NCBI GenBank assembly: GCA_026461075.1
Contig: JAPJNH010000091.1
Location: forward strand, 1-55,132
Reading direction: 5' to 3'
Length of the DNA: 55,132 nt
Origin: Chitinophagales bacterium
Lineage (GTDB): Bacteria; Bacteroidota; Bacteroidia; Chitinophagales; CAIODY01
Shown here: positions 1 to 55,132 of the stretch, piece after piece
Position numbering within the stretch: the first letter of the stretch is position 1
Layout of the letters: every line of letters starts with the position of its first letter
Notes under the pieces: model-generated
Databases searched by the model: none
What the model was told of the DNA's origin: nothing
Seen by the model: only the letters and a program-made list of their open reading frames with translations
Program-made: the position numbers and the translations under genes

Positions 1-142
1 AATCTATAAATTATTATATTTTTTATATTTATGACTAAACTGTTAAGCGTTTCAAAATTATTATAATATGCAATATTCAAAAAATATTGCCTTTAGGCTC
101 TCTGTGATACCCAAAAATGCTATAAAAATGGATTAAATCCAA

Positions 143-1234
143 CTATAGCACGTTATATATCCTCCAAAGCTTCTTCTCTTCCTCTTGCCAGTTGTACACC
201 TCACGGGCAGCGAGCGCGCCTTCATGAAGTTGTTTTGCCAGTGTAGCATCCTTTAAAATTTTATTCACGGCTTCGGCAATCAAGGCCGCTGTCGGCGATT
301 CAATCAGCAGCGCCAAAGGAAATTGTGCATTGATCTTCACATATTCCGGATAAGCATTGCATACCTGCGGAACACCCGCATGCATATAGTCGAAAAAGCG
401 ATTGGCCAAGGAATAGTAATTGCTCTTGCCGTTCGTTTCAAAAAGTGTCAAGCCTACTGCCGCATCTGCCGTTATCGCTCTTAAGTTGGTAGGCGCCACA
501 AAGCCTTTAAAATCCACCTTCTCTTGTAAGCCTTGCTCGCGGGTAAAATCTTGTAAGGATTCATACAAATCGCCTACGCCACAAATCCACAGCTCCGCAT
601 CAATATGCTGCATGGCCAAAATCACCTGGTCGAGCGCTCTCCCTTCATTCACCGCCCCTTGATACAACACAATCGGCTTAGCATGTGTCGTAGCCGCCAA
701 ACGCTCTCGCTTCACCGTTGCATTACGGATGACCGTATATTCAACGCCATACTTCTCTTTGAAAAGTGCCACATAAGCGTCACTCACCGCATAGCCAGCC
801 TTTATTTTCGGCACCGCATATTCTTCCACTTTGCGCCATGCCCAATGCACGAAAGGACGACGAACGATCTCTTCCAATTCTGTAAAATATTCATGTGCAT
901 CGTAGGTGATGGGCACCTTTAATTGCTGCGCTACTTTCAAACAAGGGATGATGGTATCCAAATCAATCGCACCAATAATATCGGGCTTCAATGTTGGCAG
1001 CGCCTTCCATAGTTTCCAATTATATTCCGCATAACGTAATTTGCCTTTGCGAAAACGCATCGGCAGACGAACCTGCTCGAAAGCCTGCTCCGTAAGGGGC
1101 TTAGAGTCGGAGTATTCCCATCCCACTAAGGTCACACGATAGCCCGCTTGTACCAATGAAGTACAAATACGCTGCATGCGTTGATCTCCATTTAAGGCGT
1201 TCGTAACAGTAAAAACGATATGCTTCTTGCTCAT
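143..1234 (-). CDS. Glycosyltransferase family 4-like protein
   Basis: 363 aa ORF; GT-B style N-terminus (TVTNALNGDQRMQRICTSLVQAGYRVTLVGW) and C-terminal NRFFDYMHAGVPQVCNAYPEY acceptor/donor region. Confidence 0.85.
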   Translation of the reverse strand: MSKKHIVFTVTNALNGDQRMQRICTSLVQAGYRVTLVGWEYSDSKPLTEQAFEQVRLPMRFRKGKLRYAEYNWKLWKALPTLKPDIIGAIDLDTIIPCLKVAQQLKVPITYDAHEYFTELEEIVRRPFVHWAWRKVEEYAVPKIKAGYAVSDAYVALFKEKYGVEYTVIRNATVKRERLAATTHAKPIVLYQGAVNEGRALDQVILAMQHIDAELWICGVGDLYESLQDFTREQGLQEKVDFKGFVAPTNLRAITADAAVGLTLFETNGKSNYYSLANRFFDYMHAGVPQVCNAYPEYVKINAQFPLALLIESPTAALIAEAVNKILKDATLAKQLHEGALAAREVYNWQEEEKKLWRIYNVL

Positions 1235-2001
1235 TATTTTTTCTTAGGCTGCAACAAATATTTCTCTCCTTTAATCAGCACATAAGGCGGTTCGAAAGGC
1301 GGAAAATACGTTGCACGAATATGTCTGTCTATTTTCTCTTGCGACCATTGCAGGTCGATACATTTCAACTGCTCGATGTCTTTTCGTTGGATGAATTTGG
1401 TCCCTCTCTTCGCAATCAAGCTGGCTTGCGGCGTAGGGGTATAGTTGCCTGAAATAAGCATTGGCAAGGATTTTTTGAATAGTTGCTTGCTCGCTTTTTC
1501 GGTCATTTCATAAAGCTCCTTCACGAATATATCGGCAGGAATCTTAAAGCGTTTTTCAAATAAAATATCGCCATCGTCGACGCCTGGCTTCATCAAATGC
1601 AAAGTCGTTCCGAAGATTTTTGCCTCATCGGCTATTGCGAAACTAAACTGATTGCAGCCTCTATACTCGGGCAATGGCGCCATGTGTAAGTTGATGGCCG
1701 CCTGCTTCGCTCTTTTTAAATGCTCTTTTTTTAATATGCGATGATATTGTACTGAAATTAAAAAATCTACTTTAGGCATCGACAAGAGTTCATCTTCATG
1801 GGCTAGCACAGGGATGCCATATTGCGTGGCAATGGATTCTACCGTACCTGTAGCATTCAACTTTGTCTGACTATTGCTAAGTATCGCCACGACTTCCAAA
1901 CCGAGGGTATCGGCTTGACGAACGAGTTCTTGTAGACAGAAAAAACCGATGCTTTTTCCGCCTAGAAATACTACTTTTTTCTTTTGCTTTTTAAGCGCCA
2001 T
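1234..2001 (-). CDS. Formyltransferase (methionyl-tRNA formyltransferase-like fold, possibly a sugar N-formyltransferase)
   Basis: NLHMAPLPEYRG and GVDDGDIL active-site-like motifs; short 255 aa form; stop overlaps the next gene's start by 1 nt (TAATG). Confidence 0.8.
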   Translation of the reverse strand: MALKKQKKKVVFLGGKSIGFFCLQELVRQADTLGLEVVAILSNSQTKLNATGTVESIATQYGIPVLAHEDELLSMPKVDFLISVQYHRILKKEHLKRAKQAAINLHMAPLPEYRGCNQFSFAIADEAKIFGTTLHLMKPGVDDGDILFEKRFKIPADIFVKELYEMTEKASKQLFKKSLPMLISGNYTPTPQASLIAKRGTKFIQRKDIEQLKCIDLQWSQEKIDRHIRATYFPPFEPPYVLIKGEKYLLQPKKK

Positions 2002-2002
2002 C

Positions 2003-2344
2003 TTAGTTGCCTCTTTTAGCCAAGGTATAACCCTCCTTCACCAATAAATCCAACACTTTCTGACGCATATCGCCTTGTATCAATATCTGCTGATCTTTCA
2101 CGCTGCCGCCACAACCACATTTTGTTTTGAGCAGTTTGCCTAAAGCTTCACAGTCGACCACGGTGCCACGAAAACCTTCTACCATCGTAACAGGTTTGCC
2201 TGCACGGTGTTTGGTTTCATAGCGTACCAACAGCTTCTGTGCTTTTTTTTCAATGGTCTCCTCCGTCGCTGCCTCCGTTTGTGGTACGGCATCCGGGTTG
2301 GTAGAATACATGATTAAACTTTCGAATCCGATATTCTTTTTCAT
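2003..2344 (-). CDS. SUI1/YciH-family translation initiation factor
   Basis: FRGTVVDCEALGKLLKTKCGCGGSVKDQQILIQGDMRQKVLDLL is a typical SUI1 domain; ATG at 2344 preferred over the longer ORF start. Confidence 0.88.
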   Translation of the reverse strand: MKKNIGFESLIMYSTNPDAVPQTEAATEETIEKKAQKLLVRYETKHRAGKPVTMVEGFRGTVVDCEALGKLLKTKCGCGGSVKDQQILIQGDMRQKVLDLLVKEGYTLAKRGN

Positions 2345-2359
2345 GTTTTGAAGATACAA

Positions 2360-3259
2360 TTAATTGCCGGGTTTCACCCATAGGCGAAGGGCATTCGCCT
2401 CGACATGTATTTGTAATACTTTCGGAGCTGGCATGGTCTCGCCATCGACATGCATAAACTGCTGTCCGTCGCTATGTAATTCAAGCGATTCGAAAGGGAT
2501 TTGCGAGAAAACACTGTTCTCACGCAAGTCGCCTTTGAAGGCATGATAAATCAATCGAAAGCCTTTCGTCGTACTAAAGGGTTTCACGATACAAGCATGT
2601 AAAATGCCGTCGTGGACGCTCGCTTGCGGTACTATTTTGAAGTTGTTGCCAAATTGATTGGCGTTGGCAAAGGCAACAAGGAAAGCCTTTTTATCCAAAC
2701 TGATCAATTCCCCCGTTTTACTTTTTATTTCGAAGTGATAAGTATGTGGGCGGTAGCTGAAGTATTCCTTTGCCGCAATCCATAAATAACTAAAAATACC
2801 TCTTACCCTTTTCTCGCTAAAGAGATGCGCTACTTGTCCGTCGAAGCCCATCCCGCTCATGCAGAGGAACAGATGTTCGTTGGCATAACCGACATCCATT
2901 TTCGCTTCGATACTTTGGTTGAGTGCTTCTAGTGCTTTGAAGGGGTTCATGGGCAAACCGATATGGCGCGCGAGGCCGTTGCCGGATCCCATCGGTATGA
3001 TTGCGAGTGCGGTTTGTGTATGGAGAATGCCGGAAGCAACTTCGTTGACCGTTCCATCACCGCCAACGGCCACGGCGGCGAAGACGCCGTCGGCAGCAGC
3101 TTGCTGCGCCAGCGCGCGCGCATGACCAGCATATGCGGTCTCTACAAAATCATAGGTGAACTGCTCCGTATCTAGCAAAGCTTCCGCACGCAGCTTGATC
3201 ATCCCTTTCGGTAAAACACCCGCTCGTGGGTTGATAATAAATCGCAAATGCTTTTTCAC
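2360..3259 (-). CDS. Diacylglycerol/lipid kinase family protein (YegS/BmrU-like)
   Basis: FIINPRAG and GGDGTVNEVASGI motifs; GTG start. Confidence 0.9.
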   Translation of the reverse strand: MKKHLRFIINPRAGVLPKGMIKLRAEALLDTEQFTYDFVETAYAGHARALAQQAAADGVFAAVAVGGDGTVNEVASGILHTQTALAIIPMGSGNGLARHIGLPMNPFKALEALNQSIEAKMDVGYANEHLFLCMSGMGFDGQVAHLFSEKRVRGIFSYLWIAAKEYFSYRPHTYHFEIKSKTGELISLDKKAFLVAFANANQFGNNFKIVPQASVHDGILHACIVKPFSTTKGFRLIYHAFKGDLRENSVFSQIPFESLELHSDGQQFMHVDGETMPAPKVLQIHVEANALRLWVKPGN

Positions 3260-3348
3260 CCTACAAAAATAGAAAAAGCTAGGGCTGTAACGTGTAGAAA
3301 TAGTTAATGGATTGTTTTAATTCGGTCAATAGCGTTTATCTTTGCAGC

Positions 3349-3849
3349 ATGAAGAAAATTATCCTCGACGCATCCGCGATGGAACTACGCCTCAACCGTA
3401 TGGCGACACAAATGTTAGAACAGAATGTCGAAGCGGAAAAGATCGTCCTAATAGGATTGCACGACCGTGGTTATTTTATCGCGGAAGGATTAAAAGCAAA
3501 AATGGAAAAGCTCGGCGCTAATGTGCAGTTGTTGGGCTTGCATATCGATAAAAGCGATGCTTTGGCACATCCGATTGTCTTGGATGGCGACGCAACGGCT
3601 ATTGCCAATCAGACTATTATTATGGTCGACGACGTCGCTAGTAGTGGTAAAACGATGTTTTATGCGATGCAGACCTTAGTCAATATCCCTATCAAAAAAT
3701 TACAAGTGGCTGTCTTGGTTGATCGTCAACATAAAGCATTTCCTATAGCCCCTGATTTTGTGGGCTTCTCCCTGTCGACTACCTTACAAGAGCATATTTA
3801 TGTCGAGATCGGCGCTTCGGTAACGGAGCCGGTGGCGTATATTGAGTAA
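3349..3849 (+). CDS. Phosphoribosyltransferase (PyrR-like)
   Basis: PRPP-binding motif IIMVDDVASSGKT; internal ATG at 3349 follows a TATCTTTG box. Confidence 0.85.
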   Translation: MKKIILDASAMELRLNRMATQMLEQNVEAEKIVLIGLHDRGYFIAEGLKAKMEKLGANVQLLGLHIDKSDALAHPIVLDGDATAIANQTIIMVDDVASSGKTMFYAMQTLVNIPIKKLQVAVLVDRQHKAFPIAPDFVGFSLSTTLQEHIYVEIGASVTEPVAYIE

Positions 3850-3860
3850 TTGAAATTAAA

Positions 3861-3967
3861 AATTAATTATTAAGAATTAAGAATGATTATGACCGGAAAA
3901 AGGAAGGTCGTTATTAATCATATTTCCTTACCCCCAATATTTAATCTTTAATTCTTAATATTTAATT
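3861..3967. repeat. AT-rich inverted-repeat element (arms 3861-3880 and 3948-3967, 19/20 match)
   Basis: aattaattattaagaattaa pairs with ttaattcttaatatttaatt across a 67 nt spacer; sits in the convergent gap and enters the 3' end of the next gene. Confidence 0.6.
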
Positions 3968-4239
3968 AGTGAATGCGCCTCCGCTTTCGCGGCAAAAAGG
4001 GCTTTCGTGCGTTTCCAAACGCCGGCAAATAATTCACTTTGGCGGTATTGCTCTAGGGCGGCTAAATCATCCCAATGGCTATAGGTAAAATAAATGCGCG
4101 GATCTTCGGCTTGACGTAAAAGCTCTACATGCTGGCATCCAGGGAAATTTCGGATAAAATCCTTCGATTCTTTAAAAATTAGTTCAAAATCACCTGTCTT
4201 ATCTTCGATAAAGGTCATTTTTACGATTCGTACAATCAT
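3955..4239 (-). CDS. Antibiotic biosynthesis monooxygenase-like / YgiN-like protein
   Basis: 94 aa ABM-like ORF ([39 protein letters not shown]). Confidence 0.75.
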
Positions 4240-4325
4240 TTTTACCCTTTTTTTGCAAAGCTACAGATCTCTCCCGAATCTGCCCCTTTTTTATTATATT
4301 TGTGGCTCTTGTAAAAAACCTAATC

Positions 4326-5384
4326 ATGTCAACTGCGAACATTCAACAGATTCTCGGAGATCAGGCCTCATTCTTGCTCGATCACCAATGTAAGACTATC
4401 CCTTCTAACACCATTCATCATGCTGGTGGCGACGTAATCGATCGTATCTATAGCCACACAGATCGCAATATTCCTACTTTGCGTAATTTGCAATCTATCT
4501 ACGGTACTGGTCGTTTGGCGAATACGGGTTATATGAGTATCCTTCCGGTGGATCAAGGAATTGAACACTCTGCGGGTGCTTCTTTCGCTCCAAATCCAAT
4601 CTACTTCGACTCTGAAAATATTGTAAAATTAGCTATCGAAGGTGGTTGTAACGCGGTTGCAACGACTTATGGTGTTTTAGGTTCTGTTGCACGTAAATAC
4701 GCACACAAAATTCCAATGGTTGTAAAAATCAACCACAATGAATTCTTGACTTACCCTAACAAATATGACCAGATCATGTTTGGTACTATCAAACAAGCAT
4801 GGGATATGGGTTGTGCTGCGGTAGGAGCAACGATCTATTTCGGTTCTGAAGAGTCTTCTCGCCAGATCACTGAAGTGGCTGAAGCATTTGCTTATGCACA
4901 CGAATTAGGAATGGCTACCATCTTATGGTGCTATATCCGCAATAACGGTTTCAAAAAGGATGGTGTAGATTATCATACGGCTACAGATTTAACAGCGCAA
5001 GCAAACCATATCGGTGTAACTATCCAAGCGGATATCATCAAGCAAAAATTGCCAACCTTAAATGGCGGTTATCCTGCAATCAACTTCGGTAAAACACATC
5101 CAAAAGTATATTCTGAATTAACAACAGATCACCCAATCGATCTTTGCCGTTACCAAGTAGCTAACTGCTATATGGGACGTATCGGTTTGATCAACTCAGG
5201 TGGCGAAAGTAAAGGTGCTACCGATTTACAAGAGGCAATCGCTACTGCGGTCATCAACAAACGCGCAGGTGGTGTTGGTTTGATCAGCGGTCGTAAGGCT
5301 TTCCAAAAGCCAATGAACGAAGGGGTTACTTTGTTGAATTCGATTCAAGACGTATACTTAGATAAATCTATCACTTTAGCATAA
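4326..5384 (+). CDS. fbaB: Class I fructose-bisphosphate aldolase (DhnA type)
   Basis: [43 protein letters not shown] at 4326. Confidence 0.9.
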
Positions 5385-5410
5385 TTTTTAAAGCGTTAAA
5401 ATAGGATCCT

Positions 5411-6271
5411 ATGGCTTGGTTTAAACGTAGAAACGAAGGGATTACAACAGGCACTCACGAAAAATTAGAAGCGCCAGATGGCGTTTGGTATAAGTGTCCT
5501 GATTGTAAGAGCGCCATTCCAATGGTCGACCTGAGCGACAACTTACATGTTTGTCCGAAATGCGATCATCATGCACGTATCAGTGCGAAAGATTATTTCC
5601 GTATTCTATTCGATGAAAACGAATACACGGAACTATTCCCAAAGATGGTAGCAGAAGATATCTTGGAGTTCGTCGACTTGAAACCTTATGCTAAGCGTTT
5701 GACAGAAACTATTAAGAAGACGGAACTGAAAGACGCATTGCGTTCTGCACACGGAAAAATCAACAACCACGATTTAGTGATTTGTTGTATGGATTTCGCT
5801 TTCATCGGTGGTTCAATGGGTTCGGTGGTAGGCGAGAAGATCTCTCGTAGCATCGACTATTGTATTGAACATAATGTGCCTTTGATGATCATCTCGAAAA
5901 CAGGTGGTGCACGTATGATGGAATCGGCTTTCTCCTTGATGCAGATGGCTAAAACAGCTGCTAAGCTTACGTTGTTGGCCGACGCGGGAATTCCTTATAT
6001 CTCTTTATGTACCGACCCGACCACAGGTGGTGTAACTGCAAGTTATGCGATGCTAGGCGATTTCAATATTGCTGAGCCTAAAGCCCTTATCGGTTTCGCT
6101 GGTCCGCGTGTTATCAAGGAGACGATTAAGAAAGATCTTCCAGAAGGTTTCCAAACAGCTGAATTCTTGTTAGAAACAGGCTTCTTGGATTTTATCGTTC
6201 ACCGTAAAGACATGAAAAATAAATTAGGCGACTTGATCGGAATGGTTTTTCCGAAAAGCGCTAAAGCGTAA
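5411..6271 (+). CDS. accD: Acetyl-CoA carboxylase carboxyltransferase subunit beta
   Basis: CPDC...CPKC zinc ribbon and [33 protein letters not shown]. Confidence 0.96.
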
Positions 6272-6276
6272 TAGTT

Positions 6277-7494
6277 ATGCATATTATCTTATTTGATACC
6301 ATCGAACGGCAACATTTGTTGCCGTTTGCTTTTACACGACCTGTTGCTGAAATGCGTATTGGCATTTTAACGATTCGGGAGAAATGGCAAAAGGCCTTAC
6401 AAGCAAGTGATTTCGCTTATATCAGTGAAGCATATCTTCAAACGAAGTATCGCTTTGTTGCGGGCGCCGATAATTTAATGATTAACGGTCATGCCTGTCC
6501 GAACGCAAGTTTGCTTGCTGCCGTAAAAGCATTATCACTGGGTGAAGCTTTGCTGAACGCGGAAGGTGTTTGTCTGGCAGCGCGTTGCGATGCAGCCTCG
6601 GCAGAAGCCATTCAGCAAGCGCTACATAGCAATCAAGTTTTTGATTGGAGCTCGTTCTCTACGAAGTCTTACGATGCTGAAGTAGCCTTACTGACTCGTC
6701 CTTGGCAGATATTTAAGTGGAACGAACTAGAATTGCCGATCGACTATGAACTGTTAACGGCCGGAAGAAAATCTGCGCCTTTGTCGAAGACGAATCAAGT
6801 GATTGCCCCAGAAAATATTTTCTTAGAAGAAGGAGCTATTGTGGAGTTTGCAACCTTAAATGCTAGCAACGCAAAGATCTATATCGCGCGTGATGCGGAA
6901 GTGATGGAAGGCTCGATGATTCGCGGTTCTTTTGCTCTTGGTGAACATTCTCAAGTGAAAATGGGCGCGAAGATTTATGGTGCTACGACCATCGGTCCGC
7001 ATTCTAAAGTAGGCGGTGAAATCAATAACTGTGTGATCTTTGGCTATTCCAATAAAGCGCATGACGGCTTCATGGGAAATAGTGTGATAGGAGAGTGGTG
7101 CAACTGGGGCGCGGATACCAATAATTCTAATTTGAAAAATAATTATGAAGAGGTAAAATTATGGTCCTATGCCACGCAACGCTTTGAGAAAACAGGTTTA
7201 CAGTTTTGTGGTTTGATGATGGGCGATCATAGCAAATGTGGGATCAATACCATGTTCAATACCGGAACGGTGGTAGGCGTGAGCGCGAATATCTTCGGAG
7301 CAGGGTTTCCACGCAATATCATCAACGACTTCTCCTGGGGAGGTGCAGGTGGTACAATGACCTACCAATTGAATAAGGCCATTCAAACCGCTAGCTTAGT
7401 CTATGCACGTCGCGGATTAGATTTCGATGCGACAGAGCAAGCCATCTTCGAACATATTTTTAATGGTACGGCTGATAGCAGAAAAGACGCTTAA
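6277..7494 (+). CDS. GlmU-like protein: degenerate sugar nucleotidyltransferase N-terminus plus left-handed beta-helix
   Basis: N-terminal RQHLLPFAFTRPVAEMRIGILTIREKW; hexapeptide-like IYGATTIGPHSKVGGEINNCVIFGYSNKAHDGFMGNSVIGEW. Confidence 0.82.
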   Translation: MHIILFDTIERQHLLPFAFTRPVAEMRIGILTIREKWQKALQASDFAYISEAYLQTKYRFVAGADNLMINGHACPNASLLAAVKALSLGEALLNAEGVCLAARCDAASAEAIQQALHSNQVFDWSSFSTKSYDAEVALLTRPWQIFKWNELELPIDYELLTAGRKSAPLSKTNQVIAPENIFLEEGAIVEFATLNASNAKIYIARDAEVMEGSMIRGSFALGEHSQVKMGAKIYGATTIGPHSKVGGEINNCVIFGYSNKAHDGFMGNSVIGEWCNWGADTNNSNLKNNYEEVKLWSYATQRFEKTGLQFCGLMMGDHSKCGINTMFNTGTVVGVSANIFGAGFPRNIINDFSWGGAGGTMTYQLNKAIQTASLVYARRGLDFDATEQAIFEHIFNGTADSRKDA

Positions 7495-7496
7495 GT

Positions 7497-8753
7497 TTGA
7501 GCACCTTGCTGTTGATATGGTTTGTAGCGTGTTATGTGCTCATTATTGGGGAACATCGCTTTCGTATCAATAAAGCTGCTGCAGCCTTATTGGCGGGTGC
7601 TGGCTGTTGGTTGATCATTAGCCTACAAGGTAAAACGGATGAATCTTTTATTGCGCAGATGACGGAAGAAATTGCTGGCATTGCTTTCTTCTTATTGGGC
7701 GCTATGACTATTGTAGAAATCATCGATTTGCATGATGGCTTCGCTTTTCTGTCGAAACGGATACCGCAAAAGTCTTATCCCGTCTTAGTTTGGAGTATTG
7801 CCATTCTTAGTTTTTTCTTGTCGGCCATTCTCGATAATCTTACGACCACTATCGTTGTAATAACCATACTCCGTAAGATCATTCATCGTTCGGAGTTGCG
7901 ATTGCCTATCATTGCCTTGGTGGTGGTATGTGCCAACGCAGGCGGTGTCTGGTCGCCGATGGGAGATGTAACAACGACGATGTTGTGGCTGAATGGTAAA
8001 ATTTCTACTGTTCCATTAATGCAACATTTGTTTCTGCCTGCCTTACTTTCTATGGCCATTCCAACGGCTTTTATCGCGCATTTTAAGCGAGCTAACCATG
8101 AACAATATGCGTTAATGCGTAGTGAAGTTAATGCTTCTGAAAATGAAAGTATCGCTTCAAGTTCCTTATGGATAGGAGTTTTGGGGATTTTGCTTTTGCT
8201 TGCGGTACCTATAACTAAAGCCTATCTGCATATACCAGTTTATATATTGATGTTGCTTGCCATGGCGATATTATGGGCTTCTGCGGAGTGGATTGGCTAT
8301 TTTGACCATAACAAAAGCAAGCAGCCTCATACGATTAGTTCCGTATTACAACGGATCGATACGCCAAGTATTTTGTTTTTCGTTGGCTTACTCTTAGCGA
8401 TTGCTGCGTTAGAAAAGAGCGGCTATTTACATCGTTGTATGGAATTTTTACAGCAATATGTAGCGGGACCAAAATCTTTAATGGTGGGCATCGGTTTATT
8501 ATCTGCTATTATCGATAATGTGCCTTTGGTAGCGGCAGGGATGAAGATGTTGCCAGCGACGGAATTTCCGAATAATAGTGAAGTGTGGTATTGGCTTGCC
8601 TTCTGTGCAGGAACCGGCGGCAGTTTGTTGGTAATTGGTTCGGCTGCAGGCGTTGCTGCAATGGGTATGGAAAAGCTTGATTTTATGCGTTATTTACGCA
8701 TTATCAGCTTACCTGCATTAGTTGGATTGATTGTAGCGCTTGTTCTTTTATAG
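7497..8753 (+). CDS. nhaD: NhaD-type sodium:proton antiporter
   Basis: Multi-TM; SAILDNLTTTIVVITILRK; GVWSPMGDVTTTMLW; TTG start 2 nt after the previous stop. Confidence 0.88.
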   Translation: MSTLLLIWFVACYVLIIGEHRFRINKAAAALLAGAGCWLIISLQGKTDESFIAQMTEEIAGIAFFLLGAMTIVEIIDLHDGFAFLSKRIPQKSYPVLVWSIAILSFFLSAILDNLTTTIVVITILRKIIHRSELRLPIIALVVVCANAGGVWSPMGDVTTTMLWLNGKISTVPLMQHLFLPALLSMAIPTAFIAHFKRANHEQYALMRSEVNASENESIASSSLWIGVLGILLLLAVPITKAYLHIPVYILMLLAMAILWASAEWIGYFDHNKSKQPHTISSVLQRIDTPSILFFVGLLLAIAALEKSGYLHRCMEFLQQYVAGPKSLMVGIGLLSAIIDNVPLVAAGMKMLPATEFPNNSEVWYWLAFCAGTGGSLLVIGSAAGVAAMGMEKLDFMRYLRIISLPALVGLIVALVLL

Positions 8754-8830
8754 GCCAATACAAAGGATAAATTTTCGACATTTTTATTAAGCCGAAGAAA
8801 GGCGTAACTTCGTAATCTAATTCAAGGAGT

Positions 8831-9058
8831 ATGGACAGCAATGTATATTGGTTTTTTGGTATTGGCATCCCCGCTTGCGGTATAATAGTCGTGCTATTTG
8901 TCCGTTTTTTAAAGTGGTTGGGCAATAAAGAAGGCTTTGAATTAATCCGTGATAATTGGATGATTGCAGTACCGATGGCGACGATGTTGATCTTCGCATT
9001 TATGATCGGATTGTTGCTGTATGTTTATTCGCTAATTTTTGGCGGAGGCCCAGCTTAG
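8831..9058 (+). CDS. Small two-TM hypothetical membrane protein
   Basis: 75 aa ORF with two hydrophobic helices; AAGGAG-like sequence before the ATG. Confidence 0.6.
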   Translation: MDSNVYWFFGIGIPACGIIVVLFVRFLKWLGNKEGFELIRDNWMIAVPMATMLIFAFMIGLLLYVYSLIFGGGPA

Positions 9059-10155
9059 AAAGTCGGACAGTAAGGGCGCTTCTTGTTACCTAAGGAAGCA
9101 TTCATTATACCGGTATAGCTGAAAGATAATTCCGGCCCGCCCTGCAAACGTGTTGTAGCAGCCATTCCCGAGATATTAATATCGTAGGAGAAGCCGATAG
9201 TATAATTGTTGAATTCCATTTTGGAAACGACGTTCAATGCGTCAAAGAGGAATGCTTTGCCGATAGCGCGACTTTCTCTCAACCAAAATCCAAGGCTGTA
9301 CGCCATCAAATCTTTCGAACGCGCTTCCGTTACCTGAAAACGTGCAAAGGCTCCTTGATTGATTTCAAGAGATGGTCCTTGAATGCAGATCATCGCCGAA
9401 GGCATAATATCAATTTTACGTTTGAAAGGCATACGCATACCGCCGTGTAAAACCAACTTGCGATAGATACGATCTGGATTCGTATCGAAGAAGAAAGAGT
9501 TTTTAGGTTTATTCAAATGATAAATCGCTACGCCATATTGCACATAACGGCGCTTGCTGATAGCGTTGAAATACTTTGCACCAATGCTGATATCAGTGAA
9601 GGTGATATTGTCGTTGGTAGGATAAGAAACTGCTGTTAAGGGACGGAATGGATCGAAGAAATTATATTGGTCGGGCAATTGTAGATTGGTATAGTCAATA
9701 CGTTTGTCTACAAAACCTGCGGTAGCACCGAAGACTACATACTTATCAGTAAACTTCTGAATATTCTTCCAATAAGAAACGCCCACTAGACCACTGGTTG
9801 TTCTTAAGGCCACTTCCCCTGCTTGGTCGCTAAATAATTGCACTCCGACACCTAGTCGATCTGGGGAGGACTTAGTGACATTAACGGTCATATCAAACGA
9901 ACCGGCGGCTGTCTGAAACCCTGTACCAGTAACACCTACATTGTTATTGTTAACGAATTTGGTGTTCCATTGATTACGAATATTCGCATTGAAACGGTAC
10001 TGACTTTTATAAAAGCCGATATTGGCAGGATTCAAGAGAATCGGTGCCTCATTGTATTGCGTAAAGTGTACATCTTGTGCTTGAGCAGGAAGTATTCCAC
10101 TCAAAATCAAGAGCAAGGACGCTAATAAAATTCTATATTGGACTTTTAAGGGCAT
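9055..10155 (-). CDS. PorP/SprF family type IX secretion system membrane protein
   Basis: Signal peptide then QDVHFTQYNEAPILLNPANIGFYKSQYRFNANIRNQW; ends in CPTF. Confidence 0.92.
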   Translation of the reverse strand: MPLKVQYRILLASLLLILSGILPAQAQDVHFTQYNEAPILLNPANIGFYKSQYRFNANIRNQWNTKFVNNNNVGVTGTGFQTAAGSFDMTVNVTKSSPDRLGVGVQLFSDQAGEVALRTTSGLVGVSYWKNIQKFTDKYVVFGATAGFVDKRIDYTNLQLPDQYNFFDPFRPLTAVSYPTNDNITFTDISIGAKYFNAISKRRYVQYGVAIYHLNKPKNSFFFDTNPDRIYRKLVLHGGMRMPFKRKIDIMPSAMICIQGPSLEINQGAFARFQVTEARSKDLMAYSLGFWLRESRAIGKAFLFDALNVVSKMEFNNYTIGFSYDINISGMAATTRLQGGPELSFSYTGIMNASLGNKKRPYCPTF

Positions 10156-10242
10156 AGTCAGTGACGAAAATAAAGATTTCTAAGCACTTAATTGCATTTT
10201 CCATGCGCAAAAAATTGCAGAATTTCCTATTTTTAGAACACT

Positions 10243-10995
10243 ATGCATTTTTGTTCGATTAGTCATATTCCGGTACGCGCTAAAGCCGCCCACGCCTCTG
10301 AGATGGTGAGTATGTTATTATTTGGAGAAGAGGTCCGTATTCTAGGGGAGGAGGACGATTATTTTTTCGTTGAAAATACCTTTGATGCGTATCAGGGGTA
10401 TGTTCCCAAAATACATATTGGGGAGCAAGGGAAAGGGGCTTCGTTTTTTGTGCAGGATGATTTTCTTCAAATTCCTTTTCGTCACGGAAGTATTTTGTTG
10501 CCGAAAGGATCCATGTTAAGAGATTTGGACGATTCGTGTTTCACTTATCAGGGTCATAATCTACAAGTTCCTCTCGGAGCACGGATTTTGGATTTGGCAA
10601 CAGCGACTTATCAATCGGAGTCCTTGTTAAAAAATGCGAGAAGTTTTGTAGGGACACCTTATTTGTGGGGAGGGCGAACTCGTTTTGGCATTGATTGTTC
10701 TGGCTTTGTACAAGTACTATTTAAAGAAATGGGTATCGCTTTGAAGCGCGATGCCAAAGAGCAAGTTTTGCAAGGCAAACCGGTAGCGGAAATGTCAGCT
10801 GCAATGGCAGGAGATTTGGCATTTTTTGCCAACCAATCAGGAAAGGTGACGCATGTCGGCTTACTCGATGGACAAGGTGAAATAATCCATTCAAGTGGAC
10901 AAGTAAGAGTGGATAGCGTGGATGAAAAAGGGATTTATAATGCTGAATTGAATCGATATACACACGACCTTTGCGCTATAAGACGCTACGTGTGA
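10243..10995 (+). CDS. SH3-domain + NlpC/P60 (C40) cysteine peptidase
   Basis: GTPYLWGGRTRFGIDCSGFVQ and GDLAFFANQSGKVTHVGLL. Confidence 0.9.
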   Translation: MHFCSISHIPVRAKAAHASEMVSMLLFGEEVRILGEEDDYFFVENTFDAYQGYVPKIHIGEQGKGASFFVQDDFLQIPFRHGSILLPKGSMLRDLDDSCFTYQGHNLQVPLGARILDLATATYQSESLLKNARSFVGTPYLWGGRTRFGIDCSGFVQVLFKEMGIALKRDAKEQVLQGKPVAEMSAAMAGDLAFFANQSGKVTHVGLLDGQGEIIHSSGQVRVDSVDEKGIYNAELNRYTHDLCAIRRYV

Positions 10996-11546
10996 GAATT
11001 TCTACTTTTTATACCATCATTTACTTGTTTGGGTTGTTGCTTTTGAGCAATGCTTGTGTATCTATACAGCAAGCGGGCGGGGTATATGCGAAAGCCCATT
11101 CAAAAAAAGATAAGCAGCAACATGTGGAGCAATATGCATTGAAAATGAATGCCCCTGCTCGTCAAATAAAAAAGCATTTAGACTGGATTTATTTTGCAGA
11201 AGAATGGCAAGGGGTGCCGTATCGTTACGGAGGCGCAAATAAGGAAGGAGTCGATTGTTCAGCGTTGGTTCAACAAGCTTATCGCAAGATTTATGAGCTG
11301 AAAATTCCTCGCGACTCCCGTTCCCAATTTAAGTGGTGTACTCGAATTCCAAGACGTAAGTTGAAGTGGGGAGATCTATTGTTTTTTACCATAGAAAGTA
11401 AAGAGATTAGTCATGTAGGCATTTACTTATACAATGGTTGGTTTTTGCATGCATCGACCTCGAAAGGCGTTATGATGAGTCATCTGGATGAAAAGTATTT
11501 TACAAAATACTATTATGCGGCAGGCCGACCTCCACAATCAAATTAA
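10992..11546 (+). CDS. NlpC/P60 (C40) cysteine peptidase, exported
   Basis: VPYRYGGANKEGVDCSALVQQ and GDLLFFTIESKEISHVGIYL; likely GTG start at 10992 overlapping the upstream stop. Confidence 0.87.
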   Translation: MRISTFYTIIYLFGLLLLSNACVSIQQAGGVYAKAHSKKDKQQHVEQYALKMNAPARQIKKHLDWIYFAEEWQGVPYRYGGANKEGVDCSALVQQAYRKIYELKIPRDSRSQFKWCTRIPRRKLKWGDLLFFTIESKEISHVGIYLYNGWFLHASTSKGVMMSHLDEKYFTKYYYAAGRPPQSN

Positions 11547-11549
11547 GTT

Positions 11550-12443
11550 ATGAAGAGTATTATTCGAGTGCATTTACCACTCTTAATTGTAAATATTATT
11601 TATGGCATCAACTTCACTGTAGCGAAGTCGGTAATGCCTAAATATATACAGCCACTAGGATTTATTGTGATACGTGTAGGAGTGGCCTTAGCACTGTTTG
11701 CACTGATTCATGCATTGTTTATTAAAGAAAAGCCAGAGCGAAAGGACCTGCCATTATTGGCTATTTGCGCTTTGTTTGGAGTGGCGATGAACCAATCCTT
11801 ATTCTTTATGGGGATTCGTTATACAACGCCTATTCATGGGGCCTTGATTATGATTGCAACGCCGATATTAGTATTAATTATAAGTAGAATGGCGGCGCGT
11901 GAAAAGGTGAATTGGATGAAGACTACAGGAATAGCGCTCGGAGCTGCCGGTGCTCTTGTGCTCGTTCTTTTCGGCCGTAAATTAAAAGCAGGAGTGAATA
12001 CCCCACTTGGCGATACCCTCGTGTTTTTAAATGCTACTTGTTATGCTATTTATCTTGTAATGGTGAAGCCATTGATGCATAAGTACCATCCGATTACCAT
12101 TGTGAAATGGACCTTCCTTTTTGGATTTATAATGGTCTTGCCATTAGGTTGGGGACAGTTTCGCGCTATCGAATGGAACAGTTTTGATGGTACTGTATGG
12201 GCTGCTGTAGCTAGTGTAGTATTAGGAGCAACCTTCTTGGTGTATTTACTGAATAATATCGCCTTGCGTCATGCAAGTCCGGCGGTAGTTGGTATTTATA
12301 TTTACGTTCAACCAGTTGTTGCCGCTTTAGTCGCGCTTTATTTTGCGAAAGATGATTTAAACTGGATAAAGGCTGTAGCAAGCTTGTTGATCTTCACAGG
12401 GGTCTATCTAGTGGGGAGAAAAGATGCGGTAGATAGTGAATAA
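11550..12443 (+). CDS. EamA/DMT family transporter
   Basis: 10-TM DMT pattern; GINFTVAKSVMPKYIQPLGFIVIR; GATFLVYLLNNIALRHASPAVVGIYIYVQPVVAALVA. Confidence 0.9.
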   Translation: MKSIIRVHLPLLIVNIIYGINFTVAKSVMPKYIQPLGFIVIRVGVALALFALIHALFIKEKPERKDLPLLAICALFGVAMNQSLFFMGIRYTTPIHGALIMIATPILVLIISRMAAREKVNWMKTTGIALGAAGALVLVLFGRKLKAGVNTPLGDTLVFLNATCYAIYLVMVKPLMHKYHPITIVKWTFLFGFIMVLPLGWGQFRAIEWNSFDGTVWAAVASVVLGATFLVYLLNNIALRHASPAVVGIYIYVQPVVAALVALYFAKDDLNWIKAVASLLIFTGVYLVGRKDAVDSE

Positions 12444-12445
12444 AA

Positions 12446-12475
12446 AAAGCCCCACAGCTTACGCTATAGGGCTTT
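12446..12475. terminator. Bidirectional intrinsic terminator-like hairpin
   Basis: aaagccc...gggcttt flanked by A-tract and T-tract in a convergent gap. Confidence 0.75.
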
Positions 12476-12493
12476 CACGTGTTTTTATAAATA

Positions 12494-13339
12494 TTATTGC
12501 TTAACGAAGCGTGCGTTAGAAATAACATTACCATGCTTCACAGAAAGGATATACATTCCAGAAGTAAGGTCGCTAACGTTGATAGTTTCGTTACCATTGC
12601 TAGTTGTACCTAAGTTGATCGTTTGTACTGCAGCACCATTCATATTGAAGATAGTTGCTGTTGTAGCAGCAGCATGTTCGAAGCTGAAATTAGCATTCAA
12701 TACATTGCTAACCAAAGTTTGGTTGATACGTACTAAATTGTTGTTAGTGATTTCATTGATACCAACTGCTTCAGTTAAAGTATAAGTAGCCACTTTAATG
12801 GTGTCACCTGTACGACCAAAGCTTCCATCAGATTTGTTGATAGCAGCATAAACACGTACAGTACCTTTTCCTCCACTTGTTGGTGCAGTCCATGTGAATT
12901 TCCATGAAAGCATTGGTCCTGAAGAAGAATTAGCAGTATGCGTTACATAATTTGTACCTACTACTTGGTTGTTTGTACCTGCAGAAACTGATCCTACTGC
13001 ACCAGCGCTGTTTTCAACAGATGCTTGGAAACCACTAGAGAAGTTTGTGTTATACTCTGAAGTTACTAATACATCATAAGAGCTACCAGCAGACCATGAA
13101 GTTACAGGTGTTGTTGTACCTGCCTTCATAACCACGATAGTTCCAGTTGGAGCTGGGAAAGTAGTGTTATAAGTGTCATGGCAACCAGAGCGATTACATG
13201 TTTTGCTACCGCTTGCAGGACTGTTAGTGTTTCCAGAAGGAGCACCTGCTCCGTTAGAGAATACGTTCGAGTTGAACGAGTTACCAACCAATAATGCAAT
13301 TGCAACTACTGGAGTAAAGAAAGTAAGTTTTTTAATCAT
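12494..13339 (-). CDS. Secreted choice-of-anchor V-like protein with T9SS type A sorting domain
   Basis: Signal peptide, SGSKTCNRSGCHD motif, beta-rich domain, C-terminal ATIFNMNGAAVQTINL...SGMYILSVKHGNVISNARFVKQ. Confidence 0.8.
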   Translation of the reverse strand: MIKKLTFFTPVVAIALLVGNSFNSNVFSNGAGAPSGNTNSPASGSKTCNRSGCHDTYNTTFPAPTGTIVVMKAGTTTPVTSWSAGSSYDVLVTSEYNTNFSSGFQASVENSAGAVGSVSAGTNNQVVGTNYVTHTANSSSGPMLSWKFTWTAPTSGGKGTVRVYAAINKSDGSFGRTGDTIKVATYTLTEAVGINEITNNNLVRINQTLVSNVLNANFSFEHAAATTATIFNMNGAAVQTINLGTTSNGNETINVSDLTSGMYILSVKHGNVISNARFVKQ

Positions 13340-13387
13340 AGGTTTTGTTTTAGCTTCTTAAAGTTAATTAATTTTTTCTAAGTCGTA

Positions 13388-13852
13388 TTAATTTTCTAAT
13401 AAGTCGATCAATTGCTGGGAATGCTCTGCCGTATCGACCTTATCAATAATTGCTTGAATTTTTCCCGAAGCGTCAATAACAAAGGTCGTACGTATGGTTC
13501 CCATATATTGCTTGCCGTAAAGGGTCTTTTCGCCCCAAACACCATAGGCCTCATGTATTTTCAAATCCTCATCCATTAATAGAGGGAAGGGAAGGGTATG
13601 CTTTTTAATGAAGTTTTGGTGCGATTTTGCGCTGTCTTTACTAACACCAAGAATGACCGTATCATTGCTGCTCCAATATTCAAAATCATCCCTCAAGCTG
13701 CAGGCCTCTTTGGTACAACCGGGCGTATTGTCCTTTGGATAAAAATAAAGGATAACCCGCTTTCCTTTGAAGTCTTTCAAATCGATTTTGTTACCATCTT
13801 GATCAGTCGTCTTAAATGCCGGAGCCTTCTGGCCAATTTTTATGTTCTTCAT
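13388..13852 (-). CDS. bcp: Thioredoxin-dependent peroxiredoxin (BCP/PrxQ)
   Basis: YPKDNTPGCTKEACSLRDDF. Confidence 0.95.
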   Translation of the reverse strand: MKNIKIGQKAPAFKTTDQDGNKIDLKDFKGKRVILYFYPKDNTPGCTKEACSLRDDFEYWSSNDTVILGVSKDSAKSHQNFIKKHTLPFPLLMDEDLKIHEAYGVWGEKTLYGKQYMGTIRTTFVIDASGKIQAIIDKVDTAEHSQQLIDLLEN

Positions 13853-13911
13853 ACGTTTGTATTAGCTTGTAACTAAAAGTTTATTCTCTCGTAAATCTAG
13901 AAAAAAAGAAC

Positions 13912-14154
13912 ATGAAAACAATTCTCTTTTTACTGCTTTTTCAATGCTTCTTTTTGCCTGGAATCGCAAACGAACGTACTAAGAAACAGTCATGCCCTAA
14001 TTTTTCTCCCCGAGAATCTACGGTTTCTTATCATCTAGTAAAGAAAACAGGGATAAAGGGGGCTCATCGTGCACAATTGCGTAGGAACACGCCTAGCAGC
14101 TGTCGTAAAAAGCGTAGAACGGGCGAAGTGCAACACTTTTTAAAAATACAGTAG
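13912..14154 (+). CDS. Small secreted, strongly basic hypothetical protein
   Basis: 80 aa with signal-peptide-like N-terminus (MKTILFLLLFQCFFLPGIAN) and a K/R-rich remainder. Confidence 0.45.
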   Translation: MKTILFLLLFQCFFLPGIANERTKKQSCPNFSPRESTVSYHLVKKTGIKGAHRAQLRRNTPSSCRKKRRTGEVQHFLKIQ

Positions 14155-14177
14155 GCTTTTTGATATTTTTGCGGTCT

Positions 14178-15080
14178 ATGTGGCTCGCTGTCTTATTTAA
14201 ATTGGTCTCCTCCTTGGTAATGGTCGTTTCGAATACCTTATGGAAACGTCCAGTACAACAAGAACCTTTTGTAAACATAATCGCGATACGTGCTTTTTTC
14301 TCTAGCCTTCTTTTTACAATTCTGTTTTGGCTAGTCTATCATTATGGTGTCTTTAATTTACCGATAAATCTTATTGGTAATTTAAAGCAGCCCTTGACTT
14401 TTTGGATTTCAACGATTGGCCTTATCACACTCAGCTACGGCGGATTGTATTATTTTCTAATGGCCATTCATAGTGGTAAAAACATTACCGTACTAGCACC
14501 ACTAGGAGGTATGGCACAGATTTTCTCCATCCTCACTGCAGTGCTCTTTTTTAAGGAAGAGTTGGGTTTGAATCGAATTTTTTCTATTCTCTTTTTTATT
14601 CTATCCATACTAGTTTATTACCGCTTTGCGGCTAATAAGGAAGAAATGCAATGGCGAACGAAAACGATCCGTTATTTAATTCTCTCTTGTTTAATATGGG
14701 GTGTTAGTTATACCTTACTCGTTAAACCCATGCGTGTTATTGGACCGCTTAGTGTTGGGCTTTTAACAGAACTTGTTGTTTTAATGATTGCCTTGACGCA
14801 AGTGAAGTTTTTATCGAAACAAGCTCTTAAGGTGAATAGACCTGTAAAATCCTATTTATACATTTTGGGGATGGCTTGTTGTATTGTTATTGGGATGTTG
14901 CTGAATAATCTATCTCTTACGCTATTGCCAGTAAGCATGATTGTTTTGATCGGCCTAATTATTGAAGTTTCCTATTTGTTTATAGGGAAGTTGATTTTGA
15001 AAGAAAGTCTTCGTAAAAACGAATGGTGGTCGTTTGTTTTGACCACCATTGCCTTATTGCTATTAGTCGTTAAATTTTAA
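14178..15080 (+). CDS. EamA/DMT family transporter
   Basis: 10 hydrophobic segments; NTLWKRPVQQEPFVNIIAIRAFFSSLLF; ATG at 14178 preceded by TATTTTTG. Confidence 0.82.
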   Translation: MWLAVLFKLVSSLVMVVSNTLWKRPVQQEPFVNIIAIRAFFSSLLFTILFWLVYHYGVFNLPINLIGNLKQPLTFWISTIGLITLSYGGLYYFLMAIHSGKNITVLAPLGGMAQIFSILTAVLFFKEELGLNRIFSILFFILSILVYYRFAANKEEMQWRTKTIRYLILSCLIWGVSYTLLVKPMRVIGPLSVGLLTELVVLMIALTQVKFLSKQALKVNRPVKSYLYILGMACCIVIGMLLNNLSLTLLPVSMIVLIGLIIEVSYLFIGKLILKESLRKNEWWSFVLTTIALLLLVVKF

Positions 15081-15212
15081 TTATCGAATTAAAGTAACCG
15101 TCCCTACTTTACTTGGTTTGGTGTTTCCAATTGTCAATTTTGTGTTATTATGATGGATGAAAGAGTGGAATTTGTAAATTTGAATATTACTAGCTCATAA
15201 CTATTATTTTAT

Positions 15213-16295
15213 ATGAAATTATCTTCTGCCAACTATCGTGCTATAGGACTTTCCCTTCGTTGGATTGTCATTTTGATGTTTTTACTATCCGGCTTCTCCA
15301 AGTTTTATCCGAATACGGTAGATTTTACGAAGCAGTTGGTAGATCTAGGTATTGTCAACTGGTGTAAAGCTCCAATGCTAGCACGTTTGGCGATTAGCCT
15401 AGAATTTTTCTTAGCCTTCGCTATGATGCAACGGAATTATCTTCGTCATATCGTACTTCCTGCTACCATCGCTTTACTTGTTTTTTTCTGTGTGCACCTA
15501 GCTATTCAAATGTCTGTTCATGGTGCTTTTGCAGGTAATTGTGGTTGTTTCGGAAATCTTTTACCGATGTCGCCTTTTGCAGCCTTCCTAAAAAATGTCA
15601 TTGCAATTTTAATTCTAGCTTTCCTTTGGAAGAAGAAAGAGTTTTTGGGAGAAGAGAAAAATAATTACCATGTTTTATTGTGGCTATTAGCAGGTACCAC
15701 CGCGATAATTTTTATGCTTTCACCTTATGCGCCTTGTAAAGCAACACCCGCTCCGGTAGTCAATACGATCCAAGCATCCGAAGAAGCTACGGCAAATGAA
15801 ACAGTAGAAACTTCGCAATCCAAACAATCCATTGTAAACACTTCTACGGCTATTGACAAAGCTGCGCAAGGACCCGCTGAAAAAGCCCCTGCGCTTAAAA
15901 CATCACGCTTCGCACCCTACAATAATTTCGGAGGAAATGTCGTGACAGTTGATAATGGAAAGAAAATAATCTGTCAATTTGTACCTGGTTGCGATCATTG
16001 CCAACATGTAGGAAAACTCTTGGTTGCACTCTCTAAAAAAGAGAAGCTGCCTCCTATCTACATTATTTTTATGGATGAAGAAGCAGATAAAATACCGACA
16101 TTCTTTAAAATTATAGGTGCCAGCTATCCATACCAATTAATGGATCCTGCGACTTTCTTCGGTACCCTCAAAGTACCGAATACCCCTGGCGTTACCTACT
16201 TGTGGAATGGAAACGAACGTTATAATAGTTCAGGCTCTGAAAAAGACAGTTTTCAAGTGCAGAACTTCCTAAAGGCAGTAAAGGCTACGCAATAA
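15213..16295 (+). CDS. BT_3928-like DoxX/MauE-type membrane protein fused to a thioredoxin-like domain
   Basis: N-terminal 4-TM with GNCGCFGNLLPMS; C-terminal FVPGCDHCQHVGKLLVAL (CxxC) domain. Confidence 0.8.
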   Translation: MKLSSANYRAIGLSLRWIVILMFLLSGFSKFYPNTVDFTKQLVDLGIVNWCKAPMLARLAISLEFFLAFAMMQRNYLRHIVLPATIALLVFFCVHLAIQMSVHGAFAGNCGCFGNLLPMSPFAAFLKNVIAILILAFLWKKKEFLGEEKNNYHVLLWLLAGTTAIIFMLSPYAPCKATPAPVVNTIQASEEATANETVETSQSKQSIVNTSTAIDKAAQGPAEKAPALKTSRFAPYNNFGGNVVTVDNGKKIICQFVPGCDHCQHVGKLLVALSKKEKLPPIYIIFMDEEADKIPTFFKIIGASYPYQLMDPATFFGTLKVPNTPGVTYLWNGNERYNSSGSEKDSFQVQNFLKAVKATQ

Positions 16296-16327
16296 AAATT
16301 TATTGTTTTTCATTTTTTGGATAAAAG

Positions 16328-16367
16328 GAATGGAAATATTGAACGTATCATTCAATATTAATCATTC
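16328..16367. promoter_or_regulatory. Extended dyad upstream of the VWA gene (possible operator or 5' UTR hairpin)
   Basis: GAATG-ga-AATATTGAA-cgtatca-TTCAATATT-aat-CATTC; perfect 9-bp inner arms and 5-bp outer arms. Confidence 0.5.
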
Positions 16368-16382
16368 TAAATTCAAAGCATT

Positions 16383-17117
16383 ATGGAAAACAACAAAGCA
16401 AAAATTTTCAACCTACTTTTCCTAGATGAAAGTGGCTCAATGGATGGAGTCCGCGAGCAAACTATTTCGGGATTCAACGAAATACTACAGTCTATGCAAT
16501 CCTTAGAAAAGGATTTTCAAGGCCAGTCGCAATTCGTAAGTATGTACACCTTCAATAATCAGGATGTAAAGACAATTCATGATTTAGCTGCCGTTAGCGC
16601 CATTAAACCCATAAACAATGACAACTATTGCCCTGATGGTAGTACGCCCTTGCTAGACGCCTTAGGTAAAGGAATAAGCCAGTTAGAAAAACAAATTGAA
16701 ACTGTGGCGAATGTCGAAGGGAAAGTGTTCAAGTATCAAGTTCTAGTAACCATTATGACGGATGGCTATGAAAACTCCTCTCGATTCTATAAGCTAGCTG
16801 ATATACGCGCAATGATTGATCGTTTGGAAAAAGGTAATTGGACTTTCACCTATATCGGAGCGGATCATGATGTATTGCGTCAGTCATCAGATTTTGGTAT
16901 TAAAAACAGCTTCAATTTCTCTAAGGACAGCGAAGGAATGGATTTGATGCTCAAAATGGAGAAAAAGTCGAGAATGAATTTTAATCGCATTGTATTTGAT
17001 AGTGAGGAGAAACCGACTGCTAATTTTTTTGAAGAAGCTGATCCTGGCAAAGGTGAAGAAGGCGGAAAAGATTCCGATGATGCGAAGTCTTTATTCAGTC
17101 GACTTTTTGGGAAATAG
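16383..17117 (+). CDS. Cytosolic von Willebrand factor A (VWA) domain protein
   Basis: MIDAS FLDESGSMDGVR and TIMTDGYENSS. Confidence 0.88.
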   Translation: MENNKAKIFNLLFLDESGSMDGVREQTISGFNEILQSMQSLEKDFQGQSQFVSMYTFNNQDVKTIHDLAAVSAIKPINNDNYCPDGSTPLLDALGKGISQLEKQIETVANVEGKVFKYQVLVTIMTDGYENSSRFYKLADIRAMIDRLEKGNWTFTYIGADHDVLRQSSDFGIKNSFNFSKDSEGMDLMLKMEKKSRMNFNRIVFDSEEKPTANFFEEADPGKGEEGGKDSDDAKSLFSRLFGK

Positions 17118-17137
17118 GATTTTGGTTTGTAAAATAA

Positions 17138-17177
17138 AAAGTGGCCCGTTCTTATTCAGTTAAGAAGGGTCATTTTT
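17138..17177. terminator. Terminator-like imperfect hairpin
   Basis: aagtggcccgttctt...aagaagggtcattttt. Confidence 0.5.
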
Positions 17178-17234
17178 GTGTAAAATAAGCGCTCATTTTT
17201 ATCGACTTTCTTCAACAATGCTTATTTTCGTAGT

Positions 17235-17897
17235 GTGAAGAAAGTCCTTCCATATATCGTAAGCTTGTTAATCCTGTTGCTAAGTTTTCAAGCAAGTTTT
17301 GCTGCTGGAAAAGCAGGGGCATGGCATTTGGAAAAAGACAAGGATGAAATTCAAATATATACACGGGAAGTTCCCGGTAAACAGTTAAAAGAGCTAAGGG
17401 TCGTTACGCACTTTAATGTGAATGCGCATACCTTCATCGCCTTCATTAGCGACGTCCCCGCCCAACCAAAATACTTGTATAATTGCCTTGCTTCAAAATT
17501 ATTGAAATCCAACAGTGAAAAGGAGCATATCTATTATCAACAGACCAGTCTCCCTTGGCCTTGTACCAATAGAGATGGCGTCTATCGTCAGTTGGTTCAG
17601 CCAGATCTTAAAAATAATGTGGTCTATATCAAAATAGAATCTGTGTGTAAGTATCTTCCTGAGAAAGATGGATTTGTTCGCGTGCCCGTACTTGCAGCCA
17701 CTTGGAAGCTAAATATCCTTCCTGATAATACGATTTTAGCAGAATATCAACTCAGTCTAGATCCTGGAGGACTAGTACCTGCGTGGTTGGTGAATTTGTT
17801 CATTGACAAAGCTCCTTATGATAGTTTTATGAAAATGAAGAAAATGGTTCATGATAAAAAATATCAGAATGTTTTATTTCCATTCTTAACAAAGTAA
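17235..17897 (+). CDS. START-domain-like lipid-binding protein, exported
   Basis: Signal peptide; WHLEKDKDEIQIYTREVPGKQLKELRVVTHFNV; GTG start. Confidence 0.78.
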   Translation: MKKVLPYIVSLLILLLSFQASFAAGKAGAWHLEKDKDEIQIYTREVPGKQLKELRVVTHFNVNAHTFIAFISDVPAQPKYLYNCLASKLLKSNSEKEHIYYQQTSLPWPCTNRDGVYRQLVQPDLKNNVVYIKIESVCKYLPEKDGFVRVPVLAATWKLNILPDNTILAEYQLSLDPGGLVPAWLVNLFIDKAPYDSFMKMKKMVHDKKYQNVLFPFLTK

Positions 17898-17899
17898 GC

Positions 17900-18646
17900 A
17901 TGTCAGAAGAGTTAAATGGTAATGTTCCGTTTTGGATGAGTAGAACGGAATTGTTAGTAGGAGAGGAAGGAATCAATCGCCTGCAAAATGCGCACGTATT
18001 GGTAGCTGGATTAGGTGGAGTAGGAGGTATTTGTGCCGAAGCAATCGTTCGCGCGGGTGTTGGTGAAATAACCATTGTCGATGCAGATGTGGTAGAAGCA
18101 TCTAATTGCAATCGACAAATTATCGCTTTACAAACAAATGTTGGAGAATCGAAGGTTGCCATTATGGAACGTCGTTTGAAAGATATTAACCCTGCGGTGA
18201 AAGTGAATGTATTCAATGTCTATATAAAGGACGATTTAGCAGATACCATCCTTGATGCTGCTAAATATGATTATGCTTGCGACTGTATCGATACATTAAG
18301 TAGCAAGGTGTTCTTTATTAAAAAAGTCATAGATCGTAAGATTCCGTTGGTGAGCTCTATGGGGGCAGGCAGAAAACTCGATCCTACTTGCGTAAAAATT
18401 GTTCCAATAGAACAGACGAAAATCTGTCCATTAGCAAAAGACGTTCGAAAATTATTGCATAAAATCGGAATTCATAAAGGTTTTGATGCCGTGTATTCTA
18501 CCGAGTTGATTAAGGATGATAAAATGACTATCAATCCAAAAGGTAGTAAGAAGCGTTCCTTTATTGGCACCATCTCCTATATCCCAAATGTATTTGGTTT
18601 GATGTGCGCGAGTGTAGTCATTCGCAATATTTTGAAAAATGCGTAG
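17900..18646 (+). CDS. tcdA: tRNA threonylcarbamoyladenosine dehydratase (ThiF/E1 family)
   Basis: HVLVAGLGGVGGICAEAIVRAGVGEITIVDADVVEASNCNRQ. Confidence 0.92.
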   Translation: MSEELNGNVPFWMSRTELLVGEEGINRLQNAHVLVAGLGGVGGICAEAIVRAGVGEITIVDADVVEASNCNRQIIALQTNVGESKVAIMERRLKDINPAVKVNVFNVYIKDDLADTILDAAKYDYACDCIDTLSSKVFFIKKVIDRKIPLVSSMGAGRKLDPTCVKIVPIEQTKICPLAKDVRKLLHKIGIHKGFDAVYSTELIKDDKMTINPKGSKKRSFIGTISYIPNVFGLMCASVVIRNILKNA

Positions 18647-18682
18647 TTTTTCGTAATTTGTATAATATAAATTCCTAATAGA

Positions 18683-19867
18683 ATGAAAAAGTTTTTGCCA
18701 TTGTTTGTGCTTTTTTTGCTTGCCATTACATTTAGTGGCTTTGCTCAATCTGCCAGTGATAAAAAGGATACTACTCTCTTTGTAATTAAAACTGTAAACG
18801 GTGCAGAATATCTAGGGCATGTGCTCAGTGACGATGGCCGTGAGCTGTTTATAGAAACGAACACCATTGGAAAATTATATCTGCATAAGAATGAAGTTGT
18901 TTCTATGCAAAAGGTGGTCAATAAACAAGATGTTCAGGAGAAGATTGAGGCTGGGAATTATCAAAAACCTAAAGCGCCGGAAGACATTTTTACGACCCGT
19001 TATATTTTTACTACAAATGCGCTTCCTATTTCAAAAGGGGCCAATTATGGTATGACGAATATTCACGGACCAGAAATTCACTTCTCCATTACGGATCGTT
19101 TGAATGTTGGTATCATGACTAGCTGGATTGGCTCACCGCTTATTCTTGCTGCGAAATATACTTTCAAAAAGTCTGAATCGAAATTAAATTTCGCCCTTGG
19201 TACTTTATTAGGGACTTCAGGCTTTTTAAATCAAGGTCGTGGTTACATGGGTTTGCATTGGGGAACAGTAACGTTTGGCGATAGAGAGAATAATATCTCC
19301 TTATCTGCCGGAGGCGCGTATTTTAATATCGGCAATGAAGTGAGTCGTATTACGAATAAAGAATATAATGTTTATAGTAATGTTACTAAAGAGACATATT
19401 ACTATTCCAATAATCAAACTACCTACAGTAAAGTTTCGGGCGATGATATAGAAATAGGAAGTGGTTTGGCTGCAAAAACAGTATTTGGACCTATGCTCGG
19501 TATCGCTGGAATAAAGAAAATTGGTACCAAAGCAAGTTTTGTTTTAGATAATATATTATATATATATAAGCACGAATATCTTTGTAAAACAGCGACTGTG
19601 TTGGAGTATGTTAGTGGTACAGATCCTAATGGTAATTCGATTAATTCTACAACCTATAGCAATACATATGATTTTAATAAATCGTTGAAAACCGTGGTTA
19701 TTTTAATGCCAGGAATACGTATACAATCTAGTCTTAAAACGGCTTTCCAATTTGCACTTCCAATCATTCAGGTTTATGGAAAAGGCAATCGTAAAAATGT
19801 AAACGGCAAACAAGCAAAGTTCCTTGCGTTTCCAGCTCCGATGCTTACCATTTTCTTTAAATTCTAA
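18683..19867 (+). CDS. Hypothetical exported protein, probably beta-barrel, with a small N-terminal beta domain
   Basis: Signal peptide; TVNGAEYLGHVLSDDGRELFIETNTIGKLYLHKNEVVSMQK; alternating amphipathic strands. Confidence 0.6.
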   Translation: MKKFLPLFVLFLLAITFSGFAQSASDKKDTTLFVIKTVNGAEYLGHVLSDDGRELFIETNTIGKLYLHKNEVVSMQKVVNKQDVQEKIEAGNYQKPKAPEDIFTTRYIFTTNALPISKGANYGMTNIHGPEIHFSITDRLNVGIMTSWIGSPLILAAKYTFKKSESKLNFALGTLLGTSGFLNQGRGYMGLHWGTVTFGDRENNISLSAGGAYFNIGNEVSRITNKEYNVYSNVTKETYYYSNNQTTYSKVSGDDIEIGSGLAAKTVFGPMLGIAGIKKIGTKASFVLDNILYIYKHEYLCKTATVLEYVSGTDPNGNSINSTTYSNTYDFNKSLKTVVILMPGIRIQSSLKTAFQFALPIIQVYGKGNRKNVNGKQAKFLAFPAPMLTIFFKF

Positions 19868-19890
19868 TTGCTACTTTAATCTTGTTTCAT

Positions 19891-19922
19891 AAAAAAGGCT
19901 CTTCAAACGAAGAGCCTTTTTT
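19891..19922. terminator. Bidirectional intrinsic terminator
   Basis: Perfect 14-bp stem aaaaaaggctcttc-aaac-gaagagcctttttt. Confidence 0.9.
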
Positions 19923-19945
19923 TATGGAATCTTTTCTATGAGCGA

Positions 19946-20419
19946 TTAATCACAATATAAATGATCTGTAGTGCTGCCGTTATGACAACCATTACAAGCA
20001 CCTGTGCGTGTAACTTGACTCATATAATGCATGGTCCCACTAGGACCCTTTGTTGCAGGATATAAACCTCCACCAAAGTCAATCGCATTCGTTGTATAGA
20101 AATTGCCTTTTGCATCCACTTCTAATGTCGCAACTAGGTTACCAGAACCATTCGCTCCTGTATATAAATAGACGGTTGAATTCGGTTGTAAAGTCACTAA
20201 ATCTGCTTTGTACATGGTACCTGCTGCAGTAAACCAACCATCTCCTTGCCCGCCACTCTTATGACAATTCATACAGTTTTGCCCCATATTGTGACTTTCG
20301 TTTTCATTATATTTCGAGGTATTACTAGCGTTTGAACCTTCCTTTTCACAGGAAGTCTGAGAAAGGATTAATGCGCCTGCAATGGCAATGCTAAGCGCGC
20401 TGATGATTATTTTTTTCAT
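19946..20419 (-). CDS. Lipoprotein with two CxxCH haem-binding motifs
   Basis: Lipobox-like SQTSCEKEG; QNCMNCHKSGG and GACNGCHNGS. Confidence 0.72.
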   Translation of the reverse strand: MKKIIISALSIAIAGALILSQTSCEKEGSNASNTSKYNENESHNMGQNCMNCHKSGGQGDGWFTAAGTMYKADLVTLQPNSTVYLYTGANGSGNLVATLEVDAKGNFYTTNAIDFGGGLYPATKGPSGTMHYMSQVTRTGACNGCHNGSTTDHLYCD

Positions 20420-20430
20420 ATGAATGCTAT

Positions 20431-21492
20431 TTATTTTGTTTCTGTAAATGAATTCCAGCCTGCTGCTGCAATATCCACTTCACTTCCTTGCTTACTCACC
20501 AATCTTAACCCTAAGCTTGGATCTGTTATATGGCCGATGACACTGATGTCTTCTAAATCTTTCACTTTTTCGAAATCCTCTTGCTTAATGGTGAATAGAA
20601 GTTCGTAATCTTCACCTCCATTCATATAAGCCGTAATGGTATCGATTTTCATTTTCACAGCCATCTCGTAAGTATCGGAATGAATTGGGATTTTCTCTTC
20701 ATAAACTCGAGCACCGCAAATACTTTGTCGGCAAATATGTGTCAATTCGCTACTCAAACCATCCGAGATATCCATCATTGCTGTAGGTTGGACTCCCTTT
20801 TCTGCTAAAAGTTTAATGATATCTTTTCTGGCTTCTGGTTTTAATTGTCTTCCTAAAATATAGTGTTGATTTTCAAGGTCGGGTTGAACACCTGGATGTT
20901 CCTTAAATATTTGCTTTTCACGTTCTAGCAATTGCAATCCCATAAAAGCCGCGCCAAGGTCTCCAGAAACGCAAATCAAGTCGTTAAGCTTAGCTCCATT
21001 ACGATAGACCACCTTGTCCTTCTCTACTTCTCCAATCGCTGTAATGCTTACAAAAAGACCCTTTAAAGAGCTAGTAGTATCACCACCAATCATTTCTACG
21101 CCATAATTCTGACAAGCTAAATACATGCCGGTATAGAACTCTTCCATGGCCTCAACAGTGTATTTGCTAGAAATAGCAACAGAAACAGTGATGTATTTTG
21201 GTGTGCCGTTCATCGCATAAATATCGCTGAGGTTGACCACTACACTTTTGTAACCCAAATGTTTTAGCGGCGTATAGGCAAGGTCGAAGTGAATACCTTC
21301 AGCCAAAATATCAGTTGTTACGAGTTCGTAGTGTGTATCGGAGCCGGTCTCAATGACAGCACAATCATCACCAATACCTTTGATGATGCGATTATCTTGC
21401 GGAGGGAAATTCTTCGTTAGATGATCAATTAATCCAAATTCGCCTAATTGCGCAATAGGAGTAGTGCTCGGTGTTTTTTGTTCTTCTTGCAT
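20431..21492 (-). CDS. thiL: Thiamine-phosphate kinase
   Basis: GDDCAVI, TTDILAEGIHFDLAYTPLKHLGYKSVVVNLSDIYAMNG, ISDGLSSELTHI. Confidence 0.95.
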   Translation of the reverse strand: MQEEQKTPSTTPIAQLGEFGLIDHLTKNFPPQDNRIIKGIGDDCAVIETGSDTHYELVTTDILAEGIHFDLAYTPLKHLGYKSVVVNLSDIYAMNGTPKYITVSVAISSKYTVEAMEEFYTGMYLACQNYGVEMIGGDTTSSLKGLFVSITAIGEVEKDKVVYRNGAKLNDLICVSGDLGAAFMGLQLLEREKQIFKEHPGVQPDLENQHYILGRQLKPEARKDIIKLLAEKGVQPTAMMDISDGLSSELTHICRQSICGARVYEEKIPIHSDTYEMAVKMKIDTITAYMNGGEDYELLFTIKQEDFEKVKDLEDISVIGHITDPSLGLRLVSKQGSEVDIAAAGWNSFTETK

Positions 21493-21624
21493 CCTACAAA
21501 GGTAATGATTTCGTGTTAAAAGCTAAGTTTGAATGCCTTGATCCTAATGTCCTTGTAGGCGTTAACAAAAAATTAGACCCAAAAATTTTAATTTGAAGTT
21601 TAAAGGTTTCATTTTTGTATTCTA

Positions 21625-22002
21625 ATGCGCAGACTTTTGTCCCTTTTACTGTTGACCCTTTGGTTGCTAATGAATGGCAATTCGTCTTATGCATTTATGA
21701 AAACTAATTGTTCGAATGTAAGTTCGAATTCTGTTGAGAAGTTGGGTGTTGATGATTTCAAATCATTACAACTATCACCTAGTGTGAATAACGAAGAGGA
21801 AAAGGTTTTCTATGTGGAGGAGGATGAGGAAGAGGAAGAAGACTTGCTGCATACGAATCTTCGTTTGCATGCTGTAATTTTATATCATTTATTATTTGAA
21901 TTTAGAGGAGCGGATTCGCAACTAAGTTGTTTTAGTTCGAAGTTTGATATCACTCCTGCATGCACACCTGTTTATTTAGTGTGCCAGAACATCAGAATAT
22001 AA
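21625..22002 (+). CDS. Small secreted acidic hypothetical protein
   Basis: Signal-peptide-like N-terminus and EEDEEEEED tract; 51 nt before SulP ORF on the same strand. Confidence 0.55.
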   Translation: MRRLLSLLLLTLWLLMNGNSSYAFMKTNCSNVSSNSVEKLGVDDFKSLQLSPSVNNEEEKVFYVEEDEEEEEDLLHTNLRLHAVILYHLLFEFRGADSQLSCFSSKFDITPACTPVYLVCQNIRI

Positions 22003-22053
22003 AAACGAATCTCTATTTCGTTTTAATCTGATTTTCTAATCTCCATCTTTCCG

Positions 22054-23682
22054 ATGGACTATTTTTTTTCTTTTATGTCATTAAATCTTTCTAAAGAGAC
22101 GCCAAAAGATGGTTTGGCTGGTCTTCGTCAAAATTTTCTAAGTGAAATAAGTTCTGGTTTTATTGTTTCATTATTAGCCTTGCCTTTGAGTTTGGGCATC
22201 GCTAAAGCAAGTGATTTTCCCAATCCAATGTATGGCGTATTAAGCGCGATTATTGGAGGAATTTTAGTCAGTCTTTTTGCAGGTTCACGATTAACGATTA
22301 AAGGTCCTGCTGCTGGATTAATTGTAATATGCGCAGGTTCGGTAGCTGCTTTCGGTGGTGGTGAAATGGGGTGGAAAATGACCTTAGGAGCGATTGTTGT
22401 CGCTTCCGGATTGCAAATATTATTTGGTCTTTTAAAATTGGGAAAATTGTCTGATTTCTTTCCTCTTTCTGCTGTGCATGGAATGCTAGCAGCGATTGGT
22501 TTGATAATTATCTCCAAACAATTGCACATCTTATTAGGGGTGAATCCGCTCAATGAGCATGGCAAGCCGATGGTTGAACCTCTTGAATTACTAGCGGCCT
22601 TACCCAAAACGTTTGCAAGTATTCCTGAACATCTTAATGTTGTAAAAGTTGGTTTAGTTTCTTTAGCCTTGGTATTGGGTATCCCCATGTTACCGTTCAA
22701 ATGGTTGAAGAAAATACCATTACCAGTAATCATACTCATAATTGCAATTCCTATGGCTGCAAGTTTGGGTTTGAAAGGAACTAAAGGTGCCTTATTGAAA
22801 TTCGACAAGCCGTTTACTGATTTGATTCATATTAATGCTTCATTCGGTGGTATGCAGCAAATGGGGACGTTTATTCAATATGTGATTCTGTTCGCAATCA
22901 TTGGTTCATTAGAATCACTATTGACTGCAAAAGCAATTGATTTATTAGATCCATACAAGCGTAAGTCTGATTTTAATAAAGATTTGATTGCTGTTGGTGG
23001 AGGTAACGTTTTGTCTAGTTTGTTAGGAGGTTTGCCGATGATTTCAGAAGTAGCTCGTAGCTCTTCGAATGTTAGTAACGGAGCAAAGACTCGTTGGGCT
23101 AACTTCTTTCATGGATTGTTTTTACTTTCGTTCATGTTATTAGCGGTACCTGTATTGCAATTAATACCAACAGCTGCTTTGAGTGCATTGCTAATAGGTG
23201 TTGGTATCAAGTTAGCGCATCCTAAGGAGTTTAAACACGCTTATCAAATAGGCAAGGAGCAATTGTTGGTATTTGTTGTAACGGTCCTGTTTACCTTAGG
23301 TGTCGATTTGTTGGTTGGTATTGCCGCGGGTATTGTAACGGAGTTTATAGTAAATTTGATAAATGGAAAGTCGTTTAAAAAAGCGTTGAAAGCGAATATT
23401 GAGTTGGTAGATTTAAATGAGGATACGCTTTTAATTCGATTAAATAACGCAGCCGTATTTTCTAACTTTATGGGAATTAAAAAGCAGTTGTATGCAATTG
23501 AAGGTGGTAAATTGATTCAAATAGATTGCAGTAATTGTAATTTCTTAGATCATTCTGCCATGGAAAATATTCATTTGTTTGAGCACGATTATGCACATAC
23601 GGGAGGACGAGTGGAATTAATCGGATTGAATCAACATCGTGCATTTTCGAACCATAGTTTGTCGGCTAGAAAATTAAATTAA
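22054..23682 (+). CDS. SulP family anion transporter with C-terminal STAS-like domain (candidate bicarbonate transporter)
   Basis: SGFIVSLLALPLSLGIAKASDFPNPMYGVLSAIIGGILVSLFAGSRLTIKGPAAGLIVI; C-terminal IQIDCSNCNFLDHSAMENI; alternative ATG at 22075. Confidence 0.92.
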   Translation: MDYFFSFMSLNLSKETPKDGLAGLRQNFLSEISSGFIVSLLALPLSLGIAKASDFPNPMYGVLSAIIGGILVSLFAGSRLTIKGPAAGLIVICAGSVAAFGGGEMGWKMTLGAIVVASGLQILFGLLKLGKLSDFFPLSAVHGMLAAIGLIIISKQLHILLGVNPLNEHGKPMVEPLELLAALPKTFASIPEHLNVVKVGLVSLALVLGIPMLPFKWLKKIPLPVIILIIAIPMAASLGLKGTKGALLKFDKPFTDLIHINASFGGMQQMGTFIQYVILFAIIGSLESLLTAKAIDLLDPYKRKSDFNKDLIAVGGGNVLSSLLGGLPMISEVARSSSNVSNGAKTRWANFFHGLFLLSFMLLAVPVLQLIPTAALSALLIGVGIKLAHPKEFKHAYQIGKEQLLVFVVTVLFTLGVDLLVGIAAGIVTEFIVNLINGKSFKKALKANIELVDLNEDTLLIRLNNAAVFSNFMGIKKQLYAIEGGKLIQIDCSNCNFLDHSAMENIHLFEHDYAHTGGRVELIGLNQHRAFSNHSLSARKLN

Positions 23683-23690
23683 GTAGGAAC

Positions 23691-24998
23691 ATGAAAAAAA
23701 ATATGTTGAAGAAACTTTTGTTAGCACTTATAACCTGTATAAGTGTAAACGCCTTTGCGACGAATACACCGAATAATCCATTAAGTTGGTCATTGAATGC
23801 TGATAATTCACACTATGTGAAAGTGAACGCCACAGGACAGTTCTGGTTACGTCATACAGACATGAATCCAGGTTCTACTTATAATGGCTATGCGAAGGAT
23901 AAAGGATTAGATATTGGTATCCGTCGTTTTCGTGTGCAATTTCAATCGCAACTAAGTGATCGTGTATTTATGTATGCGCAATTAGGCTTGAATAATTTTC
24001 ATTCTTATAGTGATCGTCAAACTGGTTTCTATGTAATGGATGCTTGTTCGGATTATGAAGTCATAAAAGATAAGTTGGCCTTAGGTGGAGGATTAAGTTC
24101 TTGGGTTGGGTTTTCGCGTTTTTCTTCTCCAGCTGTAGCCTCTATTATGGGTGTTGACGCACCTTTGCAATTTCAAACTACCAATGATGTAACGGATCAA
24201 TTCATCCGTCGTCTAGGGTTATATGCAAAAGGTTATTTGGGTAAATTGAATTATCGACTAGCAATGGTACAGCCTTTTGATATTCAAAAAAGTCCAATTG
24301 CTTCTTCTGTTACGATTTCAAAAAAATCCTCTTTCAGTCCACTGCCTCCTAAAATGCAATGGAATGCCTATCTGAATTATGAATTCAAGGATAAAGAGCA
24401 AAACAAAACACCCTACTTTGCCGGCACTTATTTAGGCGCCAAAAAAGTGAGTTCGCTAGGCGCAGGTATCACCTATCAGCCAAACGCGATGTGGGCTTTA
24501 AACAATAATAGCGACACCGTATTTCATGCGCTTCTATTCGCCTCGATCGATTATTTTTATGATGCTCCTGTCGGACATAAAGGTGCAGCTATTAGCTATT
24601 ATGCGAATGTAGCTTATACCGATTTTGGTCACAATTATCTTCGCATGCTTGGAGCTATGAATCCAATGACGGGTTCGAAAGATCTCACGATTTTAAACGG
24701 TGGTGGTAATCGATTTCCTGCCTATGGAACTGGGACTTCCTACTATATGCAGCTAGGTTATAAGCTATCTCAAAAAATAGCTAAGTTAAACTTTATGCCT
24801 TATGCGTCCATGCAAAGATCTTATTATACCGCACTTAAAGTGCCGATGAACTTTTTCGAAGCAGGTATGAATATTCTTTTAGATGGACATAATTCGAAGT
24901 TGACTGTCGGATATCAAGATCGTCCTGTTTTCAAAAATACAGGAGAGTTGATCACTCGTAAAGGCTCGCTCATTTTACAACTACAAACTGCTTTATAA
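23691..24998 (+). CDS. Outer-membrane porin-like beta-barrel protein
   Basis: Signal peptide; GLDIGIRRFRVQFQSQLSDRVFMYAQLGLNNF; QTGFYVMDACSDYEVIKDKLALGGGLSSWVG; typical of Bacteroidetes phosphate-selective-porin-like proteins. Confidence 0.78.
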   Translation: MKKNMLKKLLLALITCISVNAFATNTPNNPLSWSLNADNSHYVKVNATGQFWLRHTDMNPGSTYNGYAKDKGLDIGIRRFRVQFQSQLSDRVFMYAQLGLNNFHSYSDRQTGFYVMDACSDYEVIKDKLALGGGLSSWVGFSRFSSPAVASIMGVDAPLQFQTTNDVTDQFIRRLGLYAKGYLGKLNYRLAMVQPFDIQKSPIASSVTISKKSSFSPLPPKMQWNAYLNYEFKDKEQNKTPYFAGTYLGAKKVSSLGAGITYQPNAMWALNNNSDTVFHALLFASIDYFYDAPVGHKGAAISYYANVAYTDFGHNYLRMLGAMNPMTGSKDLTILNGGGNRFPAYGTGTSYYMQLGYKLSQKIAKLNFMPYASMQRSYYTALKVPMNFFEAGMNILLDGHNSKLTVGYQDRPVFKNTGELITRKGSLILQLQTAL

Positions 24999-25005
24999 TT
25001 TAGCA

Positions 25006-27555
25006 ATGGGAAAACATTCATTTGATATAGAGCATACCTTGCATGATATCATGCATTATCTGCCGTCGCAGATGACTTTAAAGGATTTCGTACATCATAA
25101 TTCTTTACATGCTTTTCAAAGTATGAAGTTTTATGAAGGAATTTTTAGAGCCTCTAAAATCTTTGGTTTCAAAGTAAGTTTACAGCTTTCTGAATTTAGA
25201 GAACTTTATAAAAAAGGTCGAATTACTGAATCTGTTATTGAACGGATAATCATCGAGCGCAAGGGGGAGGATAATTTAGAAGCTTGGGTAAAAAAAGTGC
25301 TTTACCAAGAATACGACTCTAGCATTCCTTCTAGGATTGGTTTGTTGCGAGCTAATTGGAAAAAGCAATATCGCCTTGATTTAGATACTTTGACACATCC
25401 ATTGTTGTATCGAATTTTAGCGTCTTATCTCGACCAAGGGATTTCAGTGTGGGAGTTTCCGGAGCAAACGGATTCTTTTTTAGGAGCAATTCGATCCATG
25501 GAACAAAACTCCGCAGCCTCTTTCTTTCGAACTGCTGAAGCAAAGGCTTTGCTAATGAAGGATGGTGTTCGTATCGAAGACTTGCTAAAACGAATAGTGG
25601 GTGACGAATCCTATTATGAACAGTATTTATATGATTTGTGTTTTAGTCATCGTGGTTGGAGTGGAATCGTAGCTGTTCTAACTGAAAATCCTGGAGCCTT
25701 ATTGTTAAAGCGTCCGATTACATTGCAGGAGCTCTGTATTTTTGAGCTTCTTCTAGAAATGGATGCGCTTCATGCGGAATTAGGAAGTGATTGGAAGCCG
25801 ATAGCTTCTTTCACACAGGATGCTCCGGTTGATATTTTGGCCGAAACATCTTTAACGGAGTTGGATGAAGTAATTAAGATTTGGCAGGACGCTTTCGAAT
25901 GGAATTATTATGATCAAGTAGTAACAGGTATACAAGGCAATTTGAAACGTACGCGGACCGTTCATGATAAAACAAGCTTTCAAGCAATATTTTGTATTGA
26001 TGAGCGTGAATGTTCCTTGCGTCGACATTTGGAGCTAGTAGCACCAGATGCAATTACTTTCGGAGCACCTGGTTTCTTTGGTGTGGAATTCTACTATCTA
26101 CAACAGGATACCAAGTTTTTAGATAAGCTTTGTCCTGCGCCAGTTACGCCTAAATATTTGATAAAGGAGATGGCCGCACACGTGCATCACGACTCCGATA
26201 TTATGTTCTCTCCAAGTTCTCATAAATTGGAGACGAATATATTTAGCACCTTTTATTTAGGGGCTTTAGCTTTACCGAAGCTACTACAAGGGATTTTCAT
26301 GCCGAAAATGACCCCTTCAATTTCAGATGCCTTCTCACACATGACGAAGGGGAGCGCATTAACGATTGAAAATAAAGCTGTGACCGATCGTGAATACGAT
26401 TTGCAAGTTGGATTTACAATTGAAGAAATGACAGTACGCGTGGAGAATTTCTTACGAGGTATTGGATTGATAGCAAATTTTGCCGATTTGATTTATGTGG
26501 TAGCACATGGTAGTTCGAGCGCTAATAATCCGCATCACGGAGCACACGATTGTGGCGCTTGTAGTGGGCGTCCTGGCGCAACGAATGCACGCGTCTTTGC
26601 GGGAATGGCTAATCATCCGAAAGTTCGTCAGGAACTTGCTTTAAAAGGGATAATTATACCTTCAACTACAGTGTTCGTTCCTGCTATGCATGATACCGCA
26701 GCAGATACTATTGGGTATTATGATGAAAACGGAATACCAGCCAATCAGTTGCATACACATCAAGAAGTTAAGCAAGCATTTGAGGATGCGCTTGATTTAA
26801 ATGCGAAAGAACGTTCGCGTCGTTTTGCTTCTATTTCTACCAAACAACCGATTAAAAAAATTCGTAAAGCAATTTATGATCGTTCGGTTGAATTGTTTGA
26901 ACCTCGACCGGAACTTGGTCATGGAACGAACTCATTATGTATTGTAGGACGAAGAGAACTTACGCGAGGTTTGTTTTTAGACCGACGTGCCTTTCTTAAT
27001 TCTTATGATTATCGTACAGATTTGGAAGGGAAATATTTAGCCAACGTTATGGCTCCTATTGGAGTGGTATGTGGTGGTATTAATTTGGAGTATTATTTCT
27101 CACGGGTTGATAATGTAAAATTAGGTTGTGGTACCAAATTGCCACATAACGTAGTCGGATTGATAGGCGTAGCTAATAGTAGTGATGGCGATTTACGCCC
27201 TGGTTTACCTTGGCAGATGATTGAGCCACATGATCCGGTTCGCTTATTAGTGGTCGTAGAACATTTTCCAGAGGTTGTTTTGAAGGTGATTCAAAGCAAT
27301 CCTGCCATGTATGAATGGTATAAGAATGAATGGGTTCATATTATGGCACTCCATCCTGATACGCAAGAGTTCTTTTATTATCGCAATGGTCATTTTCTAC
27401 ACTATCATGCGGAAGCATTGGATGCGAAGGCAGTAGCAAGCGTTCATCATTTATTTGAGGAAGCTCCAGAAATGATGACTAATGCGATTACGCATGCAAC
27501 TTTTGAGAATTTACCTATTTATCAAATTGAGAATAATATTCAATGGAAATCATAG
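25006..27555 (+). CDS. dabA: DabA, DUF2309 inorganic carbon transporter subunit
   Basis: FCIDERECSLRRHLE and AHGSSSANNPHHGAHDCGACSGRPGATNARVFAGMANHP; 849 aa. Confidence 0.93.
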   Translation: MGKHSFDIEHTLHDIMHYLPSQMTLKDFVHHNSLHAFQSMKFYEGIFRASKIFGFKVSLQLSEFRELYKKGRITESVIERIIIERKGEDNLEAWVKKVLYQEYDSSIPSRIGLLRANWKKQYRLDLDTLTHPLLYRILASYLDQGISVWEFPEQTDSFLGAIRSMEQNSAASFFRTAEAKALLMKDGVRIEDLLKRIVGDESYYEQYLYDLCFSHRGWSGIVAVLTENPGALLLKRPITLQELCIFELLLEMDALHAELGSDWKPIASFTQDAPVDILAETSLTELDEVIKIWQDAFEWNYYDQVVTGIQGNLKRTRTVHDKTSFQAIFCIDERECSLRRHLELVAPDAITFGAPGFFGVEFYYLQQDTKFLDKLCPAPVTPKYLIKEMAAHVHHDSDIMFSPSSHKLETNIFSTFYLGALALPKLLQGIFMPKMTPSISDAFSHMTKGSALTIENKAVTDREYDLQVGFTIEEMTVRVENFLRGIGLIANFADLIYVVAHGSSSANNPHHGAHDCGACSGRPGATNARVFAGMANHPKVRQELALKGIIIPSTTVFVPAMHDTAADTIGYYDENGIPANQLHTHQEVKQAFEDALDLNAKERSRRFASISTKQPIKKIRKAIYDRSVELFEPRPELGHGTNSLCIVGRRELTRGLFLDRRAFLNSYDYRTDLEGKYLANVMAPIGVVCGGINLEYYFSRVDNVKLGCGTKLPHNVVGLIGVANSSDGDLRPGLPWQMIEPHDPVRLLVVVEHFPEVVLKVIQSNPAMYEWYKNEWVHIMALHPDTQEFFYYRNGHFLHYHAEALDAKAVASVHHLFEEAPEMMTNAITHATFENLPIYQIENNIQWKS

Positions 27556-29402
27556 TATATATTTTGTTTTTACTCCCCATCCTAACTTTTTTTGGGAGTT
27601 TGTTTTTTAAGAATCACCAAGAGTATGGTCTTTCTAGAATGGCAACAGGAATGTCAGTCTTACAAGTGATAGGTTATCTTTCACTTGGTTTTCATTCCAT
27701 TCTTAATGCCAATGCTACGAAAGCAGTTCATCTTATTACGGCCTACGATAGAAATGAATTTCGTTTCGGAGTTGATTTCTTTATTGATAAGCTGAGTATT
27801 ACCTATGGACTTGTGGCGTTTTTTATTTTAGCCATTATTGCCAAAGTTAGCAAGACGTATATGCACAGAGAAAGTGGTTATAAGCGGTTTTATAATCACC
27901 TTTTACTCTTCGCGATAGGTTTGAACTTAGTTTGCTTATCTGGAAATTTCGAAACTTTTTTCTTAGGATGGGAAATAGTTGGAATAGCTTCATTCTTGCT
28001 GATCTCTTTTTACAGAGATCGGTATTTACCTGTGCGTAATGCGATGAAAGTATTGTCCTTTTACCGAATGGGTGACGTAGCGTTAATTGCCGGTGTTTGG
28101 TTCATTCATCATATGATGCATACCAATATCATGTTTACAGATTTGAATAGTGATAAATTCGCGCTCGCGTTAGGTGCACATCCTAATTACGTTTGGAGTA
28201 TTGCCTTGCTGTTCCTATTTGCTGCCGCAGTGAAGTCTGCGCAATTTCCATTCTCCTCCTGGTTGCCGCGTGCCATGGAAGGTCCAACGGTAAGTAGCGC
28301 CATTTTCTACGGATCTTTGAGCGTACATCTCGGAGTGTTTTTATTAATTCGTACGATGCCGATTTGGCAAGCGGTTGATTCTTTCCGGTATGTATTGGCT
28401 GCTTTAGGTTTAATTAGCTTTTTACTAGGTTCTTTAGCGGGCTCTGTTCAATCCACCGCTAAAACGCAAATTGCGTATTCTTCCTTAGCTCAAATTGGAA
28501 TTATTTTTGTTGAACTAGCTTTAGGATTACCGATTCTTGCACTCGTTCATTTCGCGTTGAATGCTATGTTGCGAGTTTATCAGTTACTGGTGTCTCCGTC
28601 TATTATGAGTTACTTGATTCATCAACAGTTCTTCAACTATGATCCAAATAAAAGATATATGTTGAGTCGCTTACCTAAGAAATTGCGTAATACACTTTAT
28701 ATTCTTTCTGTGAAGGAGTTTAACTTAGATTACTTCTGGTATCATGGGATATGGAAGCAATTGAAGAAATTAGGAGGAGCTTTTGTTTTTATGGGCAACA
28801 AATATATTTTAGCTATTCTTTCTTTGTCGGGTGTCGCCATTACTTTAGGACTTTATTTTGGAATGGATCGTTTCGAAATGCGATACATCTCCATTCTATT
28901 TGCCTTGTTATCCTTGATTTTAATTTTCTACGCTTGGACCAATCGTCGCTCTGCCTTAATGTCTTGGACAGCCATTGCAATTAGTCAGTTGTTTTTTATG
29001 CTTTCTATTGTTCAGAATCACACTTTTGATACAGAGCAAGTATTGATTTATTTCAGCGGCGAAATTGGTGCATTTGTCCTTGGTTGGTATGCATTATATA
29101 AAGTGCAAAGCGTAGAAAATTCAGTTAATCTAAATTCATTTCATGGTCATGTTTATGAACATCCAAAATATGCGCTCGCGTTTCTGGTAAGTGCATTAAC
29201 AATGATTGGGTTCCCTATTTCTCCAACATTCCTTGGTTACGACCTATTATTTACGGAAATCGAAGCAAACCAAACCATTTTATTAATCATAAGTTCGATA
29301 ACCTTCATTGTGCTAGAATTAGCTGTATTACGTATTTACGCGCGCGTTTTCTTAGGTCAGCACGTGAAGACTTATCATGAAATCGCCTTTAGAAGTTCTT
29401 AG
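27543..29402 (+). CDS. dabB: DabB, NuoL/proton-conducting membrane transporter subunit
   Basis: FFLGWEIVGIASFLLISFYRDR, KSAQFPFSSWLPRAMEGPTVSSAIFYGSL; 13-nt overlap with dabA. Confidence 0.9.
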   Translation: MEIIVYILFLLPILTFFGSLFFKNHQEYGLSRMATGMSVLQVIGYLSLGFHSILNANATKAVHLITAYDRNEFRFGVDFFIDKLSITYGLVAFFILAIIAKVSKTYMHRESGYKRFYNHLLLFAIGLNLVCLSGNFETFFLGWEIVGIASFLLISFYRDRYLPVRNAMKVLSFYRMGDVALIAGVWFIHHMMHTNIMFTDLNSDKFALALGAHPNYVWSIALLFLFAAAVKSAQFPFSSWLPRAMEGPTVSSAIFYGSLSVHLGVFLLIRTMPIWQAVDSFRYVLAALGLISFLLGSLAGSVQSTAKTQIAYSSLAQIGIIFVELALGLPILALVHFALNAMLRVYQLLVSPSIMSYLIHQQFFNYDPNKRYMLSRLPKKLRNTLYILSVKEFNLDYFWYHGIWKQLKKLGGAFVFMGNKYILAILSLSGVAITLGLYFGMDRFEMRYISILFALLSLILIFYAWTNRRSALMSWTAIAISQLFFMLSIVQNHTFDTEQVLIYFSGEIGAFVLGWYALYKVQSVENSVNLNSFHGHVYEHPKYALAFLVSALTMIGFPISPTFLGYDLLFTEIEANQTILLIISSITFIVLELAVLRIYARVFLGQHVKTYHEIAFRSS

Positions 29403-31989
29403 CACTGAATAGGTAAAAGGGGAGTAAACTTGTTTTTGTTTTTTTGTCCAACTCCTCATAACGTATCCAGATGTAATAGATTGCTGTTGGACCCACCCTG
29501 CAATCTTCTGTAAACCCATTCCATATTTGCAATTCTTGGTCGGATATGGTTTGGGGGTCACAGATTTTCTTGACAAGTTCTCCATCCACACTGAATACTT
29601 TTATCTCCGCAACTGATGTGTTGTCTGCCATTTTTTTCTTCAGATAAAGGTAATCGTCGACCCCGTCTCCGTTAGGCGTTAATAGCTTTGGATACAATAG
29701 CCAATCTTCGCTACTATCCTTACTTTGAATATCTACCGAAGCCGCGTTCTTTAATCCCGGTGTCCCATAACCATCATTCGCACAAGCACTCACCCAATTC
29801 GCTTTGTTAAGTCCCGACTGTGAACTACTTCTCCGTTCAAGTGCTACTCCTTCAACATCCTTAAGTAAGGGATGTTGCCAGTTTTCATGATAAGCTACTT
29901 CCTCGACTTTTATTCCGTGTCGATTGATTAATATAATTCTATCCGTATCATCATTCATCGAGCAAATGGTATGATATGCAATCACCTGTTCTCTTTGGTT
30001 GCTTGGATAGCTTAAACAAGTTTTATCCGGATCTTTCGAAAGGCAAAGGATTTCTTGTGGTAGAATATTGCGTGGAGTATTTATCAACTGGTAAAATTGT
30101 TCTGCGCTTCCATTTAACAATTTAGCGATTTTTAATTGGCTTAAATCCAAACTTCTCGTACTTGTGTTATACAACTCGATATAATCATCGTCCTCAGGTT
30201 TAGGATTAAATAGGATTTCATTAATACAGATCTCTCCACTATCGGTTTCAAAGCCATAGCCAATAGCAAGACTTTTATTTGTATTAATCGCTTGACCAAA
30301 ACAGTTTTCAATTCCTTGTAAACGAATCGTGTAAATCGAATGAGTGTCGAGTGCAACAGGACTAATAAATTGCAGTTGATTCGGTTGGTTATAATTATAG
30401 ATTATTCCCTTAAGCGTGTCTTCCGTTTCTTCCAAATAACAGCTTGCGTGAGAGATTTGATCGGCTCGCAGCGATTCATTCAATGTGATTGAGACGCGGT
30501 TTGAATTAATAAGCGCTCCGTGTAAACATTCAAAAGCTTCATGCGGACTAATCGTTTTTATTATACTGTTTCTTTCACCTGGCGTCCCGCCAATAGGTGA
30601 TACGCTCGCCTGCCAATTAGATGGATTATCGCACGGATGATTTAAATCTAGTCGTTCTATACTAAAGCCGCCATTACTTTTAAATGCATCTGCATAATAA
30701 CTTAAATCATAAGATATCACATCTACCGGCGTGCTGTCTTGGTTTAGTAAAACTAGCTTGTCGCCACCATTATTTAAGGAAGGGAAGTCATCCGTTTCAA
30801 TACAGTGTTGATTTGAAAAAAGCTTGCAATTGCTAGCAGCGCAAACAATTAAGTATTCATTCTTATGGATCCAATTTTCTTTTTGAAAACGTGTTAGTCG
30901 ACTACTGTCTCCGAAATAAAAATCATGCAAGTTAAAACTGTCCTTTGTCGGATTATACAACTCTACAAACTCGCAGTTAGGCAATCCGATACTCGGAGTC
31001 GGGTCTGCTAAAAACTCGCTAATCAAAATTTCATGATATGTACATTGATTGATTTCTAAAGGAGAATTTATTCCCGTCATAGTATTCCCGGCTTCGTCAC
31101 TGACATTGGAAGAAAATAGATAATGAAGTCCCTCACTCAATTTGGAAGAAGTAATCAAATGAACCTTGTCAAATTCGATTGCATCTCGAAATACACTATC
31201 CATCGAATTTCCGTCCAATAAGAAGTTTTCTTTTTTTAGAGATTCTTTCCGCACGGCTTCCGAATAATGCACAATAATCTCTTTTGGAAGAGAGTAGGAG
31301 AGTGCATTTACATAGGGAGCCTGATAGTCGACAATACTATCCCCAATATACCAATCATCTACGAAAAATAATTTTGCGCGCGTACTCGTATAAACCATTC
31401 GTATGCCTGTTGCACTACATGCAAACGAAATACTATCCCGAATATCTGTTCTAAATTCAAACTGTCTACTACCTAAACTATCGATGCTGATTTGCCAATT
31501 TGGACGTTGATATCTAATACGCAACCTAAATGTGTTCTCATTTTTAGCAAGTAATCCCAAAGTCCCGTTCGTCAGTTGAGAGATAGTCTGCCCCTCTTGT
31601 TTCATAAAACGCCATGTATCATTGTTTCCGTTTTCCCCGACTTCTATAAAATAAGCTTTAAAGCTAGTATCTGACTGTTTATAGGAATTACTCGCCAAGT
31701 ACCACCTGAATTGGTTGGATGCAGATGGTGAAAATTTTAATTGTACCCATAACTGCTGTTCCTGCCAAGTACTATCAATATGCTGATGCCACAAATTAGC
31801 TGTGTCTGGGTGGTTGAATCCCGCGAGCTGTAACTGTTGTAGCGTGTTGATTTGAAAATTTCCTGTATCGCCAATAAATTCATTTTTATTCAATGAATGA
31901 AAGTGTTCATCAAATAAAATTGCTTGTGCAAACGACTTTGTCTGCCACAATAAAAGGATACCTATAAGAATGCTTTTCCACGCTTGCAT
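29389..31989 (-). CDS. Secreted lamin-tail-domain protein with TPNGDG-type C-terminal domain
   Basis: Two lamin-tail-like regions (ILISEFLADPTPSIGLPNCEFVELYNPTKDSFNL; ICINEILFNPKPEDDDYIELYNTSTRSLDLS) and C-terminal LLTPNGDGVDDYLYLKK. Confidence 0.85.
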   Translation of the reverse strand: MQAWKSILIGILLLWQTKSFAQAILFDEHFHSLNKNEFIGDTGNFQINTLQQLQLAGFNHPDTANLWHQHIDSTWQEQQLWVQLKFSPSASNQFRWYLASNSYKQSDTSFKAYFIEVGENGNNDTWRFMKQEGQTISQLTNGTLGLLAKNENTFRLRIRYQRPNWQISIDSLGSRQFEFRTDIRDSISFACSATGIRMVYTSTRAKLFFVDDWYIGDSIVDYQAPYVNALSYSLPKEIIVHYSEAVRKESLKKENFLLDGNSMDSVFRDAIEFDKVHLITSSKLSEGLHYLFSSNVSDEAGNTMTGINSPLEINQCTYHEILISEFLADPTPSIGLPNCEFVELYNPTKDSFNLHDFYFGDSSRLTRFQKENWIHKNEYLIVCAASNCKLFSNQHCIETDDFPSLNNGGDKLVLLNQDSTPVDVISYDLSYYADAFKSNGGFSIERLDLNHPCDNPSNWQASVSPIGGTPGERNSIIKTISPHEAFECLHGALINSNRVSITLNESLRADQISHASCYLEETEDTLKGIIYNYNQPNQLQFISPVALDTHSIYTIRLQGIENCFGQAINTNKSLAIGYGFETDSGEICINEILFNPKPEDDDYIELYNTSTRSLDLSQLKIAKLLNGSAEQFYQLINTPRNILPQEILCLSKDPDKTCLSYPSNQREQVIAYHTICSMNDDTDRIILINRHGIKVEEVAYHENWQHPLLKDVEGVALERRSSSQSGLNKANWVSACANDGYGTPGLKNAASVDIQSKDSSEDWLLYPKLLTPNGDGVDDYLYLKKKMADNTSVAEIKVFSVDGELVKKICDPQTISDQELQIWNGFTEDCRVGPTAIYYIWIRYEELDKKTKTSLLPFYLFSAKNF

Positions 31990-32023
31990 GCATAACTAAC
32001 GCAAGCCGGTCTTGTTTTATTGT

Positions 32024-35000
32024 CTAGTGTTGAACAATAAATTTTTCATTGCTGATTCCTTCCCCATTTTTAAGTTGAACGAAATACAGTCCATTGGCAA
32101 GATCATTCACCTCTAATTCAATGGTATTTACATTGGCTGCGATGACTTTTCTTAAGATGATTTTTCCGGTGGCATCCATAATAGTTAAATCACTACTATT
32201 CGCAAGTGAATTGACTAGCTGAATACTGATTCGTTCAGAACTAGGATTTGGAGCTATCTCTATCTTGAAAGCATCTGCGGTATTCATTACTTTTTCAAAG
32301 GATAAATTTACGGTTGAAATTTGATGGTCTAAGTCCTTAGGTTCTGTTGCTAATGCGACTTCTCGAATATCCACCTCATTGAATTGCAAGTTTTGATAAT
32401 CTCCAGAAATTAAATAAGAAGAACTTATACTGCTAGTGTCCGCAAATCTCGCTGCGCCACCACATGTTTGATAGGAGCTAATTCCTGAAACAACTTGTGC
32501 GCCTCCGCTACAAAGTACGCGATACCAAATATTGTATGTTTCATTGATACTTAGACCTGTAATCGTATAATTAGGATTCGTGAGTGAAATGACATTGTAG
32601 CCACTATTTCCTTGCTTTGACCAATACAAACGATAAGCATAAACAGCCTGCGCAAGGGGATGTGCATTCCAACTTACATTTACTTGCGCACAGTGATTCG
32701 TAATCCCTGTGGCAGTAGGATTCGTAAGTGAATTCGAACAACCTGCAAGCGTCGATGCGGTTTGAGTTTGGCTATAGAATGCTTGTGAATTGTTTATATA
32801 CTTTACCCAAATCTGATAACTATTTCCAGAAACTAAATTATTGATACCATAAGTACTTATGCTTGGTGATAAGTTGACAGTGGAATAGCCAATTGTGCCG
32901 GTATTCCTCCAAAATAATTGTAAACTATTGCAATTATTCACGCTAGGAATCTGCACCGTTAAGGAGGAGGTACTTGCATTAGTAATCGCAATACTAGGTG
33001 CGTTTGCCTGAATACTCAATCTATAATTCCCGCTCGCGTTAATACCTTCTCCTTGTAATTGTAAATACAAAATCTGACCAGCATAGGGCACTAAATTTAC
33101 TGCGCTTAAATTCAATATGCCATTATTGCTACAGCCAATATTCGTCCAGCTTGGGCTACTGCAATTGCTATTATTGATGATATACGCATTCAATATCGTA
33201 TTGAAATTTGTGGTGGCATTATCACAACGAAAACTCAGTCCGGTGCTTCCGAGCGTTGGAATCATACATTTGAACCAAACACTTTTTACTAGATTATTAG
33301 CGGTTCCACACGCACTACTTGGTTCGTTCATACCATTAGCGCTTGCCCCGCCAGTATTCCCATCTACATAAACTAAATTCGGCCCCGAAGGAGGATTGCT
33401 ATTGTTTGCATTACTAATACCTCCCAATAAAACCGCACCTCTGTCGTATGCAATTAATTGTGTGCTATTCGCAATTTTATTACTATTCGATGAAAAATTC
33501 CAAGCGTTACATATCTGATCATTACTCGGTATTTGTGCCATAACGCAAGTGCCATTATTGATTTGCGCATATGGGTTGTAATTCGCTGCATTACTACTTA
33601 TACAACCTTCACAATTTAAAAATTGAAAGGCATCGACTTTTCCATAACCATATAAGTTATTTGGAACAACACCTGTATAGGTATCTGTTTTTTTACAAGT
33701 GGTAAGGGCCGTTTTTATTTGATTCCAATTTGCCGTTGGATTCTTTTGTAAATAACAAGCAATGATTCCTGCTACTGCTGGAGAAGCCGCGGAAGTTCCT
33801 TTCATCGGACCGTGTAAGGTATCTACATACACACCAGATGGATTATTCGTTTTTGCCCAGTTGATCCAGTAAAGATCTATGGCTGCCATTGTCCATTCCC
33901 CTGGCGCGGAAATATCTGGTTTGTTCAAGCCTGAACGTGTCGGACCCATACTAGAAGTTGGGTAAATTTTTCCTACTAATCGCGGGTCGCAATTATTCAC
34001 GCCTCCGGTAAATATTGGAAATTGATTACGGTTTAAATAATTACCAACGCTAATAACTTTCGGAGAGCAATTCCAATATCCTACAATGGTTTGATTGGTG
34101 TCCGGTAATTTATATTTAGAAATTTCTGCATATTGCGCTGCGCTAGGAATTGCATTTCGTAATAACGAAGTCCCTGTATAGCTCGGGTGACTCCATGCAT
34201 CGAATTTACCATTACCCTTTGTACTAAAACGCCATGTATAATTCGTATTGGAATCTACATAAACACCGATGTATTCAAAGTAACGCCCGTTCTGTTTTTC
34301 AATATAACTCTCTACTATTCCAAGTCGCTTGCCATTATTATTTCGAATAGTATCATAACGAACATAATTCTGCAGCGTGCCCATAGAATAATCTGATAGT
34401 GCATTCAGCCATTTTGTTTTTCCTCGCTTTGAAACTGTTCCTCCATTTACATAATCACAGCCGATAGAAACATACGCATTATTCCATTGTGCATAGTCGC
34501 TGTACATCTCAAAATAGGCAACATATTGTCCGCCACCTACAGAAAATGAATTGAACCACGTAAAGGCAGAATCATTTGTTGGAATCGTATATCCCAAATG
34601 TAACGCACTGCCACCAGCGTTTCCTGCTGCAGCAACAAATGCACGTCCGCTTTGTCCTGTTACTAAGTTTTCCATCGCTTGTGTAGCAAGGTCTTGATTG
34701 TCATGTGCGCCTGAATACGTCCCCAGACTAGCATTGATAACGCAAGGCTTGCCAAGTAAATTGGCTTTGCTAAAGCAATAGTTGGCGGCATCTAATACAC
34801 AGCTTATAAAATCATTTCCACTCGCACCACTAAAATCTATCGCTACAAAAACTATATCCGCATTAGGCGCCATCCCTCTATACGAATTTCTTTGTTGCCC
34901 ATTGCCTGCCGCAATACCCGTTACGCCGGTACCATGACCAAAATAATTCAAATTCGGACTATGCGTACAAGTACCTGCGTTAATCGCAGTACTATCCCAG

Positions 35001-35548
35001 TCTCTGCCATAATTATACGGACTAGGAGCCGTTCCTGCACCTGTTTTCGTTTGATCCCATAGATAACGGACTCTTGTATTACCATTACGACGCTTAAAAT
35101 CAGGATGCGTGAAATCCAATCCGGAATCCATGATTCCAACAACAACGTTACTTCCATCATAGCCTTGTGTCAAAGGGGCTGTGCCATTGCTAACGCCGTT
35201 TACATTACTGTTAATCCTGCTTTGATCATCTAGTAATTTCCCTGTATGATAATAATGTTCTGCTTGCGTAAACCAATCACCTTGTAAGAAACTTTTATAA
35301 TTGGCAATTGGAACTTCTACTGAATAAATATCTTGAATGTGGTAACGTACTCTTCCTCCGAAGGCGTTAAGCTTTTGTTCCAAAATACTTGGATCAGCCT
35401 TAACGAGTAACACGTAATTGCCTGGCATACTCGCCTTCAATCCTCCTTGTAAATGACTTAGAAAATTGGGGTGAAGCTGCGCCTTTGCAGTATTATTGAA
35501 AATACTAATTAAAAAAAATAGGATTAGAAAAAGTCCTTGTTTGCGCAT
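32024..35548 (-). CDS. S8 (subtilisin) family peptidase with fibronectin-like domains and T9SS type A sorting domain
   Basis: Triad VGIMDSGLDFTHPDF, YFGHGTGVTGIAAGNG, MKGTSAASPAVAGIIACYL; C-terminal NPSSERISIQL...LANGLYFVQLKNGEGISNEKFIVQH. Confidence 0.93.
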   Translation of the reverse strand: MRKQGLFLILFFLISIFNNTAKAQLHPNFLSHLQGGLKASMPGNYVLLVKADPSILEQKLNAFGGRVRYHIQDIYSVEVPIANYKSFLQGDWFTQAEHYYHTGKLLDDQSRINSNVNGVSNGTAPLTQGYDGSNVVVGIMDSGLDFTHPDFKRRNGNTRVRYLWDQTKTGAGTAPSPYNYGRDWDSTAINAGTCTHSPNLNYFGHGTGVTGIAAGNGQQRNSYRGMAPNADIVFVAIDFSGASGNDFISCVLDAANYCFSKANLLGKPCVINASLGTYSGAHDNQDLATQAMENLVTGQSGRAFVAAAGNAGGSALHLGYTIPTNDSAFTWFNSFSVGGGQYVAYFEMYSDYAQWNNAYVSIGCDYVNGGTVSKRGKTKWLNALSDYSMGTLQNYVRYDTIRNNNGKRLGIVESYIEKQNGRYFEYIGVYVDSNTNYTWRFSTKGNGKFDAWSHPSYTGTSLLRNAIPSAAQYAEISKYKLPDTNQTIVGYWNCSPKVISVGNYLNRNQFPIFTGGVNNCDPRLVGKIYPTSSMGPTRSGLNKPDISAPGEWTMAAIDLYWINWAKTNNPSGVYVDTLHGPMKGTSAASPAVAGIIACYLQKNPTANWNQIKTALTTCKKTDTYTGVVPNNLYGYGKVDAFQFLNCEGCISSNAANYNPYAQINNGTCVMAQIPSNDQICNAWNFSSNSNKIANSTQLIAYDRGAVLLGGISNANNSNPPSGPNLVYVDGNTGGASANGMNEPSSACGTANNLVKSVWFKCMIPTLGSTGLSFRCDNATTNFNTILNAYIINNSNCSSPSWTNIGCSNNGILNLSAVNLVPYAGQILYLQLQGEGINASGNYRLSIQANAPSIAITNASTSSLTVQIPSVNNCNSLQLFWRNTGTIGYSTVNLSPSISTYGINNLVSGNSYQIWVKYINNSQAFYSQTQTASTLAGCSNSLTNPTATGITNHCAQVNVSWNAHPLAQAVYAYRLYWSKQGNSGYNVISLTNPNYTITGLSINETYNIWYRVLCSGGAQVVSGISSYQTCGGAARFADTSSISSSYLISGDYQNLQFNEVDIREVALATEPKDLDHQISTVNLSFEKVMNTADAFKIEIAPNPSSERISIQLVNSLANSSDLTIMDATGKIILRKVIAANVNTIELEVNDLANGLYFVQLKNGEGISNEKFIVQH

Positions 35549-35557
35549 ACGATTAAT

Positions 35558-36628
35558 TTAGTGACGCTCGTTAAGTTGTAAATGTCCTTCTTCAATAAAT
35601 CTTAAAATGGCGAGGTGTATCTCTTCTTTTGTCGCATTGAAAATTTTGCTGTCTCCCGTTTCAACGCTGAATGCCACCCAGATTTCTATACCATCTAAAC
35701 TAATCGATTTTAGGTAAGGCGCTTTCTCTGCATGAATTAATGCATGACTATTAATCAGTCGATCGATTTCAAGTAATAATTTTTTTACAGCATCACTTTT
35801 GCTATTCACACTTAAGTAGAATATCATCTCATGTCTTCTACTGGTTCTGCCGCTAATATTATCTGGCAACCCCTCCACTAATTGCTTATTTGGAACACTG
35901 ATGAGTGACTTATCTAAGGTTCTAATTTTTGTTGAACGGAATCCTACTTTTTCAACGGTGCCTTCAATACCATTAAATCGAATGGTATCTCCAACTGTGA
36001 AGGGCTTATCTAATAAAAGAGTGAATGATCCAAATAAGTTTTCAATCGTATCTTTTAAGGCCAAACCGATAGCGACAGCCGTAAAACCTAAAGTAGAAAG
36101 TATGGAAGTATTATTAAGATTGAATATGTAACGAAGACTGATAATAACCGTTACAACGGCAACTAATACTTTTATACTGTCTTTGAAAAATGGAACGATC
36201 TGACGATCTACGCGACGATTGTTTTCGGAAAATTTTTGATAGAAAATAAATGCCAAGAAATCGATGATTCGCCAGATAATCCACGTGTTAATACAATAAC
36301 CAATGGCTCTATAAATAGCGTGTAAGAAGAAGTTGAGATCTAACTCTTCCTTCGCAAATTCTTGCAAGGTCGCAGGAAAATGTAAAGCCTTAAAAGCGAA
36401 GTAAACGCTGGTATAGACGACAAACCATTCAAATGGCTTGTGCATGAGATAATGGAATTTTTTTGCTTCGTTTTCAGAAGTTAATCTTCTAAAAAGTTTA
36501 TAAACAATAGCACTTAATAACTGCGAAATGTACTTTTTGAAAAAGTAGGCTAGTAGTACAAACGCGATAAAAATGATCCACCTCGAAAGGGAATTATCTA
36601 ATATCTGATAGGCTAAAATTTTATGCAT
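35558..36628 (-). CDS. Mechanosensitive ion channel (MscS family)
   Basis: FGSFTLLLDKPFTVGDTIRFNGIEGTVEKVGFRSTKIRTLDKSLISVPNKQL. Confidence 0.92.
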   Translation of the reverse strand: MHKILAYQILDNSLSRWIIFIAFVLLAYFFKKYISQLLSAIVYKLFRRLTSENEAKKFHYLMHKPFEWFVVYTSVYFAFKALHFPATLQEFAKEELDLNFFLHAIYRAIGYCINTWIIWRIIDFLAFIFYQKFSENNRRVDRQIVPFFKDSIKVLVAVVTVIISLRYIFNLNNTSILSTLGFTAVAIGLALKDTIENLFGSFTLLLDKPFTVGDTIRFNGIEGTVEKVGFRSTKIRTLDKSLISVPNKQLVEGLPDNISGRTSRRHEMIFYLSVNSKSDAVKKLLLEIDRLINSHALIHAEKAPYLKSISLDGIEIWVAFSVETGDSKIFNATKEEIHLAILRFIEEGHLQLNERH

Positions 36629-36652
36629 AGCCTAAAATTAAGGATAAAATCC

Positions 36653-37030
36653 TTAGTCTTTTTCCTTTCTTATTCTCACATAAATAAGAAATAGGACAAC
36701 GCCTAAAATAGCGCCAAGACAATTGTAAACAGCGTCCCACCAGTCAAAACTCCGGTAGGTACAAAAAAGCCCTTGACAGCACTCCAAGCCGAAGCCATAA
36801 GATGCACTGAAAAGGGCGATTGTAAAAAATCTTTTCCGACTCTCATTCGCTAATCCCAAGCACGCTAATAAAGATAAAATTCCATACATCGTTAAATGTA
36901 CAGCTTTGTCAATATTCGTGATTTTTGGATCAGGTAGCTTATCGGTTGGCATTAAGGATAAGATCGCAATTAATATTGCCCAAAGCAAAAAGGGAATAAC
37001 TTTACGATTACCCATAGGATTAATGACCAA
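36653..37030 (-). CDS. VanZ family protein
   Basis: [16 protein letters not shown] and [21 protein letters not shown]. Confidence 0.82.
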
Positions 37031-37400
37031 TTAATGCTTTATAAGCCTCAGCAGTCAATAATGAATCGAATTCTGCAGGATTTGCAACAGTTAATTTAAT
37101 CATCCAACCATCACCATATGGATCTTTGTTTACAGATTCAGGAGCTGCATCCAACCCACCATTCACCTCAGCCACAACACCACTCATAGGCAAGAACAAA
37201 TCACTTACAGTCTTAACCGCTTCTACTGTACCGAAGATGGCATCTGCAGCTAATGTTTTTCCTTTGCTCGGAATATCTACATAAACGATATCGCCTAATT
37301 CACCTTGTGCGAATTCAGTAATACCAATGGTAGCAGTATTGCCTTCTAATTTCACCCATTCGTGTTCTTTTGTGTAACGTAAGTTGTCTGGAAATTGCAT
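37020..37400 (-). CDS. gcvH: Glycine cleavage system H protein
   Basis: [37 protein letters not shown] (lipoyl-Lys). Confidence 0.96.
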
Positions 37401-37481
37401 AGTTGTAATTATTAGACCCTAAAAATACAATGATTTCACGATTTTTCCATTTCTCTTTTAATGAAGTTTATCTTTGTGCCT

Positions 37482-38642
37482 ATGGCTGGTATTTATGTTC
37501 ATATTCCGTTTTGTAAACAAGCGTGCGCCTATTGCAATTTCCACTTCGCTACCTCGCTCCGTTACAAAAGCGAATTAGTAGAGGCAATAGCCGCTGAATT
37601 CGAGCTCAAGAAAAAATCTATTCAAGAACAGCAGCCCCTTCAATCCATCTACTTCGGAGGTGGAACACCTTCCTTATTAGCCGCTAACGAATTGGAAAAA
37701 ATTATCCGTCCGATTCAAGAACAAATCTCTTTCAATACGACTCCTGAAATCACTTTAGAAGCGAATCCCGACGATTTAAGCACGTCGTATGTCAAAGACT
37801 TAATCAAGCTGGGTATCAACCGACTTAGTATCGGTATTCAGTCTTTTTTTGAAGACGATTTGCAGTTCATGCATCGTGCACACAACGCCTCACAAGCTGA
37901 ATATGCGGTCAAAGCAGCTCAAGATGCTGGTATTGAAAATATCAGTATTGATCTTATTTACGGCGTTCCTAACGCAAGCGAGCAGCAGTGGACAAAAAAC
38001 GTGCAAAGAGCAATTGAATTGAATGTCCCACATATCTCGGCTTACGCACTCACTGTCGAAGAGAATACACCACTTTATAAATCCATTCGATTAAAAGAAA
38101 AGTCAGCACCGATTCCAGAGTCTACCGTGCTTCAATATCAAATTTTAGTTGAACTCCTTTCTAATGCGGGTTTCGAGCATTATGAAATTTCAAATTTCGC
38201 AAAGCCTGGTCATCAAGCAATACATAACAGTTCTTATTGGGGAGGCGAAGCGTATTGGGGACTCGGACCATCAGCACATTCATTTGATGGCATTCGTCGT
38301 AGAAGTTGGAATCTGCCGAATAATCAAAATTATATCAAAGAAATTGTAAAGGGACATTTGCCTGAAGAATATGAAATCTTAAGCGACATTGACTTGTATA
38401 ATGAAATGATCATGATAGGTCTTCGTACCTCCAAAGGCTGCAACTTAAAAGTACTCGAAAATAAATTCGGTTCGCAGGTGCGTACTTATTTCCAAACACA
38501 AATGAACCAAGCAATACTTGCAGAAAATGCAATTCAAAAAGAGGATCATGTATTCCTGAGTAGTAAAGGTCACATGATGGCGGATGCTATCATGCGCGAC
38601 GCCTTCTTAACGCAAGAAGATCTAAAACTTCTGAACCGTTAG
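37482..38642 (+). CDS. hemW: Radical SAM haem chaperone / HemW (coproporphyrinogen oxidase-like)
   Basis: AGIYVHIPFCKQACAYCNFHF (CxxxCxxC); YFGGGTPSLL. Confidence 0.93.
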   Translation: MAGIYVHIPFCKQACAYCNFHFATSLRYKSELVEAIAAEFELKKKSIQEQQPLQSIYFGGGTPSLLAANELEKIIRPIQEQISFNTTPEITLEANPDDLSTSYVKDLIKLGINRLSIGIQSFFEDDLQFMHRAHNASQAEYAVKAAQDAGIENISIDLIYGVPNASEQQWTKNVQRAIELNVPHISAYALTVEENTPLYKSIRLKEKSAPIPESTVLQYQILVELLSNAGFEHYEISNFAKPGHQAIHNSSYWGGEAYWGLGPSAHSFDGIRRRSWNLPNNQNYIKEIVKGHLPEEYEILSDIDLYNEMIMIGLRTSKGCNLKVLENKFGSQVRTYFQTQMNQAILAENAIQKEDHVFLSSKGHMMADAIMRDAFLTQEDLKLLNR

Positions 38643-39038
38643 GAATTCTTGAAACTGGCAGAGGCCAGAGCTATAGTAATACTTCCCTTCGTACTTCTTA
38701 AAACTGCTGGAATTTGTGGTTAGCTTTCCATTCGAATAGTTGAAATAAGGACTTAAAGAGTAAGTATTGTCCAAATTTTCAGTGATTATCAAATAGGTTA
38801 CTGGTGTCACATTCGTCGATTTATACGTAGTTACCGACTTAAAAGCTGGGTCTGACTTGGAGATGGAGCTAAGAATAAAGGATTGAGCCTTCGATTCAAT
38901 TAAAGTTGTCTTAGCACTGTCTATGCGCCAGTAGTGCACAAAAAAGGAATCATTCGCAGAAGTATCTGACTTTTTTCTACAAGATGTATCTGTAAAAATG
39001 ACAAACGCTAAACAAATTAGAACAAGAAGATACCTCAT
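38622..39038 (-). CDS. Hypothetical lipoprotein
   Basis: Lipobox-like IFTDTSCRKK; same strand immediately after gltX. Confidence 0.55.
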   Translation of the reverse strand: MRYLLVLICLAFVIFTDTSCRKKSDTSANDSFFVHYWRIDSAKTTLIESKAQSFILSSISKSDPAFKSVTTYKSTNVTPVTYLIITENLDNTYSLSPYFNYSNGKLTTNSSSFKKYEGKYYYSSGLCQFQEFLTVQKF

Positions 39039-39062
39039 AATCAGTTAGGATTAATTATAAAA

Positions 39063-40583
39063 TTAAAATAAACTGTTGGCTTTTTCAATTCTTTCGATAC
39101 TTTCTTTTTGACCAATAGTAGAAGCGATTTCAAAAACGGGAGGACCAAATTTTCCTCCGCAAAGCATAATACGCATCGGCATTTGAACTTCTCCCACTTT
39201 GATACTTAGTTCTTCGGCTAAGCCTTTAAAACAAGCTTCAATGCTTGTATTATCCCAAGTGGAAAGTGTTTTAGCACGTTCTAAAAATTGTGTAAAGAAA
39301 GATTTTTTCGCGTCATTCCACTTAGGACGTACTGCATCAAAATCGTAATCTTTTGGTGCTTCAAAGAAGAAGAAGGCATTATCCCAAACATCGCTCATGA
39401 AGGTACAACGCTCTTTCACTAGGCTGCAAATATGCTCTAAATAAGCTCTTTCAACTTTTACACCTTTAGAAGCTAAGACTGGTTCAGTAGCATCCGCAAG
39501 CGCAGCAGCACTTTGCATTTGTACGTATTGATGATTGAACCATTTGCATTTTTCAAAATCGAACTTTGCGCCCGCTTGATGTACACGTGCAATGTCAAAT
39601 AATTGAATCATTTCATCCAAGGAGAATATTTCATGAGCCACACCTGGATTCCATCCTAATAAAACCAAGAAGTTAATCAAGGCTTGCGGTAGAAATCCGC
39701 GCTCGCGGAAACCTGTTTGTAAAGTTCCATCTGCAGTATGCCAATCCAAAGAGAATACCGGGAATCCTAAACGATCACCATCACGCTTACTTAATTTACC
39801 ATTTCCGTCAGGTTTTAAAATCAATGGCAAGTGCGCAAATTCAGGCATTTTCTCTTCCCAACCTAAGTACTTATACAACAAGATATGTACCGGAGCACTT
39901 GGAAGCCACTCTTCACCTCTAAAGGCATGTGTGATTTCCATTAGATAGTCATCAACTACCACCGCTAAATGATAAGTTGGCATACCATCTGCTTTCAACA
40001 ATACTTTATCATCTACCTGAGCCGTTTGAAAACTTACCCAACCACGAATCAAATCATGAAATTTAACTTCATCCTTACGCGGCATTTTAATACGCACTAC
40101 ATGTGGTTCACCGGCAGCTAAACGCGCCTTCACCTCGTCAGCAGGTAAGGTTAAGGAGTTTTTCATATACTCACGCACCGCCCAATTATATTGCGGCGCA
40201 GGATTACCACCCGCTTTCAAACGTTCACGCATCGCCTCAATCTCTTCCGGTGTATCAAAAGCATAATAAGCATAGCCCGCCTCTACCAATTGCTCTGCAT
40301 ATTGACGATACATCGGCTTACGCTCGCTCTGACGGTAAGGACCAAATTCTCCACCATAACCAACTCCTTCGTCAGGCTCAATGCCACACCATTTCAAGGT
40401 TTCAATGATATACTCTTCAGCACCTTTTACAAAACGTGTTTGGTCGGTATCTTCAATACGAAGGATGAATTTTCCTCCTAGCTTTTTAGCATATAAATAG
40501 TTGAAAAGGGCAGTGCGGACACCACCAATGTGCAATCCTCCCGTTGGGGATGGTGCAAATCGAACGCGTACAGGTCTAGTCAT
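39063..40583 (-). CDS. gltX: Glutamate--tRNA ligase
   Basis: APSPTGGLHIGGVRTALFNYLYAKK and LSKRDGDRLG. Confidence 0.97.
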   Translation of the reverse strand: MTRPVRVRFAPSPTGGLHIGGVRTALFNYLYAKKLGGKFILRIEDTDQTRFVKGAEEYIIETLKWCGIEPDEGVGYGGEFGPYRQSERKPMYRQYAEQLVEAGYAYYAFDTPEEIEAMRERLKAGGNPAPQYNWAVREYMKNSLTLPADEVKARLAAGEPHVVRIKMPRKDEVKFHDLIRGWVSFQTAQVDDKVLLKADGMPTYHLAVVVDDYLMEITHAFRGEEWLPSAPVHILLYKYLGWEEKMPEFAHLPLILKPDGNGKLSKRDGDRLGFPVFSLDWHTADGTLQTGFRERGFLPQALINFLVLLGWNPGVAHEIFSLDEMIQLFDIARVHQAGAKFDFEKCKWFNHQYVQMQSAAALADATEPVLASKGVKVERAYLEHICSLVKERCTFMSDVWDNAFFFFEAPKDYDFDAVRPKWNDAKKSFFTQFLERAKTLSTWDNTSIEACFKGLAEELSIKVGEVQMPMRIMLCGGKFGPPVFEIASTIGQKESIERIEKANSLF

Positions 40584-40712
40584 ACCGCAAAAATAAGCAG
40601 GAATCGTGCAAGTTTACAAGTAATCCACACTTATTAAAGGAATTATTTGTCGCGCTTGCTACCGCATATGTGAAAATCCTTTGTTATTTTCGCATATACT
40701 CTAAAAGTACTC

Positions 40713-42164
40713 ATGAAAAAGTCTTTACTTACCTTATTCCTCGTTATCTGCTTCACCGCTGCTTTAGCAAAAGGAAATGATACGCTGTATCTTTATTATG
40801 CGCCTCATGAACTGTCATTGGATGCAGAAAACTGGAATCGCTTTTTAAGTAAAGTGCCCGCTGCAAAGGATTCTTCGATTCGTCAAATCACCTTGTATGC
40901 TTATCCTGCAGAGAAGTTAGTTTCCAATAAGCAAAAACGTGTCGCTGAATTACGCTCTTTCGCTTTAGATAGATACTTAGTTGATTCAGGAATGATGAAC
41001 CCTAAAAGAGTAGGGGTCGTATTAACAGAACTTTCAGAATATGCCGATGATCCAAACGCTCAAAATTTAGCGAACACCATCATGATGGTTATCGAACACA
41101 AAGGAGGCACTGGTTCTTATCGCGTCCCACAGTTGTTCAATAACGCTGGCGCTTATGCTGCACAACATCAAAACGATGCAAACACAGACGCAAACAATAG
41201 TGATGTGTACGCTAATTCTACTGATCCTGCAAAAGAATCAGATCCTAAATCAAAGACGAAAAAGAATAAGAAAGTAGAACCTAAAATTGTAATTCCTTAT
41301 TGGCAATCGCCTGTATTCAAAACCTTGGCGCGTAAAGCACAATCTTTCAAAGAGGAAAATGCTAAATACGAAATAACGGTTACAACGACCTCTGGAACCA
41401 TTATCACCATTCCAAAACAAAGTTTAGTTGACTTCGACGGTAACGTGATTAAGGATAAAGTTGAAATTCAAGTGCGTGAATTGTACAAGCGTTCTGATTT
41501 TATTCAAAACAACCTCTCCAATGTCTACGACAAAACCGTAATGGAAGCGACTGGCGCTGTGCAAGTAACCGTTATCTATAAAGATGATGTATTACGCTTG
41601 GCACCCGGCAGAGCTATTTCTGTAGAATTTGTTCAGAAGAATAAGAAAATCCCAACACGTGGAATGAAGGGCTATATTCTTGATACCTTAGATGGACATT
41701 TGAACTGGGTTTTACCAGAACTTCCGCCTAAAGAAGTAAAAGCAACCTTAGGAGGCTATAAAAAAGCATTTGAAGAACAAGAGGCCAATGAAGGTTGGAA
41801 TCTTGTCGAATCTAACAAGCTAGGATGGGTTTCTTGTCAACGTACCATTGCGCAAGATCCTACCACAGTGCTTACTATCTCCACAGATACCTCTTTAGGT
41901 GCTTCACTTTGTGCCGTGGTGAAAGGCTCTAACTCGGTTATTCCTTTCACATACTATCATGGAAAATATACAGCGAATGTACCTATGGGAACTATCGTTA
42001 CCGTGGTTGGCTTGGCAGAGAAAGGTGCGGATAAGGGTAAAGAACAATTCCTTTCTATAAAAGAGATTAAAGTGACTGCAGAAAATCCAAGTGATGTAAT
42101 CACCTTTGCAAAAACAACGGCTACCGCCATTCGTACTGAACTGACTAAATTAGATCGATATTAG
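40713..42164 (+). CDS. Hypothetical exported protein; degenerate OmpA-like N-terminal region plus a beta-sandwich-like region
   Basis: ITLYAYPAEKLVSNKQKRVAELRSFALDRYLVDSGMMNPKRVGVVLTE; TTTSGTIITIPKQSLVDFDGNVIKDKVEIQVREL. Confidence 0.65.
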   Translation: MKKSLLTLFLVICFTAALAKGNDTLYLYYAPHELSLDAENWNRFLSKVPAAKDSSIRQITLYAYPAEKLVSNKQKRVAELRSFALDRYLVDSGMMNPKRVGVVLTELSEYADDPNAQNLANTIMMVIEHKGGTGSYRVPQLFNNAGAYAAQHQNDANTDANNSDVYANSTDPAKESDPKSKTKKNKKVEPKIVIPYWQSPVFKTLARKAQSFKEENAKYEITVTTTSGTIITIPKQSLVDFDGNVIKDKVEIQVRELYKRSDFIQNNLSNVYDKTVMEATGAVQVTVIYKDDVLRLAPGRAISVEFVQKNKKIPTRGMKGYILDTLDGHLNWVLPELPPKEVKATLGGYKKAFEEQEANEGWNLVESNKLGWVSCQRTIAQDPTTVLTISTDTSLGASLCAVVKGSNSVIPFTYYHGKYTANVPMGTIVTVVGLAEKGADKGKEQFLSIKEIKVTAENPSDVITFAKTTATAIRTELTKLDRY

Positions 42165-42180
42165 ATTTGCTATCAGTAAT

Positions 42181-42212
42181 AAAAAAGGCTCATCGATAGA
42201 TGAGCCTTTTTT
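42181..42212. terminator. Bidirectional intrinsic terminator
   Basis: Perfect 14-bp stem aaaaaaggctcatc-gata-gatgagcctttttt. Confidence 0.92.
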
Positions 42213-42231
42213 ATGCCTTTATTTTTGTTAT

Positions 42232-42573
42232 TTAATGTGAATGCTTGTCCGCTTTTTTATGCGTTGTCTTATGTGGCTCTTTGTGTCCTTTAAGCAATTC
42301 TATAAAGTGTTCTATGATGCTTTGATTGGGGTCTATTTTACCCCCTTTAAACTCTCGATAAAGATGTATAATACCTTCAGTGATTGCAATGAAAGGACTG
42401 CTTTCAGCGTCTTTAATAGTACTTCCTAATAATTTAATACCTGACACGAACCAATTACCTGAATGAGCTAGATCACGAATTTGTCCATGAATCTCTTTTT
42501 CAATAAATACTTTCTCGGTCTCTAAATACTCCTTACGCTGTAATAAATCAGCATATGTTTTAATTTGTTTCAT
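42232..42573 (-). CDS. Hypothetical cytosolic protein
   Basis: 113 aa; overlaps the upstream holin-like gene by 14 nt. Confidence 0.6.
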   Translation of the reverse strand: MKQIKTYADLLQRKEYLETEKVFIEKEIHGQIRDLAHSGNWFVSGIKLLGSTIKDAESSPFIAITEGIIHLYREFKGGKIDPNQSIIEHFIELLKGHKEPHKTTHKKADKHSH

Positions 42574-42925
42574 CTTCGCCTTCGTTTTGTAATTGACTGA
42601 TTAATACACGCGTAAATAAATTTTTTAACATGCGTAATACAGGCCCTTTAAGCCAGGACACAAACAGTATTAACAAGAAAATATTTAATCCTAAGGTGTA
42701 AATAGCGGCTTGCTGTAAATCTTTTGTAATCGCATAAAGACTCCACGTGAGTAGAAACTCCATGAATATGAATATCAAGGTTAAAAGGCAAATTAAAATA
42801 ATGGCAAAGGTCAAATTAGCCCCTAAGTTAGCTAGACTACCTATGGTGCTTAATTTCGTGTATTCTATGCGGTTGTCGACATAGCGTTTACCGCTTTGGT
42901 ATAAATCGTCCCAATTGTTTTGCAT
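42560..42925 (-). CDS. Phage-holin-family-like (DUF1469-type) membrane protein
   Basis: 121 aa with two TM segments and an amphipathic N-terminus. Confidence 0.6.
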   Translation of the reverse strand: MQNNWDDLYQSGKRYVDNRIEYTKLSTIGSLANLGANLTFAIILICLLTLIFIFMEFLLTWSLYAITKDLQQAAIYTLGLNIFLLILFVSWLKGPVLRMLKNLFTRVLISQLQNEGEDETN

Positions 42926-42990
42926 TAATAAATGTACGCATAACTTGGGTGAATGTTCTAAATAAATTAATAGATATACTAATGCATAAA

Positions 42991-43017
42991 AAAAGCCGAT
43001 TATTAATCGGCTTTTTA
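42991..43017. terminator. Intrinsic terminator
   Basis: aaaaagccgat...atcggcttttt downstream of the 43.7 kb minus-strand gene. Confidence 0.8.
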
Positions 43018-43031
43018 GGGGTTATACTTTC

Positions 43032-43724
43032 TTATTTCTTGCCTGGAGGCGGAATTACGAAGGTTGAATCATTGCGAACGATGTAAGTATATCCTGGCTT
43101 AACTGTTATAACCTGATTACCACGAACAATCTGTGGAATCTTTGGATTACGTACAATATCAGGGCAGCTATTAACTGTTACCGTCTTCGTGTCTTTTCCA
43201 GCCGCAACAGGCTCTTTTTTATCACTGGTCTTAGTATCTGCAGGATTTGCTGTTGTAGTTGAGGAAACAGCTGTTTCAGTAGGTAATTGACCTGTACCTT
43301 TTCCAGTTACTTTTGGCAAGTTTTTCGACTTCCCTTTAGAACCTCTGGTTGCTACATTTTCGCCATCAACGCGAGCTACTTTACCAACCACATAATGGTC
43401 GCACGTATACAATGAACGTACATAGGTTTCGTCATCTTTAGAGAAAGTATATTCTTTTAAAAGACCGTCCACTAAATCGTGAACCACCGCAGGATCGCCT
43501 CCCATACGGCTCAAACTACTAGCAATCATATAGTCGATTTCAAAATCGCCTACGATTTTTTTAGAAGCCTTATAATCTTTTAATGGCGTATAGACTTTTT
43601 CATATTTGTGGTTGTTCCACATATTGATTAAGTCGTTCAGATAATCGTCTTGTGCGAAGGCGCTACTCTGAGTGAGAGCAAAACACATAAAGGTCGCGAT
43701 AAGGACACTCCATATTTTTTTCAT
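43032..43724 (-). CDS. Hypothetical exported protein
   Basis: Signal peptide MKKIWSVLIATFMCFALTQSSAFA; low-complexity T/K-rich linker; internal ATG at 43724 preferred. Confidence 0.6.
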   Translation of the reverse strand: MKKIWSVLIATFMCFALTQSSAFAQDDYLNDLINMWNNHKYEKVYTPLKDYKASKKIVGDFEIDYMIASSLSRMGGDPAVVHDLVDGLLKEYTFSKDDETYVRSLYTCDHYVVGKVARVDGENVATRGSKGKSKNLPKVTGKGTGQLPTETAVSSTTTANPADTKTSDKKEPVAAGKDTKTVTVNSCPDIVRNPKIPQIVRGNQVITVKPGYTYIVRNDSTFVIPPPGKK

Positions 43725-43791
43725 ATCATATAAGTTTGTCTGCCTCAAAGATAAGCGCAAAGTGAGGGGAATACAAATTATTCAAAATAAA

Positions 43792-43817
43792 AATGCCCCT
43801 CCAAATGGAAGGGCATT
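43792..43817. terminator. Intrinsic terminator downstream of gldJ
   Basis: aatgcccctcc-aaat-ggaagggcatt, one mismatch. Confidence 0.72.
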
Positions 43818-43836
43818 CTAAATATTTAGTTAAATA

Positions 43837-45390
43837 TTACTTCTTTTTATTGCTTCTGTAGGATTTTCCTGCAGGAGTTTGATCACCAGTTGGAGAACCG
43901 AAATGCGTCATAGCACAACGGAATCCGATGAAGGAAGTTGATTTTTCTTCTGATAAGAAGCGACGATTACCCGGCGCTAAGAAGAAAGGACCGTCATTCC
44001 ATGAACCGCCTTTGAATACGCGTGCATTGTTGTTAATCAACGACTTGTCATTCCAAGGGTCAGTATCACGTGCTTTTGCATCACTCTTGTAGTACATTAC
44101 TTTAGAGAAAGAAGTGGAGTCCATTTCTTCTCCAATAGTGATGTTGTTTGCAGTACGGTAGTTACGACGACCGATTGCTTCTGAATCTTTAATAGAATGA
44201 TAGGTAATATGACCTAAGCTATCTTTTTCTACTGGTTTGAATTCTTCATCCAATGATTTAGTTGAGAATACGTTACCACGGTAAGAGTTCAAATCTGCAA
44301 CATCTAAAGGAGAAAGTGCACGATAAACGTCGGCAGTCCATTCAGCAACGTTACCCGCCATATTGTACAAACCGAAGTCGTTAGGCATATACGCTTTAAC
44401 CGGAGCCGTGAATTCCGCGTTATCGTTCAAACCACCTGCAACACCCATATAGTCACCGACCCCACGCTTGTAGTTCGCTAACATAGCACCATGCCATTCA
44501 GTTCCCATTGCACCTGGATCACGCAAGCTATAGCCATTCCAAGGGTACATTTTACCATGAAGGTTATTTTCTTCACCATTAGCTGGGTTGTTTCCAATTA
44601 ATGAAAGCGCTGCATATTCCCACTCTGCTTCGGTAGGTAAGCGATATTCAGGCAACAACATTCCGTCTTCGATACGAACGCCACGTTGGCCCATTCCGTT
44701 TCCGTTATCAGGATTGAAATCACGCATAGGTGTTTTTACATTGCCTTGGTATTGACCCACTAAATAAGCTTCAGAGTTGAAGTTATCAGCGTCTTTTTGT
44801 TGTGTATTCAAATTCAAGATACCATTGCGAATCAAGATCATCTCATTCACACGGTCAGTACGCCATTTACAGTAATCAACCGCTTGCAACCAAGAAACAC
44901 CTACAACAGGGTATTGGCGATAAGCCGGGTGACGCATATAATTGTCTACGAAAGGTTCGTTATAAGCCATTTTGTTACGCCATACCAAGGTATCAGGCAA
45001 AGCTTTACGGTAAACCTCAGGATAAGTTCCACCATAAGTACGCAAGGTCCAATACAAGTATTCCAAATACATTTCATTCGAAACTTCTGTTTCATCCATG
45101 TAGAAGGAAGAAACCGTTACGCGACGAGGAATATTATTGAATTCGTAAGCAACATCTTGCTCAACAGCACCCATTTTAAAGGAACCTCCTTGAACGAAAA
45201 CCAATCCTGGACCCGTTTCTTGGCCAGGATATGCTTTTGATTCAAAGCCACCCCATTTAGGGTCGTTAATAGCCCAACCAGTTCCGTTTGATACTGGTTT
45301 GTCACCACCACATGAGCTTAGAAGCGCAACAGCAGTGATGCTTGCGAATAGCCAATGGATTTTCATGAACGATTTTTTCATCTTGTTCAA
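43837..45390 (-). CDS. gldJ: Gliding motility lipoprotein GldJ (SUMF1/FGE-sulfatase-like fold)
   Basis: Lipobox LLSSCGG; GPGLVFVQGGSFKMG...RRVTVSSFYMDETEVSNEMYLEYLYW; adjacent to porU/porV as in Flavobacterium. Confidence 0.85.
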   Translation of the reverse strand: MNKMKKSFMKIHWLFASITAVALLSSCGGDKPVSNGTGWAINDPKWGGFESKAYPGQETGPGLVFVQGGSFKMGAVEQDVAYEFNNIPRRVTVSSFYMDETEVSNEMYLEYLYWTLRTYGGTYPEVYRKALPDTLVWRNKMAYNEPFVDNYMRHPAYRQYPVVGVSWLQAVDYCKWRTDRVNEMILIRNGILNLNTQQKDADNFNSEAYLVGQYQGNVKTPMRDFNPDNGNGMGQRGVRIEDGMLLPEYRLPTEAEWEYAALSLIGNNPANGEENNLHGKMYPWNGYSLRDPGAMGTEWHGAMLANYKRGVGDYMGVAGGLNDNAEFTAPVKAYMPNDFGLYNMAGNVAEWTADVYRALSPLDVADLNSYRGNVFSTKSLDEEFKPVEKDSLGHITYHSIKDSEAIGRRNYRTANNITIGEEMDSTSFSKVMYYKSDAKARDTDPWNDKSLINNNARVFKGGSWNDGPFFLAPGNRRFLSEEKSTSFIGFRCAMTHFGSPTGDQTPAGKSYRSNKKK

Positions 45391-45444
45391 CGGTTTATAG
45401 TAAATCTTATGGCAAATATAGAATTTTTTGCCTAAAAATCAACT

Positions 45445-46476
45445 CTATTTAAAAAAATTAGGGCAACGTAATCTGCTTGGCTGTCCTTTTTCATTGGCAT
45501 AGGGCATAGCTCCCACACTTTTTTTCTTATTCTGCCAGCTATATGCTAAGGACAATTCATGCCCTATACGGGGAGCATTCCATTTTGTTGCGGTCGTCTG
45601 CTCAAAAGAATAATTTATTCGCCAATTGCCATTATTCCAACCCAAGAAAATGTTCCAGCCATCTCCTTGAAACACTGTATTTCTAAGGCTTAAGCCAATA
45701 TTCATCGCGCCAATATCTCCCATAACTCCTAAGGATAATTTTTTCATAGCCCCTTGATTCACAAAGTCGAAAAATGGTGCAATACCCCATTGAGTGGATC
45801 TTAATGACTTTGGCGGATGAATTCGATAGGAACCATGCAGACTCATTAACATAGGGGTAGCCAATTTTTTCTCCCAGCCCCAACCTGTTTGATCTAAATG
45901 TTTTAAACTCACACCCAAAAATCCGTCTTTGTATTCCGCAAGGATACCCGCTCCGATATCCATTTTACCTTGTGATTGTAAATTGCCAATTTGTTCATAA
46001 TCAAGAACAGATCCATTGATTTGACCATTCAATGGGTCGATTTGTTGTAATACGGTCAACTTCGAGAAATCTACGTTAAACGTTTCATAAGCGGCCTCTA
46101 TTCCTCCATGTAAACGAACCTTGTTAGAAATAAGCGTTTGGTAAGCATAGGAAAGCCAAACCCCCTCCTGCTGAAAAATTCTATTGAACTGGTCTTGGTG
46201 CACAACTTGAATTCCTAAGCCACCATGCAGTTTTGGTACGTAGGCGTCAAATGAACTCGCATAAGACACATACGACCCTAAACCTGTATACTGATTGCGG
46301 TAATGTGCGGTCCATTTATTTTGACCATGAATACCTGCCGTAGCACAGTTGAGATATAAAGGAGAACCGAAAAGTTGACTAAATCGCAAATCTTGTCCAT
46401 AAACAGAAGCTGACAAGCAACTGAGAAGTACGCCCACTTTAACAAATAGAAATAATATTTTTGCTGCTCTACACAA
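45445..46476 (-). CDS. PorP/SprF family type IX secretion system membrane protein
   Basis: QDLRFSQLFGSPLYLNCATAGIHGQNKWTAHYRNQY; ends RCPNFFK; start codon uncertain. Confidence 0.9.
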   Translation of the reverse strand: MCRAAKILFLFVKVGVLLSCLSASVYGQDLRFSQLFGSPLYLNCATAGIHGQNKWTAHYRNQYTGLGSYVSYASSFDAYVPKLHGGLGIQVVHQDQFNRIFQQEGVWLSYAYQTLISNKVRLHGGIEAAYETFNVDFSKLTVLQQIDPLNGQINGSVLDYEQIGNLQSQGKMDIGAGILAEYKDGFLGVSLKHLDQTGWGWEKKLATPMLMSLHGSYRIHPPKSLRSTQWGIAPFFDFVNQGAMKKLSLGVMGDIGAMNIGLSLRNTVFQGDGWNIFLGWNNGNWRINYSFEQTTATKWNAPRIGHELSLAYSWQNKKKSVGAMPYANEKGQPSRLRCPNFFK

Positions 46477-46543
46477 TATTTTACCTCACTTTTGCGTTAG
46501 ATTTGAAGTCTGTACAAAAGTATAGATTTATTTGTCGTCCGCT

Positions 46544-49500
46544 ATGTCAAATTTTAAGAGCAAATTTTTACTCTTTTTAAGCATCTGTCTGCTACAAAGC
46601 CTTTTTTCAAAAAAGGTTTTGGCGCAAGCATATTCTATAAATTTGGATTGGGATACGACAGCCCAAGTTTATGTGAAAGCCGATGGCGCAAAAATAGCAT
46701 CCTGGCATTTCAAAGGCGCAGATTGGTCGTCTCAATGGCTGAATGTTCCTGTTTATATTACCAAGATACCATGTAATGCCGCTCAAACGCTAAATTTAAG
46801 CATCAGTAATGCTGTATATGCTCCATTGAAATCGCAAGCACCAAAATGGGTCGCTGAGATGGCTAAAACGCCACTGATTCGTTCTAAAAAACAAGCAGCT
46901 GCAGGAAAGTATTTTGTGGTGGTGGAGGTGTTTCCATTGCGTTACAATGCGAGCACTGGTTTGGTAGAAGGACTGCAATCGTTTACCATTCAAGCAAGTG
47001 CAAAGGCCGATCCTGCTACGCAATTGAAGCAAATGAATTATGCAACTCACTCTGCTTTGTCAAGTGGTGATTGGTATAAAGTATCTGTTAATGTGGAAGG
47101 GGTTTATAAAATCGACAAAACGTTATTGTCCCAAATGGGATTGAATGCCGCGAGCGTCGATCCAAATCGCTTGAATGTTTTTGGTCGAGAGAATGGTATT
47201 GTGGCGGAGGATAATGCAACGCCAAGAACGGATGATTTGACAAATATCCCTTATCAATGGTTTGGCGATGCCGATAATCAATGGGAGGATGGTGAATACG
47301 CCCTTTTTTACACACCAGGAGTAGATAAAATTAAAGTGGAGAATGGGTATTTCACGCATGAAAAAAATATCTATAGCGACAAACTGTACTATTATTTCAA
47401 TTTTTCACAGTCGCAGGCTTCTCGTATCAGTACAAATGTCGCGTTAACGAATCCTTCTTGCAGTACTTCGCACTATATCGCGTTTCAGTATCGCGATAAA
47501 GATGAGAAAAACTTAATAATGAGTGGAAGGCAATGGTTTGAGAAAGATGATTTTGCTTTTACTAAAACGAAGTCATTCAGCTATACCTTTTTCAATAGGG
47601 ATATTACGCAGCCCATTCATTTGAAAATGGCTTCTGCAGGGCGATATACGAATCCTAGTTCTCTCAGCGTTGCCGTAAATGGCACACCGCAATTAATGCA
47701 TAATTATCATGCTACTTACGATGGCTACGAAAATGAGTATGCGCATTATATTGTAAGTGCTGTAAATGCGAATAGCGGCGATCAAAATGTGAAGTTGGAT
47801 TTGGGTTATTCTGAAGCGAATGGAAATGCTTGGTTAGATTTCATTGAAGTACAAGCGAGCTGTGATTTAAAGCAAACTAAAAATTCTTTCGTTTTTTCTA
47901 ATCCTGCTATTTTAAGTCAAGGAGGTATCTGTAACTATACGCTTCTCTGCACAAATGCGAATCAGAAAATTTGGAATGTTTCCAATCCTTTGCAACCAGA
48001 AATTCAATCAGGGAACTTCACGGGGAACAATTTTAGCTTTAATGTCGATAATACGAATTTGTCGCGTTTCATTGTCTTAGATCCTGCGAGCAGTGCCGCT
48101 TTTACGAATCCTACTTTCGAATCAAAAATTTCAAATCAAGATATACATGGATTGGTACAACAGTTTCCTTCCATGCTGATTGTTTGTCCGCCTACATTTA
48201 GTACTGTCGCTAAAAAAATAGAGACGCTTCATGAGGGCTTAGGACAAAAGGTTTTGACTATTAGCACCGATAAAATATATGAAGAGTTTGGTGCGGGCCG
48301 TCCAGATCCGGGAGCCATTCGCGATATGATTCGTTGCTTCTATCAACAGGCGAATGGAGATAATAGTAAGCTGTTAAAATATGTGTTATTGGTCGGGGAT
48401 GGTTCCTTTGATAATCGAAATATTATCAAAGGAAATACTGCTTTTATTCCGACCTATCAGTCGTACAATTCTACAGAGCCCGTATTTAGCTATACTTCCG
48501 ATGATTTTTATGCATTGATGGATGAAGGAGAGGGGGAGTCGATAGAGAATGGCTATCAGTTATTAGATTTATCAGTAGGCCGTTTACCAGTTAAAAATGT
48601 GGACGAGGCTGAGGAGGTTTATAAGAAGCTAGAACATTATATCCACGGTTCTTTGGGTAGTTGGAGAAGTGCGATCACGTTTGTGGCAGATGATGAGAAT
48701 TTGAATTTGCATACGAATCAAAGTGATGGCTATGCGGAGAATATTCGTTTGACGCAGCCGAATTTTAATATTGATAAGATATACTTAGATGCGTATAAAC
48801 AAGAGGTAACTTCCGGAGGCGCGCGCTATCCGGATGCGCATGATGCAATCATTCGTAGATTGGAAAGTGGCACCCTTATCATGAACTATACAGGGCATGG
48901 TGGTGAAAGCGGATGGGCGCATGAACGTGTATTCCAAACAGATGATATCGATGCCTTAGCAAACTATGACAAGCTGTCGATATTTATTACGGCTACTTGT
49001 CAATTTAGTCGCTATGATCGCCCAGATATGGTAACGGCAGGAGAACGTCTGATATTGAATCCGAAGGGTGGCGCAATTGCTTTATTGACGACGGTGCGTT
49101 TGGTGTATTCATCGGATAATCAGGCCATGAATACCGCGGTTTATAAAAATTTCTTCGATAAAAAATCAGATGGCAGTCATTATACCTTCGGAGAAGTAGT
49201 GCAGATGGCCAAGAACGACAATGGAGTTGGCAAGAGTGAGAACAATAGAAAGTTTACTTTACTAGGTGATCCTGCATTGCCATTACCTTTTGCGACCTAT
49301 GAAGTTCGTAATGTCAAATTAAATGGGAAATCAATTACTACTTTTGGTGATACTATACGTGCGCTCGAAAAGATAAATATCGAAGGGGATATTACGGATA
49401 GCAACGGCGTGGTACTAAGTGATTATAATGGTATTTTGTCGCCGACTATTTTTGATAAGGCCATTGCCGTAAGTACCCTTGCCAATGATCCGGCATCGGA

Positions 49501-50392
49501 GTTTCCTGACGGTAGTTATGTACGTAATTTTAACTTGCAGAAGAATTCAATTTATAAAGGTGCTGCCAGTGTGAAAAATGGACATTTTAATTACAGCTTC
49601 ATTGTACCTAAAGATATTAGCTATTATTATGGGCCGGCTAAATGGAGCTCTTATGCGAACAATACGAATGAAGATGCAATTGGTGCTGATTTTAGAATGA
49701 CAGTGGGTGGAATAAACCCGAATCCAGATAGAGATAAAAAAGGCCCGAAGATTAAGGCTTATTTCAACTCAGATAATTTTGCCAAGAATGGAACAACGGA
49801 TGGCAATCCTTTGTTGCTAGTAGAGTTGTTTGACTCGAGTGGTATAAATACTGTGGGTAATGGGATTGGGCATGAACTTACAGCGGTATTAGATGATGAT
49901 TATAGCAATGCTTTTATCTTGAACGATTTCTATCAAGGCGCTTTGGATGATTATCAGAAAGGCAAAATTAGTTATCAGTTGAATGGACTGAAGGAAGGCA
50001 AACATACCTTAAGAGTAAAGGCGTGGGATGTTTATAATAATTCGAGTGAAGTGTTATTACTGTTTGAGGTGAAGAATGGCGTAAGGGTTGCAATGGAAAA
50101 TATTTATAATTATCCGAATCCATTTACTTCGAAGACGCAGTTCTTATTTGACCATAATCAGGCGGAGAGTTATTTGGATGTGCGTATTCAGATATTTACC
50201 GTGAGCGGCAAATGTGTGAAGACGATTCATGAAACGGGAATTGCAAATGGTTATCATTTGGATGGGATAGAGTGGGATGGAACGGACGACTATGGTGATA
50301 AGCTTGGTAGAGGGGTTTACTTCTATAAAGTTATTTTGCGAACTGACAACGGAAACAAGACAAGTGCATTTCAAAAGCTAGTAATTTTGTGA
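46544..50392 (+). CDS. porU: T9SS sortase PorU (C25 gingipain-family peptidase)
   Basis: MNYTGHGGESGWAHERVF (His), IFITATCQFSRYDRP (Cys), C-terminal sorting-like NYPNPFTSKTQFLFDHN; ATG at 46544. Confidence 0.94.
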   Translation: MSNFKSKFLLFLSICLLQSLFSKKVLAQAYSINLDWDTTAQVYVKADGAKIASWHFKGADWSSQWLNVPVYITKIPCNAAQTLNLSISNAVYAPLKSQAPKWVAEMAKTPLIRSKKQAAAGKYFVVVEVFPLRYNASTGLVEGLQSFTIQASAKADPATQLKQMNYATHSALSSGDWYKVSVNVEGVYKIDKTLLSQMGLNAASVDPNRLNVFGRENGIVAEDNATPRTDDLTNIPYQWFGDADNQWEDGEYALFYTPGVDKIKVENGYFTHEKNIYSDKLYYYFNFSQSQASRISTNVALTNPSCSTSHYIAFQYRDKDEKNLIMSGRQWFEKDDFAFTKTKSFSYTFFNRDITQPIHLKMASAGRYTNPSSLSVAVNGTPQLMHNYHATYDGYENEYAHYIVSAVNANSGDQNVKLDLGYSEANGNAWLDFIEVQASCDLKQTKNSFVFSNPAILSQGGICNYTLLCTNANQKIWNVSNPLQPEIQSGNFTGNNFSFNVDNTNLSRFIVLDPASSAAFTNPTFESKISNQDIHGLVQQFPSMLIVCPPTFSTVAKKIETLHEGLGQKVLTISTDKIYEEFGAGRPDPGAIRDMIRCFYQQANGDNSKLLKYVLLVGDGSFDNRNIIKGNTAFIPTYQSYNSTEPVFSYTSDDFYALMDEGEGESIENGYQLLDLSVGRLPVKNVDEAEEVYKKLEHYIHGSLGSWRSAITFVADDENLNLHTNQSDGYAENIRLTQPNFNIDKIYLDAYKQEVTSGGARYPDAHDAIIRRLESGTLIMNYTGHGGESGWAHERVFQTDDIDALANYDKLSIFITATCQFSRYDRPDMVTAGERLILNPKGGAIALLTTVRLVYSSDNQAMNTAVYKNFFDKKSDGSHYTFGEVVQMAKNDNGVGKSENNRKFTLLGDPALPLPFATYEVRNVKLNGKSITTFGDTIRALEKINIEGDITDSNGVVLSDYNGILSPTIFDKAIAVSTLANDPASEFPDGSYVRNFNLQKNSIYKGAASVKNGHFNYSFIVPKDISYYYGPAKWSSYANNTNEDAIGADFRMTVGGINPNPDRDKKGPKIKAYFNSDNFAKNGTTDGNPLLLVELFDSSGINTVGNGIGHELTAVLDDDYSNAFILNDFYQGALDDYQKGKISYQLNGLKEGKHTLRVKAWDVYNNSSEVLLLFEVKNGVRVAMENIYNYPNPFTSKTQFLFDHNQAESYLDVRIQIFTVSGKCVKTIHETGIANGYHLDGIEWDGTDDYGDKLGRGVYFYKVILRTDNGNKTSAFQKLVIL

Positions 50393-50432
50393 TGCGATAA
50401 ATAGGTTTTACATTTACACAATAGAATATACT

Positions 50433-51629
50433 ATGAATAAGCGTTTATTAAAAGGAGCCATGATGGCATTTACAGCGATTGGATGCTGTGTTTTCTCTCA
50501 AAAGGGATTTGCTCAAAATTCAATTTCTAGCACAACAATCAACACCATTAACACGGCAGTACCTTTCTTGCGTATTGCTCCTGATGCACGTTCAGGCGCG
50601 ATGGGAGATGTTGGGATCGCTTTGTCTGAAGATGCAAATGCTACCTATTATAATCCAGCAAAACTTGCATTCGCTCAAAAAAATATGGCCATGGCGGCGA
50701 CCTATACGCCTTGGTTGAAAGCATTAAATATTAATGATATCTACTTGACTTACTTAAGTGGATACAAGAAAGTAGGTAAGAATCAAGCTTTAGGAGCTTC
50801 GTTACGTTACTTCTCTTTAGGAGATATCACCTTTACAAATTATTCAGGGGATGCGATTGGCAATTTCCGCCCACGTGAATTGTCTTTCGACGTTGATTAT
50901 AGCCGTTTATTAAGTAAGCATTTAAGTGTTGGCTTAGCAATGCGTTATATCTACAGTAACCTTGCTGCAGGGCAAACGGTGAATGGCGCGCAAGTTCGTT
51001 CAGCAAATGGTGCTGCGGCTGATTTGAGTTTTTATTATTGGAAAAATGTGAAATTGGGTGATCAAAAAGCAAAATGGTCTTTGGGCTCTTCTGTAACGAA
51101 TATTGGTACTAAAATGACCTATACGCGTTCAGCTGTGAACAGAGACTTTTTGCCTGCGAATTTAGGTTTAGGTACCGCTTTGAAAATGGATATCGACAAG
51201 TATAATACGGTTGAATTTGCTTTTGATATGAATAAATTGTTGGTACCAACGCCGTCAATGTCAGATTCTGTTATTTCTACTCAGTCGGCTTCTCCTATTT
51301 CTGGGGCATTACAATCCTTCTCGGATGCGCCTGGTGGAATGAACGAAGAATTTAGAGAGATTAATTATTCTGCGGGTGTAGAGTACTGGTATAATAACTT
51401 GTTTGCGGTACGTTCTGGTTACTTCTATGAGAATCCTACGAAAGGAAATCGTCAGTACTTAACTTTCGGAATGGGTATTCACTATACGGTATTCAATTTT
51501 AATTTCTCTTATTTAGTAGCGGCTAATAAAGGTGCTGGTCAAACTAGTCCTTTGAATAATACCTTGCGTTTCTCCTTGCTATTCGATTTCAACGCGATGT
51601 CGCCTGACGAAAAACCAGTAAATCCTTAA
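50433..51629 (+). CDS. porV: T9SS outer-membrane protein PorV (LptO)
   Basis: TAVPFLRIAPDARSGAMGDVGIALSEDANATYYNPAKLAF. Confidence 0.95.
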   Translation: MNKRLLKGAMMAFTAIGCCVFSQKGFAQNSISSTTINTINTAVPFLRIAPDARSGAMGDVGIALSEDANATYYNPAKLAFAQKNMAMAATYTPWLKALNINDIYLTYLSGYKKVGKNQALGASLRYFSLGDITFTNYSGDAIGNFRPRELSFDVDYSRLLSKHLSVGLAMRYIYSNLAAGQTVNGAQVRSANGAAADLSFYYWKNVKLGDQKAKWSLGSSVTNIGTKMTYTRSAVNRDFLPANLGLGTALKMDIDKYNTVEFAFDMNKLLVPTPSMSDSVISTQSASPISGALQSFSDAPGGMNEEFREINYSAGVEYWYNNLFAVRSGYFYENPTKGNRQYLTFGMGIHYTVFNFNFSYLVAANKGAGQTSPLNNTLRFSLLFDFNAMSPDEKPVNP

Positions 51630-51638
51630 TTTGAACAA

Positions 51639-52124
51639 ATGGCTAATATGCGTATAGGCTTCGGCTATGATGTACATCAATTGCAGGAGGGAAGAGATTT
51701 ATGGTTAGGTGGTGTTCAGATTCCTGCAGAGAAAGGAGCTCTAGGGCATAGCGATGCCGATGTTATTTTGCATGCATTATGCGATGCTATTTTAGGGGCA
51801 ATGAATGCGGGTGATATAGGTAAACATTTTCCAGATACAGACAAAAGCTTCAAAAATATTGACAGTAAAATTCTATTGCAACGCGTGATAGAAGTGATGA
51901 AGTCGAAAGATTATCATATCGTCAATGTCGATTGTTCTTTGTCTTTGGAAAAGCCCAAAATTGCACCTCATTTAGAGGCGATGCGCGCTGCCATAGCGCC
52001 GATATTAGAAGTGAGTGAGGAAGAGGTTTCCATTAAAGCTACGACAGGAGAGAAAATGGGTTTTGTGGGTCGTCAGGAAGGTCTTTGTGCTTATGCTGTT
52101 GTGTTGTTAGAAAAGAATCATTAA
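51639..52124 (+). CDS. ispF: 2-C-methyl-D-erythritol 2,4-cyclodiphosphate synthase
   Basis: RIGFGYDVHQL and GHSDADVILHALCDAILGA. Confidence 0.96.
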   Translation: MANMRIGFGYDVHQLQEGRDLWLGGVQIPAEKGALGHSDADVILHALCDAILGAMNAGDIGKHFPDTDKSFKNIDSKILLQRVIEVMKSKDYHIVNVDCSLSLEKPKIAPHLEAMRAAIAPILEVSEEEVSIKATTGEKMGFVGRQEGLCAYAVVLLEKNH

Positions 52125-52131
52125 TTAGAAG

Positions 52132-52728
52132 ATGAATTATCCTATCGTAGAACATTTTTATACCTTGCAAGGGGAAGGTTGTTATGCCGGTCGTTCGGCT
52201 TATTTCATTCGTTTAGCAGGTTGTGATGTAGGTTGTGTGTGGTGTGATACCAAAGAAAGTTGGGACGCTTCGAAACATCCTACTTATTCTGTTGAAACGA
52301 TTGTTTCCTGGGTAGAGGATAGCGGCGCTGATCTAGCAGTGATTACTGGTGGCGAGCCTTTGATGCATAACTTAACGGAGTTGACAGCGGCTTTACACGC
52401 GAAACATATTCAGTGTAATTTAGAAACTAGCGGAGCATATGAGTTGAGTGGTGATTTTGATTGGATCTGTGTTTCCCCTAAAAAGTTTAAGAAAGCCTTA
52501 CCAAGTGTTTTGGAAGAGGCCGACGAATTGAAAGTTATTGTGTTTAATGAACACGATTTGAAATGGGCAGAAACTTTTGAAGATCAAGTACACGAAGATT
52601 GTTTGTTGTATTTACAACCTGAATGGGATAACCGCCTGGAACAAATACCAGCAATTATCAAATACATTAAAGAGCATACACAATGGAGTATGTCTTTACA
52701 ATGGCATAAGTATTTAGCGATTCCTTAG
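52132..52728 (+). CDS. queE: 7-carboxy-7-deazaguanine synthase (radical SAM)
   Basis: EHFYTLQGEGCYAGRSAYFIRLAGCDVGCVWCDTKESWD. Confidence 0.93.
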   Translation: MNYPIVEHFYTLQGEGCYAGRSAYFIRLAGCDVGCVWCDTKESWDASKHPTYSVETIVSWVEDSGADLAVITGGEPLMHNLTELTAALHAKHIQCNLETSGAYELSGDFDWICVSPKKFKKALPSVLEEADELKVIVFNEHDLKWAETFEDQVHEDCLLYLQPEWDNRLEQIPAIIKYIKEHTQWSMSLQWHKYLAIP

Positions 52729-52730
52729 TC

Positions 52731-53585
52731 TTACTGCGCAAGGGCTTCAGCAAGCGTCATTAAATTGCCGGAGCGAAGGCCTTTCTCTGTCATTTGCAAA
52801 GTACCACACTCGTTAACGGCGTCGTGCTCATAGAAAAGAATCCAATTCTCATCACAAGCTTTCTTCAAGAATAGTTCTTTCTCTGCAAGCGTTAGCAGTG
52901 GTCGCATATCATAGCCCATTACATAGGGTAAAGGGATGTGCGCATAAGAAGGCAATAGATCGGCCATATAGGCTACTTTTTTTCCGTTTACTTCAATGAC
53001 AGGAATCATCATCGCCTCTGTATGTCCGTAAGTGAAGAATATTTCTACGCCTGGGAAGGCTTTATAGAACTGTTCTTCGGTAGGGATCATTTTTATTTTG
53101 CCGTGCTCTTGTAGTGGGACGAAGTTTTCTTTTAGGAAAGAAGCTTTTTCACGTGCATTTGGTTTGATAGCCCAATCCCAATGTTTTTCATTACACCAAT
53201 ACGTAGCGTTTGGAAATGCGGGTACCAAAGTGCCGTCATCTAAACGATTTACTGCTCCTCCGCAATGGTCGAAATGCAAATGCGTTAAGAATACATCAGT
53301 TATATCTTCTGCCTGAAAGCCTTTATTGTTAAGGTCTTCCATTAGGCTTGGCAAATAATCGGGTTCGTAATGACTGAAGAATTTAGCATCTTGTTTATTC
53401 CCCATACCACAATCAATCAGCATTTTCCGGTCGTCGAATTCTAAAAGGAGACAACGCATTGCCCACGTACATAGATTGTTTTCATCGGGTGGCACGAGTG
53501 ACTTCCACATTTTTTTAGGCACTACGCCAAACATTGCACCTCCATCCAATTTAAATGTCCCGGTATTGATAATTGTAAGTTTCAT
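52731..53585 (-). CDS. MBL-fold metallo-hydrolase
   Basis: VFLTHLHFDHCGG and FTYGHTEAMM; ATG at 53585 preferred. Confidence 0.9.
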   Translation of the reverse strand: MKLTIINTGTFKLDGGAMFGVVPKKMWKSLVPPDENNLCTWAMRCLLLEFDDRKMLIDCGMGNKQDAKFFSHYEPDYLPSLMEDLNNKGFQAEDITDVFLTHLHFDHCGGAVNRLDDGTLVPAFPNATYWCNEKHWDWAIKPNAREKASFLKENFVPLQEHGKIKMIPTEEQFYKAFPGVEIFFTYGHTEAMMIPVIEVNGKKVAYMADLLPSYAHIPLPYVMGYDMRPLLTLAEKELFLKKACDENWILFYEHDAVNECGTLQMTEKGLRSGNLMTLAEALAQ

Positions 53586-53615
53586 AAAATGTAGATAACT
53601 TGAAAACTTCTGTGA

Positions 53616-54929
<1,314 letters not shown>

Positions 54930-55076
54930 GTTTAGATTTTTAGAAATTAAAAGTTTTGAATTTCCAAATTCCGTTTACGTTTGTGAACGTGTGGATGTTG
55001 AAAAAATATTTTTCTAAAAGTTTGCGAGTGTGAGATACGTTTTGAAAATTTACATCATCAAAATTAACAAAGAGCG

Positions 55077-55132
55077 ATGGCAGCTAAAAAAGCAGTGACT
55101 AAGAAAGCAGTGAAGGCAGCTAAACCTGCAGC
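55077..55132 (+). CDS. Start of a Lys/Ala-rich protein truncated by the window edge
   Basis: ATG GCA GCT AAA AAA GCA GTG ACT AAG AAA... = MAAKKAVTKKAVKAAKPA; family not determinable from 18 codons. Confidence 0.5.
   Translation, partial: MAAKKAVTKKAVKAAKPA

Follow-up and report, generated by a model that had tools for sequence, protein, structure and literature searches.

Pumps for dissolved inorganic carbon (DIC) of the DAB type occur in many heterotrophs. The locus described here raises the question of why a Chitinophagales bacterium encodes such a pump directly beside an anion transporter and a probable outer-membrane porin, and what role is played by the small secreted protein encoded at the head of the block. 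Our analysis suggests, with somewhat better than even confidence, that the block is a single DIC-uptake unit headed by a self-stalling, Sec-exported regulatory leader.

Architecture of the locus

The block occupies positions 21625–29402 of the window, the whole 55,132-nucleotide stretch of DNA that was analysed. A recheck of the open reading frames (ORFs) at these coordinates confirmed the layout given in an earlier note: five consecutive plus-strand ORFs with gaps of 51, 8 and 7 nt, a 13-nt overlap between dabA and dabB, and minus-strand genes on both sides. The left flank is a thiL-like AIRS protein (20431–21492), the right flank a lamin-tail/CHU_C protein (29389–31989) whose gene shares 14 nt with the end of dabB. 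The features of the block are:

21625–22002, plus strand: probable leader ORF, 125 aa, with signal peptide, acidic patch and C-terminal motif TPVYLVCQNIRI abutting the stop codon
21793–21843, plus strand: acidic-patch codons EEEKVFYVEEDEEEEED, about 53–69 residues from the leader C-terminus
21964–22002, plus strand: codons of the putative C-terminal stalling motif and stop, from motif search and held-out test
22002–22024, plus strand: predicted hairpin 1 (AAAACGAA / TTCGTTTT), beginning at the leader stop codon; z of the window gap −3.8
22042–22073, plus strand: predicted hairpin 2 (TCCATctttccgATGGA), then a T-rich tract; terminator-like, spanning the annotated SulP ATG
22054–23682, plus strand: SulP-family anion transporter, 542 aa, with a C-terminal STAS-like region; start probably at 22075
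23691–24998, plus strand: probable outer-membrane porin, ExtI-like, 435 aa, from a sub-cutoff NCBIfam match and cluster conservation
25006–27555, plus strand: dabA, DIC pump subunit, 849 aa, from Pfam, the PDB 9rd0 match and ligand residues
27543–29402, plus strand: dabB, NuoL/Mrp-like proton-channel subunit, long form of 619 aa, from Pfam and PDB 9rd0

The annotated ATG of SulP at 22054 sits in a hairpin with a T-run behind it; in a sister species (L056), the start is equivalent to a later codon. The true start is therefore probably the ATG at 22075.

The 2.5-Mb genome is 99.7% complete and contains a single DabA, which is 91% identical to that of the nearest named relative, a Chitinophagales metagenome-assembled genome (L002). 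The earlier note had seen neither RuBisCO nor a separate carbonic anhydrase (CA) in the window. A whole-genome search likewise found no RuBisCO, but one beta-CA (C127) is encoded outside the block, elsewhere in the genome.

Next to the thiL-like gene lies a minus-strand, lipoprotein-like ORF of 157 aa (19946–20419) with CxxCH motifs and a weak match to Cytochrome_C7. Paralogous secreted proteins of 315–396 aa with a common VIKTVNGAEYLAKVLSDDGRE-type start are encoded at 18683–19867 of the window and at 2668–4864 of L002; in the sister species they occur in tandem.

Components of the uptake system

The SulP protein belongs to its family by Pfam (Sulfate_transp, PF00916; 1.5e-57) and its structure matches are to SLC26/SulP; against the NCBIfam BicA equivalog it scores 127.5 bits, far under the cutoff of 880. 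DabA matches PF10070 at 9.2e-210, with 699 bits against a cutoff of 25, and DabA2 of PDB 9rd0 at 6e-63. Its beta-CA-like ligand residues C330, D332, H501 and C516 fit the patterns C-x-D-x-R and H-x14-C, both of which are present in all 102 DabA proteins of the first kind (clade 1, see below). The ligand spacing was compared with what we take to be that of Halothiobacillus DabA. The adjoining DabB is a proton-channel-like subunit by its matches to Proton_antipo_M (PF00361; 2.6e-36) and to DabB2 (9rd0_B; 1.6e-28).

The 435-aa ORF has no Pfam match and reaches 38.7 bits (5e-10) with the NCBIfam porin ExtI, for which the curated cutoff is 150. Its AlphaFold model (pLDDT 42) was too poor for use and was set aside. 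We regard the ORF as a probable outer-membrane porin because it matches ExtI, has a hydrophobic helix at its N-terminus as well as predicted strands, and because of its neighbourhood. Of the parts named in the earlier note, SulP, DabA and DabB are thus borne out by Pfam; the porin, with its sub-cutoff match and poor model, is the weaker assignment.

Compared with the DabA2–DabB2 pump of PDB 9rd0, the window is alike in both subunits, in the C-x-D and H-x14-C patterns and in the proton-channel-like nature of DabB. It differs in that DabA precedes a 619-aa DabB, that SulP and an outer-membrane barrel adjoin the pump, that a leader ORF stands at the head and that the host lacks RuBisCO.

Conservation of the cluster across Bacteroidota

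The PF10070 search covered roughly 1,250 genome slots of Bacteroidota across a number of taxonomic ranges, some genomes being included more than once, and the neighbourhoods of 120 loci plus ten named loci were compared. The loci are of two kinds. The first, to which the window belongs, has DabA followed by a DabB of about 620 aa; the second (clade 2) has DabB, of about 490 aa, followed by DabA, and is without SulP. Both ends are complete in 87 clusters of the first kind; the counts below come from phylogenetically related genomes and are not independent trials. SulP lies on the same strand in 67 of the 87, an outer-membrane barrel is present in 40 (porin in 20, DUF2490 in 18, OprP in 3, two kinds in only one), and 22 include a beta-CA. 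The genes have no fixed order, and the clustering recurs in dozens of genera. The gene-neighbourhood search proposed in the earlier note therefore finds the combination of SulP, barrel, DabA and DabB again in Bacteroidota, in permuted order.

Since most related loci cluster the same genes, the five-gene arrangement is not explained by chance. That the genes are separately transcribed chance neighbours is very improbable given this recurrence under permutation and, within the window, the gaps of 7–8 nt and the overlap.

Gene fusions link the components further. In four Chitinophagales (L110, L115, L117 and L121), a full-length SulP is fused to the N-terminus of DabA in frames of 1,393–1,423 aa, with a leader directly upstream. 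At one further locus, sequence inspection shows a 738-aa ORF (L152) in which SulP carries a C-terminal beta-CA-like domain. These fusions provide strong evidence, at the level of sequence, that SulP and DabA would serve one substrate chain. The SulP family is broad, and the low BicA score would suit a carrier of another anion (sulfate, dicarboxylate or chloride) in a cluster for general anion transport or pH homeostasis; both types of fusion, together with the beta-CA genes in the clusters, speak against this reading, which we consider quite unlikely. The comparative evidence instead gives good support to the five-gene block as a putative conserved operon for bicarbonate/CO2 uptake. It gives no such support to a particular selectivity of the porin, or to the suggestion of the earlier note that the imported carbon may serve anaplerotic carboxylation, accD being in the same window.

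DUF2490 replaces the porin in many clusters (L003, L009, L010, L053, L077 and others). Its AlphaFold model is beta-rich and barrel-like (pLDDT 77), and its Foldseek matches, none at E<=0.001, include the outer-membrane barrels NanC and CymA; on this modelling, DUF2490 may be an outer-membrane channel or partner for inorganic carbon. At two loci (L063 and L069), a divergently placed 734-aa SulP with a C-terminal extension of about 200 aa, of no recognised kind, lies beside a leader-headed dabAB; in L063 it is itself preceded by a leader-like ORF (L063_31).

A small signal-peptide ORF heads the clusters

Candidate leaders were listed as small ORFs with a hydrophobic N-terminus lying directly 5′ of the gene that opens a unit. 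Position, length and hydrophobicity served as filters; charge and C-terminus were not used. Start codons were set by the longest frame. Removal of overlapping or spurious frames by eye left 92 leaders, a step that could slightly favour motif-bearing frames. Of the 87 complete clusters, 76 contain a signal-peptide ORF of about 75–180 aa and 72 have it as the first gene; no leader was detectable in the other 11. The ORF precedes whichever gene heads the unit, be it SulP, DabA, beta-CA, porin or DUF2490, and in several split clusters (e.g., L144, L153, L159, L160 and L166) each unit has a leader of its own. The identical procedure gave no motif-bearing leader at 25 clade 2 loci.

The window leader has no family match at E<=0.001 in Pfam or NCBIfam, and no paralogues of it were found in its own genome. 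Sequence conservation among the leaders is low. The window leader is 50% identical to its counterpart in L056, whereas the remaining four proteins reach 82–92%; the features conserved between the two leaders are the signal peptide, the patch charge and the segments LHAVILY and TPVYLxxQNxRI.

Motif at the C-terminus and acidic patch at a preferred distance

Seventy leaders carry an 11-residue motif, P-[LI]-[YF]-[IL]-L-[FY]-[HRC]-[NS]-[LFW]-[RK]-[IV], which abuts the stop codon exactly in 34 of them. In five-fold cross-validation with relatives confined to one fold, and with a background of 3,070 further small ORFs taken from these loci, 97%, 91% and 69% of the held-out leaders scored above the 95th, 99th and 99.9th background percentiles, respectively. 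PP in the last 12 residues, typically as PPP or PPE/PPD, takes the place of the motif in 21 of the 92 leaders, most of which precede SulP-CA or CA-SulP units.

Across 91 leaders, net negative charge peaks sharply 49–66 residues from the C-terminus. In motif-type (type 1) leaders, the peak lies at a median of 56.5 residues (MAD 2.5), with D/E making up 53% of residues at positions −55 to −57. The observed standard deviation of the peak position, 10.6, compares with 21.8 ± 1.3 in 500 within-protein residue shuffles (minimum 17.2). Measured over all leaders, the patch is more tightly placed relative to the C-terminus (MAD 4.0) than to the N-terminal hydrophobic segment (MAD 8.0), although the distance to the C-terminus correlates with mature length (r 0.39), which counts against strict C-terminal anchoring.

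The small ORF could encode a mature periplasmic accessory protein, for example one that binds cations or bicarbonate and assists the porin, SulP or DabA. Its signal peptide, acidic mature region and strong association with the cluster would all fit. An accessory protein accounts less well for the fast divergence, for conservation centred on the extreme C-terminus and on the spacing to it, and for a position nearly always at the head of a unit, before a long structured gap and duplicated per unit. We therefore regard this explanation as unlikely and the first ORF as probably a regulatory leader peptide that gates the uptake genes. The earlier account of an acidic secreted protein on a DIC transport route is revised accordingly: the signal peptide, the acidic region and, through the cluster, the fusions and the DabA ligands, the DIC-uptake reading all stand, whereas the first ORF fits a regulatory leader better than a part of the transport route.

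Structure of the gap and promoter patterns

Leader and following gene are separated by a median of 103 nt, as against 9 nt between other cluster genes. RNA following the leader stop is more structured than dinucleotide shuffles (mean z −1.69), with control values of −0.82 for other 3′ ends, −0.50 for the leader interior and −0.17 for the region upstream of the leader. Of 88 gaps examined, 20 contain a terminator-like hairpin, four times the 5.0 expected from shuffles. The window and L056 each have two predicted hairpins at matching places and of different sequence. The idea that all gaps share a hairpin with a T-run behind it was rejected, since no T excess is seen 3′ of the strongest hairpin in each gap. 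In a model of start accessibility under ribosome masking, the average effect was small (15 loci up and 2 down of 87), with none in the window gap, and we therefore do not claim a specific RNA switch.

A Bacteroidota-type promoter pattern was found upstream of 20 of 91 leaders, compared with 4.8% for other genes, and in the gap after the leader in 2 of 91. There is no strict match upstream of the window leader, and a sigma-70 scan of the window locus gave hits at chance level only.

Comparison with known regulatory leaders

With their C-terminal motif, patch spacing and long structured gap, the leaders of these clusters fit the plan of co-translationally exported arrest leaders such as CutF and SecM. 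In the small Sec-exported protein CutF, a stall-like C-terminus and an exported copper motif control cutO via a stem-loop in the following gap (cutFOG; PMC9973294). Like CutF and CutF-like uORFs, the window leader is a signal-peptide ORF at the head of an operon, on the same strand and upstream, shorter than 150 aa and hydrophobic at its N-terminus, with a stall-like C-terminus, a putative sensor segment in the exported part and, as in L056, predicted stem-loops in the gap. In contrast to CutF, it ends in ...PACTPVYLVCQNIRI with no PP in its last 15 residues, has an acidic patch in place of a CxxxC motif or His cluster, neither of which it contains, and precedes genes for inorganic carbon rather than metals.

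Within Bacteroidota, the HYC_CC_PP family (NCBIfam NF047658) is likewise small, bears a signal peptide and ends in ...FRI or ...FLI at the stop; it holds a residue pair at a fixed C-terminal distance and often lies ahead of an RND-type pump gene (pump identity judged by eye). The copies inspected (L174–L202) have a signal peptide, PP and the FRI/FLI ending, with the CC pair 70–77 residues from the C-terminus in most, and an ORF in a copper context in L074 matches the family. The window leader itself has no match to the NF047658 model at E<=10, and its acidic patch is centred about 56 residues from the C-terminus as against about 73 for the cysteine pair. From these sequence features, the HYC_CC_PP leader looks like a metal-sensing counterpart of the DIC leader, which suggests, as a lead, that the two may belong to one modular class in which the sensor segment can be swapped.

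This comparison bears on what the leader might sense. The peptide may be a co-translational sensor whose patch reads chemistry (protonation, Ca2+/Mg2+, or a periplasmic pH shifted by CO2/HCO3−) and not electrical force. Acidic clusters bind cations or protonate, and leaders of the CutF, CruR and HYC_CC_PP type hold ligand-binding residues at a fixed place, as the narrow range of the CC pair illustrates. The acidic peak, however, lies nearer to the C-terminus than those cysteines, in a stretch expected to be within the SecYEG pore. Chemical sensing is thus a possibility to be taken seriously, though not the one we favour.

Two further groups provide precedents. Signal-bearing uORFs of Bacteroidota have been demonstrated to arrest ribosomes that hold the stop codon in their A site (PMC10987492); these uORFs precede secA/secDF and have a motif ending in proline, and the passages on which we draw mention no acidic patch. 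SecM, MifM and VemP, in which pulling by the export machinery relieves the stall, set the precedent for force sensing and differ from the window leader in motif and targets.

Proposed mechanism

Clustering, gene content, the position of the leader, its motif and patch spacing, and the structure of the gap come directly from the sequences. We infer co-transcription, substrate, stalling and the direction of control, and propose the following scheme for a force-sensing leader. The leader and sulP-porin-dabAB would form one transcription unit for DIC uptake in a host without RuBisCO. The outer-membrane barrel would admit HCO3−, and a bicarbonate-type SulP and a DabAB pump driven by the proton-motive force (PMF) would accumulate it in the cytosol. 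The leader would be exported through SecYEG during its own translation, and its last ~11 residues would stall the ribosome at or beside the stop codon. Engagement of a nascent chain with the translocon begins at a length of about 45 residues (PMC7886326). At ~56 residues from the peptidyl-transferase centre, the acidic patch would be in, or just leaving, SecYEG during the stall and would set the speed of chain pulling and stall release. A stalled or released ribosome would in turn alter hairpin folding in the gap and thereby set either read-through into the uptake genes or their translation.

Release of the stall would depend on translocation force, sensed via SecYEG. According to PMC6028853, which cites Ismail 2015, the voltage across the membrane exerts a pull on acidic residues of engineered chains in SecYEG and frees a SecM stall.

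DAB pumps are thought to be driven by the PMF, which makes it the most interesting input to consider. We tentatively suggest that the leader may respond to the transmembrane voltage that the pump uses up. That it is a natural voltage sensor tuning a PMF-driven pump to the PMF, and belongs to a broader modular class in Bacteroidota that combines one stall module with exchangeable sensors, is a more speculative proposal that we consider doubtful at present.

Implications

In the literature searched, which covers the field in part and is no proof of novelty, we found no description of how DAB pumps are controlled in Bacteroidota. Self-stalling sensor peptides of this kind have so far been described for copper; here, one appears to lie ahead of carbon-uptake genes. 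The SulP-DabA fusions provide sequence-level evidence for joint action of SulP and DAB. If confirmed, a leader whose export is coupled to pump expression would constitute a direct control step, and would add carbon supply to the metals and Sec genes for which export-coupled leaders are known. It may also be a natural case of the pulling force on acidic residues known from engineered SecM constructs. If the modular class exists, Bacteroidota would use an acidic sensor for DIC operons and a cysteine pair for metal pumps.
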